A DNA stretch of 64,000 bases from positions 62,001-126,000 of the forward strand of contig DATNBU010000029.1 in assembly GCA_035571835.1 (NCBI GenBank), read 5' to 3'. Shown here one piece after another: positions 1-64,000 of the stretch. Position numbers and translations under genes: made by a program. The DNA comes from Candidatus Limnocylindrales bacterium. GTDB lineage: Bacteria; Desulfobacterota; Binatia; UBA1149; CAITLU01. A model generated the notes under the pieces. It saw only the letters and a list, made by a program, of their open reading frames with translations. It did no database searches and had not been told where the DNA came from. Every line of letters starts with the position of its first letter. Position 1 is the first letter of the stretch.

Positions 1-2
1 CG

Positions 3-200
3 CGCTTCCTGCTCGCCGGACTCGCGGCTGTTGCGTTCATCCTGCCGGGGCTGGCATCTGCGCGTCTGCTTGGCGTGGCGCTCGGCGGCGACCTCAGCGC
101 GTATACGATTGGTGCGCTGATCTTCGAGATCGGCTCGAGCGTGATTTCACTTTCGTTGCTCCGACATCAACTTTCGATGACCGCGCACGGAGCTCATTGA
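3..200 (+). CDS. C-terminal end of a membrane protein (partial)
   Basis: The window opens inside a reading frame that stays open from base 3 to a TGA at 198-200, giving 65 residues. The visible part has two hydrophobic stretches (about residues 2-28 and 36-52) separated by a short polar turn, and ends in a short basic tail. This is what the end of a multi-pass inner-membrane protein looks like. The family cannot be told from this piece. The next gene on the same strand starts about 200 bases downstream. Confidence 0.55.
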   Translation, partial: RFLLAGLAAVAFILPGLASARLLGVALGGDLSAYTIGALIFEIGSSVISLSLLRHQLSMTAHGAH

Positions 201-396
201 GGAGATCTGCGCGCCCTCACTGGACGGTCGCGTCATTCGCGGTCTCCCCCGATATCCCCTCGGTCCCGGATCCAGTTCGACGGGCGCTGCGAGGAATGCA
301 GGGGGCTTCCCGTGGGTGCGATCCGCCTCCTGAGGCGGTCCGGCGGCATGGGGGCGTTGCTGCAGTGCCCATGTCCCGCCATTGCTTCATTTCAGG

Positions 397-1866
397 ATGA
401 TCCGCGACATTCGCTCAGCGCGCGAGAGGCTGTTCACTCCGGTCGATATCGCGCCGCTCGTCTTCCTGCGCATCGTCTTCGGCAGCGTAATGCTCTGGGA
501 GGTGGTTCGCTACTTCCAGCACGGCTGGATCGAACGGTACTACTCGCCTGCCGATTTCCATCTCAGGTACTACGGGTTCGAGTGGGTAACGCCCTGGCCG
601 GGGCACGGGATGCAGTGGCACTTCGTCGCGCTCGGAATCGCGGCCGCATGCATTGCGGCGGGGTTCCTGTACCGCATCGCCGCTGCCGTCTTCTTCGCAG
701 GATTCACGTACGTGTTCCTTCTCGACGAGGCGCACTACCTCAACCACTTCTATCTGGTCTGCCTTCTCAGTTTCCTGCTGATCTTCGTGCCGGCCGAGCG
801 AAGCTGCTCGGTCGACGCGTGGCTAGGGCGTGTACGGCGATCCGACTTCGCGCCGGCGTGGGCGCTGTGGGTGATTCGAGCCCAGATCGGCCTGCCTTAC
901 TTATTCGGCGGCATCGCCAAGCTCAACGGCGACTGGATACGTGGCGAACCGATCCGGATGTGGTTGGCCGAGCGCTCGGACTATTTCCTGATCGGTCCGT
1001 ACGTCCACGAAGAATGGTTCGTTTACTTCTTCGTGATCGGTGGCCTGCTGCTCGACCTGCTGCTGGTTCCCTCTCTGCTCTGGAGACGCACGCGCGTGCC
1101 GGCGTTCCTCGCCGCCATGTCGTTTCATCTGATGAACGCCTGGCTGTTCCGCATCGGGATTTTCCCGTGGCTGATGCTGGCGGCGTCGCTGGTCTTCTTT
1201 CCGCCGGAGGTCTCGCGGCGCATCCTGAATTTCCTGCGATTCCCGATTGACGGACGCGCGAGCGAAGGCGACGTGTTCACGCCGCCGCGAAAGCAGGTTC
1301 TGGTTGCAGCTCTTCTCGCGGTCTATCTCGGCATACAGGTGCTGATGCCGCTGCGGCATTTCCTGTATCCGGGCAACGTGAACTGGACGGAAGAAGGTCA
1401 CCGGTTTTCCTGGCACATGAAGCTTCGCGACAAGGAAGGCAACGCTGTCTTTCACGTTGTTGATCGCGCGACGGGTAAGAAATGGACCGTGAACCCGTCG
1501 TCGCACCTCGATCCGTGGCAGGCGAGCATGGTGCCCAAGCATCCCGACATGATCCTGCAGTACGCTCACGAGCTGGCGGAGAAGAGTCGCCGCAAGGGAA
1601 TTGCCGATGTCGAGGTGCACGCGGACGTTCTCGTGTCGCTCAACGGACGCAAGCGGCAGCGGCTCATCGATCCCGCGGCGGACCTCGCCAAGGTAGAGCG
1701 CAGCCTGCACCACGCGGACTGGATCCTGCCGCTGACGGAGCCGTTACCGCCGCCCGGCCGGAAGAGGAAGATCATGGACAACCAGGCCCACGGACCGGCT
1801 CGAGACGCGAGAACCGGGGCCGACACCTCAGGGCAAGAGATTTCTTCGGCCGAGTCATCGAGATGA
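397..1866 (+). CDS. HTTM domain membrane protein (vitamin K-dependent gamma-carboxylase-like)
   Basis: A protein of about 489 residues with many membrane segments in its first 290 residues and a soluble C-terminal part. The motifs HYLNHFYLV, a KLNGDWIRG segment and FHLMNAWLFRIGIFPWLM are the conserved signatures of the HTTM (horizontally transferred transmembrane) family, which includes vitamin K-dependent gamma-glutamyl carboxylase. Bacterial members are widespread and their substrates are mostly unknown, so carboxylation of glutamate is not established here. The ATG at 397 is chosen; a TTG at 382 is also possible and neither has a clear ribosome binding site. The last 30 residues are polar and look disordered. 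A lipoprotein gene follows 86 bases downstream. Confidence 0.85.
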   Translation: MIRDIRSARERLFTPVDIAPLVFLRIVFGSVMLWEVVRYFQHGWIERYYSPADFHLRYYGFEWVTPWPGHGMQWHFVALGIAAACIAAGFLYRIAAAVFFAGFTYVFLLDEAHYLNHFYLVCLLSFLLIFVPAERSCSVDAWLGRVRRSDFAPAWALWVIRAQIGLPYLFGGIAKLNGDWIRGEPIRMWLAERSDYFLIGPYVHEEWFVYFFVIGGLLLDLLLVPSLLWRRTRVPAFLAAMSFHLMNAWLFRIGIFPWLMLAASLVFFPPEVSRRILNFLRFPIDGRASEGDVFTPPRKQVLVAALLAVYLGIQVLMPLRHFLYPGNVNWTEEGHRFSWHMKLRDKEGNAVFHVVDRATGKKWTVNPSSHLDPWQASMVPKHPDMILQYAHELAEKSRRKGIADVEVHADVLVSLNGRKRQRLIDPAADLAKVERSLHHADWILPLTEPLPPPGRKRKIMDNQAHGPARDARTGADTSGQEISSAESSR

Positions 1867-1952
1867 CCGTCACAACCGCAAAGCTTTCCTAGGACTTTCG
1901 ATCCAGCAGAATGGCCCTTGCAGCGCCGGCCCGGCGCGAAATACAAGGTGTG

Positions 1953-2966
1953 ATGATTTCCGCGCCGACCATCGCCGCCAGACTCCGCTCCTCGGTTCCA
2001 GTCCTCGTCTTCTGCGCGTTGCTGCCGCTTTCCGGCTGCGGCGACGGAGGCGGCGGATCCGGGAACGCTCCGTCGGTCGAGCTGGACACGCCGATCACAT
2101 CCGACCGGTGCGTCGTCACGATCTCCTACCCGGCGGAAGCGGACGTGGATCTCGCCGACATAAACTTCGACTACTCAGGCGTCACGGGAAATTTCGGCGA
2201 GCGCGGCAGTGCGCGATGCCGAGGCCTGGCTCAAGGCGCTACCCGAACCGCTGCGATCAATGGTTGCGACGACGTCTGCGCTCAAGGGGAGCACCGCGAG
2301 CTTTACCTCAGCTTCGCCATGGGCCAGTCACTCGACGATCTTTCCCTGCATACCCCTGCCGATCTGTTTGAATGCCTTTTCGAGGGCGACGGTTCGACGC
2401 TCACCAGCCTGCCGGGTTCGATCCATCTCACTGGCCCAGCTTTCGCCGATATCAACGCCGTATCCGCGGACGTACACGTCGCGTGCAACGGGTGGCCGAG
2501 CACGACCACGACGACCGTCACGACCACCACGACGCTGCCGTGCGAGGGATCAGAATGCAGTGCGGGCGACGTGGCTCCCGTGCAGATCTGGCTGGACGAC
2601 GCCGTCCAGCTCGGCGCGCTTCAGTTCGACATCGTGTTTTCCGGCGCCGTGGGCAGGTTCGATGAGTTCCACGCGGGCAGCGTGAAGTGTTCGCTCGGTA
2701 CCGGCGTAAACGCATTGTTCGCGACCAACCAGATTCCGCCCATCGACGACGCGACCTGTATCGATTGCGAACGTCGGCTCTCGGCCGCGTTCGCGTTCGG
2801 AGCCGGGTACACGGGGCCCGGCAGGCTGATGACCTGCGACTTCATCGTCGGCGAGCATTCTCCCGTCGCCGGCGACTTTTCGATCAATGTGGTGGACGCG
2901 TCGACGCCAGACGGACAGCAGACGGCGTTTCCCGCAGTATCCGTGCGAGGTCTTCCCCCAGACTAG
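1953..2966 (+). CDS. lipoprotein with two cohesin-like halves joined by a Thr-rich linker
   Basis: About 337 residues. The N-terminus is a lipoprotein signal: hydrophobic core, then LPLSGCGDGGGG with the lipobox Cys. Two beta-rich halves follow, separated by a Thr-rich linker ending in TTTTTLPCEG. The second half has the pattern VQIWLDDAV, LGALQFDIVFSGAVGRF, a GPGRLMTCDF strand and a final VSVRG, which resembles cohesin modules (short beta-sandwich domains that bind dockerins). The first half, with INFDYSG and DLFECLFEGD, looks like a distant copy. Cohesin-like identity is my reading of the pattern, not a database result. The start at 1953 puts the signal peptide at the front and has AAGG upstream. 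Cysteines in both halves suggest disulfides outside the inner membrane. Confidence 0.6.
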   Translation: MISAPTIAARLRSSVPVLVFCALLPLSGCGDGGGGSGNAPSVELDTPITSDRCVVTISYPAEADVDLADINFDYSGVTGNFGERGSARCRGLAQGATRTAAINGCDDVCAQGEHRELYLSFAMGQSLDDLSLHTPADLFECLFEGDGSTLTSLPGSIHLTGPAFADINAVSADVHVACNGWPSTTTTTVTTTTTLPCEGSECSAGDVAPVQIWLDDAVQLGALQFDIVFSGAVGRFDEFHAGSVKCSLGTGVNALFATNQIPPIDDATCIDCERRLSAAFAFGAGYTGPGRLMTCDFIVGEHSPVAGDFSINVVDASTPDGQQTAFPAVSVRGLPPD

Positions 2967-3157
2967 AGGCGTCATGCGCCGACGAGCTTGAGGCCACGTC
3001 GCCGGTCGTACAAATTTGTCCGCAGAAAAGTCTCTTCTGTCCTCCGCGAAACGCGCACGCCGCTCCGCGGTCGAGTATCCTGCCTGATACGAAACCGGCC
3101 GGTCATCTCAGTACGGCAATGTACCGAGATGACTGCGTCGCATCCGGGAGCAGGAAC

Positions 3158-4099
3158 ATGACCGACAGCTACGCGCTTTTCGACTGCGGACGTACAGCGG
3201 GAAACGGCAGGTTCTCTGCCCTTCGGCCCCGCGCGTGTCCGCCGGGAGCTTTTCCTCTCGCAAAGATCGAGCTCGACATCCGCGACGTGGCCAAGCTCGG
3301 CGGCTTCGGGCTATGGCGCGAGCGGTGGCAGTGCGGACACGTCGAAGAGCAGACGGGCGCGGCGATCGCCGACGATCCGCTGGAGGCGATCCTCGATCGA
3401 TGGATTCACGAGCATGCGGGCACCGAGGGAGTGGCGCTCGACGAGACGCAGGCTCTCGGACAGGAGGCGGAAAAGCTCCTCGGCGTTCTCGTGGAGGACA
3501 GCAGCGCGCAGATCTCGGCAGCAGTCTCCCGCAAGCTCGCGCAGATCGTCGACTATCTCGAGCAGCTGAACACGTTCTGGGCCGCCACGCTTTCGGCGCT
3601 CGTCGATGCGTCGAAATCCGATGATGCGTGGCGCGTCGTGCAGCGGCCTCCGAGAGAAATTGCGCGTGAGATCGTCGCCAAGGGAATGGACGACGCCTCG
3701 TACGACAAGTCCGGCTGGTGGTTCGGCGCGATCGCCGAGAACTCGCTGCTGCTGCCGGTCGTCGGGCCGATTCTGCGGCGAGCTTCGGCCGGCTGGCTGA
3801 TCACGCATCTGCAGGATCGCCGCCAGCACCGGCAACTGATGAAGCGCCTCACGGACCATACCGAGCTGGTTTCGCTCTATGTCGCGAAGAACCAGCTGCT
3901 GGTGATCTCGACGATGCTCACCCGATTTCTCACCGAGCAGCGGCTCGGCTCGCAAGCATCGCTGTACGCCACGAGGGTCTGCGACGGCCAGTCCGAAGTT
4001 CTGCTCGGCCCTACGCGCGCGCCGCGATGGTACGCGCGGCCATTCGCTCGGCGGTGGGAGATGCGGCTGCGGCCACTGGCGGCTTCGACCGGAGCGTGA
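3158..4099 (+). CDS. conserved hypothetical alpha-helical protein
   Basis: About 313 residues, not recognised. The start at 3158 is preceded by GGGAGCAGG at a good distance; the open frame extends further upstream but only overlaps the lipoprotein gene. The middle of the protein is rich in helical, charged sequence with a possible coiled coil around residues 95-145. A mildly hydrophobic stretch (AENSLLLPVVGPILRRA) occurs near residue 195. No signal peptide is seen. The stop lies three bases from the convergent end of the minus-strand membrane protein gene at 4103. Confidence 0.6.
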   Translation: MTDSYALFDCGRTAGNGRFSALRPRACPPGAFPLAKIELDIRDVAKLGGFGLWRERWQCGHVEEQTGAAIADDPLEAILDRWIHEHAGTEGVALDETQALGQEAEKLLGVLVEDSSAQISAAVSRKLAQIVDYLEQLNTFWAATLSALVDASKSDDAWRVVQRPPREIAREIVAKGMDDASYDKSGWWFGAIAENSLLLPVVGPILRRASAGWLITHLQDRRQHRQLMKRLTDHTELVSLYVAKNQLLVISTMLTRFLTEQRLGSQASLYATRVCDGQSEVLLGPTRAPRWYARPFARRWEMRLRPLAASTGA

Positions 4100-4102
4100 G
4101 CG

Positions 4103-4540
4103 CTAGGGCGCTTCTAAGCCGCTACGGTCCTGCTGCCGAAGATCCATTCGAAAGAACGCGTACGCCGACCACACGATGAGAGAGGCTGCGGCGAAAGCCT
4201 GAGCCGATTGATCGACGCCCGGCATTGCTCCGCTCGGAGCAGGTTCGGCAACGAACAGATAGATCAGAATTCCCGCTCCAACCGCGAAGACGGCGAATGG
4301 CACCATTTCGCGATGTCCAAGCCAGGACAGCGCATAGTACGTCGGCACGATCACGAGCAGGCTTCCCGACAGCGCGGGCAGTCCGAAGAATGCGAGCGTC
4401 ATCGGCGTCGCAAGCACGGCGAATAATCCGTCCGTCTTTCCTTTCACCGCTACGTCGGTCAGACCGAGGAGGCCCAGTGTAATGGGATGAGCGCAGAGAG
4501 ACGCGACGAGAATTGATCGCAGCAATGCCCACAAAGTCAT
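4103..4540 (-). CDS. small multi-pass membrane protein, unknown
   Basis: 145 residues with four hydrophobic segments (about 5-28, 38-58, 61-72 with 78-98, and 110-128), consistent with an integral inner-membrane protein. Short polar loops link the segments and the C-terminus is basic and polar. No family is recognised. The gene converges with the plus-strand gene that ends at 4099 and sits 113 bases beyond the 3' end of the large secreted protein gene on the same strand. No strong ribosome binding site precedes the ATG at 4540. Confidence 0.55.
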   Translation of the reverse strand: MTLWALLRSILVASLCAHPITLGLLGLTDVAVKGKTDGLFAVLATPMTLAFFGLPALSGSLLVIVPTYYALSWLGHREMVPFAVFAVGAGILIYLFVAEPAPSGAMPGVDQSAQAFAAASLIVWSAYAFFRMDLRQQDRSGLEAP

Positions 4541-4653
4541 GTCACTTCGGAATGCCCACGATGAGCGGAACGTGGTTAATGAAATGCAAGCGCCACGACT
4601 GAAAATGAGGCCTGCTCAGAGCATCTCGAAGTGGCAACCGGACGGTGTTCCAA

Positions 4654-7125
4654 TCAGCTGCCACCTCGCACGCTCGAGACTGCAGGCGACATGCCCGACG
4701 AATGTTCATGTGAGCGCAGATTGAGACCGAATGCGAGAGTATCCGTTCGCCACACATAGAACGGCACGTGGTTGACCTGTCCCGGCAACCAATGGGAGTC
4801 GCGCTGCGCGACGTCCAGCAATCTCGTGATCTCCGCATCGATGCTAATGCTCGTCGTTGAAGGTGTGACCTGGTAAGGAACGTCGAAGCTCGCAAGCCGC
4901 ACGCGGTTGCTTATGTCCCCGTAGACGCTCGCATTGAAAGTGCTGTCATTGGGGACGCCGACCGAAACTCGCAGCGTGATGTCGCGGTTGGAGCCGATGC
5001 TGTTGATCGGCATCGTCAGGTGGGACACCAGAGTCTTGCCATACGCCCCGCCAGCGGTCCGCAGGCGAAAGGCCGCAATCGAACGCGGATGGTCGGGGTC
5101 GACCGCCGCGCTGAGCTGGAGGGTTGTCGCATCCACCTTCGGTTTGGACGGGCTCGTGTTGGAGTTGTCCTCCCATGCGTCATCGGCGTTGGTCGTAACG
5201 TTCATCGGCAGACTCTGGGCGCCACTGGCATCACGGATGCGGCCGACACGTTTCCTGCAGTACTCGCCAAACCACATATCGCCGAGCACCGGATCGGCAG
5301 CCATGCCCGTCGCCATTACGCCGACGTTCTCTCCGGCCGCCTCATCACAGGGAATCGGACCGTTCCCATCCGACTCGAGCTCGAACGCGGACAGAGCCGG
5401 CAGCATCACGAATGTGCTCCAATCCGGCTTGAGGAATCCAACCGTGGCACGCAGGTCTTTGTGCGCGTACGACATCGTGAACCAAAGGTTATTGCCCTTG
5501 TCGTAGGCTATCGAATGAATGTAGTGCGTCGTCGGATCGGCGGCCGGAATCTCGACTTCGTTGATGCACGGGTTGACGCCTCCGACTATGCTCTGGCAGG
5601 CCGAATCCGCAGCACGCGTGATGTCGAAACGACCCAGCCTCTCCGCGAAGTGTTCCGTGAACACGATATCGCCTGACGGCGCCTTTGCGATCTCCCAGGG
5701 TGATGCACCTAGGAAAAGCGCCGTGCACCGAACGTCGGAAGGCGGCGGAGAACCGAGACAGTACTCGGTTGTCACCGTCTGCGGAACCGGCTTGAGAGGA
5801 TATTCCGTCGGAGGCAAAGCCTGGCTCGGATCGAGACGACCAATTCTCGCCGAATGCGGCCACGAGTCGTACACCGTGTACCAGAGCGCACGACTGGTGC
5901 CGGTTCCGTCGAGCAGCATGTGTCCAATGGTCCGCGGATAAGATGCCGGCGGATCGGATGGTGGCGGCTCCGCCATCACCCGGTACTCGTGGAAGACATT
6001 CGCATCGTAACTGAATCCCGTCGATGGATTGGTCGCTTCGGAATTGCATGCCGATCCGATCGCACAGACCTGCGTTGCAAGAATACAATCGGCGTTGTTC
6101 AGACATTGCTTGTGGGCGGCCGTCGAGCACGTGCCGACGATCGAGAACGGCGGATATGTGCAGTAAGCGCCGTCGATAGGAAAATCGTAATTGTACATCG
6201 ATGCGATGCCGCTCGACTCGGCGGTTGTCTCCTTCGGATCGAAGCTGCCGATTCGCGCATACATCGCGGGAGAATAGTAAGGGCTGGGCTGACGTGCTCC
6301 GCTCGCATACCAGATTCGTCCTCGAGACGGATCGAGCGCAAGGCCGCAGAGTCGGTTGTCATCGCCAGGAATGTTGTACTCCAGCGGCAGTGCGTTGGGC
6401 GCTGCTGGGTCGTATCGAACAATTCGACTGTGGTTCTGGATGGGCGATGGCGGATAGAGTGGCCCCGCCCCGCTCTCGCTGAACCAGGCCTTTCCAGCCG
6501 CATCAACGACTACGCTCTCTCCTGACCCGCTGATCGGAGACGAACTGCCATTGAGTTCGAAGACCGCACGACCACCCGGCGAAGGCAGTGGGATGAGCTT
6601 GCCGCTCACCAGATCGATTTTAAGGAAGTTGGTATGAAATTCCTGATTGATCCAAAGCGTCGGTTGCGTACCCATCGCAAGCGCCAGCGGTGAAGCGTTG
6701 GAAGAGTTCGTGCCGGCGTCAAACGTACTGATCCAGTCGTACAGATAGGAGACAGTCGTTTGTGTACTCTCACCTGCGAAGTGCTTGACCTTGATCTGAG
6801 CAGTGAGTGCCGCCTCGGGGATATTGTCGACGAGGATCTGGTCGTCGGTCCATTTCTTGATCCGGTAGTCGGGATTGTTGATATCCACCAATGTGATCGT
6901 AAGGCTGAGAGAGCCGGAAAAGACGATCTGCGGGAAGTAGCCGCCCAAAAATCCACTGCCGGCAACGGTGACCGAAAGGCCGTTCCCGGGCGAGAACGAT
7001 GCGACGACGGGTCCCGAGATCACGGGTGTGGCCGCCGACGCAGGGTCCGCCATCCACGTCAACGAAACGCAGGTCAGTGCAGCCAATCCAGCAAGCGTAG
7101 GGCAAGGCCATGTCGATCGCTTCAT
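4654..7125 (-). CDS. large secreted beta-propeller protein (streptogramin lyase / SMP-30-like) with IPT-like N-terminus
   Basis: 823 residues. A signal peptide is clear: Lys-Arg start, hydrophobic core, cleavage near ADPASA-ATP around residue 32. Next comes a module of about 90 residues with VSGPVVASFSPG-type sequence (ISGPVVASFSPGNGLSV), typical of IPT/TIG immunoglobulin-like folds. The long central part repeats blades of the type GKAWFSESG, GRIWYASGA, SRALWYTVYD, GDIVFTEHF, NNLWFTMSY and GDMWFGEY, each followed by G-R-I/L-D. This is the pattern of streptogramin lyase-like (Vgb) and SMP-30 propellers. The C-terminal 170 residues carry a different beta-rich module. It is probably exported to the periplasm or surface; no catalytic residue can be assigned. 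Confidence 0.7.
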   Translation of the reverse strand: MKRSTWPCPTLAGLAALTCVSLTWMADPASAATPVISGPVVASFSPGNGLSVTVAGSGFLGGYFPQIVFSGSLSLTITLVDINNPDYRIKKWTDDQILVDNIPEAALTAQIKVKHFAGESTQTTVSYLYDWISTFDAGTNSSNASPLALAMGTQPTLWINQEFHTNFLKIDLVSGKLIPLPSPGGRAVFELNGSSSPISGSGESVVVDAAGKAWFSESGAGPLYPPSPIQNHSRIVRYDPAAPNALPLEYNIPGDDNRLCGLALDPSRGRIWYASGARQPSPYYSPAMYARIGSFDPKETTAESSGIASMYNYDFPIDGAYCTYPPFSIVGTCSTAAHKQCLNNADCILATQVCAIGSACNSEATNPSTGFSYDANVFHEYRVMAEPPPSDPPASYPRTIGHMLLDGTGTSRALWYTVYDSWPHSARIGRLDPSQALPPTEYPLKPVPQTVTTEYCLGSPPPSDVRCTALFLGASPWEIAKAPSGDIVFTEHFAERLGRFDITRAADSACQSIVGGVNPCINEVEIPAADPTTHYIHSIAYDKGNNLWFTMSYAHKDLRATVGFLKPDWSTFVMLPALSAFELESDGNGPIPCDEAAGENVGVMATGMAADPVLGDMWFGEYCRKRVGRIRDASGAQSLPMNVTTNADDAWEDNSNTSPSKPKVDATTLQLSAAVDPDHPRSIAAFRLRTAGGAYGKTLVSHLTMPINSIGSNRDITLRVSVGVPNDSTFNASVYGDISNRVRLASFDVPYQVTPSTTSISIDAEITRLLDVAQRDSHWLPGQVNHVPFYVWRTDTLAFGLNLRSHEHSSGMSPAVSSVRGGS

Positions 7126-7601
7126 TAGAGAACCCCAGGGTGTACGAGCGCTGCTGTCGTCAATGTCGAGAACGTTGTGGAAGTGGTCACGTATAGTCCC
7201 GTCCGCGGTATGTCCAGAATGACCTGGGTGCCATCCTGGCCGGTCTTCTGGCGGTCGTACGGACCGATCTCGCGAAATTTACATGCGGCTGTGGCTCGGG
7301 GTTCTCGCAGCGCGAAGTACAGGGAGCGATGCACGGCCGTTCGCGATGCGTCGGCGAACCCGTTGTAGCCTGGGTGCTACCCATGTCTTCGGCCGCCAGA
7401 CGTTACGGATGTGACCGGGAAAGACCGGCGTTAGTTGGTGGCGTTGGGTGCCACCGCGAAACGGCGCTAAGCGCGCGTAGTACCGACGGACGCAGACTGG
7501 CTGCCGCGCCGCGTGCCCCCAAGAATTCCCCTACTCTGCACGCTTTGAGACATTGCGATCGTACCCGACCCGGCCGCCGCCCGCCGGCGCATGAGTTGTC
7601 C
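7126..7601. other. intergenic stretch holding the first tRNA-3'-end-like repeat
   Basis: No convincing gene. The right part (7413-7493) is the first copy of the tRNA-derived repeat described separately. The left part is the upstream region of the large secreted propeller gene, whose ATG is at 7125. Small open frames here lack ribosome binding sites and look random. Confidence 0.5.
7413..7493. repeat. tRNA-3'-end-associated repeat, copy 1 (att-like)
   Basis: About 80 bases that align with 11905-11981 over their whole length. Their left 39-40 bases also match 13422-13460, which is the 3' end plus downstream flank of the CAT-anticodon tRNA. Bases 7431-7450 match 13441-13460 exactly over 20 bases. 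The part shared only with copy 2 continues through GTGCCACCG, GAAACG and CGTAGT. GGTGGC and GCCACC flank the centre and can form a hairpin. Confidence 0.75.
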
Positions 7602-9074
7602 TTAGTCCCACCGAAACGATGAAGCCCCGACCGCTTCGGCCACCCGCAATCTACCGTCGCTCATCCTGTCGACGAAGAACACGCGGACACTGTCCGCTGT
7701 AACCACCGTCATCGAGGTGGAACTCAGGAGCAGAAGTCCATCGCCAACCTGGACGAACTGCTTGCCGACGTCGTCGAGCGGCAAAACTCGGATCTCTTTC
7801 GTGACGCGATCGTAGCGTGCCACGCCGCCGCTGGTGTCGCCCCACTCGCCTTGATGAGCCAACGCCATCCAGACGGCGTCCTTGTCTGCGTGCAAAGCGG
7901 TAATGGACCAGTCGCGGACCTCGGGAGGAGACAGGATTCGAAAGGAACGCGTGGCCTCATCGAACCAGCCGAAACCACCCACTCCGGTCCCGCCCTCAGC
8001 GTCATAGAACGTCTTGCCGATCCAGAGCTGATCCGCTTCGACGTCCCACGCACCGATGTCCTCAACGATGCCGGCTTCGTTCTGCCCGGGTCGAGCAGCG
8101 CGCAGCTCTTCCGGCGTCGATTGCGGCAGCGGGTATCGCTTGGGGTTGTCGCCCCCGATCTCCTCCACTCCGTGGATCTCAGTTCCGTAGATCTCCGTGA
8201 CACCTTCGACAATGCGCAGCGAGGCCTGCGTGCCGAACGTCGTCGAGCCGGTAGCATCCGTACCGAAAGACACTACTCGGCCGTTCTCCGGTCCTTCCTG
8301 GCTTATCCGAACAGGACCGTGCTGCGCATCCTCGCCCGCCAGCACCTTGCGACGGTGTTCCAGTTCCTCTTGTTCCTCTTCCTTCTGGCTATCTCGAATG
8401 GGAACCTCTTTTATCCACGGCTCTGCTTCCACGCCTGTCAGCACCTTGAACATGGCGTCGCGCGCGGGATCAAAATCGACGACCAGGACCCGGTCATGAT
8501 CCGTCACCGGGATGAATGCGCGTGTGCCGCGGCTGAATGCGGTGCCGGTGAACCACGGCGTGTAGGTGAAATGGCCGACGAGGGCCTTGGCGCGCACGTC
8601 GAAGAGAAACTTTTCGCGCCGACTGACCTCCGTCGGCTTCTCTTCGATGTAGGAAAGGACGAAATCGCTCGCCGTGGCACGCTCGACTCGCATGTCCTCC
8701 CCGGACGTCTCGTCCTCGGTCATCAGCTTGTAGACGCGCGAAGGACGGTCGCGATCTTGGAGAAACAGCCCGAGCCTCCTCGGCTCCGGGTAGGGAATCT
8801 CCTGTTCCCAGGTCTTGCCGCCGAGCGCAAAGACGAGGTCGAGATCCGACGTTATCTGCGCGCGCCGCGAGAAGATCAAACCCGTTGTCGCAGCGTCGTC
8901 GACCTTGAATACGCCCAGGATTGCCAGGTCGGCCAGCGGCCCTACGGCCTTCGCTGGAACGTCCGGAGCACGCACCTCAGCACCACAGGCGACCGCCAAG
9001 ACGGAGACCAATGCGGGGTACAGACCGATCTTGACGAGTTTCTCGAATGCAACGAGCACGTCCGCAGGCTGCAC
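7602..9074 (-). CDS. putative lipoprotein with propeller-like repeats, unknown
   Basis: 490 residues from a GTG start. A hydrophobic segment ending VSVLAVACG near residue 30 looks like a lipobox, so the protein is probably anchored at the outer face of a membrane. The rest is rich in beta strands with propeller-like elements (GVFKVDD, DQLWIGKTFYD, VGGFGWFDEATRSF, DAVWMALAHQGEWG, GGVARYDRVTKEIRVLP). No family or active site is recognised. It lies between the first tRNA-derived repeat and the zinc-ribbon gene, with the same orientation as the next three genes, so it may travel with them. Confidence 0.6.
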   Translation of the reverse strand: MQPADVLVAFEKLVKIGLYPALVSVLAVACGAEVRAPDVPAKAVGPLADLAILGVFKVDDAATTGLIFSRRAQITSDLDLVFALGGKTWEQEIPYPEPRRLGLFLQDRDRPSRVYKLMTEDETSGEDMRVERATASDFVLSYIEEKPTEVSRREKFLFDVRAKALVGHFTYTPWFTGTAFSRGTRAFIPVTDHDRVLVVDFDPARDAMFKVLTGVEAEPWIKEVPIRDSQKEEEQEELEHRRKVLAGEDAQHGPVRISQEGPENGRVVSFGTDATGSTTFGTQASLRIVEGVTEIYGTEIHGVEEIGGDNPKRYPLPQSTPEELRAARPGQNEAGIVEDIGAWDVEADQLWIGKTFYDAEGGTGVGGFGWFDEATRSFRILSPPEVRDWSITALHADKDAVWMALAHQGEWGDTSGGVARYDRVTKEIRVLPLDDVGKQFVQVGDGLLLLSSTSMTVVTADSVRVFFVDRMSDGRLRVAEAVGASSFRWD

Positions 9075-9142
9075 GGAAGCCGCGGCCCAAACCAGCGCTC
9101 AGCGACGACGCCAGGCCCGGAGGGCAGCGCGTCGGACGCGGA

Positions 9143-9745
9143 CTATCGCAGCCCGAACTGCGCCTTGTTAGCTAGTCGGCCGTTCTGAAACATCGCGTTC
9201 ATGTTTGAGCCGTTGGAGTTGCTCCATGAGTACATCACGGTCGAGTAGCCGGCGATGTCCGAGCGACTGAGTTCCTGGCCGCTCGCGCCAATGATCCCGA
9301 CTGCATCGGAATAGGTCATCCCGTCTCGAAGCCGGTCGTACTCTGCTAGGGAAACTATCGGCGGGTCACTCGCCACAAGCGGATTCGGGGCGAACGGATC
9401 TTTCATGATCTGGCCAATCTGGTTGGAAACATACGCGACGCCAATCAGCCCCAATCCTGAAAGCACCATTCCGGCCGTACCGAGCCTCCTGCTTCCCCGA
9501 TAGAAAGCCAGCAGCGCGAATACGAATGCTACTGGAACGAGAAAGACCGCCGCAAAGTACGGCATCACGATTGAACCGAGCCCGAGTCCGATACCCGCCA
9601 GGCCGAAGGCGTCGTAGGAGTCCGACGTCGTAGCGGCCGGTTCGGTCGTCGCAGTTGGCGATGTGGTAGTCGTCACGGCGGCGCCGCAAGCCCGGCAGAA
9701 CCGGTCGTCGCCTTCGAGCCTTGTGCCGCACTCACCGCAGTACAT
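9143..9745 (-). CDS. zinc-ribbon membrane protein with BamE/SmpA-like C-terminal domain
   Basis: 200 residues. It opens with a zinc ribbon (MYCGECGTRLEGDDRFC, then RACG: two CxxC pairs). A Thr-rich linker follows (VTTTTSPTATTEPAATT), then two or three membrane segments between about residues 50 and 110, and a final domain with EYDRLRDGMTYSDAVGIIG and AMFQNGRLANKAQFGL. That last pattern is typical of the BamE/SmpA-like fold (compare DUF3862). The ATG at 9745 is chosen because the zinc ribbon begins there; the open frame continues upstream into the neighbouring gene. The Thr-rich linker is the same style as the lipoprotein at 1953-2966. Function unknown. Confidence 0.7.
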   Translation of the reverse strand: MYCGECGTRLEGDDRFCRACGAAVTTTTSPTATTEPAATTSDSYDAFGLAGIGLGLGSIVMPYFAAVFLVPVAFVFALLAFYRGSRRLGTAGMVLSGLGLIGVAYVSNQIGQIMKDPFAPNPLVASDPPIVSLAEYDRLRDGMTYSDAVGIIGASGQELSRSDIAGYSTVMYSWSNSNGSNMNAMFQNGRLANKAQFGLR

Positions 9746-9789
9746 TTCTCGGTTCCTAACGGCTCTGACGAGCCAAGAAAAGCCATCCG

Positions 9790-11199
9790 CTAGGACGGTG
9801 CCGACGCCTCGGCCTCGCGGATTGTTGCTGCCAAACGGAGTAAATCGGGCGAGTTGCCGAGAGCCTGACCGATGGATAGCAACTCGAAGTGCAAGCCGTC
9901 CATCGTGATCCGAGGCGACGTCATGAAACAATTGCCTTCCAGCTCGGCGATCAGCTCGTTTCGTTCCTTCGCGTCTTCGCGCCCGCCCTTGCTAACACGG
10001 CCTAGGTGCACGCCGCCGGCGAAGTTGGCGAAATACTGAACCACCTCGCCACGTGATGCGGTCTTGCCTCGACGCACGACCGAAACGGACCGTAGATACT
10101 CATTCAGCTTCCACGTTCGACGGACGAACTGGTGGAGCGGTCCGATCTCGTACTCGCCGCGAGCGTCGCGCACGGTATACGTCGTCATCACCGCGAAGCC
10201 CGACTCTGCGTCGGGTCCCTGACCGGTCTTTGGATTGTAGGTCGCAACCATACCCAACATCGCTGTTTCGATACCATCGACGCAGCCTCCGCCTGCGACC
10301 AATGCTGCCGCATGGCGAAGCTCGAAGCCCTGTTCCTTGGCGAGCGCCTCGACGTCCGGAGCAAAGACTTCGGGCTGCCGGCTGTTGAGTCCATGGTGGC
10401 GCCAGGCCTTTTGAATACCGTTGTCGGTCAGTAGTAGTCGCAAAGCCGCGCTACCGCGCCGCAATGCAGCATCGGACGGTGGAGCGAACGTCACGCACCA
10501 CTCATCGTGAAGCCATTCGATTTCGTCAGCGACTGTCGAGTACAGGTCACGTTGTCGCCGTCCATCCTCGCGCTCGGGCTTGCGGACTCGTCTCGAACGA
10601 AGCTCTTCGAGCATCTTCCGGTCGAGGAGAAACGCGAACTGCGCCCCACCGGTCAGCCGAACCGACAGCAACGGTCGCTTCCCGCCGACCTCCTCGGCAA
10701 CCTGGATCTGCTCTACTTCGAGAACGGCAGAGTATTCGCGGGGTGTGCCGGGGATGTCTGGGTTGTGGTCGTCGTGCCACTTGGCAGCGGCGCTGACCGC
10801 GCGATTGACGACTTCCAGCAGCGTGCCGCTTTGCGGATACGGCACTTCCAGTCGGAGCTCCGCACCGGAGACGGTATTGAGCGCCAAGCTAAGGTTGCCG
10901 TTCTCAGAATTGATGCCGCCATTCGACGGGCTGCGCACCACCACGGGCCGAACAACGGCGTCGGCGCCCAACCGCCGCGCGTCGTCCAGTGCGCGGGTCA
11001 AATTGTCGATTAGCCGCGGAACGTCGAGGCGTTCCGTTCTCAGCCACACAGCGGCTCGTAGGTCGCCCTGTCCCGCTACTCTACCTCGGATCGCTACACG
11101 AAACGGCGCCGCTTTCTCGGTCAGCACCTCAATCGGTGCGGTTGCGTCGATCCAGATTTCGCCTTCGGTATCCACGTCAAGAAGCACAGCCTTGGACAT
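9790..11199 (-). CDS. hypothetical protein in the HNH-associated operon
   Basis: 469 residues, not recognised. There is no signal peptide or membrane segment. The N-terminal 150 residues look beta-rich (VLLDVDTEGEIWIDATAPI, FRVAIRGRVAG). The middle holds a basic helical stretch around residues 205-225 (EELRSRRVRKPEREDGRR), and the C-terminal third has GGGCVDGIETAMLGMVATYN and LNEYLRSVSVVRRGK. The gene starts 22 bases after the HNH nuclease gene ends and ends 44 bases before the zinc-ribbon gene, so the three probably form an operon. A defence or mobility role is conceivable from context only. Confidence 0.6.
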   Translation of the reverse strand: MSKAVLLDVDTEGEIWIDATAPIEVLTEKAAPFRVAIRGRVAGQGDLRAAVWLRTERLDVPRLIDNLTRALDDARRLGADAVVRPVVVRSPSNGGINSENGNLSLALNTVSGAELRLEVPYPQSGTLLEVVNRAVSAAAKWHDDHNPDIPGTPREYSAVLEVEQIQVAEEVGGKRPLLSVRLTGGAQFAFLLDRKMLEELRSRRVRKPEREDGRRQRDLYSTVADEIEWLHDEWCVTFAPPSDAALRRGSAALRLLLTDNGIQKAWRHHGLNSRQPEVFAPDVEALAKEQGFELRHAAALVAGGGCVDGIETAMLGMVATYNPKTGQGPDAESGFAVMTTYTVRDARGEYEIGPLHQFVRRTWKLNEYLRSVSVVRRGKTASRGEVVQYFANFAGGVHLGRVSKGGREDAKERNELIAELEGNCFMTSPRITMDGLHFELLSIGQALGNSPDLLRLAATIREAEASAPS

Positions 11200-11221
11200 T
11201 GAGACCCCTCATTGGACGTCG

Positions 11222-11710
11222 CTACCGATCTCGCTTCCGGCTGTTGTGCGTTCGACAAAGGAACCGGAGATTTGAGAGGTCGTCAGTTCCACCCCGTGAC
11301 AGCGCCACTACGTGATCGACGGTCAGCGTTTCCATGGCGCCGCAGCCCGGCTCGGCGCAGACGTGCGGGATTCCCGCCTCGATGAGCGCAAGCACCAGGC
11401 GAGAGCGGCGACCGTCGTATTCTGCGCGGCGTCGCTTCGTGTGGACGCGCTTCGCGCATCGCCCTGCCTCGTCGATACGGATTCGATCGAGCAGGCCGAG
11501 GTACTGCTCGTACGTGACTATACCTACATCGCGAAGCGGCCCGGAAGCACCGCAGCAGGCGTCCTGTAGGGGCTTGTCGTCGATATGCGCGTACGCGGTC
11601 CGGATCGCTGCGAGCACCTCCTGGCCCGAGACTTCGAGCGCCGCTCGGTGTACCTGAACCCCGATATTCGGAGCGAACGAAACGATGTCCCCGATCCGTA
11701 CCAGAACCAC
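11222..11710 (-). CDS. HNH endonuclease
   Basis: About 162 residues from a GTG start preceded by GGAGGT with six bases of spacing. The C-terminus is a complete HNH nuclease core: the zinc-binding pair in CAEPGCGAMETL, then VDHVVALSRGGTDDLSNLRF with the catalytic DH, the Asn in NLRFLC, and RTHNSRKRDR with the last His and Asn. The second zinc pair is CRTH-type. The N-terminal 90 residues are unassigned (VLVRIGDIVSFAPN). HNH proteins nick or cut DNA in restriction, phage packaging, intron homing or Mrr-like roles; which applies here cannot be told. The frame can be extended to 11887 without a better start. It heads the operon with the 469-residue protein. Confidence 0.8.
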   Translation of the reverse strand: MVLVRIGDIVSFAPNIGVQVHRAALEVSGQEVLAAIRTAYAHIDDKPLQDACCGASGPLRDVGIVTYEQYLGLLDRIRIDEAGRCAKRVHTKRRRAEYDGRRSRLVLALIEAGIPHVCAEPGCGAMETLTVDHVVALSRGGTDDLSNLRFLCRTHNSRKRDR

Positions 11711-11904
11711 TTTGACACCTCCGGCGACGCGCTGAGTAACGTGCCTCGGGCGGCCCGTTGCGAAAGGCCGACTCCGGCCGGCCATGCTTGTTGCCGGAGG
11801 GGTAGCAAGCAACTGGCTCTGTGCCCGACGCCCTAACGCCGCGGGTGTCACGCGGGCGACCGGCCACCGCGTCCAGCAATGCGGCAATGAGTGTCGGGAG
11901 ACGG

Positions 11905-11981
11905 GACCGGAATAAACCCGGCGTTAGTGGTGGCGGTGCCACCGGGAAACGTCGCCAAATACCCGTAGTCTCAACGAACGC
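11905..11981. repeat. tRNA-3'-end-associated repeat, copy 2 (att-like)
   Basis: A 77-base diverged copy of 7413-7493, with one short gap of three bases inside the tRNA-matching half. GGTGGC and GCCACC flank GGT, giving a perfect hairpin. The end of the sialidase-like pseudogene frame (stop at 11971-11973) runs into it, so the repeat coincides with a truncation point. Confidence 0.7.
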
Positions 11982-12528
11982 GGGCGCGACACAATGAAGC
12001 GTGCCCCCGCATCAGCCCGGTGAAAATCCAGTTACCTGCGCCGTCGCCGGCGAGGTCCGAAGCAATGCAGTAGCCTTCGGTGAGCGGGACCGATGGCGAC
12101 CAGTTGGCACCCGCATCTGTCGAGCGCGCAAGTCGGCAGTCCAGACGACTTACGATCCACGTTCCTCCGCTATATGTGATTGCAGCGGGGGGACCCTACT
12201 CGTTGGTTGCGTTCAGGTCGAGAACCGTCACGGGTGACCAAGTTTTTCCGTCATTCGTTGAACGAGTGAGCACGAGGTTCTCGCCGTTCAGCGGCGTCCC
12301 GCCGAGCGCAGGATCGCTCGACGCCCAGACGGCAATCCAAGTCCCGCTTCCATCGGTCGCAATGCGGGCTTCACGATCGAGCCCAACGAACACTGCCTCA
12401 CCAACCGAATCGGTCGACGCATTACTTCCTATCGCCTTGACGTCGTCGAAACCGAGTAGAGCTGCGGCTGGCCGAACCCCGAGCGGAGAAAGAACCAGAG
12501 ACAGTCCGAGTAGCGCGCGAAGTCGCAT
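11971..12528 (-). pseudogene. sialidase-like secreted protein, truncated and with an in-frame stop
   Basis: The start at 12528 has AGGGAG eight bases upstream and a signal peptide (MRLRALLGLSLVLSPLGVRP, cleaved near AAA). The product shows sialidase/BNR-type blades: GTWIAVWASSDP and LTRSTNDGKTWSP. A TAG at 12196-12198 stops the frame after 110 residues. The same frame then reopens with GGTWIVSRLDC, LARSTDAGANWSP and DGAGNWIFTGL, which are more blades of the same kind, and ends at a TGA inside the tRNA-derived repeat. The usual proteins of this type are several hundred residues, so the gene is both interrupted and cut short. An assembly error could explain the single stop but not the truncation. 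Confidence 0.7.
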
Positions 12529-12598
12529 ATATAGCTCCCTGTCGACGATCACCCGGCCAGAGGCCCGCAGCCAAGATCCGCCCGCATCTATATCTTCA

Positions 12599-13232
12599 CT
12601 ACCGGCTCGAGGCCATGGGTCTTGTGAACTCGAAGCTTGGATCCGCCAAGCCGACGCAACTACTTCGGGAAATCAATTCTGACGGCCTGGGGGCGGGAAG
12701 AACAAACGGCAGCTGTATCTCCTCGCTTGTCCACCATTCGTCTCCGAGGTCCGCCTGCAAAACAATGTTCTCGCATCCATCGTCGTGGTTGGGCTCGAAG
12801 AAGAGCCGAGATGTAGTCATTGTCGGAGCCGCGATAGGCGCCACCAGCTCATAGTAGTGATCGGCCCTCGGCGGCGAGAGGTGTTTTTGTAGATCTAATC
12901 GTACCAGCTTCCCGATGACGGGCAGGATTACCACGTACTCATCCTCCTCCGAGCTTACCAGCGTCCCGAGTTCGGTCCCGTTGGCTTCCGCACTACTGGA
13001 GTCCGATGCTCGACTTCGCTGAGTCGTGGTTCCAGGGCCAGGCAGTCGCCCGTAACGCATTGGAGATCTATGTCTCCGCCCACTGCCTCCGCAGCACTGC
13101 CAAGGCGTCAGAAGCGTGCACCCTATCACCCCCACCGCTTATATCGCCGCATTCCAATGCGAGATCAGATGTTCCAGTGAGAAGGACGACAATTGTAGCG
13201 AGCGCCGCGCCGCCGAGTTGGAATTCTCGCAT
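12599..13232 (-). pseudogene. secreted dockerin-like-module protein, frameshifted
   Basis: The start at 13232 is preceded by AAGGAG at good spacing. The first 40 residues are a signal peptide, then ECGDISGGGDRVHASDALAVL, the module shared with four intact proteins in this window. That frame stops at ACA-TAG near 13068. The next frame gives AVGGDIDLQCVTGDCLALEP, exactly what should follow the module, so a one-base shift lies near 13095. A third frame then carries the remaining coding-like sequence (EDEYVVILPVIGKLVRLDL, FFEPNHDDGCENIVLQADL) to the stop at 12599. At least one and probably two frameshifts are needed. Either a decaying gene or sequencing error. Confidence 0.65.
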
Positions 13233-13421
13233 TTCATTTCTCCTTGCCGGACACAGCCGTCCGTAGGCGAACCGCAACGTGCGGAGTGGTCCGGTCCAAA
13301 GCTAGGCCTCGGCTACGCCCGAAGGGTTGAGAGTGCGCGATTCGCGAAGGGTCCTCGATCGAACGGTCGTTCTCAGCCCAACCGCTGCGCCGAATAGCAA
13401 CGTATGAAATGACACCTATGT

Positions 13422-13460
13422 GACCGGAATAGACCCGGCGTTAGTTGGTGGCGTTGGGTG
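13422..13460. repeat. tRNA-3'-end-associated repeat, copy 3 (overlaps the tRNA)
   Basis: Contains the 3' acceptor end of the tRNA plus 24 downstream bases. It matches the left halves of the copies at 7413 and 11905. This is the copy expected to be the original site if the others arose by site-specific integration. Confidence 0.75.
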
Positions 13461-13522
13461 GACTCGAACCACCGACCTAGGGATTATGAGGCCCTCGCTC
13501 TAACCACCTGAGCTACAACGCC
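13446..13522 (-). tRNA. tRNA with CAT anticodon (Ile2 or elongator Met)
   Basis: A full cloverleaf is readable on the minus strand: acceptor GGCGTTG/CAACGCC pairs perfectly, the D-arm holds GCTC/GAGC, the anticodon loop is CTCATAA, and the T-arm is GGTGG-TTCGAGT-CCACC. Discriminator A is followed by an encoded CCA. The anticodon CAT fits elongator Met or the lysidine-modified Ile2 type. The sequence AGGTCGGTGG before the T-loop leans towards Ile2 but cannot decide. There is a C-T mismatch at the bottom of the anticodon stem. Its 3' end is duplicated at 7413 and 11905. Confidence 0.9.
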
Positions 13523-13590
13523 ATTTCTAACAAGGAAGGACCGCGTTTTTCACTGCCCCTGACGGGGATGTCAAATGCGCGGGAACCGGC

Positions 13591-14589
13591 TCAGTCGCCG
13601 CCTTTCGCCGAGAGGATCTCGAGCAGTCGATTGCGATCTCCGAGGATCTCGAGCGCAGCGTTGTACGGATCTTCGCTTCCGTTGGAGACGCGCTCGAGAA
13701 TCGAATTCTTGGAGGACGATGCGACCAGGCGCCGCATCACCTCTTCCTCGCAGATCTCCATCACTTCGGCGCGAAGGCGCCTGGCGTTGCGGTCTTTCTG
13801 CGGATGCTCGCGGCGGAAATCGCGGTGGCGAAGCGCGGCATCGAGCACTTCTTCGATGCCCTCGCCCAGCGACGCCTTGGTCATCAACACCGGCGTCTTC
13901 CATCCGGGCGCGGAAGAATCCTCGACGGACTTGAGCGACAACATCATCTCGAGCTCGGTGCGCATGCGGATCGCGCCCTCACGATCGGCCTTGTTCACGA
14001 CGAACACGTCGGCGATCTCGAGAAGGCCTGCCTTCATCACCTGCACCGTGTCGCCGGCTTCCGGCACGAGCACGACGACCACGGTGTCGGCAACTTCCAT
14101 GATGTCGAGCTCGGTCTGACCGACGCCGACGGTCTCGATGATGATGATGTCTTTGCCGGCGGCATCCATGAGCCGCACGATGTCGCGCCCGGCACGCGTA
14201 AGGCCGCCGTGGCTGCCCCTCGTCGAAAGGCTGCGGATGAAGACGCCTTCGTCGAGGAAGTGCTTCTGCATGCGGATGCGGTCGCCGAGCACCGAGCCTC
14301 CGGAGAACGGGCTCGACGGATCGATCGCGACGATGCCGACCGTAAGCCCTCGCGCACGGCAGTGCGTGATCAGGCCGCTCGTGATCGTGGACTTGCCGGC
14401 GCCCGGCGGTCCGGTGATGCCGATCGTGAATGCGTGACCGCAGTTCTTGTACACGCGCGACATGACCGACGCGGTGTCGGCCATTCGGTTCTCGACGACG
14501 GTGATCAGGCGGGCAAGCGCCACGCGATCATCGCCGGCCAGCATGTCATCGGCTAACGCTTGAGGGTCACGACGGGTGCGCGTGGTCAT
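13591..14589 (-). CDS. meaB: methylmalonyl-CoA mutase-associated GTPase MeaB
   Basis: About 332 residues, the usual MeaB/ArgK length, when started at the ATG at 14589 (MTTRTRRDP) rather than the longer frame to 14703. It has the Walker A motif GITGPPGAGKSTITSGL, AIDPSSPFSGGSVLGDRIRM, the GVGQTE switch II region and NKAD for guanine recognition. MeaB is a G3E-type GTPase that protects and reloads the cobalamin-dependent methylmalonyl-CoA mutase. No mutase gene is in this window, so its partner lies elsewhere. lipB is upstream on the same strand, ending 37 bases before this start, so the two may be co-transcribed. Confidence 0.92.
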   Translation of the reverse strand: MTTRTRRDPQALADDMLAGDDRVALARLITVVENRMADTASVMSRVYKNCGHAFTIGITGPPGAGKSTITSGLITHCRARGLTVGIVAIDPSSPFSGGSVLGDRIRMQKHFLDEGVFIRSLSTRGSHGGLTRAGRDIVRLMDAAGKDIIIIETVGVGQTELDIMEVADTVVVVLVPEAGDTVQVMKAGLLEIADVFVVNKADREGAIRMRTELEMMLSLKSVEDSSAPGWKTPVLMTKASLGEGIEEVLDAALRHRDFRREHPQKDRNARRLRAEVMEICEEEVMRRLVASSSKNSILERVSNGSEDPYNAALEILGDRNRLLEILSAKGGD

Positions 14590-14626
14590 CGATCTTCCGG
14601 TCTCACTGTTGAAGTCAGAGTTGGCG

Positions 14627-15397
14627 TTACGTTCGGTCGGTCGCGCATGCGCCGGATCGGCGGCTGCGAGACTCCCGGATGCGGCGCTCGACATGTCCCG
14701 CAAGCCTTCGTGCGACGTCGTCGTCGTCCGGCCGCCTGCCGGTCACTTCGGCAATCGTCGTCACGCGTTCCCCGCGAACGCCGCAGGTGACGATACCGTC
14801 GAAAAACGACGCATCCAAACCGGTGTTCAGCGCAACGCCGTGGTAGCTGACGCCGCGCGCGATGCGCAGCCCGAGCGACGCGATCTTGCCCGCGGCGTCG
14901 CCCTCGCCCGTCCAGATTCCGGCTGTCGCGGCGCGCCGGTGTCCGCCAATCCCGTATTCGGCCAGCGTATCGATCAGAGCGCTTTCGAGCAGGCAAACCC
15001 AGTCTTTTACGCCGATTCCGAGCTCCTCGATCGATACGATCGGATAGAGCACGACCTGACCGGGCCCGTGATACGTGGCTCGCCCTCCCCTGTCGGTGCG
15101 TGCGATCGCGATTCCGCGGGCGGCCAGCTCGGCCTCGCCCGCCACGATGTCGCCGGCCGGCGCGTGGCGCCCGAGCGTAAACGTTGGCGGATGAAACACG
15201 ACGACGAGCGTATCGGGAACCTCGCCCGCCACGCGGCGCGCGTGAAGCTCGAGCTGACGGCGAAACGCTTCGTCATACGCAACGACGCCCCAGTGCTCGA
15301 TGCGAAGCGCTCCCGGCTCGACGGCGGCCGGCTCGTACGAAGATGCGTCGATCGCGCTCACACCGCGGACCATAGGCAGCACACCGGGGAGCGACAA
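14627..15397 (-). CDS. lipB: octanoyl-[acyl-carrier-protein]:protein octanoyltransferase LipB
   Basis: 256 residues. The hallmark RGGRATYHGPGQ is present, then KIASLGLRIARG with the catalytic Lys, SYHGVALN, and IVTCGVRG with the catalytic Cys that forms the acyl intermediate. The enzyme moves octanoate from acyl carrier protein to lipoyl domains of 2-oxoacid dehydrogenases and the glycine cleavage H protein, the first step of lipoate assembly in the cytosol. lipA is not adjacent. The start at 15397 is kept, with an ATG at 15373 as an alternative. The next minus-strand gene, meaB, follows closely. Confidence 0.92.
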   Translation of the reverse strand: MSLPGVLPMVRGVSAIDASSYEPAAVEPGALRIEHWGVVAYDEAFRRQLELHARRVAGEVPDTLVVVFHPPTFTLGRHAPAGDIVAGEAELAARGIAIARTDRGGRATYHGPGQVVLYPIVSIEELGIGVKDWVCLLESALIDTLAEYGIGGHRRAATAGIWTGEGDAAGKIASLGLRIARGVSYHGVALNTGLDASFFDGIVTCGVRGERVTTIAEVTGRRPDDDDVARRLAGHVERRIRESRSRRSGACATDRT

Positions 15398-15449
15398 CCG
15401 CGCGGTCGCCGACTGCCATTTGCCGCCTCAGGCTGCTAGACCGACGTCG

Positions 15450-15818
15450 ATGAGTCGCGGCCGCTCCACGATGCTCGTCGCCATCGGACTGGCGTTCGTT
15501 GCACTTGGCATTGCCAACGCCGCAGCCGGCTGGACCAAGATGATCGAGTGGCGCGATCGCAAGCACGAAGCGATCGCCGCCGGCGGCGAATCGGTACGCC
15601 TCCCGTTCTCCGGAACCCCGTCGATCCTCGACCCCTCCACCGACGCCCAGCTCCTCTACGAGTCGGCGACCACCAAGTACGAATACTACCGCATCGTCCG
15701 CCGCGGCGGCTTCTACTTCATCGCCATCGGCACCACCCTCCTCACCGCCGCCGCCATCCGCAACCGTCGCCGAAGAAAACGAAAGACGAATTACGAAACC
15801 CACACGCCCTTGGCGTAA
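15450..15818 (+). CDS. small membrane protein, unknown
   Basis: 122 residues with an N-terminal membrane segment (MLVAIGLAFVALGIANAA), a polar middle of about 55 residues, and a second segment (GGFYFIAIGTTLLTAAA) followed by a strongly basic tail (RNRRRRKRK). The topology suggests an inner-membrane protein with a short external loop. The start at 15450 is chosen because the membrane segment begins right after it; the open frame extends back into lipB on the other strand. No family recognised. It diverges from lipB and is followed by the palindromic repeat. Confidence 0.5.
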   Translation: MSRGRSTMLVAIGLAFVALGIANAAAGWTKMIEWRDRKHEAIAAGGESVRLPFSGTPSILDPSTDAQLLYESATTKYEYYRIVRRGGFYFIAIGTTLLTAAAIRNRRRRKRKTNYETHTPLA

Positions 15819-15860
15819 AAGACATCACGACCCGCGCCGAGAGCCAACGGCTTACGAGCC

Positions 15861-15980
15861 GGGCGTCGAGAAGGGCCCAGATGCAAGGCGGAGCCCGCGA
15901 GAGCGAGCGAGGCGTACTTCCCGTACGTTGAGCGAGCGAAGCGGCGACAACGCAGCAGATGGGCCCTTATCGACGTCCGG
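15861..15980. repeat. intergenic palindromic repeat element
   Basis: Outer inverted repeats of about 16 bases (CGTCGA, one mismatch, then AAGGGCCCA on the left; TGGGCCCTT, then CGACG on the right) bound a core GTAC-TTCCC-GTAC at 15913-15925. Two direct repeats of the type GAGCGAGCGARGC flank the core. No coding potential. It fits a dispersed, REP-like non-autonomous element. Confidence 0.65.
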
Positions 15981-16114
15981 CCCACCGCGTACGAATCTGC
16001 GCCGCGAAAGTTGACCCTCAGACGCAGGGCACTGTATTCTCGCGGGACTCACGTAGTCGGACGGATGTTGTATCCGGCCCGGACTTCGTCGTGGTGGTGG
16101 AGGTTGGGGATGTT

Positions 16115-17500
16115 GTGGATGGCCAGGGCGGAGCTCGGCGCGTCGTGAGGATATCGCAGTCCGTGCGCGGGCGTCATGCCGAATGCGCGTATCTGTTGGA
16201 CCGCGCGATCAAGAATCCTGCGTCCACCGAGGAATTTGCTCGCGCCACTCTCGACGCGATCCGCCTTGCCCTGCGGCCCGCCTACGCAGCCCTGATCTGC
16301 CGCAGTGGCCATACGATCTTTCACAGCGGCGACAACGCGTTAGCCGCCGATCTTGATGCGGCGGCCGAAGCCCTTGGCCGCGCACCGCGCTCGCTTCTGG
16401 TGCGGTCGTCGACAATCCGCCGCAGCGACGCCGCGGCGTCCGGCGTCGCGTCCCTCGAGCGTGTGATGACAGCCGCAGCGCTCGAGCTTGTGCTGCCGAT
16501 CACCGACGGCGGCGAAGTCCTCGGCGTGGTCGCGATCGGCCCTCGCCCGGATCGTTCTCCTTATACCGCCGACGACCTCGAGTTTTGCGATCGCGTCGGC
16601 GCACGCCTCGCGCTGGTCGCGGCGCGCGAAGCGCTGGCGTGCGAGGTCGCAACGCTGAGAGCGGCCGCAGCCGGCACCGAGCGCCTCGCATCCGTCGGAC
16701 GCATGGCGGCCGGTCTTGCGCACGAGATCCGCAACCCGCTGGTCTCCATCCGCACGTTCACGCAGCTCCTTCCGGAACGTCATGCAGACGAAGAATTTCG
16801 CAACGGTTTTCTCGACCTCACGCTGGCCGAGATCGACCGCATCTGCACACTCGTCGGCGAGATCCTGAGCTACGCTCGGCCGGCCGACTCTTCGAGCCAG
16901 GAATCGGACGCGTCGGCGACGGACATCGCCGAGACCGTCAATCGCACGTGCCAGCTTCTGCGCAGCCATGCGCGCAGCGCCGGCGTCGCGCTCGACTTCG
17001 CAAGCGAGGAGCTTCCGGAGCGCGCGGCGATCGACGAGGACAAGCTTCGGCAGGTGGTCATCAACCTTGTCGTCAACGGCATCCAGGCGTGCGGCGGCCG
17101 CGGACGCGTACGCGTGTCGGCGTCGAACCGGCTCGGGGCCACGTGCGCGCTCGACCGCATCGTCGTCGAAGTGCACGACGACGGCGCCGGCATGCCGGCC
17201 GAGGTCGCGTCGAAAATCTTCGAGCCTTTCTTTACGACTCGCCGCGAAGGTACCGGTCTCGGGCTCGCCCTCGTCAAGACGATTCTCGACGAAGCCGGCG
17301 CAACGATCGCGGTGGAAACGGCTCCCGCGCGCGGAACGACGTTCCGCGTGGAGCTGCTGCCGGAGCGCCTTGCAGCGCTCAACACGCGACGCCAGGTCGA
17401 GACGCAGATGCCAAGCCAGGATGTTCGCGAAGACGCGCGAGAGATCGCCCGGCTCGAGGACGAGACGCCGTACGAGGCGCGCATGGAGACGGTTGCGTAG
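16115..17500 (+). CDS. GAF-domain sensor histidine kinase
   Basis: About 461 residues from a GTG start at 16115 with GGAGG upstream; the open frame begins at 15959 but that start lies in the palindromic repeat. Residues about 30-190 resemble a GAF sensor domain. A HisKA dimerisation helix carries the phosphorylated His in LAHEIRNPLVSIRTFTQLL. The HATPase part has the N box (VINLVVNGIQAC), G1 (VHDDGAGM), F box (IFEPFFTTRREG) and G2 (GTGLGLALVK). No membrane segment is seen, so it is a cytosolic sensor. Its stop abuts the hybrid gene, whose ATG begins at 17501, and the sigma-54 activator follows that, making it the likely phosphodonor. Confidence 0.85.
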   Translation: MDGQGGARRVVRISQSVRGRHAECAYLLDRAIKNPASTEEFARATLDAIRLALRPAYAALICRSGHTIFHSGDNALAADLDAAAEALGRAPRSLLVRSSTIRRSDAAASGVASLERVMTAAALELVLPITDGGEVLGVVAIGPRPDRSPYTADDLEFCDRVGARLALVAAREALACEVATLRAAAAGTERLASVGRMAAGLAHEIRNPLVSIRTFTQLLPERHADEEFRNGFLDLTLAEIDRICTLVGEILSYARPADSSSQESDASATDIAETVNRTCQLLRSHARSAGVALDFASEELPERAAIDEDKLRQVVINLVVNGIQACGGRGRVRVSASNRLGATCALDRIVVEVHDDGAGMPAEVASKIFEPFFTTRREGTGLGLALVKTILDEAGATIAVETAPARGTTFRVELLPERLAALNTRRQVETQMPSQDVREDAREIARLEDETPYEARMETVA

Positions 17501-19441
17501 ATGGCGAGGATCGCCCTCGTCGATGCGTCTCCGGCAACCGCCGCGCTGGTCGAAGCAGCTGCGACGGGGAACGCGATCCTCCGCTGCAGTAGCGCGGACA
17601 TCCCGGCCGATGCCGAGCTGATCATTGCAGACGTCCCGCGCGCCGCTGAGGTCCGCCGCGTTGTGGCCGGCCTCCGGTCCGCCGCCGCCCGCGTTCTGCT
17701 GCTCGTCGCTTCGGACGCCCGGATCGAACGGTCCGACCTCGAATCCGATCGATGCAGTGTGCTGCGAAACCCCTGCGATCTCCTCGTCCTGCGGCGAAAG
17801 ATTCGCGAGCTGCTCGAGCTGGACGCCGGCGACGAAAATCGGGGTCAGACCCCGATTTCGGCAAATCAGTGTCTGTCCCCGATTTCCGGAAATCAGTGTC
17901 TGTCCCGGATTTCCGATTCGGCGGCGACGATGCTTGGGGCGGCGGCACGGCTCGCCGGACCGGTCTGGATCCCGGGAGAGCCCGGCACCGGAGCCGAAGC
18001 GGTCGCTGATGCGTTCGCGCGGTCTTGGGACGGAGGGCGCGAGCCGGCGGTCTGGCAGGAAGACGATCCGCTCTCCTCTGCCGTCGGCCGACTCGATGAC
18101 GCCGGGCGCGTCCTGTGGGCTCCGGCGGTTGACCGGCGGCCGATGGGCGAGCAGCGCGCGTTCGAGCGCTACCTCGCGGTGAACCCGCAGCGCCGCGTCG
18201 TCGTCACGACCGGCGATGATCCTGATGCGCAGGTTGCCGATGGATCGCTCGCACCGGGTCTGGTCGCCCTGCTGTCGCGCATTACCGTCCGTCTTGCACC
18301 GCTTCGCGAGCGGTCCGGCGACATCCTTGCGCTCGCGTCGGCAGTGGCCGGGCCGGTCGCATCCGCTCTTGGCCGTGACGGCTGCGTGTTCACGGACAAT
18401 GCGCAACGCCTTCTCGCAACGTACCCGTGGCCCGGCAACGTCACCGAGCTCGAGGCCGTCGTGACCCGTAGCGTGCTTGGCCGCGTCGTCGAAGCGCCGG
18501 ACGCCGGCGCTTCGGTCGAGATCGACGCCGCACATCTTCTTTTCGCACCGGCGATCGGGCCCCGGGCGGCCGCGCAGCCCGATGCGTCTGCCGACGCTCC
18601 GGCGGAGCCAGCTGCATCGACTCGCCGCGCAGTCGTCGTCCCGATCGCTTCGGCGCCGCCGCCGCGCGCAGCGAAACCCTCCGACGCTGCTTCCGAACAC
18701 GTAGCGCAAGCTTCCGAAGCCGCTACGCAATCTGCAGGACCTCGATCAACGGTCGAATCCGTGCTCGCAGCCTTCGCGCACGACATCCGCAATCCGATGT
18801 CGACGATCAAGACGTTCGCCGGGCTTCAGGCCGACGGCGGCGGCGAGCTCGCGCAGCTGGCAACGATGGCGTGCGAGGCGATCGACGGCCATCTCGATCT
18901 TCTTCAGCGCTACGCCGAGCTCGGGACTCGGCTGCCCGATCCGGCATCCGTCCAGCAGATCGATCTCGTCGACGTGCTCGGCGAAGCCGTCGAGACCGCC
19001 GGCGCAGAGTCTGCGCTCGAGGTTGCGGCACGCGGCGCGCTCCGGGTGCGCTGCGACGTCGCGCACGCCCGCTTCATCGCCGACTCGATCGTCGCCGAAT
19101 GCCGGTCACGGGCGAGCGAACCCGCCATACCGGCAACGGCCGACCTTGCGACCGGCCGCCCGGCGATCACGATCCGCATTCCTGTCGGAGGCTCGGCCAT
19201 CGACCGGCTCGGCAAGTGGCTCGGCGACAGCGAGATGCCGTGGCGCCTCGCGATCGCCCGCGACGCCGCGCGCCGCGCCGGCTTTGACCTCGACGTGCGT
19301 GCCACCGACGGCGACATCGAGATCGAGTGGCACGCCAGTTCCGCCGCTGAAGTCTCCGAACCTGCTCCACTTCAACGCACCGCCTCGTCGTCTGCTCGAG
19401 GTTCCGCCGCCGCAGCGCGGCCAAAGGCAAAAGAGCAATGA
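17501..19441 (+). CDS. degenerate AAA+/histidine kinase hybrid regulator
   Basis: 646 residues. The first 110 look like a receiver-fold remnant without a normal phosphoacceptor set. Residues about 150-350 follow a sigma-54 AAA+ domain but are damaged: GEPGTGAEAVADAFA replaces the Walker A GxxGTGKE, so the nucleotide-binding Lys is gone. RLDDAGRVLWAP stands where Walker B should be. TYPWPGNVTELEAVV is still clear. No GAFTGA loop is seen. After an Ala/Pro-rich linker, FAHDIRNPMSTIKTFAGL is an intact-looking HisKA box, but the last 150 residues lack the N, G1 and G2 boxes of a HATPase. It is probably a non-catalytic scaffold or phosphotransfer module. It overlaps the activator gene by four bases. 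Confidence 0.75.
   Translation: MARIALVDASPATAALVEAAATGNAILRCSSADIPADAELIIADVPRAAEVRRVVAGLRSAAARVLLLVASDARIERSDLESDRCSVLRNPCDLLVLRRKIRELLELDAGDENRGQTPISANQCLSPISGNQCLSRISDSAATMLGAAARLAGPVWIPGEPGTGAEAVADAFARSWDGGREPAVWQEDDPLSSAVGRLDDAGRVLWAPAVDRRPMGEQRAFERYLAVNPQRRVVVTTGDDPDAQVADGSLAPGLVALLSRITVRLAPLRERSGDILALASAVAGPVASALGRDGCVFTDNAQRLLATYPWPGNVTELEAVVTRSVLGRVVEAPDAGASVEIDAAHLLFAPAIGPRAAAQPDASADAPAEPAASTRRAVVVPIASAPPPRAAKPSDAASEHVAQASEAATQSAGPRSTVESVLAAFAHDIRNPMSTIKTFAGLQADGGGELAQLATMACEAIDGHLDLLQRYAELGTRLPDPASVQQIDLVDVLGEAVETAGAESALEVAARGALRVRCDVAHARFIADSIVAECRSRASEPAIPATADLATGRPAITIRIPVGGSAIDRLGKWLGDSEMPWRLAIARDAARRAGFDLDVRATDGDIEIEWHASSAAEVSEPAPLQRTASSSARGSAAAARPKAKEQ
17834..17915. repeat. 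REP-like palindrome and tandem repeat inside a coding sequence
   Basis: Begins with a perfect 10-base inverted repeat (AAATCGGGGT, loop CAG, ACCCCGATTT at 17836-17858). Two tandem copies of about 27 bases follow, each containing AATCAGTGTCTGTCCC. It is translated in frame as PISANQCLSPISGNQCLSRI within the hybrid regulator. Confidence 0.75.
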
Positions 19442-20835
19442 GCGCCAAACCTGTCGTCCTGATCGTCGATGATGAAGCCGGAGTGCGCGAATCGCTGCGC
19501 ATGGTTCTCAAAGACAGCGCCGAGCCGGTGACCGTGTCCTCCGGCGAAGCCGCGCTCGAATGGCTCGCGACCAACCACTGCGACCTGATCTTCCTCGACG
19601 TGCTGATGCAGGGGATCGACGGGCTCGAGACGCTCGAGCGAATCCGCGCGAAGAACACACGCGTCGCCGTCGTGATGCTGACGGCCACCAAGACCATCAA
19701 GACTGCAGTCACGGCCATGAAGCTCGGCGCGTTCGACTACCTGACCAAGCCGTTCGACATCGACGAGCTGCGCCTGGTCGCGCAGCGTGCGTGCGAGCAC
19801 TCGCAGCTCAAGCACGAGGTGGAGGAGCTGCGCGAAGCGGTCGGCCAGCGCTACCGAATCGAGAACATCGTCGGCGAGTCGCCGGAGATGCAGGCGGTGT
19901 TCCGCACGATCAAGGCCGTTGCCGCCACCAAGTCGACCGTGCTCGTGATCGGCGAGTCCGGGACCGGAAAGGAGCTGATCGCACGCTCGATCCACTACCA
20001 GAGCCCGCGCGCCGGCAAGCCGCTCATTACGCTCAACTGCGCGGCGATCCCGGACAACCTGCTCGAGAGCGAGCTGTTCGGCCATGAGCGCGGCTCGTTC
20101 ACCGACGCCGTCGACAAGAAGATCGGTCGCTTCGAAGCGGCCGACGGCGGCACGATTTTCCTCGACGAGATCGGCGAGATGAGCCCGGGCCTTCAGGCCA
20201 AGCTCCTGCGCGTGCTCGAGGAAGGCGAGATCCAGCGCGTCGGCGCGGCCAAGCCGCAGCACGTGGACGTGCGCGTGGTCGCAGCGACCAACCGCAACCT
20301 CGTCGATGCGATCGGCGAAGGCCGCTTCCGCAAGGACCTCTACTACCGGCTGAACGTCGTCTCGGTGGAGCTTCCGCCTCTGCGGGCACGCCGCGGCGAT
20401 CTTCCGCACCTGATCCGGCACATGATCGAGCGCAAGAGCCAGGAGCTCGGCACCAGGACGCGCGAGCTGGCGCCGGCGCTCGTCGACCGCCTGCTCGCAC
20501 ACCACTGGCCCGGCAATGTGCGCGAGCTCGAGAACGTGATCGAGCGGTTGCTCGTGCTGAGCGGCGGCGCACCGGTGATCGGTCTCGACCAGCTTCCGGG
20601 TGATCTCGACAGCGGCGTTGGCGAGAGCGGCGAAGACGCGCGCCAGGCCGTTCTGCGCGGCACCAAGTCCCTCGCGGACGCCGTCGACGAGTTCGAGCGC
20701 GACATCATCGGCGAGGCGCTCCAGCAGACGTATTTCAACCAGACGCGGGCGGCGGAGCTGCTCGGAACGACCCGTCGGATCCTCAAGTATCGCATGGACA
20801 AACTCGGTCTCGACTGTCCGGACATGGCTCGTTGA
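19438..20835 (+). CDS. NtrC-family sigma-54-dependent response regulator
   Basis: 465 residues with the full three-domain layout. The receiver has the acidic pair in VDDEAG, the phosphoacceptor Asp in [13 protein letters not shown] and the Lys in LTKPFD. The AAA+ domain has GESGTGKE (Walker A), [12 protein letters not shown] (Walker B) and [14 protein letters not shown]. The sigma-54 contact loop reads ERGSFTDA instead of GAFTGA. The C-terminal Fis-type helix-turn-helix is [20 protein letters not shown]. It should activate sigma-54 promoters when phosphorylated by the histidine kinase two genes upstream; its targets are not identifiable here. It overlaps the hybrid regulator by four bases, so the three genes are translationally linked. 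Confidence 0.93.
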
Positions 20836-20890
20836 CAACCCGCAGGGGGCTGCGTAAACCCGCTTCCTGACCGCACTTTCGCGGTCACAG

Positions 20891-20913
20891 GCTTCGCGGC
20901 GCAGCCGCGAAGC
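20891..20913. terminator. perfect 10-bp stem hairpin upstream of cofG
   Basis: GCTTCGCGGC, loop GCA, then GCCGCGAAGC. It sits between the regulator stop and the cofG start (17 bases downstream). There is no U-tract, so it may be a weak terminator or an element that affects cofG translation. Confidence 0.4.
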
Positions 20914-20929
20914 AAGGGTCGAAACCTCG

Positions 20930-22105
20930 ATGGCCAATCCGGCGGACATTGCACTCGAAAAAGCAGCCCGTCTCGAGCCGCTCGACGATGACGACGCCTA
21001 TGCGCTGCTGCAGATTCCCGCCTCCGATCTTCCGAGCCTTTGCGAAATCGCCGGTGCATCGCGCGACTCGATGCACGGCCGCACGCTGACCTACTCTCCC
21101 AAGGTTTTTCTCCCGGTCACCAACCTCTGCCGCGACCGCTGCTCGTACTGCACGTTCCGCCGCGACCCCGAGGGCGCCGGCGAATGGACGATGACGCCCG
21201 ACGAGATCCGCGACTGGTCGCGGCGCGGGCACGAGCTCGGATGCATCGAGGCGCTGATGTGTCTCGGCGACAAGCCGGAGATCGCGTTTCGCGGCTTTCG
21301 CGACTTCCTCGAAACTCACGGAGTCGGCTCGACGGCCGAGTACGTCGAGCTCGCGTGCTCGGTCTCGCTTGCCGAAGGCCTTCTTCCGCACACCAACGCC
21401 GGGCTGCTTTCCAAAGCGGAGATGGAGCGGCTGCGTCCGCTCAACGTGAGCATGGGGCTGATGCTCGAAAACATCAGCCCGCGCCTTCGTGACCGCGGCA
21501 TGCCGCATCACCATGCGCCCGACAAGGAGCCCGTGCGGCGTCTTCGCATGATCCGCGAAGCCGGACAGCTCGCGATTCCGTTCACGTCCGGCATCCTCGT
21601 CGGCATCGGCGAAACGGAAGCCGAGCGCGTGGCGAGCCTGCTCGCGCTGCGGCGCGTGCACGGCGAGCTCGGCCACATCCAGGAGATCATCGTGCAGAAT
21701 TTCCGTGCAAAGGAATGCACGGGCATGGCCGGCGCTCCGGAGCTGACCGAAGACGAAATGGTTCGCACCGTCGCGCTGGCGCGCATCATTCTCGGTCCGC
21801 AGATGAACCTTCAGGCGCCGCCGAACCTGAGCCCCGACAACCTCGTGCACCTGATCCGCGCGGGCATCAACGACTGGGGCGGGATCTCGCCGCTGACCAA
21901 GGACTACGTCAATCCCGAGGCCGCATGGCCCGCGGTCACAGCGCTTCGCGCGCTGTGCAACGAGAACGGATTTACGCTCGAGCCGCGCCTTCCGGTCTAC
22001 GACGAGTACCTGACCGAAGACTGGATGGCGCCCGAGATGCTCGCAGCTGCCGAAGGCGTGCGCTCGCGCCGCGGGTTCGCGCGCATCGAAGGAGCCGCTT
22101 CATGA
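20930..22105 (+). CDS. cofG: 7,8-didemethyl-8-hydroxy-5-deazariboflavin synthase, CofG subunit
   Basis: 391 residues. A radical SAM iron-sulfur motif CRDRCSYCTF lies near residue 64, after FLPVTNLC. RRDPEGAGEWTM and ECTGMAG (near residue 260) with NLQAPPNLSP are typical of CofG, one half of FO synthase. With CofH it joins 5-amino-6-ribitylamino-uracil and tyrosine into the FO chromophore of coenzyme F420 in the cytosol. The stop overlaps the cofH start (ATGA at 22102-22105), so the two subunits are translationally coupled. This heads the cofGHDE run; a perfect hairpin lies just upstream. Confidence 0.93.
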   Translation: MANPADIALEKAARLEPLDDDDAYALLQIPASDLPSLCEIAGASRDSMHGRTLTYSPKVFLPVTNLCRDRCSYCTFRRDPEGAGEWTMTPDEIRDWSRRGHELGCIEALMCLGDKPEIAFRGFRDFLETHGVGSTAEYVELACSVSLAEGLLPHTNAGLLSKAEMERLRPLNVSMGLMLENISPRLRDRGMPHHHAPDKEPVRRLRMIREAGQLAIPFTSGILVGIGETEAERVASLLALRRVHGELGHIQEIIVQNFRAKECTGMAGAPELTEDEMVRTVALARIILGPQMNLQAPPNLSPDNLVHLIRAGINDWGGISPLTKDYVNPEAAWPAVTALRALCNENGFTLEPRLPVYDEYLTEDWMAPEMLAAAEGVRSRRGFARIEGAAS

Positions 22106-23379
22106 GCTACCAGACCGAAGCGCATCCGGACCGCGTCGAGTTCCTCATCGACGACGAGCGATCGCTCGACGCGCGCCTTTCCAGCATCGACCCGTACACA
22201 GCCGGCATCCTTTCACGGGCCGTTGCCGGCACGCGGCCGAGCGTCGACGAAGGCGCGCATCTTTTCGGCCTGCGCGGCAACGACCTTGCGGCGCTGGTTG
22301 CGGCAGCCGATCACGTGCGCCGCGAGGATGTCGGCGACGTCGTCACGTACGTCGTCAACCGCAACGTCAACTGGACCAACATCTGCTTTGTCGGATGCAA
22401 GTTCTGCGCGTTCGCCCATCTGAAGACGAGCCCCCTCGCCTACGACGATTCGATCGAGAGCGTGATTGCGCGCATCCGCGACGGCGTCGAGCGCGGCGCC
22501 ACCGAAGTCTGCATGCAGGGTGGCATCAATCCCGAGATGCCGAGCGACGGCTACTTCAAGATCCTGCGCGCGGTGCGCGAGGCGTTTCCTTCGCTTCACA
22601 TCCACGCGTACTCGCCGATGGAAATCTTCTACGGCGCACGCCGGTCGCAGATGGATTACCGCTCGTACATCAGCGAGCTCATGGCTTCGGGCCTGAACAC
22701 GATCCCCGGCACGGCCGCGGAGATCCTCGACGACGAGGTGCGCGAGATCCTCAGCCACAAGAAGCTCGACACCGCGACGTGGGTGGAGATCATCCGCACC
22801 GCGCACTCGCTCGGCGTGCCGACGACGTCGACGATCATGTACGGGCATCTCGAGACGCCGATGCATCTGGCACGCCACGTCGACCTTCTCCGCCACATCC
22901 AGGCCGACACCGGCGGCTTCACCGAGTTCGTGCCGCTGCGTTTCATCTGGCAGGAGACGCGCCTTTACGAAGAGGGCCTGGTCTCGCCGATCCCGCAGGG
23001 CCAGCTCGATCTGGCCGTTTATGCGACGAGCCGACTCATGCTGCGCGGCCTCATCGACAACCTGCAGACGTCGTGGGTCAAGCTCGGGCACGAGCTGTCG
23101 ACGCTGTCGCTTGCGGCCGGGTGCAACGATCTCGGCGGCACACTGATGGAGGAAAGCATCTCGCGCGAGGCCGGCGCCGATGCCGGAGAGTTCACGTCCG
23201 TCGAAGAGCTCGAAGCCATGATCCGGCGCATGGGACGCACGCCGCGCCAGCGCAACACGACGTACGGAGACGCGGTCCCTCTCGTCGGCGGCGATTCTCA
23301 CGCTCCAGGCACGGCTTCGGATGCCGGCGCGCATATTACGGCGCCCCGCGCCGCAGCAGCTGTTGCCGCGGCCCACTGA
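22102..23379 (+). CDS. cofH: 5-amino-6-(D-ribitylamino)uracil-L-tyrosine 4-hydroxyphenyl transferase, CofH subunit
   Basis: 425 residues from the ATG at 22102 with AAGGAG upstream. The open frame extends earlier but only through cofG. The radical SAM motif is CFVGCKFCAF near residue 95, following NRNVNWTNI, and MQGGINPEM plus MEIFYGARRS are typical of CofH. It makes the tyrosine-derived radical adduct that CofG closes to FO. The last 45 residues (from about 380) are Ala-rich and low-complexity, beyond the usual end of the family. It overlaps cofG by four bases; cofD follows 57 bases later. Confidence 0.93.
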   Translation: MSYQTEAHPDRVEFLIDDERSLDARLSSIDPYTAGILSRAVAGTRPSVDEGAHLFGLRGNDLAALVAAADHVRREDVGDVVTYVVNRNVNWTNICFVGCKFCAFAHLKTSPLAYDDSIESVIARIRDGVERGATEVCMQGGINPEMPSDGYFKILRAVREAFPSLHIHAYSPMEIFYGARRSQMDYRSYISELMASGLNTIPGTAAEILDDEVREILSHKKLDTATWVEIIRTAHSLGVPTTSTIMYGHLETPMHLARHVDLLRHIQADTGGFTEFVPLRFIWQETRLYEEGLVSPIPQGQLDLAVYATSRLMLRGLIDNLQTSWVKLGHELSTLSLAAGCNDLGGTLMEESISREAGADAGEFTSVEELEAMIRRMGRTPRQRNTTYGDAVPLVGGDSHAPGTASDAGAHITAPRAAAAVAAAH

Positions 23380-23436
23380 GCGCACCCGGACCTCGAGCAC
23401 TTCCCGCCTGACACCTCTGCGTTACAGGTTTCATTC

Positions 23437-24384
23437 GTGATCACGCTGATTGCCGGAGGTGTCGGTGCGGCCAGGCTTCTTCGCGGGCTGGTTCGCGTGG
23501 TGCCGGCCAAAGACCTGACCGTCATCGTCAACACCGCGGACGACGATGTGTTCTACGGGCTGCACGTCTCGCCCGACATCGACACGATCCTGTACACGCT
23601 TGCCGGCATCGCTCCGATCGAACGCGGCTGGGGAATCGAGGACGATTCGTTCTCGGTTCGCGCCGAGCTCGACACGCTTTGCGGAGCCGGCTGGTTCGCG
23701 CTCGGCGACCGCGACCTTGCAACCCACATCCAGCGAACGCGCCGCCTGAGCGAAGGCGCGACGCTGAGCGACGTGACGCGCGAGCTGTCGGCCGCACGCG
23801 GAATCCGCGTACGCGTGCTGCCGATGAGCGACGATCCGGTGCGGACCATCGTTACGACCACGACTGGCGATCTTGCGTTCCAGGAGTATCTGGTGCGCCG
23901 CCGCGCGCGGCCACGCGTCGTCCGGGTGCGTTATCGCGGTGCGCGAACAGCAAGGCCTGCGCGCGGCGTGCTCGACGCAATTTCGCGCTCGCGCATCGTG
24001 ATCCTCGCGCCGAGCAATCCGTTCGTGAGCCTCGGGCCGATCCTCGCGGTTCCCGGCGTGCGCAAAGCTCTGGCCCGAGTACGCGATCGCGTCGTTGCCG
24101 TGAGCCCGCTGATCGGCGGCCGCGCAGTCAAAGGGCCGCTTGCCGCAATGTTGCGGTCAATGGGACGACGCACGGACAATTCGGCCATCGCGTCGATCTA
24201 CAAGGATGTCGCCTCGCGGCTCATCGTGGCGCCGGGCGACGCGCCCGCTCGCGGGCTTCCGCAAGGTGTAGCCGTGGCCGAGCATGATATTCTGCTCGTC
24301 GATCCCGAACGGGCCGAAACGCTTGCGCGCTTCCTCCTCTCGGGCTTTTTCGGTTCGGGCAGGAAACGGAGCAACACGAAGTGA
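23437..24384 (+). CDS. cofD: 2-phospho-L-lactate transferase CofD
   Basis: 315 residues from a GTG start. The N-terminus ITLIAGGVGAARLLRGL is the nucleotide-binding start of CofD, followed by NTADDDVFYGLHVSPDIDT, a hallmark of the family. APSNPFVSLGPIL and VSPLIGGRAVKGP are also typical. The enzyme transfers a phospholactyl-type group from its guanylated donor to FO, giving F420-0 (or dehydro-F420-0 when phosphoenolpyruvate is the source). The donor-forming CofC is not in this window. The stop overlaps the cofE GTG by four bases. Confidence 0.93.
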   Translation: MITLIAGGVGAARLLRGLVRVVPAKDLTVIVNTADDDVFYGLHVSPDIDTILYTLAGIAPIERGWGIEDDSFSVRAELDTLCGAGWFALGDRDLATHIQRTRRLSEGATLSDVTRELSAARGIRVRVLPMSDDPVRTIVTTTTGDLAFQEYLVRRRARPRVVRVRYRGARTARPARGVLDAISRSRIVILAPSNPFVSLGPILAVPGVRKALARVRDRVVAVSPLIGGRAVKGPLAAMLRSMGRRTDNSAIASIYKDVASRLIVAPGDAPARGLPQGVAVAEHDILLVDPERAETLARFLLSGFFGSGRKRSNTK

Positions 24385-25130
24385 GCGCTGTATCGATTTT
24401 TCCGCTGACCGGCATTCCGGCGATCGGGCCCGGCGACGATCTCGCCCGTCTCGTCGGCGACGCGATCATGCGCAGCGTTCAGCTTCGTGCCGGCGACATC
24501 GTCGTCGTCTGCCAGAAAGTCGTCTCCAAGGCCGAGGGGCGCATCGTGCGGCTCGAAGACGTGGTGCCCGGCGAGAAAGCGCGCGGCTTCGCGAAGAAGT
24601 ACGAGAAAGATCCGGCCATGATCGAGCTCGCGCTGCAGGAAGCCAGAGAAGTGCTGCGCATGAACGACGGGCATCTGATCACCGCCACTGCCAAGGGATT
24701 CATCGCCGCCAACTCCGGAATCGACCGGTCGAACCAGGCGACCGGAAGCGAGGCCACGCTCCTCCCGGTCGACTCGGATGCTTCGGCCGCGCGACTGCGG
24801 CAGCAGCTCGGCGAGCGTTTCGGCGTCGAAGTCGCGGTCGTCGTCACCGATACGTTCGGACGGCCGTGGCGGCTCGGTCAACTCGACTTCGCGATCGGCG
24901 CAGCCGGCATGAAGGTGCTCGACGACTACATCGGACGCCCCGACTGGACGGGCCGGACACTGGAGCACACGGTGATTGCGGTTGCCGATCAGGTGGCGGC
25001 CGCCGCCGGGATGGTTATGAGCAAGGCCGGCGGCATTCCGGCAGCGCTCGTCCGGGGATTTTCCTGGGAGAGCGGCAACGAGAATGCCGGAAACCTCGTG
25101 CGGCCGCGGGCCCAGGATCTGTTTCGCTGA
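24381..25130 (+). CDS. cofE: coenzyme F420-0:L-glutamate ligase CofE
   Basis: 249 residues, the length of the stand-alone (archaeal-type) CofE, without the nitroreductase-like reductase domain fused in actinobacterial FbiB. Motifs include VVVCQKVVSKAEGR, ANSGIDRSN, VVVTDTFGRPWRLGQ and AVADQVAAAAGMVM. It adds glutamates to F420-0 using GTP. The GTG at 24381 overlaps the cofD stop. The metallophosphoesterase gene starts four bases after its stop, so it probably belongs to the same transcript. Confidence 0.92.
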   Translation: MSAVSIFPLTGIPAIGPGDDLARLVGDAIMRSVQLRAGDIVVVCQKVVSKAEGRIVRLEDVVPGEKARGFAKKYEKDPAMIELALQEAREVLRMNDGHLITATAKGFIAANSGIDRSNQATGSEATLLPVDSDASAARLRQQLGERFGVEVAVVVTDTFGRPWRLGQLDFAIGAAGMKVLDDYIGRPDWTGRTLEHTVIAVADQVAAAAGMVMSKAGGIPAALVRGFSWESGNENAGNLVRPRAQDLFR

Positions 25131-25134
25131 CGGA

Positions 25135-26376
25135 ATGAACAAAAACCCCTTCAGGAAACTCCAGCGCCTTTTCTGGCGGTACTTCTTTCGACTCGTCGTC
25201 TTCACCGGCGCGATTGCAGAATGGGTCTGCATGGCGTGGGTGCTCATCATGATTCTGCGGCTGCACGTTCCGTGGCCGATTCATGTGCTCGGCCCGGTCG
25301 GGCTGCACATGCTCAACCGCCGGATACTCGGATCGCGGCCGGGGCCGGCCGGTGCGCGCAGCAGTCCGTTCGTGCGCGCGTACGTCGGTGTCGTGTTCAC
25401 GTCGCTATTCGGGCTCGTGGTGCTGCTTGCCAACGGCGCGGTGTGGGCACTGATCGCGGCGGCGCTGGGCATTGCTTCGAGCCTCGGCTCGCCCGTTGCC
25501 GCCGCCGACGTCGCCGGCGCGGCGGGAATGACGGGATCGGTCGCGCTCGTGGTCGTCTCTTCGCTGATCGCGTGGGGGTACGGGCCGGGTCAGCGCCGCG
25601 TCCACGTGCTCGAGCTCGACGTCGTCATGCCGGGCCTCGCTCCGGAGTTCGACGGCTATCAGATCGCACAGCTGAGCGACATCCATCTCGGCGGCTACAT
25701 GACGGTCGATGCGCTCGCGAGCCACGTCGAGCGCACCAATTCGCTGTCTCCGGATCTTACCGTCGTAACCGGTGACATCACCGACGGCCTCGACCACGTG
25801 ATGGAGACATTCCCGGTGCTCGGCGGCCTGCGCGCGCGCGACGGCGTGGTTGCGATCCTCGGCAATCACGACGTCTACACGGGCGCCGACGACGTAACGG
25901 CCGCGCTTCGGCGCCTGACGCCGTTCCGTGTGCTGCGAGACGAAAGCATCGTCATCGAGCGCGGCGGCCATCGGCTGAACGTACTCGGTCTCAACGATGC
26001 CGGGCTCGACTGGACGCGCGGAGTTCGCGAGCACCCGGCTCTGCCGCGGCTCGCCGAGCGTGTTCCTGCCGGCGAGCCGGTTGTGCTGCTCTCTCATCGG
26101 CCCGACCTGTTCGGACAGGCCGCCGCATTGGGAATCGGCCTCGTCCTGTCCGGTCACACCCATGGAGGGCAGCTTGCGCTGCCGTGGCCTTCGTCACGCC
26201 CGTCCTCGCTCGCGCATTTCATCAGCGACTTTCCGCGCGGCACTTACCAGCTCGGAAACTCGACGCTGCATGTGAACCTCGGCCTCGGGGTGACCGGCCA
26301 GCCGGTTCGGGTATTCTCTCCTCGCGAGATCACGCTGATCACGCTGCGCAGTCCGGCTGCGGCCGCAGAAGCCTGA
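25135..26376 (+). CDS. membrane-bound calcineurin-like metallophosphoesterase
   Basis: About 413 residues. The N-terminal 160 residues carry four or five membrane segments. The C-terminal catalytic domain has the complete metal-binding set: DIHLGG, GDITDG, GNHDVY, LSHRPD and GHTHGGQ. This is the YkuE/YaeI-like branch of metallophosphoesterases, often acting on phospholipid-type substrates at the membrane. The gene starts just after cofE, which makes co-transcription likely, though a link to F420 is not known. The ATG at 25135 is chosen over the longer frame, which overlaps cofE. Confidence 0.85.
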   Translation: MNKNPFRKLQRLFWRYFFRLVVFTGAIAEWVCMAWVLIMILRLHVPWPIHVLGPVGLHMLNRRILGSRPGPAGARSSPFVRAYVGVVFTSLFGLVVLLANGAVWALIAAALGIASSLGSPVAAADVAGAAGMTGSVALVVVSSLIAWGYGPGQRRVHVLELDVVMPGLAPEFDGYQIAQLSDIHLGGYMTVDALASHVERTNSLSPDLTVVTGDITDGLDHVMETFPVLGGLRARDGVVAILGNHDVYTGADDVTAALRRLTPFRVLRDESIVIERGGHRLNVLGLNDAGLDWTRGVREHPALPRLAERVPAGEPVVLLSHRPDLFGQAAALGIGLVLSGHTHGGQLALPWPSSRPSSLAHFISDFPRGTYQLGNSTLHVNLGLGVTGQPVRVFSPREITLITLRSPAAAAEA

Positions 26377-26443
26377 TCTCGTCGCATCCCGGTATTTGCA
26401 ACACAAGACGGACCGTATCCCCGGTCCCTCAAGGAGAATGCAG

Positions 26444-27076
26444 ATGGCGAAATTCCGTCACCCCTTTGGCCGCACGGCACTCGTGCTCGCGCTCGTCGCT
26501 CCGCTCGCCCTCTCCGCTTCGGCGTTCGCAGCCGAAACCACTTACGAGATCGATCGCGCGCACTCGAGCATCGTATTCAAGGTCCGCCATCTGCTTTCGA
26601 AGGTTCCCGGTCGCTTCAAGAAGTTCAGCGGCACGATCGTCGTCGATCCGGACAAGCGCGACACCGTCAACGCGACCGCGTCGATCGAAGTCGCGAGCAT
26701 CGATACCGACGAAACCAAGCGCGACGATCATCTGAAGAGCCCGGACTTCTTCGACGTCGCCAAGTTCCCGACGATCACGTTCAAAGGCAGCAAGCTGACC
26801 GACGTGAACAGCGATCACACCAAGGGCAAGCTTACCGGTGACCTTACGATCCGCGACGTCACCAAGCCGGTGGTGCTCGACGTCGAGTGGTTCGGCAAGG
26901 GAAAAGATCCGTGGGGCAACGAGAAGATTGCCGTCGCGGGCACCACGACGCTCAACCGCAAGGACTTCGGCATCATCTGGAACAAGACGCTCGACTCGGG
27001 CGGCTACCTCGTCGGCGACGAGGTCGAGATCGAGATCAACGTCGAAGCCCAGGTGCCGAAAGAAGAGAAGAAGTAG
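26444..27076 (+). CDS. YceI-family periplasmic lipid-binding protein
   Basis: 210 residues. Signal peptide with cleavage after ASAFA near residue 28. The mature part is a YceI lipocalin-like barrel: YEIDRAHSSIVFKVRHL, GRFKKFSGTIV, ATASIEVASIDTDETKRD, HLKSPDFFDVAKFPTITFKG, GDLTIRDVTKPV and TTTLNRKDFGI are all family hallmarks. YceI proteins bind isoprenoid or quinone-like lipids in the periplasm. The ATG at 26444 has AAGGAG at eight bases; the ATG at 26438 is too close to it. The gene converges with cysK, about 40 bases away. Confidence 0.92.
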   Translation: MAKFRHPFGRTALVLALVAPLALSASAFAAETTYEIDRAHSSIVFKVRHLLSKVPGRFKKFSGTIVVDPDKRDTVNATASIEVASIDTDETKRDDHLKSPDFFDVAKFPTITFKGSKLTDVNSDHTKGKLTGDLTIRDVTKPVVLDVEWFGKGKDPWGNEKIAVAGTTTLNRKDFGIIWNKTLDSGGYLVGDEVEIEINVEAQVPKEEKK

Positions 27077-27117
27077 CGGGGCCGCCCGGGTCGTATGACC
27101 GGGTTCTCGTCTCCTGA

Positions 27118-28062
27118 CTACGAAGGCTCGGGGTCGGAGCCTTCTTCTATTCCGGCGAAGAGCGCGGTGGTGAGGTAACGCTCGGCGGTGTCCGGGATCA
27201 TTGCGAGCAGCACGCTGCCGCTCGGAGCTTTGGCTGCGACCTCCATGGCAGCGGCAACGGTGGCTCCGCCGGAGATTCCACAGAAGATCCCTTCCTGCAT
27301 GGCGAGTGCCCTTGCCCACTGCACGGCGTCCGCGTCGGCGACGGGCACGATCTCGTCGGGCACCGAACGGTTGAGCACGGCCGGGACGAAGTCTGGCGTC
27401 CATCCCTGGATCGCGTGAGGTTTGAACTCTCCGCCCGACAGCAGAGGCGCATTGGCCGGCTCGGCAGCGATGATCCGCACCGAGGGCCGCGCGAGCCGGA
27501 TCATTTCGCCTGCACCGGTCATCGTGCCGCCGGTGCCCCACCCCGTCACCCAGTAGTCGAGTCGGCGCCCGACGAAGTCGCTCAGGATTTCCGGACCGGT
27601 GGTGTTGCGGTGGTAGGCGGGGTTGGCCGGATTTTCGAACTGGCGCGCGAGGAACCATCCGTGCTTGGTCGCCAGTTCCGCGGCCTTGCGGACCATTCCC
27701 TGTCCGCGCTCGGCGGCCGGTGTCAGGATCACCTTGGCGCCCAGGCCGCGCATGATCTTGCGGCGCTCGATCGAAAAACTCTCGACCATCACGGCAACGA
27801 ACGGGTAACCCTTGGCGGCGCACACCATCGCGAGCGCGATGCCGGTATTGCCGGACGTCGCTTCGACCACCGTCTGGCCGGGCCTGAGCGCGCCGCTCTG
27901 CTCGGCGTCCTCGATGATCGCAATTGCCAGACGATCCTTGACCGAAGAGAGCGGATTGAAGAACTCGCATTTGACGAACATCGTCACGTGCGCGGGCGCG
28001 ATTCGATTGAGGCGGACGACCGGCGTACGGCCGATCGTTTCGAGAATGCTGTCGTAGATCAC
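27118..28062 (-). CDS. cysK: cysteine synthase A (O-acetylserine sulfhydrylase)
   Basis: 314 residues. [12 protein letters not shown] opens the fold, and the pyridoxal-phosphate Lys lies in [11 protein letters not shown]. The substrate loop is [12 protein letters not shown] and the phosphate-binding glycine loop is [26 protein letters not shown] is typical near the C-terminus. It makes cysteine from O-acetylserine and sulfide in the cytosol. It is transcribed away from bioB, with about 150 bases of shared upstream region between the two starts. Confidence 0.92.
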
Positions 28063-28213
28063 GGGGGCTCCTGTGCTGCGGATGGCGCGCGAAAACAGAC
28101 GCCCGGGCTCTATAGCGTCGCCTCGATCACGACGCGAGACGGGTCCGAGGCAGACGCGAGGACGCTACGGCGCTCCCCTTGCCTCCCGATCCGAGCCCGG
28201 CTACAGGAACGGG

Positions 28214-29203
28214 ATGCCGACCAGCAGCATCCGACATGACTGGAGCCTCCCCGAGGTCCGGTCGATCCACGACCTTCCACTGAACGATCTTCTGTTCCGG
28301 GCGCAAGGCGCGCATCGCGAGCACCACGCACCGAGCGAGGTACAGCTCTGCACGCTGCTGTCGATCAAGACCGGCGGCTGTCCGGAAGACTGCTCGTACT
28401 GCCCGCAGAGCGCGCATTACTCGACCGGCGTCGGCAAGGAAGCGCTGATGAACGTCGGCGAGGTTCTCGGCGCGGCAAAGACGGCCCGCGACGCCGGGGC
28501 GACGCGCTTCTGCATGGGTGCCGCGTGGCGCGAGGTGCGCGACGGCGAGCAGTTCGACCGCGTCTGCGAAATGGTCCGCGGAGTGACCGATCTCGGAATG
28601 GAAGCCTGCGTGACGCTCGGCATGCTGACCGGACCGCAGGCTCGCCGGCTCAAGGATGCCGGCCTCGTCGCGTACAATCACAACCTCGATACCTCGCGCG
28701 AATACTACGACCAGATCATCCGCACGCGCACGTACGATGACCGCCTGACGACGCTCGCGAACGTGCGCGACGCCGGCATCACCGTCTGCAGCGGCGGCAT
28801 CATCGGCATGGGCGAGTCGATCGACGACCGCTGCGCGATGCTGGTCGAGCTGGCCAATCTGCCGGTGCATCCCGAGAGCGTACCGGTCAACGCGCTGGTT
28901 GCAGTCGAAGGCACACCGCTTGCCGACCGCCTGCCGGTTCGTGCGTTCGAGCTGGTGCGCATGATCGCGACCGCGCGCATCCTGATGCCCGCCTCGATCG
29001 TGCGTCTCTCGGCGGGTCGCAGCTCTCTCAGCGACGAAGCGCAGGCGCTCTGCTTCCTGGCGGGCGCCAACTCGATCTTCTTCGGCGAGAAGCTGCTGAC
29101 GACCGGCAACCCCGAGCGCGATCACGACCTCGAGCTGCTCGACGAGCTCGGCGTACGTCCGCTCATTCCCGAGCATCTGGCCAATCCGGAAAAGGCCGCG
29201 TGA
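28214..29203 (+). CDS. bioB: biotin synthase BioB
   Basis: 329 residues from the ATG at 28214, which has AGGAACGGG upstream; the open frame extends 47 codons further into the promoter region. The radical SAM cluster motif is [14 protein letters not shown], followed by [22 protein letters not shown] and [18 protein letters not shown], which holds the Arg of the second cluster. It inserts sulfur into dethiobiotin. No other bio genes are adjacent. A PhyH-type gene follows seven bases after the stop. Confidence 0.94.
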
Positions 29204-29210
29204 GGCGCCG

Positions 29211-30017
29211 ATGAGCGACCTCGATCAGCACGCCGCCGCGATCGCAGAAAAGGGATTCACGATCGTCGAAGATGCGATCGAGGAAGACCTGATCGCCGAG
29301 ATCGACGAAACGCTCCTGCGGCTCGAGAAAGACCTCGGCATCGTTCCGGCTGCCAATCCTTTCGAAGGCACGCAGACGGTGCGCATCTACAACCTTCTCG
29401 TGCACGGGCAGGTCTTCGAGAAGATTCCGGTGCATGCGGCGATCCTTCCGATCGTCGAGCGCGTGCTCGATCCCGGATGTCTCGTCTCTTCGCTATCGTC
29501 AATCTCGATCGATCCGGGAGAAATCCCGCAACCGATTCATGCGGACGACCAGCTCATCCCTCTGTCCAAGCCGCACAGCCCGATCGTCTGCAACACCATG
29601 TGGGCGATCACGGATTTCACCGAGCAGAACGGCGCGACGCGCCTGATGCCCGGAACCCATCTGGCCGATTCGTCCCCGATCTTCGGTACGCATTACGACT
29701 CGATCCCCGCCGAAATGCGACGCGGCTCGGTGCTCGTCTGGAACGGGAGCCTGTGGCACGGCGGCGGGGCCAACTCGACCGACAAACGGCGCATCGGCAT
29801 CGCGATGAACTACTGCGCCGGCTTCATGCGCCAGCAGGAGAACCAGCAGCTCGGGATCCCGCTCGAGATCGCCGAGAAGTTTTCTCCGCGCCTCCAGGAG
29901 CTGTGCGGTTTCGGAATCTACAACGGACTGATCGGCCACATCGACAAGAAGCCGCCGACGGACGTGCTGTTCGGAAGTAACCGGCCAAAAGGCGTGATCT
30001 GGGATCGCAGGAAGTAG
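29211..30017 (+). CDS. phytanoyl-CoA dioxygenase (PhyH) family protein
   Basis: 268 residues. The non-haem iron and 2-oxoglutarate site is readable: H-x-D in PQPIHADDQLIP, the distal His in NGSLWHGGGANST, and the Arg at KRRIGIAMNYC. ATRLMPGTHLADSSP is typical of the family. These enzymes hydroxylate small molecules, lipids or secondary metabolites; the substrate is unknown. It starts seven bases after bioB and is likely co-transcribed, but no functional link to biotin is known. Confidence 0.85.
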   Translation: MSDLDQHAAAIAEKGFTIVEDAIEEDLIAEIDETLLRLEKDLGIVPAANPFEGTQTVRIYNLLVHGQVFEKIPVHAAILPIVERVLDPGCLVSSLSSISIDPGEIPQPIHADDQLIPLSKPHSPIVCNTMWAITDFTEQNGATRLMPGTHLADSSPIFGTHYDSIPAEMRRGSVLVWNGSLWHGGGANSTDKRRIGIAMNYCAGFMRQQENQQLGIPLEIAEKFSPRLQELCGFGIYNGLIGHIDKKPPTDVLFGSNRPKGVIWDRRK

Positions 30018-30052
30018 GCGCGACGTTCTGCAGCTGCTGGCGGATTTCTCCG

Positions 30053-30424
30053 TCAGGTCCGGGAGCTCTGGCGCCGCATGCGCTGCACGAGAACGCGCAT
30101 CACGTGGAGCGCGAAGAACGGCGTATCGACCACCATCGAAAGGAACTCGTTCTCGTCGACTCGCGCAAGGCGCGCTTCGGTGCGGGCGATGGCGGTGGCG
30201 CTGCGGTTCTGGGAATCGATCAGCGCCATCTCGCCGAGAAGGTCGCCCGTACTCGAGATATCGATCAGCTTTTCGCCGACGAAGATGTCGATGGTGCCTT
30301 CGACCACCACGTACATGAAGTTGCCGGCACTGCCTTCGGCGAACACCGTATCGCCGGCCTCGAAATGGTCGATGACCTTCGCTTCGGAAAACAGTTTGTC
30401 GAGCCTTAGCAATACCGATGGCAT
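30053..30424 (-). CDS. stand-alone cyclic nucleotide-binding domain protein
   Basis: 123 residues, starting at the ATG at 30424 with GGAAGGGG upstream. The whole protein is one CAP_ED-type beta-barrel: FEAGDTVFAEGSAGNFMYVV, GEKLIDISSTGDLLGEMAL and the core NRSATAIARTEARLARV. No DNA-binding or catalytic domain follows, unlike Crp or kinases. The usual Arg of the phosphate-binding cassette is replaced in GEMALIDSQNRSATA-type sequence by the family form with Arg before Ser-Ala. It may be a regulator that works through a partner. It diverges from the glycosyltransferase gene. Confidence 0.8.
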   Translation of the reverse strand: MPSVLLRLDKLFSEAKVIDHFEAGDTVFAEGSAGNFMYVVVEGTIDIFVGEKLIDISSTGDLLGEMALIDSQNRSATAIARTEARLARVDENEFLSMVVDTPFFALHVMRVLVQRMRRQSSRT

Positions 30425-30558
30425 CCGCCGACCCCTTCCGGTTTCAAACCGCAGTGCAGCACGTCGAAGCCGGTCATCTTGTGTGCGCGCAGCACCAATG
30501 ACAAATCGCGGGGCGACCATTTTATCGGGTCGCAACTGCTTTCCCGCCGGCATTCGAC

Positions 30559-32097
30559 GTGCACACTGACGAAAGACGAAACGCGGCCGGCCACGGCTCG
30601 AACAGACGAGCCGCCGTTGCCGCGAGTCTTCTCGGAATCGCCGTGGTCGCCGCGTTCGCTGCGTCACGGCTGGTGACCGTGGCGGTGCCGTCCGAGCGTG
30701 AATACGACGAGGGCGTGTATCTGCTGTCGGCGCGCGCCGTCAATCATGGGCACGAGCTTTTCTCGGATGTGTTTTCGTCCCAGCCCCCGGCTTTCCTCGA
30801 ATCGCTCGCGCTCAGCATGCGTGTCGCCGGCGACAGTCTGGAAACCGGCCGGGTCTTCATCCTGTGCTTTGGCCTGCTGGCGCTCGGCTCGATCGCATCG
30901 ATCGCGCGCCGGCTTTACGGGATATGGGCGGCACCGGTGGCCGCGGCCGGCCTTGCGATCGGCGCCACATTTCTCGACCTGTCCCACCTCGTGCAGGCCG
31001 AGCTGCCGTCTCTCGCGATCGCACTCGCAAGCCTCGCAGCCTGCCTGGAGGCGCGCGCGCATTCGTGGAGTCGCGGCTGGCTGATTGCCACGGGGGCGCT
31101 GTTCGCGCTCGCCGCGCTCTTCAAGCTGTTCATCGTGCCGTTCGCTGTGCCGCTTGCCTTTCTGCTGCTGCTTGCTCCCGAGCGCGATGATGACCCGGCC
31201 TGGAGCCTGGACGGGCGCGGCCTTCTGCTCTTGCAGCGCGCGGCTGGACGGATGCTGCTCGTAGCGGGCGGCGCGGTCGCGATCGGATGCATCCCTCTGT
31301 TCTGTTACGACATCGGGGCGCTCTTCGAACAGACCGTCTCGTTTCAGCTCGTCAAGCACGAGGTCTACGAGCTCAACCGGCAGGCCAACCTCATGCGCTG
31401 CTGGAAGCACATCGCATCGGAGCCGACTCTGGCGATCAGCGCTGCGGTTGGCGGGCTGTGGCTGATCCGCCACAACCGGCTGATCTTCGCGTGGCTGCTC
31501 GGCTGGCTCGTTGCGAGCCTCTTCGTGCTGATGGAGCAGACGCCGCTTTTCTGGCGGCACTTCGTCCTGCTGGCACCGATCGTGGTGCTGGCAGCAACGT
31601 CACTTCTCTCGCCGCTGACGGACCAGCGAGGCCTCTCGAGCGCACTTCTCGTCACCATGTCGCTGCTCGGCGTGTGGTCTTATCCGTCGATCGCAACCCC
31701 GGCCGGCGTCTTTCCGCTGATTCCGCAGCGGCAATCGGAAGAGACCCAGGCAACGTCGATTCGCGCCGTCGCCGCATGGATCGGCGAGCACTCCGATGCT
31801 GGCGATCTCGTCGCCGGGGACGATCCGATGGCAATCTATCTCGCGGGTCGACAGTCGCCGCCCGGGCTGTGCGACAGCTCGCGGGCCAGGATCAACTCCC
31901 AATCGCTAACGCTCGCAATCGCACGCGAGCAGAGCGCAACCGCTCGCATCATCGTTCTGCGAGATGACGGGCGGCTGTCACGCCTGCCCGGATATCCCGC
32001 GTGGCTCGCGAAGAACTATTCCAGGGAGAATGCACCGCCAGGAACTTTAAGGAGCTTCTGGGTCCGGACCGCGGCACCCGGCCACACGAACGAGTAA
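30559..32097 (+). CDS. multi-pass membrane glycosyltransferase (GT39/PMT-like)
   Basis: 512 residues from a GTG start, with about ten membrane segments. The first loop carries the acidic motif (SEREYDEGVYLLSARAVN) and FSSQPPAFL, which match the ArnT/PMT-type GT-C fold: an Asp/Glu after the first membrane helix and a Pro-rich turn in the first loop. Such enzymes take sugars from polyprenyl-phosphate donors at the outer face of the inner membrane. The acceptor is unknown. The C-terminal 100 residues form a soluble domain (AAWIGEHSDAGDLVAGDDPM). The gene nearly meets the convergent one at 32099. Confidence 0.75.
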   Translation: MHTDERRNAAGHGSNRRAAVAASLLGIAVVAAFAASRLVTVAVPSEREYDEGVYLLSARAVNHGHELFSDVFSSQPPAFLESLALSMRVAGDSLETGRVFILCFGLLALGSIASIARRLYGIWAAPVAAAGLAIGATFLDLSHLVQAELPSLAIALASLAACLEARAHSWSRGWLIATGALFALAALFKLFIVPFAVPLAFLLLLAPERDDDPAWSLDGRGLLLLQRAAGRMLLVAGGAVAIGCIPLFCYDIGALFEQTVSFQLVKHEVYELNRQANLMRCWKHIASEPTLAISAAVGGLWLIRHNRLIFAWLLGWLVASLFVLMEQTPLFWRHFVLLAPIVVLAATSLLSPLTDQRGLSSALLVTMSLLGVWSYPSIATPAGVFPLIPQRQSEETQATSIRAVAAWIGEHSDAGDLVAGDDPMAIYLAGRQSPPGLCDSSRARINSQSLTLAIAREQSATARIIVLRDDGRLSRLPGYPAWLAKNYSRENAPPGTLRSFWVRTAAPGHTNE

Positions 32098-32098
32098 G

Positions 32099-32569
32099 TC
32101 AGCCCGCGTTCCAGCGAAGCACGACGAAAGCGGTCATGGCGACGAAGCACACGAGATGCGCGCGGCAGATTTCGCGCGCCAGCCGGGATTGTTCGGAAGG
32201 CGGATCTTTGCGGGTTCCGAGCCGGATCGCACTCGGAAAGATCCGCACGAGCGCAAGCGTGATGGGAACTCCGCAGAGTGCAAGAGAGATCCCGTCGACT
32301 ACTCGAGTTCCGCCGGACGCGGCGAGCTTCGAAACCAGAATCACGACCATCGCGGCCATCACGGCGCCCACCAGATGGTTCATCGGCGACGCCGTGGTCG
32401 TGACGCGCCTGTAGTACGAAGCGATCCCCGCCAGCACGTCGTCCGCGAGCACATCGGATGCGGCGCTGCGCCGCTCACCTGCGCGGCTGAAGACGAGCAC
32501 GTCGAACATCAGATCCATCCAAAGTACGGCGAGAAGAAATCCGCCGCCTACTCCCAGAAAGAAGTTCAT
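32099..32569 (-). CDS. small membrane protein, unknown
   Basis: About 156 residues from the ATG at 32569 (MNFFLGVGGGFLLAVLWMDL), with four hydrophobic segments. The N-terminal segment ends in LMFDVLVF, and two more follow (MNHLVGAVMAAMVVILVSKL and ISLALCGVPITLALVRI), with a last one near the C-terminus. No family is recognised with confidence. It converges with the glycosyltransferase gene, one base apart, and its start is 42 bases from the terminator of the collagen-like gene upstream. Confidence 0.55.
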   Translation of the reverse strand: MNFFLGVGGGFLLAVLWMDLMFDVLVFSRAGERRSAASDVLADDVLAGIASYYRRVTTTASPMNHLVGAVMAAMVVILVSKLAASGGTRVVDGISLALCGVPITLALVRIFPSAIRLGTRKDPPSEQSRLAREICRAHLVCFVAMTAFVVLRWNAG

Positions 32570-32610
32570 CGGTCGAGTTCGATCCTGCAAGTCCGTTGTT
32601 CGCAACGCCC

Positions 32611-32648
32611 AAAACGAAAACGGGGGGCGTCCGTGTGGACGCCCCCCG
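32611..32648 (-). terminator. rho-independent terminator of the collagen-like gene
   Basis: A 12-base GC-rich stem (CGGGGGGCGTCC / GGACGCCCCCCG, loop around GTGT) at 32621-32648. On the minus strand it is followed by TTTTCGTTTT. It lies 26 bases after the collagen-like gene stop at 32674. Confidence 0.85.
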
Positions 32649-32673
32649 CTTCTTACGATCCTTCAGCCAACGC

Positions 32674-34305
32674 TCAGTTCTGCGTTGATCCGAAGACGTT
32701 CATCGAACCCTTGGTCAGCGTGCGGGTGTCTCCGCCCGTCGCACAACCGAGGATGATATCGACTTCGGCAGCGTTCCCGCCCACCGGCGTGTACTGGCTG
32801 TTCAGTGCGATGACACCCTTGGCCGTCGTCGTCGAGTTGCCCAGGAGCAGCGTCTCCGACGAATCGAGCGGGGTCTGGACATCGTTCTCGACCGCGATCA
32901 GCGTGCAGCTTACCTGCTTCGCCCCATTCGCAAACGGTGAGTTCACCTTCGCGCTGATGAGGTAGTTCGAGGCACCCGTCACGTGCTGCGAGAGCACGTC
33001 CGTGGTCGTTGCGCTGATGCCGGCCGAGTTGAACTTCTGCGTCCAGCCCGGTGACATTCCGTCCTTGCCGGCTGCTCCGGTGGGACCGGTTGCGCCGATC
33101 TGACCCGGAGGTCCTTGCGCGCCCGGAGGTCCGGCGATGCCGTCCTTACCCTGTGCGCCGGCCGGGCCGGTTGCGCCGGTCTGTCCCGGAGGACCCTGCG
33201 ATCCCGGAGGACCTGCGACGCCGTCTGCGCCCTTGGCACCGGTCGGGCCGGTTGCGCCGGTCTGTCCCGGAGGACCTTGGGCTCCCGGAGGTCCGGCAAC
33301 GCCGTCCTTTCCGTTCGCGCCTGGTGCACCCTGAGCGCCGGTCTGCCCCGGAGGTCCGGTGGATCCCGGAGGACCAGCAACGCCGTCCTTGCCATTCAGT
33401 CCCGGAGGTCCGGTGGATCCCGGAGGACCGGCAACGCCGTCCTTGCCCTGCTGTCCCGGAGGACCAGTGGCTCCCGGAGGTCCAGGAATTCCGTCCTGTC
33501 CCGGAGGACCGGTCGATCCCGGAGGACCGGCAACGCCGTCATGTCCGTTCTGTCCCGGAGCGCCAGTCTGTCCCGGAGGACCAGTGGCTCCCGGAGGTCC
33601 CGGTACGCCATCGTGTCCCGGAGCGCCGTCCTTGCCGTCGAGGCCAGGATTACCGTTGAGTCCCGGAGGGCCGAACGGACCAACCGGGCCAGTCGGACCG
33701 GTGGCTCCCGTAAGACCGATGGTGCCCTGCGGTCCGGTAGGACCGGTCGGGCCAGTCGCACCGACTGCGCCAGTCGCGCCGGCCGGGCCGGTCGCGCCAG
33801 CGGGGCCGGCTACACCCTGGGGTCCGGCTGAACCTTGCGGTCCGGTGGGGCCAGCTGCACCCGTGGCGCCAGCTGCGCCTGTCGCGCCAGCAGGTCCGGT
33901 CGGTCCCGGAGGACCGCCAAACTCACCTTGCGGGCCAGTCGGTCCGGTCGGACCGGTTGCACCCACAGCACCTGCCGCGCCGCTCGTGCCCGCCGGACCG
34001 GTAGGCCCAGCGGGACCTTCCGGTCCACGACAATCGCCAACGGTGCAGAAGGTGTCACCATCGGTGTCCTCTTCTGCATCACAGGCCGAATTGCTGTTCG
34101 TATCCCAGCACAGCGTGCCGGCGATAATCGGACAGCCTATTTCCACGTTTTGACCGACTGCGAAACGCAGCAGCCTCAAAGCGTCAGTTGCAACAACGGT
34201 CCCGCTGCCGTCGACATCGCCGCAGACTTCCGTCGCGGCGAGTGCACCTGTCGCACCAAGCAGCACCGCTGACAGCGCTGCTGCAGAAAATCCCATTCTT
34301 TTCAT
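32674..34305 (-). CDS. secreted collagen-like protein with N-terminal half-dockerin module
   Basis: 543 residues from the ATG at 34305, which has GGGGAG upstream. A signal peptide (cleaved near GALAA) leads into [20 protein letters not shown], then RFAVGQ and a final Cys: the single EF-hand module shared by several secreted proteins here. [19 protein letters not shown] follows. From about residue 95 to 430 the protein is Gly-X-Y collagen-like sequence, first GPT/GAT-type, then [11 protein letters not shown]-type with [10 protein letters not shown] units. The last 110 residues ([13 protein letters not shown], then [13 protein letters not shown]) form a compact beta-rich head. Triple-helical trimer formation is expected from the repeat, with the head as the likely trimerisation or binding domain. 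Confidence 0.85.
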
Positions 34306-34768
34306 ATACGAACTCCCCAGACCTCCCGGCGAACGAGTGTTGCCTACTAGATGAAAGAGCGAGGAGTTTCGCCCTTTCGCTTTCAATTTCCTACCTTCTA
34401 AGCGCCCGTATGTAAAGCACGATGAGCCCGTAACGCTACGTCACGGCACAAGTTCTGCCCGGGGAGTGAATCTCCCCACAGAAAACGACGGGTGCAGCCG
34501 CGAGCGGTTTTGACAGGAATAGGCGACTGCGTACGTGCGGGAAAATTGCCGCGCCGAGGCACGCCGAGAGGTTCCTTGAACGATTGTGAAGGAGCCCGCA
34601 TCCCTGGACACGTGGAAACGGACGCCGGCATGCCCGGGGACGAAGACAGATCCCGGGGTTTTGCGGCCTGAGAGTCTGAGCGCGGAATGGGATGCGGCCG
34701 GCCGGATCCTCGACGCCACGCGGCATTACGCCATCAAGAATCCGGGCGGGCGCTGTCGGCGGGCGTAG
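34306..34768. other. 463-base intergenic stretch
   Basis: Lies between the collagen-like gene start and the superoxide dismutase stop. It contains a small perfect hairpin (GGGGAG, TGAAT, CTCCCC at 34461-34477). Short open frames exist on both strands (for example 34586-34768 plus, and 34436-34726 minus) but none has a ribosome binding site or recognisable product. A structured RNA is possible but no known class is seen. Confidence 0.4.
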
Positions 34769-35422
34769 TCAGGCGAACCGACGGACGGGAGCCGACGCCT
34801 GTTCCGGTTCGAGTGCCAGGTCGAGCGTACGCACCTTTGCAAAGCGTCGCGCGACGTCCTGCCAGTTGACGATCTTCCAGAACGAGCTGACCCAGCTCGC
34901 CTTCACGTTCTGGTATTGCAGGTAGTACGCGTGTTCCCACATATCGAGCACGAGGAGGGGCACGGTCCCGTTGCCGATGTTTCCCTGGTGATCGTAGATC
35001 TGTTCGACGACGAGGCTGTGGCTTACCGGTTCCCAGGCAAGCGCGCCCCAGCCCGAGCCCTGCACGTTCAGTGCGGCTTCCGTCATCTGACTGCGAAACG
35101 CATCGACGGAGCGGAACGATTCGCGAATCGCGGCCTCGAGCTCACCGTCCGGCTCGCCGCCGCCTTTCGGACACATGTTGTTCCACAACAGCGAGTGCAG
35201 CACATGGCCGGAAAGATGGAAGGCGAGATTCTTCTGCAGCTGATTGATCGCGCTGAAGTCCTTCTTCTCGCGCGCTCCTTCGAGCTTCTCGAGAACCGTG
35301 TTGGCTCCGTCCACGTAGGCCGCGTGATGCTTGCTGTGATGAAGCTCGAGCACTTTCGCCGAGTAGTGCGGCTCCAACGCCGAGTAGTCGTACGGCAGCT
35401 CCGGAAGTGAGTATGGTTTCAT
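34769..35422 (-). CDS. superoxide dismutase (Fe/Mn family)
   Basis: 217 residues. The N-terminal ligand His is in [17 protein letters not shown], the second in [12 protein letters not shown], and the last Asp and His are in [24 protein letters not shown] and [11 protein letters not shown] are typical of the family. It converts superoxide to peroxide and oxygen. Fe or Mn use cannot be decided by eye. No signal peptide, so cytosolic. The ATG overlaps the stop of the FAD/Rieske gene upstream (ATGA at 35419-35422), so the two are translationally coupled. It ends the long minus-strand stress run. Confidence 0.93.
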
Positions 35423-37071
35423 CTTGAACCCCTTTGTCCTGTGTCGACGTCCCGCGACTCACGAGTCCCATATGCGGGCAGATCGCCGACCTCGGCATGC
35501 TGTGCAGCAATGTCCGTCTCGGTACGAGGCGGTTCGACGGGTTTCAGATCGCTGTTAGCGGGTCCGGTGACGACGCGTCCCAGCGCGTCGAATCGTGACC
35601 CGTGAGCCGGGCAGTCCCACGTGTGCTCCGCCGAGTTCCACTGCACGACGCCTCCGAGGTGGGGACACATGGCCGAGAATTCGTGGACCGTGCTGTCCTC
35701 GTCCCGATAGCACGCGACTTTCGTCAAACCGCGTCGCAGGATCGCACCACAGCCCGGCATGAGCTCGCCGGCGCTCGCGACTTCGCCTGGAGTCAGCCAG
35801 TCGGTGTACTGCCACGCCGTATTCGAATTCTCCCGTGCATATTCGATCGCGGCCTTGAGCGTTTTGCGTGACGGATCGTAGAGCCTGGCCCATGGATTTT
35901 CTCTCTGCAGGATCAGATCGCTGAGCAACATCCCTGCGATCGTTCCGTGTGTCATGCCCATCCCGCAGTCGCCGGTCGCGATGTAGACGTTCTCGGCGTC
36001 GAGCGGGTTGCGGCCGATGAATGCAAGGCCGTCGATTGTCTCGAAGACCTGGCCCGACCAGCGATGCGTGACGCCGCCAACGATCGGAAAGCGGCTGCGC
36101 GTCCATTCCTCGAGGTTACGATAGCGTTGCGGAGCGTCGTCGCTCTGTCCGGTCTTGTGGTCTTCGCCGCCGACGATGAGCGTGTCGTATCCGTCGGCGC
36201 CGTGCCTTCCGTCGCCGGCCGGAGACAGCCGCACGTAATGATAGGGATCCTGCGTATCCCAGAAGAGCGCCCGCGGCGCCGCACCGGCGGGTACCCGTGC
36301 CGAAATCACGTACGAGCGATAGGCCGCCTGCTTGGTATGGATCGCGACACGATCGTTGATCGGTGTGTTGGTCGCGACGACGACCGCCGCAGCAGCAATG
36401 CTGGGGCCCTTTTCGGTTCGAACGCGCGCCTGGCGTCCGCCGGAAACCTCGGTCGCGTGCGTATCGCAGTAGATGCGGCCGCCGCAACGAACCAGCGCTG
36501 CCGCCAGGCCCGACAGGTACTGGAGCGGATGAAACTGCGCCTGGCGAGGAAACCTCAGGCAGGCGCCGATCTTCGGATGCTCGAATGGAGCCTGGGCAAG
36601 CAGCTCGAGTCCTTCGATACCGATGCGACGGGCGACTTCGAGCTCGCGCTCGAGCATCTCGAGCGGATCCCCGGGCGCGAGGAACAGATATCCATCGAGG
36701 CGCTCGAACGCGCAGCTGATCTTCTCCTGTAAACTGAGGTTTTCGATGCAATCGATCGCGGCGCTGTGGCTGTGCGCGGTAAGTCGCGCGCCCTCTTCGC
36801 CATGAAGCCGTTCGATTTCGTAGTACCTGGCATCGATCGCGTTCGACAGGTGCGCGGTGGTCCTTTCGGTTTGGCCTCCGCCGATGCGGCCGTTCTCGAT
36901 CAGCACGACAGACTTACCGGCCTTCGCGAGAAGATAAGCGGTGGTAACACCTGCAATCCCTGCGCCGACGACACAGACATCGCACGAGGCATCTTTCGTC
37001 AGAGGCGGAAAGTGCGGCGTCGTCGCCGTCGACATCCAGAGTGAAGTGCTTTGGGCGTCAAGGATGGACAT
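35419..37071 (-). CDS. FAD-dependent oxidoreductase with C-terminal Rieske domain
   Basis: 550 residues. A DadA/GlyOx-like FAD domain opens with the dinucleotide motif [18 protein letters not shown] near residue 35, followed by [32 protein letters not shown] closes the FAD site. From about residue 430 a Rieske [2Fe-2S] domain has [11 protein letters not shown] and [11 protein letters not shown], with both Cys-x-His pairs. Electrons can thus pass between a cluster and flavin in one chain. The substrate is unknown. The gene overlaps sod by four bases and follows the cluster of small stress genes, which supports a role in oxidative or envelope stress. Confidence 0.88.
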
Positions 37072-37161
37072 GGCGAGGTCTCCGAACCGGCCGACCGTGC
37101 GCCTGGTGCGCGCGGCCGGCCGGTGGCTTTCGGACGGGACAGAACCGGGCGGATCAGCGAA

Positions 37162-37533
37162 TCAGATGTTGCGCCCGCCCGTAGTCCCCGAGTACGGGGT
37201 GCGGTGGCTCGTCTCCGAGGTCTGGCCGCTCTGCGACGACGACTGGCCGGCCAGTTTGCGCGCTTCTCCCGCGTAGTCCTCCGCCATGTCTTTTGCCTGC
37301 TCGCCCCACTCCTGGGCCTTTTCGCTCAGGTCACGGCGCAGCTCGGAACCGGACTTCGGCGAGAACAACAACGCGAGGCCTGCGCCGAACAGCATGCCGG
37401 TGCCGAACACGCCAAGCATCGGCAGGATGTCGGTGTTTCCACCGAGATAGGAACTGCTGCGGCTCTGCAGGCCGACGGCGCTGGCAATGTCTTCTCGTGA
37501 CGGAAGCGATTGAAGTAGCTCTTCGATGTTCAT
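37162..37533 (-). CDS. YtxH-like small membrane protein
   Basis: 123 residues. A short amphipathic N-terminus is followed by one membrane segment (LPMLGVFGTGMLFGAGLALLF) and then SPKSGSELRRDLSEKAQE, the standard YtxH/gas-vesicle-like junction. A helical amphipathic region continues to about residue 95, and the tail is Ser/Gly/Thr-rich. The family is linked to general stress in other bacteria. It lies in a minus-strand series of similar small genes. Confidence 0.75.
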   Translation of the reverse strand: MNIEELLQSLPSREDIASAVGLQSRSSSYLGGNTDILPMLGVFGTGMLFGAGLALLFSPKSGSELRRDLSEKAQEWGEQAKDMAEDYAGEARKLAGQSSSQSGQTSETSHRTPYSGTTGGRNI

Positions 37534-37593
37534 GATGTCTCCTTGTGCCTTCGCGGTTCGTACGATTCGGATGGACCGTGTTCGTTGAATGAA

Positions 37594-37980
37594 TCAGTGA
37601 CGGGTTGGAGTGGGAGCTTCGCCCATCTTCCCGGCTGCGGCCCACGTACCCATTTCGCGGGCCGCGACGGCCAGCCCGAAACGAGTCGCGAATCCGAGCA
37701 TCAGCACAGTTAGACGCGAGCTGAGCCCGCCTCCGAGGACGTAGCCAATGCCGGCAGCAGCAGCCAGGGTTGCAACCGGGCGCTCGCGAACGGTGTCGGT
37801 CAGAAAGGTCTGCAACTCACTTCTGGCTTCCTGCACGTGTCCCACGAGCTTCTGCGCATCGCCCTGAAGCTGGCGTCCACGGTTGGCCAGCGATTCGCGC
37901 GACGCGTTTCCGGAGCGACGACGCTCATTCTGTTCATCGGATCCGTTGGTGACCTGGTTTCTGGTTTCAGACATTTCCAC
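37594..37980 (-). CDS. DUF883/ElaB-like membrane protein
   Basis: 128 residues (ATG at 37980, or 37974). A polar N-terminus is followed by an amphipathic helix (LQGDAQKLVGHVQEARSEL), then VRERPVATLAAAAGIGYVLG, the typical ERP-V-A-L hinge and membrane segment of ElaB/YqjD/DUF883 proteins. A second hydrophobic stretch follows (LTVLMLGFATRFGLAVAA). These proteins sit in the inner membrane and some bind ribosomes in stationary phase. Its ATG overlaps the last base of the upstream 66-residue gene. Confidence 0.7.
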   Translation of the reverse strand: MEMSETRNQVTNGSDEQNERRRSGNASRESLANRGRQLQGDAQKLVGHVQEARSELQTFLTDTVRERPVATLAAAAGIGYVLGGGLSSRLTVLMLGFATRFGLAVAAREMGTWAAAGKMGEAPTPTRH

Positions 37981-38180
37981 TACCTCCTCGAAAACATGCG
38001 CGCCACGACGAAGCCGAGACCCAGCGCGGACAGCACCGCGGTGACCGGGCGCTCCTCGACGAATTTCTGCAGCTGTTGCTCGATGTCCGTCGCCGTGGAC
38101 TTGAAGATCTCGATATCGGTCTGAAGGGTCTGCGAGAGTTGCCGTAGAGGCCGACTTTCCGAGTTGCGTTCCGTATTCAT
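37980..38180 (-). CDS. small DUF883/ElaB-like membrane protein
   Basis: 66 residues. An amphipathic helix (LQTDIEIFKSTATDIEQQLQ) leads to VEERPVTAVLSALGLGFVVA and a basic end (RMFSRR), the compact ElaB/YqjD layout. It overlaps the upstream gene (end of 38177-38440) by four bases and touches the downstream one, so these three look translationally coupled. Confidence 0.7.
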   Translation of the reverse strand: MNTERNSESRPLRQLSQTLQTDIEIFKSTATDIEQQLQKFVEERPVTAVLSALGLGFVVARMFSRR

Positions 38181-38440
38181 CCTGTTCTCCTTGATGGCAT
38201 GGGTATGGGCAGGTAAACGGACTCTTTGTCTCTCCTCATCCCGAGCCAGAGGCCGACGCAGAATGCGCCGGCGACCCAGGCGAACGGGCGGGAACGAATG
38301 TACTGCGCGATGTCGAGCTTCTGCTCGGTTGCTTCTGCGAGCTCGTGCATCGCCTCCAGAAGTTCTTCTTCGTCTTCCTCGATGCTGTGGAGCAGCTCTT
38401 CTTTCCGCTCCGATACGTCTCCGCCGTTCTCATTCGCCAT
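38177..38440 (-). CDS. small membrane protein with acidic helix, DUF883-like
   Basis: 87 residues. A very acidic helix (LLHSIEEDEEELLEAMHEL) is followed by IRSRPFAWVAGAFCVGLWLG, a membrane segment, and a short basic tail. The RSRP-F-A hinge resembles the ERP hinge of the neighbours. Its start overlaps the end of the holin-X-like gene by 11 bases and its end overlaps the next gene. Confidence 0.65.
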   Translation of the reverse strand: MANENGGDVSERKEELLHSIEEDEEELLEAMHELAEATEQKLDIAQYIRSRPFAWVAGAFCVGLWLGMRRDKESVYLPIPMPSRRTG

Positions 38441-38909
38441 GTTCCTGGTCTCCTGAGCTCCGCCGGATGTTCTGGACCCGATCGGTGTGTTCGTCTGCCA
38501 CCTCGCCGCCGAGGGTCGGCAGGTTCTTTCTCAACGCCACAAAGACGACGACCGCAGCGATGCTCGCGTTGACTGCGGCGTACACCGCGAGGTGCATCGG
38601 CATGCCTCTGTGCGGCAGCAGATAGAGAACGGTGCCGGCCAGCCCTGCGAACCACGCCGCCAAGCCCACAATCACGCCGAACGTGATCAGCCCGGCTTTG
38701 GTGATCAGCGCGGAAATGAGCTCGTGGCTTTCGAGCGTAACGAGGTCGATTCGTTTGCTGATCACCCGCTGGGTTGCAGAAGCGAGCTTCTCGAGTGCGG
38801 CGGGGACTGACGGGGCCGGAACCGGCGACGGTTCGGGGATCGGGCGACGTTCCGGAACCTCGGCGATACGCGGGCCCCTCCTCTGTTCAGCGTGATTGGC
38901 CATCGTCAT
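38430..38909 (-). CDS. holin-X-like (Phage_holin_3_6) membrane protein
   Basis: 159 residues. A Pro-rich N-terminus (RRPIPEPSPVPAPSVP) precedes a helix with SKRIDLVTLESHE and two membrane segments (LITFGVIVGLAAWFAGL and LAVYAAVNASIAAVVVFVAL). This matches the putative actinobacterial holin-X family that is common next to DUF883-type stress proteins, where it is not a phage lysis protein. The ATG could also be 38903. It overlaps the downstream small gene. Confidence 0.7.
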   Translation of the reverse strand: MTMANHAEQRRGPRIAEVPERRPIPEPSPVPAPSVPAALEKLASATQRVISKRIDLVTLESHELISALITKAGLITFGVIVGLAAWFAGLAGTVLYLLPHRGMPMHLAVYAAVNASIAAVVVFVALRKNLPTLGGEVADEHTDRVQNIRRSSGDQEHGE

Positions 38910-39015
38910 TCACCTCAGGGACGGACGTGCCGTCTCTCTTGCGTGTCAACCCGACATTGGTCGATGGCGCCGGTGCGATGCATTCGCTGCGAACGATCGC
39001 ACCGGCGCCGGTTCG

Positions 39016-39189
39016 TCAGACAGTAATGTTCCTGCCGCCACGGCCACTCAGCAGAGCCACGGCCAGGAAGACCACCGCGAGCACGGCGAACAGCCAGCCG
39101 ATCTGCGCCGACAGGCCGGCCACGCCGTTGAAACCGAGAACCGCGGCAATCAGAGCCACGACGAAGAAAACGATCGCGTAATGTAACAT
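39016..39189 (-). CDS. DUF1328 (YtjA-like) small membrane protein
   Basis: 57 residues, below the length of most automatic calls. It reads MLHYAIVFFVVALIAAVLGF, a short GVAGLSAQI linker, then WLFAVLAVVFLAVALLSGRG. This two-helix layout is the DUF1328 family. AAGGAG precedes the ATG at good spacing. Members often lie near CsbD-type stress genes, as here. Confidence 0.85.
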   Translation of the reverse strand: MLHYAIVFFVVALIAAVLGFNGVAGLSAQIGWLFAVLAVVFLAVALLSGRGGRNITV

Positions 39190-39231
39190 GGTGAACTCCT
39201 TGGACGGACCCTTCTGCGTCCGCCGCGTGGG

Positions 39232-39453
39232 CTAGTGCTTGAACGACCCGCGGTCGTCGAGCTCGCTCTCGAACTTGGCGATCTCGTCCTCGACCGCATC
39301 CTTGGCCATGCCGTACTTCTTCTGGAGCATGCCCGCGAGCCTGTCGCGTTTGCCGCCGATTGTGGTCAGCTCATCGTCGGTGAGCTTGCCCCAACGCTCC
39401 TTGACGCCGCCCATGAATTCCTTCCAGTTGCCTTCGACTTGATCCCAGTTCAT
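39232..39453 (-). CDS. CsbD-family general stress protein
   Basis: 73 residues from the ATG at 39453, with GGAGAAAC upstream. MNWDQVEGNWKEFMGGVKER and WGKLTDDELTTIGGKRDRL are the CsbD hallmark. These small hydrophilic helical proteins accumulate in general and osmotic stress. It is the first small gene of the minus-strand run that continues to DUF1328, holin-X-like, DUF883-like and YtxH-like genes. Confidence 0.9.
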   Translation of the reverse strand: MNWDQVEGNWKEFMGGVKERWGKLTDDELTTIGGKRDRLAGMLQKKYGMAKDAVEDEIAKFESELDDRGSFKH

Positions 39454-39827
39454 TCCGTTTCTCCTTGTGGCTCCGTGAGCTTCGGGTAGCCACGGATCCG
39501 GTCTTCTCGTCGACATGACCTGACCACTTCCGCGCGCTGATCCCGTCACGAGTCACGCGCGGCTTTCTCTTCACTGCTGCAATCTCCGTCCGTGCAACGC
39601 ACGACGTCGATCTATCTGAAATTACGATAAACGAGCCATCTGGTGCCGTGAAGACGTGTTCGCAATTCTCGGCGCCATCAGGGTCATCACCTGATAGAGG
39701 GAAACCTCCACGCGCGAAGAATTCGCGGCCGCTCACGCGCGCGCGTCAGACTCGAACGCGCCTTCTCCGAACCGCGTACGCTCATCGCACCACGCGAGCG
39801 CGCGGCACGATGAGCGCAGGAATGAGA
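39454..39827. other. 374-base upstream region of the stress gene run
   Basis: No gene is supported. This is the natural place for the promoter of the CsbD-led genes and the end of the DUF6600 gene. I could not make out a clear sigma-factor consensus. Confidence 0.4.
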
Positions 39828-41705
39828 TCAGTGTCGCCCGTGGGCAGGGCCGAATTGACCGGACTGCGGCGAGCGCGGCCCGAAGTCTTGTGATGCAGAC
39901 CCTCGTTCCGAATGTTGCATCGCCGGCTGCGACTGATGCTGCATTCGCGGTTCGACCTGCATCGATCGCGGCTCGCTCTGACGCATCATGCGCGGCTCGT
40001 TCTGATAACCACGCGGTTCGCTTTGACGCATCATGTGCGGCTCGCTCTGCGGCATCCGCGGTTGCTGCATGCGTTGCTGCGGTATCCGCTGCTGCTGCAT
40101 GCGTTCCTGCTGGAAGCGCTGCTGCTGCATGCGCTCCTGCTGGAAGCGCTGAGGCTGCATGCGTTCCTGCTGTTGCATCCGTTCCTGCTGGAAGTGCTGC
40201 TGCATGCGCTGCTGCTGGGGCGCAGACTCCCGCTCCGGACGGCGCGCCGGAATTTCCCTCTGCGCGGGCTGCCGTTCCGAGCGTTCGATGCGAGCCGGGC
40301 TTGACCGATCCGACTCTACGCTGCGTCCTCGCGATGCCGGCTCGCGACGATTGAGATTGTCGTCACGCCGCATCGGCGCGGCACCGTGCGTGCGTTCGGA
40401 CGGCTGCATGACTTCTTCCTCACGGTCGACTCCGCGCCCGCGCGGAGCTCGATCGTCACCGCCGGCAGCTCGGCCGCCGCGCGGAGTTACCTCGAGGCCA
40501 GTCGTTGCGTCACCGCGTCCGCGCGGTGCCACGCGCTCCTGGCCCGGCGCAGTGTCGCCGCGTCCGCGCGTCTCTTCCTGCTCGCCGGTCGGCCACAGCC
40601 GCTGCTCGTTTCGGTCACGGCCCGTTGCCTGGCCGCGCGACGTTCCAACGGTCGGCGTGCCGGCGTTCCCGAAGCCGCGGCGGTTGTCTTCCCGCTCGAT
40701 CAGCTCGGGCGCGCCGCCGCGCTCGTTGTCCTTTTCTCGCGGACCACGCTGCGCAGTGACCGCCGCCTTCTCGCGCGCGGGTACGCGATCGAGACGCGCC
40801 TTTTCCTGTCTGATCGTGTCTGCCTGCCGCACCTCACGAGGAGCCTTCGCAATTCCCAGTCTGTCGGGTGTCTTGTCGCTGCGTTCTTCGATGCGGGGTC
40901 GGAAAACCTCGAAACGGTCGCCCTTGAGCGCGCCGCGCGTCGGACGATCGGCATTCTCGAGTCGCACCTGTCTGACTGGATGCGCAGCGACACGCTCGAT
41001 GGTGCTGCGGTCGATGCTGTGTCCGATACGATCCGGACTGTCGCCGTCCCATCGCGTGACGTCGCGTGACCTCTCGTAGACGCGGTCACGCTCCGCGCGA
41101 TCTCTCAGCATCACACGCGAGATGCGCGGCGAGGTGAAGTCGCGATCGCGACAGAACACCCAGCGGTCCCAGTCACGTCCACGATGGCGATGGCCCCAGT
41201 CGTCATCGTATCCCCAGTGATCCCACCGGTACTCTGGATAGATATCGAAATAGACCGGCCAAAGTGGTGCCCATCCGACGTATCCACTCTCTATGCGCCA
41301 GTCGACCCACGCCGGCGCCCATATGCGTCCCGGCACCCAGGTCCAGCCGTAGATCGGATCGAAATACCATCTTCCATAATGATAGGTCGCCCAGCCCCAC
41401 GGCTCGTACGAAGCCCACGTCCAACCGACATCGTCCGCCCATACCCATTGCCCTTCGGTATACGGCCGCCAGTCGACGGCAACTCTCAGCGGACGCCACA
41501 CCCAGCCGAAGTCGGCCTGGAAGTACCATTCTCCGTAGGGCGCGAGCTCCTCATAGAAGTACGAATCGTCGACGATCTGAGCGACAGCGTCGCGCGGCAT
41601 CGCGAGATCGACGATCAGTGCTCCAGAGCTGCAACCAAGAAAGATCGCCAGCAGCACGCTGCGGGTGATCGCGGGGCTTTGAAACGAAATCCCGATGGCA
41701 TTCAT
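39828..41705 (-). CDS. DUF6600-type YXWGXW-repeat protein with Gln/Met-rich tail
   Basis: About 625 residues from the ATG at 41705. A signal-like segment (SVLLAIFLGCSSGALIV) could be a lipobox (LGCSS). Residues about 45-170 are the Trp/Tyr-rich domain: APYGEWYFQADFGWVWRP, WRPYTEGQWVWADD, SYEPWGWATYHYGRW and GWTWVPGRIWAPAWVDW. This is the DUF6600 (FecR-neighbour) style. The next 300 residues are highly charged, Arg/Asp/Glu-rich. The final 130 hold repeats of QQERMQQQRF and MMRQSEPR. The long polar tail is low-complexity and may be disordered. Likely periplasmic or surface-exposed; function unknown. Confidence 0.75.
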   Translation of the reverse strand: MNAIGISFQSPAITRSVLLAIFLGCSSGALIVDLAMPRDAVAQIVDDSYFYEELAPYGEWYFQADFGWVWRPLRVAVDWRPYTEGQWVWADDVGWTWASYEPWGWATYHYGRWYFDPIYGWTWVPGRIWAPAWVDWRIESGYVGWAPLWPVYFDIYPEYRWDHWGYDDDWGHRHRGRDWDRWVFCRDRDFTSPRISRVMLRDRAERDRVYERSRDVTRWDGDSPDRIGHSIDRSTIERVAAHPVRQVRLENADRPTRGALKGDRFEVFRPRIEERSDKTPDRLGIAKAPREVRQADTIRQEKARLDRVPAREKAAVTAQRGPREKDNERGGAPELIEREDNRRGFGNAGTPTVGTSRGQATGRDRNEQRLWPTGEQEETRGRGDTAPGQERVAPRGRGDATTGLEVTPRGGRAAGGDDRAPRGRGVDREEEVMQPSERTHGAAPMRRDDNLNRREPASRGRSVESDRSSPARIERSERQPAQREIPARRPERESAPQQQRMQQHFQQERMQQQERMQPQRFQQERMQQQRFQQERMQQQRIPQQRMQQPRMPQSEPHMMRQSEPRGYQNEPRMMRQSEPRSMQVEPRMQHQSQPAMQHSERGSASQDFGPRSPQSGQFGPAHGRH

Positions 41706-42001
41706 CACATGACTCCAGCGGGGCCAATAGCCCACGTTAAATCCGGTCCGCCGCTATCCCGGACGAGTACACGTCATCGTGCGATTCACGTGTCGAGTTT
41801 AAGCACGAAGTCCATGCGCGAAAAGATCTCCTCACTCAGACGTCACGCACATGGAAAAACATTCGATGCGCATTCACCCGAACGCGTTCACCCGTAAGCG
41901 GACTTTAACGCGCCGCTTACCTTGCAGGCTTGGATGCTCAATGTATCGTTGACGTTGTCCCGATTGTTTGTCCGGGGCCCAGCTCAGAAGGAGATACTCA
42001 A
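41706..42001. promoter_or_regulatory. divergent upstream region
   Basis: Shared region between the DUF6600 gene on the minus strand and the small exported protein gene on the plus strand. It must hold the promoters for both; no confident boxes were identified. The plus-strand gene has a strong AAGGAGAT site at its end. Confidence 0.4.
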
Positions 42002-42391
42002 ATGAAAATGCAACGCATCGTTACCACCATGACACTCGGCCTGGCGCTCGGCTTGTTGGCGAACGCCTCGGTCAGCTATGCAGACATGGAAAGCACGACG
42101 ACCACGAAGAGCACGACGTATTCCGGCGTCGTCTCGCAGGTAGACCCGTCGTCTTCCACGATCATTCTCAAGTCGGAGAGCTCGCCTTCTCCGGTGACAT
42201 ACACGTACTCGAAAGAGACGACGTTCGTGGATTCCACCGGACGCCCGGTCTCTGCGGACGTGATCATGAATTCGCCGGTGACGGTGGAGTACTCCACGGA
42301 AGGCGGCCGCACGATCGTTCGCCGCGTCGTTCAGACCGGCCCTGCGCGCACGACCACGAAGACCACGCACACCGAGACGGAAACCCGCTGA
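42002..42391 (+). CDS. small exported Thr/Ser-rich protein
   Basis: 129 residues with AAGGAGAT upstream. Signal peptide MKMQRIVTTMTLGLALGLLA with cleavage near SVSYA-DM. The mature part has STTYSGVVSQVDPSSSTIIL, SSPSPVTYTYSKETTFVDS and GRTIVRRVV, a small beta-rich domain of the kind seen in periplasmic binding or OB-like proteins. The C-terminus is TTTKTTHTETETR, echoed by the next gene's product. No family name is certain. A strong hairpin lies between this gene and the next, which may set the ratio of the two products. Confidence 0.65.
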   Translation: MKMQRIVTTMTLGLALGLLANASVSYADMESTTTTKSTTYSGVVSQVDPSSSTIILKSESSPSPVTYTYSKETTFVDSTGRPVSADVIMNSPVTVEYSTEGGRTIVRRVVQTGPARTTTKTTHTETETR

Positions 42392-42412
42392 TCCGTCTGG
42401 CGGAGTTCCACT

Positions 42413-42451
42413 GGGCTCGGGGCAGTGCCTGACGGGCACTGCCCCGAGCCC
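42413..42451 (+). terminator. 17-bp stem hairpin between two exported protein genes
   Basis: A perfect 17-base stem (GGGCTCGGGGCAGTGCC / GGCACTGCCCCGAGCCC) with loop TGACG. It ends four bases before the AAGGAG of the downstream lipoprotein gene. No U-tract, so it may act as a partial terminator, an mRNA stabiliser or a translational control element. Confidence 0.6.
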
Positions 42452-42466
42452 ATGAAGGAGAGCATC

Positions 42467-42640
42467 ATGAAAAAGCTTATCAGCGTTTTTGGACTGCTCG
42501 CGCTGGTCGTCGCTGTCGCCGGTTGTGGTGAGCATCGCCGTGTGACGACAACGAGCAAGGAAACGATCGAAACGGCACCGATGGACCCGGTTGTCACCGA
42601 AAGCCGCACCACGCACACCGAGACTCACACCAGCCACTGA
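42467..42640 (+). CDS. small lipoprotein
   Basis: 57 residues with AAGGAG upstream. MKKLISVFGLLALVVAVAGC is a textbook lipoprotein signal with lipobox VAGC. The mature 37 residues are polar (HRRVTTTSKETIETAPMDP) and end in TTHTETHTSH, similar to the tail of the preceding product. It is likely anchored to the inner face of the outer membrane or to the inner membrane. No catalytic domain fits this length. Confidence 0.75.
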   Translation: MKKLISVFGLLALVVAVAGCGEHRRVTTTSKETIETAPMDPVVTESRTTHTETHTSH

Positions 42641-42649
42641 CCAACTGGC

Positions 42650-42678
42650 GATCGGTCGCGACCCGCGCGCGACCGATC
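42650..42678. terminator. hairpin in the convergent gap
   Basis: An 11-base stem (GATCGGTCGCG / CGCGACCGATC) directly after the small lipoprotein gene and before the convergent end of the spermidine-synthase-like gene. Lacks a U-tract; plausible bidirectional terminator. Confidence 0.5.
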
Positions 42679-42788
42679 CGGCGACAGCCATCCCTTTCAG
42701 AACGCAGGTCGATCCGATCGAATGACGCAGCGACGGCAGCGGGCCAATGCCCCGCTGGCCGTCGCGACTTCGGTCGCATTCGCCGGAA

Positions 42789-45071
42789 TCACGCCCGGCG
42801 CGTGGAGAACACGAAAGCCATCGCGTAGAGAACCAGCGCGAATACGTAAAGGCTGCGGAAGCCGAAATACATCGAGTTGTATTCGAGAAACCCGCCGACC
42901 ATCGCGCCGAAGAGGTTCGACGACAGCGCGCTCGATACATCCCCTTCCCTCGCGACTTCGCTCGAGAACGCAAAGCCCGAAAAGAACATCGGCAGCGTCA
43001 GCACGGCGACCATGACGATGCGTGACAGGACGGGCGGCATGCCTGAGAGAACCTCGCCGGATATCGCCAGCCCGAGAAGCAGAGACGCCGCCAGAAGGCC
43101 GTACGCAATCGGATCCGGCATCCGGCCACGCCGAAGGATGATGCGGTTGGCCAGGTACGCCATGGTGAGGATGCCGGCGATCACCACGCTGATGACCTGC
43201 CACGTATTGCCGAGCGTCAGGCCAAGCTCGGTGATGCTCTTGGTCTCGACCAGCATGAACCCGGCTCCGAGAAAGAACGCCACCGGCTCGAATCGCGAGG
43301 TTCCCGCGGGCAGAAGCTCGCGAATCATGACCACCGAGACAAGCAGCAGCAGCGCGATCACGACGACGTACGTCAGAGGGTAAGTTCGCCTCGCCATGTA
43401 AAGGAAAGGCCAGTCGTCGGTGGAGACGGCAACGGGGGCGGATATGGCCTTGACCGTCGCGGTGATGTTCTTGAGCGGAATGCCTGTCGGCAGCATCATC
43501 CCTTCGCCGATCACGAAGCTGGTTCCGAAATCGTAGCCGGTCTCGAAGACGACCGGCTCCAGGCCGTCGAACGCCTGCGTGAGCATGTCGTACATTTTGC
43601 GACCCTGCTCCCAGTTCACGAGGCAGAACGTCATGACCAGCAGCCCGCCGGGTTTGAGCCGTGCACGGGCCTCGCGGAACGCCTCGACGGTATAGACGAA
43701 GCTGTCCAGCCGCACGCTCGTCATTCCCGAAAGCTGTGCGTGCGAATCGAGCAGCCCGTAAACGACGAGGTCGTAGCGGTGGTCCGTCCGCCTGACGAAC
43801 GAGCGCGCGTCCTCGACAACCGGGCTTACGCGTGGATCGTTGTACGGATCTTCCGGATGAAGCCGGCGCCCGACATCGAGAATCACCGGATCGATCTCGA
43901 CCGCATCGACGTGACGTGCGTTTCGCCGCAGCGCCGCAGCCACGTCGTTGCCCGTGCCGCTACCGACGACCAGGACGTCGGCAGGATCCGGGCGCACGAC
44001 ATACGGAAGCTCGTAGTACGCGGCAGCAATTTTCTTCTTCGGATCGGACGTCTGGGCAGCGGCGCTCAGATCGACGATGTGCTGGAAGTACGAGTGATTG
44101 GCGAGAATCTGCACCGGCTGGTCGCGCCGGGTCTCGATCGCCAGCACCTGATACGGCGAGTACACGTACGAGAGGTCGACCGACAGCGGCATCGCGAGCA
44201 TCCACGCCACGGCTGCGACGGAGGCGATCGTCGGAGCCACCGTCCATGCGCTGGCGCCGCGCGCCAGCACGACGCCGAGCCCAAGCGCCGCGACCAGGAT
44301 CCACACGGCCGGAGGGCTCCACAGATAGCCGAGAAGCGTAAACGCGAGAATGCCGGCGAGGCTGCCGAGAAGGTTCGCGCTGTAGGCCACGAGTGGCAAT
44401 TCGCGCCGCATCAGCCGCGCAGCGAGCTGGCCGAGTGGAAGACACGTGACGACGGTCAGCGTGAAGACGAGGAGAAGAAATCCGTATGCGATCAGGACGG
44501 CGCCGAACGAATGGACGCGCGCGAAACCCATCGCGCTCTGCTCGAGGACGGGGTTGCGCAGGTGGTCGTGCAGGGTCGTCTGGCTCAGCCCGTATAGCAC
44601 GAGGAACTGCAGCGCGATCGCCGGCATCACGAGCGGAGTCATCAGCGGCCGCATCGATCCGCGAGCGTAACCGAGGCCCAGCCCGAGGAATGCAGCCAGC
44701 AGGCTTACATTCTTGTACAGGGCGAACAGCTGGAACATCGACGAGTGCCAGCGGATCAGCATCAGCTCGATGAACAGCCCGAGCGCACTGGCGAGCATGA
44801 TCCAGGCGCCGAGCCGGGCCGGCTCGATTGTTTCCACGGCCTCGTCATGACGGTCGAGCGCAGCCGCCAGGCGCGGCCACCACCGCGAAGCGTTGCGGCT
44901 GGCAATCGTCCAGGCTGCCAGCAGCGAAAGCGGTACCGCCGAGAGGATGAGCGCGGTCGACAGATCGTCCAGGCCGTGGGTGAGCTCGCCGCCGACAAAC
45001 AGCGCGATGCCGACGAGGAAGACGGGAGCGGCCGGCCACCGCGGCGCCGAAACGGAACTCGATAACGACAT
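42789..45071 (-). CDS. membrane-embedded spermidine synthase-like protein
   Basis: 760 residues. About seven membrane segments, then a methyltransferase-like SpeE domain (residues about 340-540), then about six more membrane segments. The central domain has VLVVGSGTGNDVAAALRR (nucleotide or SAM-type loop), VDAVEIDPVILDVGRRLHP and the acidic DARSFVRRTDHRYDLVVYG. These match the aminopropyltransferase fold. Large fused membrane forms are common in bacteria and most have unknown substrates. The motif YDLVVYGLLDSHAQL replaces the usual D-x-x-D-P of true spermidine synthases, so polyamine production is doubtful. Confidence 0.78.
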   Translation of the reverse strand: MSLSSSVSAPRWPAAPVFLVGIALFVGGELTHGLDDLSTALILSAVPLSLLAAWTIASRNASRWWPRLAAALDRHDEAVETIEPARLGAWIMLASALGLFIELMLIRWHSSMFQLFALYKNVSLLAAFLGLGLGYARGSMRPLMTPLVMPAIALQFLVLYGLSQTTLHDHLRNPVLEQSAMGFARVHSFGAVLIAYGFLLLVFTLTVVTCLPLGQLAARLMRRELPLVAYSANLLGSLAGILAFTLLGYLWSPPAVWILVAALGLGVVLARGASAWTVAPTIASVAAVAWMLAMPLSVDLSYVYSPYQVLAIETRRDQPVQILANHSYFQHIVDLSAAAQTSDPKKKIAAAYYELPYVVRPDPADVLVVGSGTGNDVAAALRRNARHVDAVEIDPVILDVGRRLHPEDPYNDPRVSPVVEDARSFVRRTDHRYDLVVYGLLDSHAQLSGMTSVRLDSFVYTVEAFREARARLKPGGLLVMTFCLVNWEQGRKMYDMLTQAFDGLEPVVFETGYDFGTSFVIGEGMMLPTGIPLKNITATVKAISAPVAVSTDDWPFLYMARRTYPLTYVVVIALLLLVSVVMIRELLPAGTSRFEPVAFFLGAGFMLVETKSITELGLTLGNTWQVISVVIAGILTMAYLANRIILRRGRMPDPIAYGLLAASLLLGLAISGEVLSGMPPVLSRIVMVAVLTLPMFFSGFAFSSEVAREGDVSSALSSNLFGAMVGGFLEYNSMYFGFRSLYVFALVLYAMAFVFSTRRA

Positions 45072-45113
45072 GGAAGAAGAACTTTTTACGCGAGATGGGC
45101 GAAGCCAGCCAGC

Positions 45114-45689
45114 CTATCGGCGCAAAGACTTGAAGAAGATCGTCGTCGGGCATGGCCTGCCGTCCGGCCACAGCGCGTAGTCCGGGATCTCGCCGCACCG
45201 CTGCCAGCCGCTGCGCGAGTAGAGCCGGTACGCGTCGCTGCCAGTCACGGTGTCGAGCACGAGGACCGTCCTGCCCGCCTCGAGAGCCTCGCGTTCGACT
45301 GCTGCAAGCAGCGCCGCGCCGATGCCGCAGCGACGCGCCCGTCGATGCACCTGCATCTTGGCGACGTCCGCGCGGTGAGGCTGGTTCTCGAAGGTCGCGG
45401 GAATCAACGTAACGGTGCCCACGATCCCGGCGGTGTCCTCGGCGACAAGCAGGATCTTCTCGCCGCGCGACACGCCCGCGGCGAGGCCGTGCCAGAAAGC
45501 GTGCGCGTTCTCGCGGGAGACGGGCTGCAGAAAACCGATCGAGGCGCCGCCTTCGACGCAGTCGATCGTGACATCGGCAAGACCACAGATGTCGTCCTCG
45601 CCGAGGATGTCGACGCGGCGGATTCGGAAGGCGGCGTTCTTTTTGTCATCGACGATCAAGAATGGCTCCTGTCGTGTGATCGCGCACAC
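45114..45689 (-). CDS. GNAT-family N-acetyltransferase
   Basis: 191 residues. The acetyl-CoA binding motif is VHRRARRCGIGAALLAAVER, preceded by DVAKMQV, and followed by VLDTVTGSDAYRLYSRSGWQ. This is the complete core of a GNAT domain. The N-terminal 40 residues are less typical and the true start may be internal. The substrate is unknown. It lies 42 bases from the start of the membrane spermidine-synthase-like gene on the same strand. Confidence 0.85.
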   Translation of the reverse strand: MCAITRQEPFLIVDDKKNAAFRIRRVDILGEDDICGLADVTIDCVEGGASIGFLQPVSRENAHAFWHGLAAGVSRGEKILLVAEDTAGIVGTVTLIPATFENQPHRADVAKMQVHRRARRCGIGAALLAAVEREALEAGRTVLVLDTVTGSDAYRLYSRSGWQRCGEIPDYALWPDGRPCPTTIFFKSLRR

Positions 45690-45722
45690 GTGCGAACCTT
45701 GCGTAAGCTCGGTGCGGGCTCA

Positions 45723-45998
45723 ATGATCGCGCGCTCCATGAATGTCGAGTTCTTCGTGGTCGGCGTCGCGCTGATTCTTGTTTCCGCGGCGCTGTTCGTC
45801 TGGCGATCGCTGCCGCCGTGGATTCTCGCGGTCGCAGGGTTTGCTCTTGCGATGGCCGGCCGGCCGGGGATCCTTGGCATTCATCTCCGGCAGCCGCAGA
45901 GCGAGCGCGAGGCGTGCGAGTGGCGATGCGATGCCCTCTATGGACATCGCAATGAGCTGGGCTCGAAGTTCGCGCTCTGTGTCGGGACCTGTCCGTAA
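45723..45998 (+). CDS. small membrane protein, uncertain
   Basis: About 91 residues from the ATG at 45723 (or 86 from 45738). Two adjacent hydrophobic segments (VEFFVVGVALILVSAALFVW and LPPWILAVAGFALAMAG) are followed by a Cys-containing tail (EREACEWRCDALYGH, ALCVGTCP). No ribosome binding site is clear and the family is unknown. It diverges from the acetyltransferase gene. Confidence 0.4.
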   Translation: MIARSMNVEFFVVGVALILVSAALFVWRSLPPWILAVAGFALAMAGRPGILGIHLRQPQSEREACEWRCDALYGHRNELGSKFALCVGTCP

Positions 45999-46099
45999 GA
46001 CATCCTGCCTGGCAACCGACGTCGGCTACTGTCGCATCCTCGCGCACACCACCGCTGTCCTCATTTACACTTTACGCGTCGCGGAAGTAGGACTCGAGG

Positions 46100-48496
46100 A
46101 TGGGGAGCGGGCGAAAAGCTCGTGCCTGGGTGCACGGCCTTGCGAGTTTCGGGCTGGCCCGCTTGGCGGTGCCTGCTGCGCTCGGGTCGCTGCTGGCGCG
46201 CGACGTCAATGCAGCAGACGCAACTCCACCTGCATCACCGGCACCGATCGCCGCGAACGCCGGCTACGTCGGCAGCGCGTCGTGCCGTCCATGCCATGAA
46301 GCCCAGTACGTGGCGTGGAAAGGCTCGGATCACGACCTCGCCATGCAGGACGCAACCGAGGCGACCGTTCTCGGCGACTTCGACGGCGCAGCCATAGACG
46401 TCCACGGCGTGACGTCCACGTTCAGCCGGCGCGACGGCGGATTCCATGTCCGAACCGATGGACCCGACGGTGCTCTGGCCGACTACACGGTGAAGTACAC
46501 GTTCGGCGTGCGCCCGCTGCAGCAGTATCTCGTCGAATTTCCGGGCGGGCGGCTGCAGGCTTTGCCACTCGCCTGGGACTCGCGCTCGAAGCAGGACGGC
46601 GGGCAGCGCTGGTTTCACCTGTACCCGAACGAAAAGATCGACCATACCGACCAGCTCCACTGGACCGGCCTGTACCAGAACTGGAATCTCCAGTGCGCGT
46701 CGTGCCATTCGACCAACCTGCGCAAGAGCTACGATTCGAAGTCTGGCGGCTATGCGACCACGTGGGCCGAGATGAATGTCGCGTGCGAAAGCTGCCACGG
46801 GGCGGGCGCCGACCACGTGGCATGGGCGACAGACGCGCACCCTCCGTACGCGGCCGAGGACGCGAAAGGACTACGGGTGCTGCTGCGACGCCCGAAAGAC
46901 GCGTGGCGATTCGAATCGGCCGATGCGCGCTATGCGACGCAGGATCCCGCTGCAGCGGCCGATCGCGCGGCGGCGAGCAAACGCATGAACGTCTGCGCGG
47001 CGTGCCATGCGCGGCGATCGGCGATCACGGAAGATTCAGTCCCCGGCGCGCCGCTCGAAGACTCGCAGCGCCTGCATCTGCTGACCGAGCCGCTCTACTT
47101 CGCCGACGGCCAGCAGCACGACGAAGTCTATACCTGGGGATCTTTCCTGCAGAGCAAGATGTTCGTGCGCGGAGTCACCTGCACCGATTGCCACGATGCA
47201 CATACGCTCAAAACACGGGGGCAAGGCAATGCGCTGTGCGCGCAGTGCCACAACCCGGCCGTGTTCGACACCACGGCGCATCATTTTCACCAGAGCGGCA
47301 GCAAGGGTGCCGAGTGCGTCGCGTGCCACATGCCTTCGCGCAACTACATGGTGATCGATGCACGGCGCGATCACTCGCTGCGCGTGCCGCGCCCCGATCT
47401 GGCCGGGACGCTCGGTACGCCCGACGCGTGCAGCGGATGCCATACGGATCGAACGCCGAAGTGGGCCGCCGATACGATGGACACCTGGTACGGCGCCAAG
47501 TGGAGAAGCCGACCGGAAAGCGGCTCGACGCTGCACAAATCCGTGACCGACGGCGCGCGGGCGCTGCCGTCCCTGCTCGCTCTCGCCGGCGACGCCTCGC
47601 GGCCGGCGATCATTCGCGCCACGGCGGCTGACCTGGCCGCGGCCGTGGTCCGCCCCGACGCCTTGTCGCCGGCGCGCGCGCTGCTGGCAGATCCCGATGC
47701 GATGATCCGTAGCTCCGCGCTGGAGCTGCTCGAGCCGTTTGACGCTGACATACGGACGACTGCGGTTGCTCCGCTGCTCACGGATCCGATCCGGGCCGTT
47801 CGCACCGAAGCGGCGCGCATCCTGGCCGATGTCCCGGATGAAAAGCTTTTGCCGGAGCAGCGTCCGGCGCGCGAATCCGCACGCAACGAATATCTTGCGT
47901 CCCTGCAGATGGATGCCGATTGGCCGGCGGCTCTCGCCAACCTCGGTAACTTCCGGCTTCGCGAGGGGCACACGGACGAAGCGATCACCGCGTATCGGCG
48001 TGCGTTGACCCTCGATCCGCATTTCGCAGGCGCCTACGTCAATCTTGCCGATGCGTTGCGCGCGCAGGGCAACGACGTCGATGGCGAGAAGACGCTGCGG
48101 CTCGGGCTCGCCGCCCTGCCCGACTCAGCGGCCCTGCATCACGCGCTCGGTCTGCTTCTGGTGCGAGACGGCGACAAGGCGACCGGCAGTGAAGAGCTCG
48201 CCAAGGCGGCCAATCTCGAGCCCGCGAGCGCGCGCTACGCTTACGTCAATGCGGTGGCGCTGCAGTCGGCGGGAAAAACGGCAGAAGCACTCGCTGCGCT
48301 CGTCGACGCCGACCGGCGTCACCCCTACGACCTCGACATCCTCGGCGCCCTGGTTTCGATCCATCTCGACGCCGGCCATCCGGAGGCGGTGCTCCCGTAC
48401 GCACGAAAGATCGCGGAAGTGCTTCCCGACGATCCCGCCGTCCGCCAGTTGCTTGGGCGGCTCGAAAACGCGACTTCACCGCAGCCGCATCTGTAA
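46100..48496 (+). CDS. eight-heme cytochrome c with HEAT-like and TPR repeats
   Basis: 798 residues. An N-terminal export signal ends near DVNAADA. Eight CxxCH heme-binding sites follow: CRPCH, CASCH, CESCH, CAACH, CTDCH, CAQCH, CVACH and CSGCH, between residues about 62 and 450. The C-terminal 350 residues carry HEAT-like helices (ATAADLAAAVV, AVRTEAARILADV) and several tetratricopeptide repeats (WPAALANLGNFRLREG, FAGAYVNLADALRAQG). This is a periplasmic multiheme electron-transfer protein of the doxx-NrfA-related kind whose TPRs probably hold a partner. No nitrite or hydroxylamine reductase signature is apparent, so the reaction is unknown. Confidence 0.88.
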   Translation: MGSGRKARAWVHGLASFGLARLAVPAALGSLLARDVNAADATPPASPAPIAANAGYVGSASCRPCHEAQYVAWKGSDHDLAMQDATEATVLGDFDGAAIDVHGVTSTFSRRDGGFHVRTDGPDGALADYTVKYTFGVRPLQQYLVEFPGGRLQALPLAWDSRSKQDGGQRWFHLYPNEKIDHTDQLHWTGLYQNWNLQCASCHSTNLRKSYDSKSGGYATTWAEMNVACESCHGAGADHVAWATDAHPPYAAEDAKGLRVLLRRPKDAWRFESADARYATQDPAAAADRAAASKRMNVCAACHARRSAITEDSVPGAPLEDSQRLHLLTEPLYFADGQQHDEVYTWGSFLQSKMFVRGVTCTDCHDAHTLKTRGQGNALCAQCHNPAVFDTTAHHFHQSGSKGAECVACHMPSRNYMVIDARRDHSLRVPRPDLAGTLGTPDACSGCHTDRTPKWAADTMDTWYGAKWRSRPESGSTLHKSVTDGARALPSLLALAGDASRPAIIRATAADLAAAVVRPDALSPARALLADPDAMIRSSALELLEPFDADIRTTAVAPLLTDPIRAVRTEAARILADVPDEKLLPEQRPARESARNEYLASLQMDADWPAALANLGNFRLREGHTDEAITAYRRALTLDPHFAGAYVNLADALRAQGNDVDGEKTLRLGLAALPDSAALHHALGLLLVRDGDKATGSEELAKAANLEPASARYAYVNAVALQSAGKTAEALAALVDADRRHPYDLDILGALVSIHLDAGHPEAVLPYARKIAEVLPDDPAVRQLLGRLENATSPQPHL

Positions 48497-48513
48497 AAAA
48501 ACGGAATGACCGC

Positions 48514-49554
48514 ATGAAAATCGATACCTTCGCGCGAGCGGTGACGCTCGGCGTGCTTGCCGCGGCAACCGCGATTGCAACGACGAGTGCGCACGCCGAC
48601 GACGCTCTGCCATCGTGGAAAGACGGCAAGGCGAAGTCCGCCATCGTCGAATTCGTCAAACGTGTGACCACGCCCGGGCCCGACTTTGTTCCAGTGGCCG
48701 AACGGATCGCGACGTTCGACAACGACGGCACGCTGTGGGCGGAGCAGCCCCTGTATTTCCAGCTCGAGTTTGCGTTCGATCGCGTCAAGGCAATGGCGCC
48801 GCAGCATCCGGAGTGGAGGCAGACCGAGCCGTTTGCTTCGCTTCTTCGCGGAGACGCCAAGGCAGTGCTGGCCGGCGGCGAGAAGTCGATTCTCACGATC
48901 CTGATGGCGACGACCACAGGAATGACCGCGGCCGAGTTCGACCGGATCGTGCGCGACTGGATCTCGACCGCGAAGCATCCGGGCACGGGCCGGCTCTATA
49001 CCGAGATGGTTTACCAGCCGATGCTCGAGCTGCTCGCCTGGCTGCGCTCGAACGGCTTCAAGACGTTCATCGTTTCGGGCGGCGGCACCGACTTCATGCG
49101 GCCGTGGACCGAGCGCATCTACGGGATTCCGCCGGAACAGGTGGTGGGCTCGACGGTCAAGACGGTGTTCGCCATTCGCGACGGCAAACCGGTGCTGCAG
49201 CGGCTCCCGGAGATCGGGTTCATCGACGACAAGGAAGGCAAGCCCGTGGGAATCGCCACCCACATCGGACGGCCTCCGATTCTCGCGTTCGGCAATTCGG
49301 ACGGAGATCTGCAGATGCTGCAGTACACGTGCAGCGGCAGCGCGCTGCGCCTGTGCGTCTATGTTCATCACGACGACGCGAAGCGGGAATGGGCGTACGA
49401 CCGCAAGGCTTCGATCGGTCGCCTCGACAAAGGCCTCGACGAAGCAGGCGCCCGGCACTGGACCGTGATCAGCATGAAGGATGACTGGAAGCGCATTTTT
49501 GCGTTCGACGGCCAGAACGGAACTCCGGCGTCCACGCCAAAAGGACAACGATGA
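48514..49554 (+). CDS. exported HAD-superfamily phosphatase
   Basis: 346 residues with a signal peptide (cleaved near TSAHA-DD). HAD motif I is RIATFDNDGTLWAEQP, with the nucleophile Asp and the second Asp two residues on; motif II is KTFIVSGGGTDFM, and motif IV is ILAFGNSDGDLQML. The set is complete for a haloacid-dehalogenase-like phosphatase of the non-specific acid phosphatase or phosphoserine phosphatase-like group. Export suggests a periplasmic substrate. The stop overlaps the next gene by four bases. Confidence 0.85.
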   Translation: MKIDTFARAVTLGVLAAATAIATTSAHADDALPSWKDGKAKSAIVEFVKRVTTPGPDFVPVAERIATFDNDGTLWAEQPLYFQLEFAFDRVKAMAPQHPEWRQTEPFASLLRGDAKAVLAGGEKSILTILMATTTGMTAAEFDRIVRDWISTAKHPGTGRLYTEMVYQPMLELLAWLRSNGFKTFIVSGGGTDFMRPWTERIYGIPPEQVVGSTVKTVFAIRDGKPVLQRLPEIGFIDDKEGKPVGIATHIGRPPILAFGNSDGDLQMLQYTCSGSALRLCVYVHHDDAKREWAYDRKASIGRLDKGLDEAGARHWTVISMKDDWKRIFAFDGQNGTPASTPKGQR

Positions 49555-50531
49555 AAGCACGCAACCTGATGCTCGCCGTCGCCGTTTTCTGCTTCGCGGG
49601 TCCGGCACACGCGCAGCCGAGCGCCGACCAGGTTCTGACGGATATGGGGCTGTCGGCCGCCGACAAACAGCGCGTGCTCGGCGGAGAGTTCGTCACGGGC
49701 GACGTGGCGCCCGTTTCGGAACGCGATCTGTCGATCTCGATCGCGTTCCTCGTCAAGACCGGCCCGGACGCACTGGCCGCCGAGATATCGTCGGGCGATC
49801 TGCTGCGCGTCGATCCGCAACGGAAAGCGCACGGCGAATTCAAAGGCGACGGCACGATGGCGGACCTTGCCGGGCTGCAGATCGATGCCGGCGCTGCTTC
49901 GAGACTATGCGACGCGAAAGCCGGGGAGGCGCTCAATCTTTCGACGGCGGAAATCGGATTCTTCCATGCGTTGCAGGGCGGCCCGCCTGCGGCCGTACAG
50001 ACACAGCTTCAGAAGATGCTGCTCGCCCGCTATCAGGCCTATCACAGCACCGGCCTCGCGGGGATTACTCCGTATGACCGCGGCGGACGGACGACCGACC
50101 CTGCCGACGATCTGAAGAAGGCCAGCTCCGCAGCGGCCGAGCTCGAGAAATACCTGCCGTCGCTCCGAAACGTGCTGCTCGGCTACCCGGATGCGACGAT
50201 GCCGGGGATGAGCGAGACCTGTCGCTGGATCAAATACAACATCGACGGCGCCGACACGTACGTGCTGTCGCATACGATGCTGGCTCGCGACGGCCAGGCG
50301 CGCCTCGTCGTCCAGCGTCAGTTCTACGTAAGCACCGGTTACAACGGCGAACAGGAGATCGCAGGTCTGCTGCCGGTGCCGAACGGAACAGTGGTCGCCT
50401 ACTCGAACCACACGTTCACCGATCAGGTCGCGGGATGGGGCGGATCGGCCAGGCGCAGCATCGGACGGCGAATGATGGAAACGAAGCTGCAGCAGATCTT
50501 CGACCGCGAGCGCAAGCAGGTAGCGCACTGA
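49551..50531 (+). CDS. exported protein of unknown function
   Basis: 326 residues with a signal peptide (cleaved near GPAHAQ). The mature part is soluble and helix-rich at first, then YHSTGLAGITPYDRGG, SLRNVLLGYPDATMPGMSE and QARLVVQRQFYVSTGYNGEQ, with no recognised catalytic motif. Its ATG overlaps the stop of the HAD phosphatase gene (ATGA), so the two are co-translated and may work on a common periplasmic target. Confidence 0.65.
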   Translation: MKARNLMLAVAVFCFAGPAHAQPSADQVLTDMGLSAADKQRVLGGEFVTGDVAPVSERDLSISIAFLVKTGPDALAAEISSGDLLRVDPQRKAHGEFKGDGTMADLAGLQIDAGAASRLCDAKAGEALNLSTAEIGFFHALQGGPPAAVQTQLQKMLLARYQAYHSTGLAGITPYDRGGRTTDPADDLKKASSAAAELEKYLPSLRNVLLGYPDATMPGMSETCRWIKYNIDGADTYVLSHTMLARDGQARLVVQRQFYVSTGYNGEQEIAGLLPVPNGTVVAYSNHTFTDQVAGWGGSARRSIGRRMMETKLQQIFDRERKQVAH

Positions 50532-50591
50532 GCTCCAGCACCGCGCGATCGTAGAATTCTTCCGTCGATGGGTCCGGTCGCTGCTTGCGAG

Positions 50592-51995
50592 CTATTGGTA
50601 CGTCTTCGAGAGAATCGAGTCGCGATACGGAATCACGACGACCCGGTAACGCGGGAAATGCTTCGCGACGAGCGGCTCGAGCTCTTTGGCATCGCCGACG
50701 ACGGCCCCGACCACTGCGCTTTGCGCCCACGTCTTCTCGAGCGTGCTCTTCACCTGGTCGCGGTCGGTCTTCCAGTCGGTGATCTTGCGCTGGTAGAGCT
50801 CGGGGCTCAGCTCGCCGACCGCCACCTCCATGCGCTCCTCGATGCGGCCCTCGGGCGTGCTGCGGTCGAGCAGCTTTCCGTAGATGTAGCTTTTCCACTG
50901 CCGGTCCCACGTCTCGGCGGGAAGGTCGTGAATGAGCGACGGCTTGTCGTAACCGGTCTCCACCAGCTTCGCGATCACCTCGAGAGCCTCGTCGGATTTT
51001 GGCCGGACGGGGTTGGTCGCCAGTCCGAGCGAAGGGTGGCCGAGAAAGAACGGCTGCACCGGCGAAACGGCGTACGCCAGGCCGCGCTTGGTGCGGATCT
51101 CTTCGCCGAAGATCGAACCGAGTCCGCCGCCCACCAGGACATACGTGCCGAATTCGGCCGCGAGCTCGTCGGAAGAGCCGTAGCGATCGCGCGCGACCGA
51201 GATGATCGACGTCATCGTCTGCGTGCGATCGGGTTTGTCGAGGATCAGGAAAATCTGATCCGCGCCGCTGACGCGGGCAGGCACTTCACGCAGCGCGAGC
51301 GGAGCCGGTTTGCTTCGCTCGCTGATCTCGCCCTGAGCCGCAAACACCCTGGAGAGCACCGTGCGGATAAGCGGAAGACTTTCCGGAGGCGCCACCACGC
51401 CGGCCCAGATATCCGTGGCCCCGACGAAATCTCGGTTCCACACCGCTGCGGTCGTCTCCTTGTGCAGCGCGGCGACGCGATCGAGGGTGATCGGCACGCC
51501 ACCGAAAAATTTCCGGTCGGCCCATCGCCGCGACGTCGACACGCCGAGGCTCATGTCCGAATCGAGACTTGCCGTGAGCGTGGCTGCGAGCTTGCGCACG
51601 GCGATCCCGAATGTTTCGTCCGTCAGCCGCGGCGATTTCCAGTTCTCGGCGAGGTGGTCGGCCAGTGCGCCGTAGTCCTTCCCTTCCACGATCGGAAACT
51701 GGAGCGTCCAGACCGAATAGAGATTCGACAGCGTGAAATCATTGGACGCGCCGAACGATGCCAGCCGGTCCTGGTACGTCTCGCGGTTGAGCGTAGCCGT
51801 TCCGCCGTCGAGGATGTCACTCATCACCGACGCGGCCCCTGCTTCCTCGGGGCGCGCGGACTCGAAGCCGGCCGGAATGACCACCGTGATCTCGACGAGC
51901 GGAAGCGGATCCGACTCGAGGCTGAGCTGGATTCCCGCATCGGCCGTCGATGCTGCAACCAGGAAGACGAACGCCGCTGCGATGACTGCTCTCAC
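50592..51995 (-). CDS. M16-family peptidase, non-catalytic partner
   Basis: About 467 residues from a GTG at 51995 that overlaps the stop of the catalytic M16 gene. A signal peptide is clear (AVIAAAFVFLVAASTADAG). The fold matches M16: SLESDPLPLVEITVVIPAG, the LGLATNPV stretch and GGGLGSIFGEEIRTKRGLAY, the usual R-Y/K-R-G-L-A-Y motif. The zinc-binding HxxEH is missing, as in the partner chain of mitochondrial processing peptidase-like pairs. It should pair with the neighbour. The longer open frame to 52265 only covers that neighbour. Confidence 0.85.
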   Translation of the reverse strand: MRAVIAAAFVFLVAASTADAGIQLSLESDPLPLVEITVVIPAGFESARPEEAGAASVMSDILDGGTATLNRETYQDRLASFGASNDFTLSNLYSVWTLQFPIVEGKDYGALADHLAENWKSPRLTDETFGIAVRKLAATLTASLDSDMSLGVSTSRRWADRKFFGGVPITLDRVAALHKETTAAVWNRDFVGATDIWAGVVAPPESLPLIRTVLSRVFAAQGEISERSKPAPLALREVPARVSGADQIFLILDKPDRTQTMTSIISVARDRYGSSDELAAEFGTYVLVGGGLGSIFGEEIRTKRGLAYAVSPVQPFFLGHPSLGLATNPVRPKSDEALEVIAKLVETGYDKPSLIHDLPAETWDRQWKSYIYGKLLDRSTPEGRIEERMEVAVGELSPELYQRKITDWKTDRDQVKSTLEKTWAQSAVVGAVVGDAKELEPLVAKHFPRYRVVVIPYRDSILSKTYQ

Positions 51996-53386
51996 TTGCT
52001 TCGCTCCAAGGGTGCGTTGCGGGCTGCCGGCGTCAGAATGACCCGCGTACGCGCCGACGTGTCCCAGTATTTCAGGCGCTCGCGGATCTCTTCCAGCGTC
52101 ACTTTCTGCACCCGCGCGAGGAACTGAAAATCCCACGCCGCGTTGCCGGTTGCCGCGTGCGCGGCCGCCATGCCTTCGGCGAGATGCATGGGATCGCGCA
52201 TCGATTCCCACTGCTCGGCCAGATAGTAGAGCTTGAAGTTGTCGAGCCGTTCGGCCGTGAGCCACGACGGAAACTTCTTTCGTGCGGAGTCGTACGCCTG
52301 CTCGAGACGGGCGACGGGAACTCCGGGATTTCCCGTCACGAGCACGATCGAAAGCCCGGGATCGATGTTGGCACCTGCATCACTGCCGACGCCGCGTGCG
52401 AGCCCTCTCTCGACGAGCTGGTCGGAGAGATAGCCCAGCTTGTCGTCGGCCAGCAGGCTTGCAATCAGGCTGTCGGTCGCCGCATTCGGATCGTTGTACG
52501 TGGCACCGAATATTGCATCGGCGAGAATCACGCTTTCGGTCTTCATCGGAACGACTTTGCGCCGGATGCCCTGGCGCGCCGGTTCGACGGCGATCGCCGG
52601 TTCCTCGAAGCTGCTTCTGGTCATGCTCCCGTAGTAGCGATCCATCTGCTCGAGGGCCTCGCTGACCGTGAGATCCCCGACCAGCGAAACCACCGCGCGA
52701 TTGGGCGCATAGAAACGGTTGTAGAAGTCGAGCGCGTCCTGAAACTTCGTTGCGTCGAGATCCTTCTGCCAGCCGATGGGCGCGGTCTTGTACGGATGGC
52801 GGTCGTACGCGAACTGGTAAAGCTCCCAGAACAGTCGTCCGCTCGGACTGTCCTCGGTGCGCATCTTGCGCTCGGAGACGACCGCGCCGCGCTCCGTGTC
52901 GAAGACTTCCGGCGTGAGCCGCAGCTTGCGCATGCGCTCGGATTCGAAGTCGAGCGCGTCGTTGAAGCGCTCTTTCGGTACCAGCTCGTGGTAGACCGTC
53001 AGGTCCGGCGTCGTGTACGCATTGAAGCGGCCGCCCCAGTCCGAAAGCGTCTCGAACGGCTTCGGGAAGTGCTCGGTCCCGCGGAACATCATGTGCTCGA
53101 AAAGATGGGCGAGCCCGGTCCGGCCGTTGAGCTCGAAGCGTGCGCCGACTTCGTAGGCGGTCACGATCGCAACTGTGCCCGTGCCCGGCTTTGGCGAGAC
53201 GAGCAGCTCGAGGCCGGAGGCGTCGTTGCGGTAGTGGTAGATCGAAAGGCCGGCGACAGGTTCCAGCACTTCGATACGGTGGAAGCCTTTGTACTCGGAC
53301 GGCGCGGCGGCGGGGCCTGCCGTCCTGTGGGCCGAGCACGCGCTGATCGCCAGCAGCGCGACGAGAAGAAGCAGTGGGGTTCGCAT
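51992..53386 (-). CDS. M16-family zinc peptidase, catalytic lipoprotein
   Basis: 464 residues. A lipoprotein signal is present (LLLLVALLAISACSAH). The zinc motif is RTGLAHLFEHMMFRGTEHF, with HxxEH in HLFEH, and the downstream Glu is in FDTERGAVVSERKMR. The C-terminal M16 half follows, with FYNRFYAPNRAVVSLVGDLT. It should degrade small peptides in the periplasm or at the outer membrane. With the non-catalytic partner whose gene overlaps by four bases it forms a typical bacterial two-chain M16 pair. Confidence 0.9.
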   Translation of the reverse strand: MRTPLLLLVALLAISACSAHRTAGPAAAPSEYKGFHRIEVLEPVAGLSIYHYRNDASGLELLVSPKPGTGTVAIVTAYEVGARFELNGRTGLAHLFEHMMFRGTEHFPKPFETLSDWGGRFNAYTTPDLTVYHELVPKERFNDALDFESERMRKLRLTPEVFDTERGAVVSERKMRTEDSPSGRLFWELYQFAYDRHPYKTAPIGWQKDLDATKFQDALDFYNRFYAPNRAVVSLVGDLTVSEALEQMDRYYGSMTRSSFEEPAIAVEPARQGIRRKVVPMKTESVILADAIFGATYNDPNAATDSLIASLLADDKLGYLSDQLVERGLARGVGSDAGANIDPGLSIVLVTGNPGVPVARLEQAYDSARKKFPSWLTAERLDNFKLYYLAEQWESMRDPMHLAEGMAAAHAATGNAAWDFQFLARVQKVTLEEIRERLKYWDTSARTRVILTPAARNAPLERSK

Positions 53387-53448
53387 CGCCGGAGTCTAGG
53401 CGAGGCGGCAAAAATTCGCACCGTTCGCCCGGCCGTGCGTGCGCCGGT

Positions 53449-53817
53449 TCACTTGATCGTCGCCAGCAGCCCCTCGAGAGTCTTGAGCTCGACCGGTTTG
53501 ACCAGATGCATGTTGAATCCGGCTTCGAGCGACGCCTGTTTGTCCTCGTCCTGTCCCCATCCGCTCGCAGCGATCAGCAGGAGGTTCTTTCCCCATTCCT
53601 CGGCGCGAACGCGCCGCGCGAGATCGTGACCGTCGAGTCCGGGCATTCCAATGTCAATGATCATCGCGTCGGGCTGGAACTCGTGCGCGATGCCGAGCGC
53701 CTGAATGCCGTTGTGTGCGATCCTGGCCTCGTGACCGAGCGCTTCGAGCAGCAGCGACAGGCTGTGAGCAGTATCGACATTGTCGTCGGCGACGACAATT
53801 CGCAGCGGGATGCTCAC
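53449..53817 (-). CDS. single-domain response regulator (CheY-like)
   Basis: 122 residues, one receiver domain and nothing else. The acidic pair is in RIVVADDNVD, the phosphoacceptor Asp in DAMIIDIGMPGLDG, and the Lys in MHLVKPVEL. It has the typical length and pattern of the receiver in hybrid kinases. No kinase is adjacent, so the partner lies elsewhere. The usual Ser/Thr is in LIAASG-W, where Ala replaces the more common Thr. Confidence 0.85.
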   Translation of the reverse strand: MSIPLRIVVADDNVDTAHSLSLLLEALGHEARIAHNGIQALGIAHEFQPDAMIIDIGMPGLDGHDLARRVRAEEWGKNLLLIAASGWGQDEDKQASLEAGFNMHLVKPVELKTLEGLLATIK

Positions 53818-54128
53818 GTCAGGTCTCCTTTGCGATCGTTGGTCTTCATGTTCCGTCTTCCAGCTTCGGTCCGATTTGAGTGGTCAAGACCCGAGCCCGC
53901 CAGCGCCGACGCGCCACCCCGGCGACGGGGCCTGACAACACGCAAGCGGGATACCGCGGCCCCGTTGACCGTACAAGGCAGCCGGATTGCAGCAAAGTCG
54001 GCTCGCGTTCGCGCAGCCTGACGGATACTCACGCCCTTTCCGACCTGTCTGTCGGCTGCCTGAATTGCATGGGGTGCGCCGGGTGCATTGGGTTCTCCAA
54101 CTGCCGATCTCCATGCAACGAGGCTCCG
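53818..54128. promoter_or_regulatory. divergent upstream region
   Basis: Between the receiver gene (minus) and the DUF1566 protein gene (plus). No gene is supported. The plus-strand gene has a GAGG site just before its start. Confidence 0.35.
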
Positions 54129-55034
54129 ATGCGAAAGACCATCACGACGGCGACTCTCGCCGCAATCATCCTCAGTGCAACTGCGGCGCTGGCCGCTCCG
54201 GTCTGCGGGGACGTCAACGACAGCAGCTCGGTCACGTCCACCGACGCATTGCTGGTGCTCAAGAGGAGCGTCGAGCAACCCGTCACGCTCGACTGCTCGG
54301 CCTACGCCGATCAGTTCTCTGCGTGCGAGACATCGCTCTCGACCTGCGACGCGGACCTGACGTCGTGCCGAAACGCTCCAGGTTGCGGAAATGGCAACGT
54401 CGACCCCGGCGAGGAGTGTGAGGCCGGAGATTTTGATGGCAGGACATGTGCGAGCGAAGGCTTCGCCGGTGGAGGAACGCTGCTCTGCGCTGCCGGATGC
54501 ACGGTCGACGCGAGTGGTTGCTACGCGGCGCGCTTCGAGGCTACCGACGATACCATCGTCGACCACCAGACCGGCCTCGAGTGGGAGAAGAAAACCGGTG
54601 CGGACGGCGCGGCGAACCTCGCGGACCCTCACGACGTCGACAATCTCTACACGTGGTCGATCTCGACGCCGACTGCGAACGGATCGCTGTTTACGAATTT
54701 TCTTCCATCGCTCAACAACGCGACCTCCAGCGACGGGATTGCCATCGCCGGGTGTTTTGCCGGCCTCTGCGACTGGCGTCTGCCGACCGCTCCGGAACTG
54801 CACGGAATCATCGACCTGACGAGGCCCGGATGCAGCAACGGCACTGCTCCATGCATTGACGAGTTGTTCGGGTCTACGAGCTTCGGCGGCCTCGGATACT
54901 GGACGGCCACGACCAACTCTTACTTCGAGGGATACGCATACGTCGTGGACTTCACAAACGGCTCCGTTCTGACCAACGGCAAGACGGGAAACAGTCACGT
55001 TCGCGCCGTGCGGTCTGCAGCGGAGGCCTTGTAG
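54129..55034 (+). CDS. secreted DUF1566 protein with half-dockerin module
   Basis: 301 residues from the ATG at 54129. A signal peptide (cleaved near ALA-APV) precedes VCGDVNDSSSVTSTDALLVL, the single EF-hand module shared in this window. A short Cys-rich linker (SACETSLSTCDADLTSC) follows. CGNGNVDPGEECEAGDFDG and GGGTLLCAAGCTVDASGC form the Cys-rich repeat common in deltaproteobacterial secreted proteins. From about residue 135 a DUF1566 (Lcl) domain reads TGLEWEKKTG, DPHDVDNLYTW, CDWRLPTAPELHGI, YWTATT and HVRAVRSA. Such domains are C-type lectin-like and bind ligands at the surface. A paralogue lies at 58174. Confidence 0.82.
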   Translation: MRKTITTATLAAIILSATAALAAPVCGDVNDSSSVTSTDALLVLKRSVEQPVTLDCSAYADQFSACETSLSTCDADLTSCRNAPGCGNGNVDPGEECEAGDFDGRTCASEGFAGGGTLLCAAGCTVDASGCYAARFEATDDTIVDHQTGLEWEKKTGADGAANLADPHDVDNLYTWSISTPTANGSLFTNFLPSLNNATSSDGIAIAGCFAGLCDWRLPTAPELHGIIDLTRPGCSNGTAPCIDELFGSTSFGGLGYWTATTNSYFEGYAYVVDFTNGSVLTNGKTGNSHVRAVRSAAEAL

Positions 55035-55197
55035 GACCTGCTTCGCTGTTCTCCGCTTGCAGCTCGCAACGTTGCTGGGCTTCGTACGAGCGAAGGATAT
55101 GCACGGAAGCGTTACAGGCTGCGTTGTGAGACCGTGTACCTTCGACTAAATTGACCGAATTCATACTCTGCTCAAGGCCCCGATCAGGAGGAACCCC

Positions 55198-56376
55198 GTG
55201 AGATCTCTACCGCTTCGCGTCGGTGCGTGTGTTTTTGCATTGCTCTCAGGATTGGCCGCCGGGCCATCGCATGCTGCGTGCGGTGATCTCAATGCCGACG
55301 GCAAGATCCTGGTCGGTGATGCGCTGCTCCTGCTCAAGGTCGCAGTAGGACAGCAGATCGACATTCAGTGTGATGCTGCAGGCGGTGCGTGCTGGGATCT
55401 CGACGCCGACTCGGTCTGTGATCCGATCGAAGACGTCAACAACGACGACTTCTGTGACGTCGAAGATTGTCAGGGCTTGCCAGGACCTGCCGGGCCTACA
55501 GGACCGACGGGACCCGCGGGCGTTGCCGGACCCACCGGCCCGACAGGCGCCGTGGGCGCGACGGGACCGACCGGACACACGGGCCCGACGGGACCGACCG
55601 GACCGAACGGCACCACCGGCCCGACAGGAACGACCGGACCGACGGGTGCGACTGGTCCAACGGGAGCCACCGGTCCAACGGGAGCCACGGGTCCCACAGG
55701 CGCCACCGGACCGACCGGCGCGACCGGACCGACAGGAACTACCGGACCGACGGGTGCAACCGGACCAACGGGTGCAGACGCTTCGTCGCAACATCTGCGG
55801 ACGATCAGTGCGAACTTCGCAGGCACGCCCGCACCCTTCAACGTTCAGAGCAACGTCGACGATCAGTTGAATGAGATCTCGCTTCCGTTCGATTTCGTGA
55901 TCGACGGAGTGCCGTACACGATCATCGACGCGTCAAGTAACGGGTGGCTCAACTTCGGCGGCGCCGCGACGAGCTCGATTCAAAACAACGGCACACTGCC
56001 GAGCGTATTCTTCCCCGGACCGTTCGTCGCTGCGTACTGGGACGATCTCCTCTTCGTGAACCTGTACGCCGGCGTTCGCGGGGAGGCGCCGAACCGCGTG
56101 TATTCCATCGAATGGTTTGCGCAACGATTTCAATCCCCCGGCGTTGCCGTGCCCAACAGTCACATCTCTTTCGCGGTCAAACTTCACGAGACGTCGAACA
56201 TCATCGACGTAACGTACGGCGTGGTCGAGGTAGGCTCGATGGGCAATTCGGCTACAATCGGATTCCAGACTGCGGGCGGTGCGTCCGCGAAGGCGTACCC
56301 GTTGAGCACGAACGTCGACGTCCTGAAGACGGAGTCCCCGAGCAGCCAGGGCTGGAGCATCTCTCCGGTTCGCTAG
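55198..56376 (+). CDS. secreted collagen-like protein with half-dockerin module and beta-sandwich head
   Basis: 392 residues from a GTG with AGGAGG seven bases upstream. Signal peptide cleaved near SHAAC. The module reads [20 protein letters not shown], with AVGQ and a Cys, followed by [20 protein letters not shown]. Residues about 93-195 are nearly perfect GPT-GAT triplets. The last 195 residues form a beta-sandwich-like domain ([59 protein letters not shown]) of the nidogen-like kind. The layout matches the gene at 32674 except for a shorter, more uniform collagen part and a different head. Its DNA repeats are in 18-base units. Confidence 0.85.
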
Positions 56377-56402
56377 GCCGACCTGTTCAGGAAAGCGCGT
56401 CA

Positions 56403-56432
56403 CGCCGGCGGTGATTTCCGATACCGCCGGCG
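56403..56432 (+). terminator. hairpin after the collagen-like gene
   Basis: A perfect 10-base stem (CGCCGGCGGT / ACCGCCGGCG) with a ten-base loop, 27 bases after the stop. No U-tract follows. Confidence 0.5.
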
Positions 56433-56517
56433 CGCGCGTGGTCATGCGGAATTACGACATACGCTCGGACCTTGCGTGCGGTGGGTAACGCTCGACAACG
56501 TTCCGAACGCTTCGCAA

Positions 56518-56661
56518 CTAATGCGTAAGATTGCCTACGATGTGATCGCTGAGCGTTCGTCCGGCGGCTGACGCCTGAAGCACCATGGCGCGACCTTGCG
56601 GTGTCTGCAGAAGAAAGTACGCACCGGCGACCAGCACGAGTCCCAAAACGACTAGTCTCAT
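56518..56661 (-). CDS. very small membrane protein
   Basis: 47 residues, with GAGGGG before the ATG at 56661. One membrane segment (MRLVVLGLVLVAGAYFLLQT) is followed by an Ala/Ser-rich amphipathic stretch (AMVLQASAAGRTLSDHI). The frame extends upstream without a better site. Small single-span proteins like this are easily missed; the family is unknown. Confidence 0.5.
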   Translation of the reverse strand: MRLVVLGLVLVAGAYFLLQTPQGRAMVLQASAAGRTLSDHIVGNLTH

Positions 56662-56910
56662 ATTCCCCTCATTGCAGCCCGGCGCGGAGTCTACACCATG
56701 CACCGGGCCTTCCGTCATTCTGCCATGGATGATCTCGACTCGTCGCACGACGTAAGCCACTCCGTCCGTCGGAAGCACAGCGCGCCTTGCCCCGGGACGA
56801 TGCGGTCGACTGCAAGCTTGCGTTCCGCTGCGGACACCGATGGTCTGCCGCCGGGTCGGGCGGCGACGTGAAGCAAGCGGCTGTCCAGGCGGCCGCGCGC
56901 CCGGAAATCG

Positions 56911-58065
56911 ATGGCGACGTTTTTCATTGCATTGCTCGGTGCTGCCATCGGACTCGCCGGCGGATTCTTCGCCGGCGCGCTGGTCGGCGCGCTCATCGCG
57001 GCCGCCACTCACATGTCGACGTTCGAGGGAGCCGCAGGATACTTCGCGGTGTTTCTGTGCGGGCCGGTCGGTGCGCTGCTCGGGCTCGTCCTCGGCGTGT
57101 GGCTCGCCCTGCTCTTACGTGGCGAACAACGCGGCGGCGGCGCCATAGCGAAATACAGCCTGTCGAGCGTCGGCACGATTGCGGGAGCTTCGGCAGTTGC
57201 CATCTTTCTGGTCCTGCATTTCGACTCGAATCTCAATCGCGGCGGATCCGAGCCGCAGCTGCTGTTCGAGATCCGCATGCCGCCGGGCAGCAAAGTCGCA
57301 GGCGACCGGCACGACGTCGACATCGAGCTTAACACCGATGCGAATTCCGCGTCGGCGTTTCTGCGCCAGGCGCAACACAATGACGGCGATCGTCCGGTTG
57401 TCTCGGGCGGCGTCGAGCTGGCATTCCGCACCGCGAACCGGATCCTCGTGCTCAAGCGCAAGGACGAACCCGACCGGCTGTTCAAACTGACCCTCGCCGC
57501 TCGTCCGCGACACTCCGACGATTACGGAGAGTGGCGGCCGGTCGACGGGGTCGCCGATCCGGGCGCAGAGCGGCCGCGCCCTGCTACGGCGGCCGACCAG
57601 TATGAAATCCGCTACCGCGTGCGCGATCCCGAAGTCGAGTACATGCGACCGATCGTCGCCTTCGAGCTGAGCCTGCCGCCGGCGTCGCACGTGCCCGAGG
57701 ATGTCGAGGCCATCTCGGTCAAGGCGCTCGAAGGACAGAACGACATTGACGGCGCAATCAGCGCCGGGTCGATCAAACGCGGGAATGACCGAGTGATACT
57801 CGAGGGAACGGTGCAGATGGCCGGCGACGTGCATTCGCTCGTCGCCATCTCCATCCCGGACCAGCCTACGCGACTGTTCGAGATCCACCGCCCACCGCTC
57901 GACTGGATCACCGAGCTGCTGCGACGTGCGTCGACGACTCCCGACGATACCGCGCAGACCTACGGGCCCTGGGAAGGCGCCCGGTTCATCCGCGAAGCCG
58001 TCGACTCCGAGCCGCGCGCGGCAGCGTCGTCCGACGATGCGAAGCTGCGCTACATGCTGCAGTAA
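56911..58065 (+). CDS. membrane protein with soluble C-terminal domain, unknown
   Basis: 384 residues. Three membrane segments lie in the first 110 residues (FFIALLGAAIGLAGGFFAGA, YFAVFLCGPVGALLGLVLG and TIAGASAVAIFLVL). The remaining 270 residues are soluble and contain two similar beta-rich halves: LLFEIRMPPGSKV with VELNTD-type sequence, and VAFELSLPPASHVPEDVEAI. The shared pattern FE-I/L-x-x-P-P-x-S suggests an internal duplication. No family recognised. The C-terminus is acidic and helical. Confidence 0.65.
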   Translation: MATFFIALLGAAIGLAGGFFAGALVGALIAAATHMSTFEGAAGYFAVFLCGPVGALLGLVLGVWLALLLRGEQRGGGAIAKYSLSSVGTIAGASAVAIFLVLHFDSNLNRGGSEPQLLFEIRMPPGSKVAGDRHDVDIELNTDANSASAFLRQAQHNDGDRPVVSGGVELAFRTANRILVLKRKDEPDRLFKLTLAARPRHSDDYGEWRPVDGVADPGAERPRPATAADQYEIRYRVRDPEVEYMRPIVAFELSLPPASHVPEDVEAISVKALEGQNDIDGAISAGSIKRGNDRVILEGTVQMAGDVHSLVAISIPDQPTRLFEIHRPPLDWITELLRRASTTPDDTAQTYGPWEGARFIREAVDSEPRAAASSDDAKLRYMLQ

Positions 58066-58173
58066 ATTCCGCGCGATGCGGCACTGGCGGCGCCGGGACA
58101 AGCTTTGTCGGCATCTCTTGTCTGGACGGCCGACGTCGTGCACTGTGCTGCAAATTTCCGCGAGGACATACTG

Positions 58174-59196
58174 ATGACGCAAACGATCGCGACGGCGGTA
58201 CTGGCGATATTCGTACTGAACGCAAGCACAGCGCTGGCCGCCGATCCGGTCTGCGGCGACGTCAACGACAGCAGCTCCATCACCGCGTCGGATGCCCTGT
58301 TTGTTCTCAAAAAGAGCGTCCAGCAGCCGATCGCACTACAATGTACGGCATACGAGAACCGTTTCACCGAGTGCAATACGGAGCTGTCCGACGTTACGGC
58401 CGATCTCGCAGCATGCAGCGCCGACCTGTCCGCGACCAACTCCGATCTCTCGACGTGCAATTCGAACCTCACGACGTGCAGCGGCGATCTGTCCGCGACC
58501 AACAGCGACCTCTCGAGCTGTCACGCGGATCTGTCGGCGACCAACGCCGACCTGACCAATTGCCAGAACGCGCCGGAGTGCGGCAACGGTTCCCTCGAGG
58601 TTGGTGAAGACTGCGAAAGCGGCAATCTCGATGGAAAGGACTGTACGACCGAGGCTTTTCTCGGCGGCACGCTGCGCTGCGCGGCTGGATGCGTCTTCGA
58701 TACGAGCGAGTGCTACGCCACCCGTTTCGATGCCTCCGGCGCCACGATCATCGATCGCCAGACCGGTCTGGAATGGGAAAAGAAGGACGCTGCCGGCGGC
58801 GGTTCTTCGAGCTGTCCCGGCGGACCGACCTGTCAGAATCCGCACGACGTGGACAACATCTACAAGCTCAGCAGTAGCGGAACGGTTGCCGACGGCGGAG
58901 CGTTCACGGATTTTCTCGCGAGGCTCAACGCCGGCTCTTCGCTCGACGGCGAGGCGACGACGGCCTGCTATGCGGGGCATTGCGACTGGCGACTGCCGAC
59001 CATCGAGGAGCTGAAATCGGTTCCGTGGCCGGGCATCCCCGAGTTCGAACCCGACGCAGCCGCGAACTACTGGTCGGCGACGACGTACGCGAACGACGCC
59101 GGAATCGCGTTCTATCTGACGACGACTGACGGGCTTCAGGGCTACTATTTCAAGTCGACGCCCTACTACGCGCGCGCGGTCCGCTCCGCGTCCTGA
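58174..59196 (+). CDS. secreted DUF1566 protein with half-dockerin module and expanded coiled linker
   Basis: 340 residues from the ATG at 58174 with GAGGA upstream. Signal peptide cleaved near ALA-ADP, then VCGDVNDSSSITASDALFVL and LQC, almost the same module as the gene at 54129. The linker is expanded into repeats of about ten residues with S-A-D-L or S-D-L steps (LSATNSDLSTCNSNLTTC), a likely coiled coil with paired cysteines. CGNGSLEVGEDCESGNLDG and GGTLRCAAGCVFDTSEC follow. The C-terminal DUF1566 domain has TGLEWEKKDAAGG, NPHDVDNIYKL, CDWRLPTIEELKSV, YWSATTYAND and YYARAVRSA. It is a clear paralogue of 54129. Confidence 0.85.
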   Translation: MTQTIATAVLAIFVLNASTALAADPVCGDVNDSSSITASDALFVLKKSVQQPIALQCTAYENRFTECNTELSDVTADLAACSADLSATNSDLSTCNSNLTTCSGDLSATNSDLSSCHADLSATNADLTNCQNAPECGNGSLEVGEDCESGNLDGKDCTTEAFLGGTLRCAAGCVFDTSECYATRFDASGATIIDRQTGLEWEKKDAAGGGSSSCPGGPTCQNPHDVDNIYKLSSSGTVADGGAFTDFLARLNAGSSLDGEATTACYAGHCDWRLPTIEELKSVPWPGIPEFEPDAAANYWSATTYANDAGIAFYLTTTDGLQGYYFKSTPYYARAVRSAS

Positions 59197-59269
59197 GAGC
59201 TCTTTTCTCGCACCCGCCGCAGGACGACGACAATCGCCAGCAGTGTTACCATCGCTCGACGACTGAGTT

Positions 59270-61402
59270 CTAGTCGCGGGGACACGTCCGGTTGGCTGCG
59301 CCGTCGTCGAATGTATCGCAGTCGACGAACGGCGCGTCCGTAGCGACGACGATACGACAGACGCGGCATTTCGCCAGCCTCGCTGCGCAGCTGTCGAACG
59401 TCGAGTCGTTCGCGAGCGCGGCGCAGTCGCCCGGGAACGTCGTGGCCATGGACAGAGAGGGGCAGGACTTGCCGCGCGAGGCACCGAGTTTGGCCACGCT
59501 CTTGCCGAGCGACGATTCCGGATCCGCAGCCGCCGTGCCGACGGTGAGCAGGCACGCATCGAGTCCGAGGCGGGAGACAATGGATTCCTTGATCCCCGCC
59601 TTCTTGCACTTGACGAAACTCTTGAGCTCGGCGTTGACCAGCTTCTCGAGCGCGCCGTGCACGGCCGTCTGGCACTTGGCGACATTTGGATCGCTGCCGG
59701 TGACGACATCGTCGAGGCTCGCGCCGAAAAGATCGGCAACGAGGTCCACTCTCTCGTTGTCGGCATGCGCGAGGATCGGTGCGGTCGCCTGCGCGCCGAA
59801 GTCCGGCAGAGTCCCGCAGCTCTTCGTGTAAATGTCCGTGACCTTGGTTGCCGCCGCGCCGACTTTCCCGCCGGCGTCGAGCGTGAGGCACGACTGCGGC
59901 GCGGGCTCGGTTCCCTTGGCAGCGTTCTTCACACAGGCCGCGTTCGCCTTGCCCTGCGCGGCCGACAGTTTGACCCCCGCACCGTTGAGGCCGGTCAGGC
60001 ATTTGGCCTGGTTCGACGTCTGGGGAGGCGTCGTGCATCCGGGAACAGCGCTGTGCTGGCACGTGAGGATTCCGTTGCAGGCGTCGACTGTGCAGTCGTC
60101 ACTATCGTCGTTGCACGAGGCGCCCCCCGGGATGGAGTTATGCAGGCAGGTACCCGTTCCGTCGCAGTACTCGATCGTGCAGTCGAGACCATCGTCATAG
60201 CACGGTGCGCCGCCCGCGATGTTCATGTGCGCGCAGGTGCCGAAACCGTTGCAGTTGTCGAAAGTGCAATCGTTTGCATCATCCTCGCAGACACCGCCCG
60301 CGCCGACACTCTGGTGCGCGCAGGTGCCGAAGCCGTTGCAGTTGTCGAAGGTGCAGAGATTCGAATCGTCAGTGCACTGCGCACCGGCCCCCACGTTCAA
60401 ATGGCTCGTCGAGCCGGCGCCGCTGCACTGGTCGAAAGTACAATCGTTTTCGTCGTCGTCGCCCCGAGCGCCGGCGGCAACTGCAGCGTGCTGGCATGCA
60501 CCGAAACCGTCGCAGTTGTCGAAAGTGCAGAGGTTGCCGTCGTCCGTGCACTCCCCGCCCGCGCCCCGGTTCGGATGAGAGCAGACGCCGACGGCGCAAA
60601 GGTCGGCCGTACAGGGGTTGCCGTCGTCGGGGCACGCGGTGGTGTCCTCGTCGACAGCGCAGTTGTTCGTACAGGTCGGGTCGCCGGAGTGCTTGCATAC
60701 ACCGGCAACGCAGAAGTCGCTCGTACACGCGTTGCCGTCGCTCTCGCAGATGGCGAGGTCCGGTACCACCATGTGCGCGCAGGTGCCACTTCCGTTGCAG
60801 AAATCACGGGTGCATGCGTTGCCGTCGTCGCTGCAGAACGACTGGTTGGGCGCGACGGGATGCGTGCAGACGCCGGCGCCGTTGCAGAAGTCGTGCGTGC
60901 ACTCGTTGCCGTCGTCGTTGCAGCTGGCGAGGTTCGGAGCCGCTGGATGCGTACAGGTTCCCGAACCGTTGCAGAAGTCGCGCGTGCACTCGTTCCCCTC
61001 GTCCGCGCACTCGGAATAGTTCGGCGCATTCGGATGGCTGCAGACCGCTCCGGCCGCGCAGAAATCGCGCGTGCAATCGTTGCCGTCGTCGGAACAGGCC
61101 GACTGGCCCGGCATTTCGGGATGCGTGCACACCCCCGCGCCATTGCAGAAGTCGTGCGTGCACTCGTTGCCGTCGTCATTGCACGGTGTGTTGCTGGGCT
61201 CGTTCGGATGAATGCAGATCCCGGCGCCGTTGCAGAAGTCCCGGGTGCACTCGATGCCGTCGTCCGTGCAAGGGAAGCCGGCCGGTTGCCCGTCGCAATC
61301 GACGGCGCTTGCGCGAACGACGCTGCCGGCGAGCAGCGCGAGGCAGGCCATCAGAACGAACGACAAAGACGGACGAGCCGTCCTGCTCGGTACAAAATTC
61401 AT
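59270..61402 (-). CDS. secreted protein with 14 Cys-rich repeats
   Basis: 710 residues with a GGGGGAT site before the ATG. The signal peptide ends near RASA-VDC. Residues about 40-450 are fourteen tandem repeats of about 29 residues of the type C-x-DDGNECTRDFCNG then GVCTHP. Repeat 10 has lost its first and fourth cysteines (GARGDDDENDCTFDQC, GAGSTSH). The C-terminal 230 residues contain KCLTGLNGAGVKLSAAQGK and ACVKNAAKG, then VAKCQTAVHGALEKLV, a helical pattern with spaced cysteines. The repeats resemble small disulfide-rich EGF- or TIL-like modules. A surface or extracellular structural role is inferred. Confidence 0.82.
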   Translation of the reverse strand: MNFVPSRTARPSLSFVLMACLALLAGSVVRASAVDCDGQPAGFPCTDDGIECTRDFCNGAGICIHPNEPSNTPCNDDGNECTHDFCNGAGVCTHPEMPGQSACSDDGNDCTRDFCAAGAVCSHPNAPNYSECADEGNECTRDFCNGSGTCTHPAAPNLASCNDDGNECTHDFCNGAGVCTHPVAPNQSFCSDDGNACTRDFCNGSGTCAHMVVPDLAICESDGNACTSDFCVAGVCKHSGDPTCTNNCAVDEDTTACPDDGNPCTADLCAVGVCSHPNRGAGGECTDDGNLCTFDNCDGFGACQHAAVAAGARGDDDENDCTFDQCSGAGSTSHLNVGAGAQCTDDSNLCTFDNCNGFGTCAHQSVGAGGVCEDDANDCTFDNCNGFGTCAHMNIAGGAPCYDDGLDCTIEYCDGTGTCLHNSIPGGASCNDDSDDCTVDACNGILTCQHSAVPGCTTPPQTSNQAKCLTGLNGAGVKLSAAQGKANAACVKNAAKGTEPAPQSCLTLDAGGKVGAAATKVTDIYTKSCGTLPDFGAQATAPILAHADNERVDLVADLFGASLDDVVTGSDPNVAKCQTAVHGALEKLVNAELKSFVKCKKAGIKESIVSRLGLDACLLTVGTAAADPESSLGKSVAKLGASRGKSCPSLSMATTFPGDCAALANDSTFDSCAARLAKCRVCRIVVATDAPFVDCDTFDDGAANRTCPRD

Positions 61403-61527
61403 CGAGATCCCCCAGTGACAAAACGGATGGTCGCGCGTCCCCGACGCGGGCCGGCCCTGGCGCCGACGGCGTAAGCTGAAGCGGTGGCGGGGTTAACGCA
61501 AGGGCTCGATGTGCCCTGGTCTTCCGA

Positions 61528-61766
61528 TCAGCTCGGTACGAACGTCGTGATGACCTCTTTGTATTTCTTGATCATCGGCCATTTGCCGGAACCGGGCTGG
61601 ACGTGGCACTTCACGTAAAAGCCGCCATCGGAGAACGACTGGCACGCGTACGGATCGGGAACCGAAGGCTCGAAGTCCGCGCACGCGCCGGTAAAGACGA
61701 AGCCGCAAAGCGTGTAACCCGCATTGTCCGGATCCGGCTCGGTGCAGTCGCGAGGACCGTCTCTTC
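61528..61766 (-). pseudogene. 3' remnant of a secreted Cys-containing protein gene
   Basis: The minus-strand frame ending at the TGA 61528-61530 encodes 78 residues after an upstream stop: RDCTEPDPDNAGYTLCGF, then FTGACADFEPSVPDPYACQS, GGFYVKCHVQPGSGKWPM and VITTFVPS at the end. Composition is that of a real Cys-rich secreted protein. There is no start codon or ribosome binding site, and the frame is cut off by TGA near 61767, where the base composition also changes. It is read as the end of a broken gene at the edge of the decayed stretch. Family unknown. Confidence 0.5.
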
Positions 61767-62410
61767 CTCACCGCGAGTGCTCAGCGACTGGTTTTATCCT
61801 GTCACGCTCACGAAACTTCGGAATCGTCGTACTATTGGCCGTTGTCACGCTGTCACGTTCGACGGCCGAGGGGTCGCGGTGTAGGGGCGTTCCTTGGCTA
61901 TCTGCATCGTCTCTCGGAACGTAGGCAGCCCACGCGGCTTCAAGGTCTATTCGTCGGTAACCTTTGCCACGTTCATTCCTAGAGCGAACTGTCGTGCTCG
62001 CTCTGTCCGATGATGGACCGACTCGAACGGCTACAACGGATGCGCGCGGGCGAATTCGTGCAGTGACGAGGACAGAGTAACCGCTGGCCTGCGATCGGCT
62101 GCTAGACGTTCGCGATACCGGCATCACCGCCTATCTCGCGAACTACGGCTCGCTCAAGACCGTCACCCGTTCGCACCCGGCGAAAGCCCGCCGATCATCA
62201 GATCCTAGGGCGGCACGATTCACGCGCTCTCTCTAGAATCTCGACGGGAACTCTACGCCTCGATACAACCGTTCCCGCGATCCGAGCAAGAGGAGTTATA
62301 CCGTCCCCACAACTCTTTCGACTACGTGGCTGGCGGATGGAAGACCATCCTGAGTGCCTATCCGGTCAAGATGACCGGCAGCCGCAACTCACATCGACTA
62401 CGAATCTGCG

Positions 62411-62452
62411 GGGAAAAGAAAAGGGCGGGCCGTTGCCGACCCACCCTTTTCT
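62411..62452 (-). terminator. rho-independent terminator-like hairpin (minus strand)
   Basis: Stem AGAAAAGGG-C-GGG pairs with CCC-A-CCCTTTTCT around GCCGTTGCCGA-type loop sequence. On the minus strand the stem runs into TTTTCTTTTCC. No gene that it would serve is now intact. Confidence 0.6.
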
Positions 62453-62593
62453 GACTCGCTTCGTAAGTGCTTTCGCACCGGGAGCGCGTCGGACACGGAT
62501 GACTTCTGGATCGCGCGCACAACGTCGCGAAATCTCTAAAGTCGTACAGGGACACTATCGACGAGGCCGCCGGCAGTCAAATTTTTTCGTGCA

Positions 62594-62619
62594 TTACGGT
62601 ACGCACTTGCGTACCGTAA
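62594..62619. repeat. perfect 11-bp palindrome
   Basis: TTACGGTACGC, loop ACTT, GCGTACCGTAA. A run of six Ts lies just before it (62582-62587). It could be a protein-binding operator or an end of a vanished element. Confidence 0.6.
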
Positions 62620-62861
62620 GTCCGTATAAAGTTACTGGATAGCACTACTTACCGCGTTTCTTCTCCGCCGTTTCGTTGACCGAATGCCGATTGGAGTGTA
62701 CCTCTTCATTAAGGCTTCTCGACGGGCAGTGGAAGCCTCGTTTTCTTAGCTTTGGGAGCGCGTCGGACAACTCCTCCCGATTAAGCTGGCAAACCTTTTA
62801 AGCCGCCCAATCGCTCGGGGCCCGCGGAGTCACTACCGCGAGCGCCGGAATGGAGGACGTT

Positions 62862-63023
62862 ATGAGGCTACCTCGTCACGTGGCAGCGTTGTGGGCAGAC
62901 CTATGCAAGGTATTCGTTCCCGAGCGCCTGGCCACAGCATCGCACGTGTTCCAGATCATCGGTGCCGTTGCCGGACTTGGCATGTTTCTTTTCGCACTGC
63001 TTGATCGCCTTCCACACCGGTAG
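62862..63023 (+). CDS. very small membrane protein, possible
   Basis: 53 residues with GGAGG at eight bases before the ATG. The product starts MRLPRHVAALWADLCKVF, then one membrane segment (FQIIGAVAGLGMFLFALLD) near the C-terminus. It has a better ribosome binding site than anything else in this stretch. Family unknown; it could be a remnant. Confidence 0.4.
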   Translation: MRLPRHVAALWADLCKVFVPERLATASHVFQIIGAVAGLGMFLFALLDRLPHR

Positions 63024-63242
63024 TGAGGAATTCGTTCTCAATCCGGCTGATGAACGCCTGCGGAGAGTTGCCGTGGACCTACATGGTTAGGTCCGGCCGA
63101 GTGGAAAAAAATCGCCGCCAATAGCGGAGACGGTTCGCGCACCGGCTCACGCAATCGGGCCAGCTTTCTCGCCGGCTTGCCGTGGATGTCCTGCGGCGTC
63201 TGCGACAGCTTCCTCGGCGGTGGCGACTTCGGCAGGTTCCTC

Positions 63243-63595
63243 TCCTGGTAGCACCGTCCCAAGTGGTCGTACCTTGATTCAGGGAAAGATACGCCGCCGA
63301 TCCGTTTTCTGAGAAAAGGTAGACGAGATACCAGCCTCTTCGCGCGTCAGGCGAGTGAGCTTTTGAATAGAGCCTTACCCAGGGAACTTTATTCCTTTTG
63401 TCCGGTACCGTCTCGACCTTCCGCCGCTAAATCCTGCGCGCTCTCCGGCATCAACGGAAGAAGCATGGGAATTTTGTCACGAAGCCAGCGAGCCCCATCA
63501 CCTCGAATAGCAATTCCACGACGTCGCATGCCGTCTGTATTCGTCGAGAAGAAGTCCGGTTGCAGTTCCAATACCGCTTGTATGACGCTCTTCAT
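63243..63595 (-). pseudogene. MrcB N-terminal (DUF3578)-like remnant, frameshifted
   Basis: The minus-strand frame from 63595 begins MKSVIQAVLELQPDFFSTNT, then DGMRRRGIAIRGDGARWLRD and EGRDGTGQK, then a stop near 63389. Shifting the frame by one base there gives KVPWVRLYSKAHSPDARRGW, YLVYLFSENGSAAYLSLNQG and TTTW, exactly the expected continuation of the domain found at the front of McrB-like type IV restriction subunits. The whole domain is thus present but split by a one-base frameshift near 63390, and decays after TTTWDGATR. No AAA+ GTPase domain follows. It lies next to tRNA-Leu. Confidence 0.65.
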
Positions 63596-63737
63596 ACTCT
63601 CTCTCGAGGCGCACGTGCGCCCTTCAATCCTCCAACGTTCGAAAGCGCCATGGCATTCCGTCTACTTTCGCGCGCCACTTCGTCGTTGGAATTTTATCGG
63701 GTGCTGAAGAAAGCTTTCCATGGTCATATAAAAGAGA

Positions 63738-63821
63738 TGCCGGGACCGGGATTCGAACCCGGACGACGTTTCCGTCAGGGGATTTTAAGTCCCCAGTGTC
63801 TACCAGTTCCACCATCCCGGC
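63738..63821 (-). tRNA. tRNA-Leu (TAA)
   Basis: A complete class II cloverleaf on the minus strand: acceptor GCCGGGA / TCCCGGC, D-arm with TGGTAGAC, anticodon loop CTTAAAA with anticodon TAA, a long variable arm (TGACGGAAACGTC), and T-arm CCGGG-TTCGAAT-CCCGG. The discriminator is A and no CCA is encoded. T-rich sequence follows its 3' end. The decayed stretch lies directly on its 3' side. Confidence 0.95.
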
Positions 63822-64000
63822 GTGAGATGGGCGCCGCGTCTAGTCAGCTGATCGCGCGAGTCCGGCATACCCCGAAGCCGACGAAACTGGACCGTCGACG
63901 ACAGGCCTGCGGCAAGTCTGGCAATACCTGACAGACGTTGACCATACGAGATGCCCGGCCGTACATCGTGGCAACACGTCACGTCCGGCAACTCTGATCG

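Follow-up and report, generated by a model that had tools for sequence, protein, structure and literature searches.

Half-dockerin-like modules in Candidatus Binatia and a possible cohesin/dockerin-type attachment system without a cellulosome

Introduction

Five genes spread over a stretch of 64,000 nucleotides (the whole of it is called here the window) encode a short module, made of one loop and one helix, which directly follows the signal peptide and ends in a Cys. Are such modules a design of their own or a reduced form of a known one, and on what may the proteins be held? The order hosting the modules belongs to Candidatus Binatia, which we take to be part of the Binatota.

Known systems offer partial parallels, as described in the accessible portions of the papers cited. 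Group 2 (truncated) dockerins of Ruminococcus flavefaciens have one recognisable repeat, and a single-binding mode has been proposed for them; N-terminal dockerins, found in 19 proteins of the same species, are a separate set (PMC2930009). ANME archaea and their partner bacteria feature non-cellulosomal cohesin/dockerin sets, for which adhesion-type roles have been proposed (PMC9012536, PMC10553843). The Legionella Lcl adhesin is trimeric, and is organized as an N-terminal attachment piece, a stalk and a DUF1566/Lcl_C head (PMC11162425).

Single-loop modules in the window

Two of the four intact genes encode Lcl_C (DUF1566) proteins. The former (54129..55034, plus strand; Lcl_C E 3.5e-18) carries the dockerin-like module APVCGDVNDSSSVTSTDALLVLKRSVEQPVTLDC at 54195..54296, a Cys-rich region and an Lcl_C domain at 54552..55013; the latter (58174..59196, plus strand; Lcl_C E 2e-16) carries the module DPVCGDVNDSSSITASDALFVLKKSVQQPIALQC at 58243..58344, a Cys-containing heptad-like stretch and an Lcl_C domain at 58744..59184. 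The other two proteins are collagen-like, and combine a module of 34 residues with a CWD...CD...DC spacer. They are encoded at 55198..56376 (plus strand; Collagen E 2.2e-14; module at 55270..55371) and, the longer one, at 32674..34305 (minus strand; Collagen E 5.3e-51; module at 34132..34233). Lcl_C and collagen reside on separate proteins, the Lcl_C ones lacking a collagen match and the collagen ones an Lcl_C match, and the Lcl architecture, in which a single chain combines an N-terminal helix with a collagen-like stalk and an Lcl_C head, is seen in none of the window proteins. Against the Lcl family NF046116, whose cut-off is 500 bits, the two collagen proteins reach 53.9 and 111.6. The broken gene (12599..13232, minus strand), read by eye, hosts a degenerate module with Ser at loop position 3 and a loop of 13 residues, and its reading frame changes at least twice; relatives in open frame are found, again by eye, at loci L177 and L205.

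A first-pass annotation had reported a loop, a DAL-x-x-L-x-x-(A/S)V stretch and a Cys directly after the signal peptide in all five genes, and all five are present at the coordinates given. Its loop consensus has Gly at position 6, where two of the four intact genes have Ser. Ligand positions 1, 3, 5 and 12 are occupied by Asp, Asn or Ser in all four intact modules. In a profile search of the own genome these score E 2.6e-21 to 7.3e-19; because the profile was built from the same four modules, the three best independent copies, scoring 1.7e-18 to 3e-17 in that search, are the ones to compare.

Distribution in the genome and in the order

In this genome the profile search gave 125 module genes with an open frame: 22 have a single loop and 103 two repeats. 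The count leaves out the broken window copy, the weak partial matches L130 and L104, and the duplicate reads L095/L096 (corresponding to the window) and L100 (corresponding to L099); it missed the module genes L272 and L242. The 103 are all genes other than the single-loop ones; the first repeat was in several recognised only by eye, and L084 is doubtful, its two matches being far apart. The module is N-terminal in all 22 single-loop genes, and is located at the extreme C-terminus in 68/103 two-repeat genes, where it ends 0-34 residues from the end of the protein. Each single-loop protein has one repeat, save L078, which has two far-apart single copies. Single-loop copies were also found in 39 ORFs from eight other genomes of the order, representing three families (read among the best-scoring places, hence not a random sample). 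The module is thus neither an ordinary two-loop dockerin nor confined to one contig. A lone loop at the N-terminus, closed by Cys and joined to various kinds of cargo, is a genuine design that recurs. A scan of viral contigs gave three loci with the module profile.

Kinship to dockerins

The same annotation had set the design apart from true dockerins, a view that several results do not support. The module profile (A2) matches type I dockerins in the PDB (1ohz_B, E 8.2e-7; 2ccl_B, E 1.1e-6), and the single-loop module is, by profile comparison, a homologue of one half of such a dockerin (PF00404). The two share the D-x-N-x-S/D-...-D ligand loop followed by a helix; the single-loop module differs in having one repeat rather than the two tandem calcium-loop repeats of type I dockerins, in its N-terminal location, and in the closing Cys. 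The 103 two-repeat modules of the same genome belong to the same family and feature Cys at both repeats. Single modules have the entry C-G/A-D in 23/23 copies and an exit spacing of 7 in 23/23; the latter is the spacing of repeat 2 in 90/103 two-repeat modules, while repeat 1 has 4 in 74/103 and 5 in 14/103. The single module is a chimera, in which the entry of repeat 1 is joined to the exit of repeat 2.

The closing Cys is conserved in 22/22 single-loop proteins, and the loop ligands D1, N/D3, D/S5 and D12 are all kept in 20 of the 22; the exceptions are L074, which has a 13-residue loop, and L113, which is degenerate. Both loops are intact in 52/103 two-repeat modules. Across the two-repeat modules as a whole, the presence of an extra Cys ahead of loop 2 goes with that of an extra Cys after the last helix: among the 100 that could be parsed (three of 103 genes could not), 39 have both, 51 neither, and 9 and 1 are discordant (Fisher p 6e-18, paralogues being treated as independent). 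A disulfide staple, linking the Cys before the loop to the Cys after the helix, is probable. PF00404 passes its cut-off at 29/100 module places, and gives signal also in 9/14 control genomes, over the cut-off in 2. Among single-loop genes only C41:134294 (L129) passes, and only when frame neighbours are included.

The one-repeat dockerins of R. flavefaciens are C-terminal and keep the first repeat, whereas the module described here is N-terminal and chimeric; Cys closure and stalk-type cargo, both present here, are not mentioned for them in the available parts of the paper (PMC2930009).

Cargo of the two module types

Lcl_C or collagen cargo is found in 15/22 single-loop genes and in 0/103 two-repeat genes (p 1.9e-14, paralogues being treated as independent). 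Cargo is therefore partitioned between the two module types, rather than freely interchangeable as first supposed. Two further single-loop proteins match a beta-roll family in Pfam; beta-rolls were counted by Pfam or by eye only, as a sequence pattern missed even known cases. The Pfam tally for two-repeat proteins covers 84/103 of them, and the first 25 of 59 families. Of the 18 Lcl_C proteins in this genome six lack a single module; the N-terminal region is of another kind in five of these, and in the sixth it is a degenerate two-repeat module. The proteins encoded at 54129 and 58174 resemble Lcl in their order of presumed N-terminal attachment piece, stalk and head, the head being of the same family; Lcl attaches via an amphipathic N-terminal helix, while the front piece here would be a half-dockerin (PMC11162425).

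A candidate partner domain

The window also carries a gene not mentioned in the first-pass annotation (1953..2966, plus strand), which encodes a lipoprotein (lipobox LSGC) and is a candidate receptor. A Thr-rich linker separates a weak match to the cohesin-like profile (2115..2483, plus strand; 38 bits, seen with the iterated profile only) from a clear cohesin-like domain (2580..2945, plus strand; 86 bits with the iterated profile; alignment A7, of which this domain is a member, gives E 2.5e-25). Only the second is called clear, because the N-terminal domains of such lipoproteins reach in hhalign a Prob of only 0.3 to profile A8 and 5.1 to A7; the first was accordingly rejected as a convincing cohesin.

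The domain, of about 110 residues and unannotated in Pfam, is found at 33 places in this genome (E<=1 in one search, E<=1e-5 in another), one of them being the clear window domain. R. flavefaciens has standard cohesins. The Pfam cohesin family PF00963 has no match in this genome, and none over the cut-off in 13 genomes of the order; sequence searches with profiles A7 and A6 retrieved no PDB chain, and A7 matched no Pfam cohesin either, none being given for any of 37 rows. Compared by hhalign with eight cohesin-type domains, six from class-mates over the Pfam cut-off and two from genome G008 below it, the domain gives Prob 94 and E 1.4e-7 (columns 2-108 against 20-134); Prob is 93.6 with the six over the cut-off and 91.8 with four of these. 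In the controls, 50 column shuffles gave at most Prob 0.8, the reversed profile 0.3 and Lcl_C 0.1. The domain profile alone also matches a Pfam-recognised cohesin of genome G018 (iE 8.8e-4, in a small ORF set; the place is the same by coordinate arithmetic). By profile comparison, the domain is a distant cohesin.

Structure prediction adds weak fold support. The AF2 model of the window domain is of low confidence (pLDDT 53, pTM 0.48), and that of a distant relative in L164, from a three-row alignment, has pLDDT 39. With the low-confidence window model, Foldseek yielded no significant match, the top four rows being the cellulase CelQ. VIA-align, run on the same model, placed cohesins in 26/50 rows (24 by title, 2 scaffoldin entries), ranks 3-9 included, with a best cohesin Z of 5.3; ranks 1 and 2, with Z 5.7 and 5.5, go to non-cohesins, CspC/CspA of Clostridioides difficile. 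Either a CBM3 module or the C-terminal portion of a family 9 cellulase, presumably of CBM3 type, fills 9/50 rows.

Cohesin-like domains are Cys-bearing and often sit on lipoproteins. A lipobox, scored by a fixed rule on the motif, is found in 10/16 cohesin-like genes outside the 125-gene list and in 4/125 genes of the list (p 1e-8, paralogues being treated as independent; of the 16, counted as module-free, one does carry a module). At least 11 chains feature both module and cohesin-like domain.

Co-occurrence of modules and cohesin-like domains

Among 145 genomes of the class, 18 have both module and cohesin-like domain, one has the cohesin-like domain only, none the module only, and 126 neither. 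The positives are clustered on the tree, in a single order plus another family, and the co-occurrence thus reflects few independent events. Copy numbers of modules and cohesin-like domains in 13 genomes of the order are correlated (Spearman 0.97; 0.90 per Mb). The scan of viral contigs with the cohesin-like profile gave no match.

Gene adjacency was dropped as evidence of partnership: 2/16 cohesin-like genes of this genome lie within 1.5 kb of a module gene against 1.1 expected, which is not significant. A single-loop Lcl_C gene is paired with a two-domain cohesin-like gene in L062, L194 and L200; neither these pairs nor the gene row in L164 have been counted as proof of a partner.

Discussion

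The best reading of these data, which may well be correct, is an order-wide, disulfide-stapled attachment system of the cohesin/dockerin type, non-cellulosomal; trimeric adhesins would be held by their half-dockerins on lipoproteins with cohesin-like domains. The half-dockerin, made up of a calcium loop and a helix, would be the N-terminal attachment piece of secreted fibrous adhesins, mostly of trimer type (Lcl_C, collagen, coiled-coil/beta-roll). Its docking, dependent on calcium, would be to divergent cohesin-like domains, of which lipoproteins such as that encoded at 1953-2966, presumably exposed at the cell surface, carry many. The same receptors would also hold about 100 two-repeat module proteins, most with the module at the extreme C-terminus.

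EF-hand halves generally tend to pair. It is conceivable, though rather unlikely, that the single-loop module caps the structure or nucleates the trimer, three stapled units packing against one another or against the stalk and calcium serving for folding rather than docking. Such a role would suit a module that is N-terminal in all 22 own cases and mostly beside trimer-type cargo; it is hard to see for the same family at the extreme C-terminus of 68 genes without Lcl_C or collagen, and it leaves aside that module copy number follows that of cohesin-like domains. That the single-loop modules are functionless dockerins, decaying after an internal deletion, is very improbable: ligands and ends are too well conserved, and single-loop modules of this kind are present in eight other genomes, spread over three families. 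A broken copy does exist in the window, and the one-repeat dockerins of R. flavefaciens have been termed possibly partial and non-functional (PMC2930009, in the parts available).

The 110-residue domain could be a beta-sandwich of another type, such as a CBM3-like carbohydrate-binding module. The true partner would then be something else, perhaps a secretion-linked sorting receptor reading C-terminal modules. The failure of Pfam and PDB sequence searches to retrieve cohesins, the CelQ and CBM3 or family 9 cellulase rows obtained with the low-confidence model, and the 68 modules located like sorting tags all fit this alternative. We consider it unlikely, as the hhalign match to cohesins lies far over the shuffles, and the domain is enriched on lipoproteins and co-occurs with modules; chains with both module and domain recall some scaffoldin-like proteins (PMC9012536, available text).

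Attachment of half-dockerins to cohesin-like lipoproteins, as favoured here, resembles the sets of ANME archaea and their partners, which likewise feature cohesin and dockerin modules, and chains with both, without known cellulose degradation (PMC9012536, PMC10553843). According to these papers, modules of those sets are found by standard domain libraries. Here the cohesin-like domains, which carry Cys and in many cases belong to lipoproteins, fall under the library thresholds tested, and the dockerin repeats are closed by Cys and occur in a half form as well.

A more specific proposal probably goes too far: a lineage-specific surface-display system of cohesin/dockerin type, lacking a cellulosome, in which the oligomeric state of the cargo decides the tag, Cys-stapled two-repeat (about a hundred) or half-dockerin (some twenty). 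Monomeric cargo would have two-repeat tags, and trimeric adhesins half-dockerins, because three copies per particle would give avidity on cohesin-like lipoproteins.

The Binatota have been described as a yet-uncultured lineage (title of PMC8262859). If the attachment reading is true, some genomes seemingly hosting dockerins without cohesins may hold cohesins lying under library thresholds. Cohesin/dockerin docking would then widen from enzyme scaffolds to a general code for surface attachment, and the sufficiency of one calcium loop for docking, given trimeric cargo, would become testable. The module would be a natural minimal dockerin of about 32 residues, probably disulfide-stapled and attractive for protein engineers, and the system a hitherto unrecognised way of hanging proteins on the bacterial surface.

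The module in the window and in other genomes

All five genes, four intact and one broken, that the first-pass annotation describes as sharing an N-terminal module with a single EF-hand-like loop are present in the window as stated there. In all the intact genes (4/4) the signal peptide is followed by a C-G-D-x-N/D-x-S/D loop, a D-A-L helix and a closing Cys. Genes 54129 and 58174-59196 have an Lcl_C (DUF1566) head domain in Pfam, and genes 55198-56376 and 32674-34305 have collagen. Three of these proteins match Dockerin_1 at 12-16 bits, against a cut-off of 22.9; for the 55198 product Pfam lists no such match.

A profile built on the four window modules was searched against the whole assembly (5.46 Mb, 46 contigs), and at least 150 module places were found, each with E 5.8e-4 or better (150 of 256 candidates were scored). 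The early observation is real and larger in extent than described, the module not being restricted to one contig. Stretches around 128 places were taken and read in frame, yielding 125 open module-bearing ORFs, a count that is incomplete, as L272 and L242 bear modules outside this list. Single-loop modules are found in 22 ORFs, and the other 103 are counted as two-repeat. Reading of the frames puts each of the 22 single-loop modules directly behind a signal peptide. Two-repeat modules end 0-34 residues from the C-terminus in 68 of 103 cases; 22 are N-terminal and 13 internal, three doubtful cases having been assigned by reading.

The module is present in 13/13 genomes of the order, at 12-139 places apiece. 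Among the top-scoring places in 11 other genomes, 40 stretches were taken; these yield 39 single-loop ORFs, in G001-G003, G005-G007, G009 and G011, which represent families f1, f2 and f4. The single stretches taken from each of the f3 genomes (G008, G010, G012) carry a two-repeat module. A profile search of genome contigs gave 26 named loci, among which L147, L149 and L150 are all single-loop and N-terminal. The genomes of these three loci share their match coordinates with G002, G003 and G011, and as L150 belongs to Candidatus Binatia, the order of the window is indirectly placed in that class.

Half a dockerin

Homology of the module to dockerins is nearly certain. Its profile matches type I dockerins of known structure (1ohz_B, E 8.2e-7), and two-repeat modules of the own genome have Cys at both repeats. 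By its sequence signatures, the single-loop module is half a dockerin. The C-G/A-D entry is found in 23/23 single-module copies and in 64/103 first repeats, and second repeats enter with C-D/N/S in 101/103 modules. Exit spacing is 7 in 23/23 single modules and in 90/103 second repeats; first repeats have a shorter exit (4 in 74/103, 5 in 14/103). Since it combines the entry of repeat 1 with the exit of repeat 2, the single module looks like a two-repeat module with the middle deleted, or the reverse history may apply.

Extra Cys residues just before loop 2 and after the last helix are both present in 39 modules and both absent in 51, with 9 and 1 discordant (n=100). Their joint occurrence supports a putative disulfide staple that would join the entry of the loop to the tail. 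Two-repeat modules have lost loop 1 in 18/22 N-terminal, 26/68 C-terminal and 4/13 internal cases; N-terminal modules of both kinds, single or two-repeat, mostly have one working loop.

Cargo of the two forms

The 22 single-loop proteins carry Lcl_C (12), collagen (3), beta-roll (2), CAP (1) and pentapeptide (1) domains in Pfam. Cargo recognized in 84 of the 103 two-repeat proteins includes RCC1, PD40, disintegrin-like, laminin G and MtrC/MtrF-type cytochrome domains, among others; neither Lcl_C nor collagen is found among the 25 of 59 families listed for them. A search combining a local Lcl_C profile with a pattern for collagen detected one or the other in 15/22 single-loop versus 0/103 two-repeat proteins. 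The 39 single-loop ORFs of other genomes include 22 with Lcl_C, 2 with collagen and 8 further ones in which, by eye, a beta-roll-like head accompanies a short stretch resembling a coiled coil. The own genome hosts 19 Lcl_C domains in 18 proteins, of which 12 have the single module, 5 another Cys-rich N-terminal region and 1 a degenerate two-repeat module. This other region replaces the single-loop module in the Lcl_C proteins of loci L263, L266, L267, L270 and L271. Legionella Lcl is described as trimeric, and its N-terminal piece as a proposed attachment to the bacterial surface (PMC11162425). We infer that Binatia single-loop proteins may be trimeric.

Module and head of 58174-59196 are separated by a heptad-like repeat in which Cys is regularly spaced (LSATNSDLSTCNSNL...); this may be a coiled-coil stalk locked by disulfides. 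In 55198-56376 and 32674-34305, as well as in L050, L092, L181, L186 and L207, the single-loop module and the collagen or collagen-like part are separated by a CWD...CD..ED...C...DC-G spacer that also contains many potential calcium ligands. Gene 58174 adjoins a minus-strand gene (59270-61402) whose 710-aa product contains roughly twelve short Cys-rich repeats that match the slime-mould family Dicty_CTDC (E 7.5e-18, 12 stretches).

MtrC/MtrF-type outer-membrane cytochrome domains occur in 2 of the 84 two-repeat proteins, and such cargo could tie the module tag to electron transfer. In L128:2669-5470, on own-genome contig C41, an N-terminal two-repeat module and a Thr-rich linker precede a CxxCH-rich sequence. 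One ORF of the two-repeat alignment, which may not be a single gene, matches the secretin family (E 1.8e-24).

A cohesin-like domain as candidate partner

Pfam cohesins (PF00963) were not found in the own genome, and none exceeds the cut-off in the 13 genomes of the order; they were found in five class-mates outside it. A conserved domain of ~120 residues follows the module in seven own two-repeat proteins. Its profile detects 33 own-genome places, several in tandem. The window copy (2580-2945) lies within gene 1953-2966, and is preceded by a weaker copy appearing with the iterated profile only. Many of these proteins read as lipoproteins with Thr-rich linkers; by a fixed rule, a lipobox is found in 10/16 cohesin-like genes outside the 125-gene list versus 4/125 in the list.

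Pfam and PDB sequence searches gave no cohesin match for this domain. Profile-profile comparison with eight cohesin-type domains gave Prob 94 (E 1.4e-7), 93.6 without two sub-cut-off G008 rows and 91.8 with the four over-cut-off rows alone; 50 shuffles stayed at or below 0.8, and Lcl_C scored 0.1. Run against a small set of ORFs, the profile also matches directly a Pfam-recognised cohesin of class genome G018 (iE 8.8e-4). The single-sequence AF2 model of the window domain is poor (pLDDT 53), and Foldseek alone found no significant match for it. With this low-confidence model, 26/50 VIA-align rows are cohesins, and 9/50 are CBM3 modules or portions of cellulases regarded as CBM3; the best cohesin (Z 5.3; 102 residues, 3.4 A) is outranked by two unrelated CspC/CspA rows (Z 5.7, 5.5), and Z < 8 may, by the tool's own note, reflect merely a common arrangement. 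The domain is likely akin to cohesin.

Among 145 class genomes, assumed to be the same in both searches as the listed handles suggest, the cohesin-like domain is found in 19, the module in 18, and neither in 126. The 18 are a subset of the 19; every one of the 13 genomes of the order is among them, and the others belong to family f9. Copy numbers correlate in the 13 genomes (Spearman 0.97; 0.90 per Mb), module counts of the largest genomes being lower bounds. Few independent lineages underlie the co-occurrence and the copy-number link, and a third variable, secretome size for instance, could drive both counts. In the own genome cohesin-like genes neighbour module genes in 2/16 cases versus 1.1 expected, which is not significant. 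Docking between module and cohesin-like domain is plausible, with chances even or slightly better.

In L062, L200 and L194 a single-loop Lcl_C gene has as its neighbour a cohesin-like gene with two domains, and in L164 a cohesin-like lipoprotein is flanked, by eye, by two dockerin genes. Long proteins of f3 genomes G008 (L144) and G010 (L145) have a scaffoldin-like layout, with numerous Cys-rich repeats and a dockerin-like module alongside weak cohesin-type domains.

Relation to known systems

C-terminal one-repeat dockerins and, as a separate kind, N-terminal dockerins are reported in Ruminococcus flavefaciens (PMC2930009). Non-cellulosomal cohesin/dockerin sets are reported in ANME archaea and their bacterial partners (PMC9012536, PMC10553843). 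The set reported in Cloacimonadota is cellulosome-like (PMC8542988). No description of a Binatota/Binatia dockerin-cohesin system was found in the literature searched; mention elsewhere is possible, for example in the review of Peer et al. 2009. The module system is a newly described variant form of the cohesin/dockerin kind.
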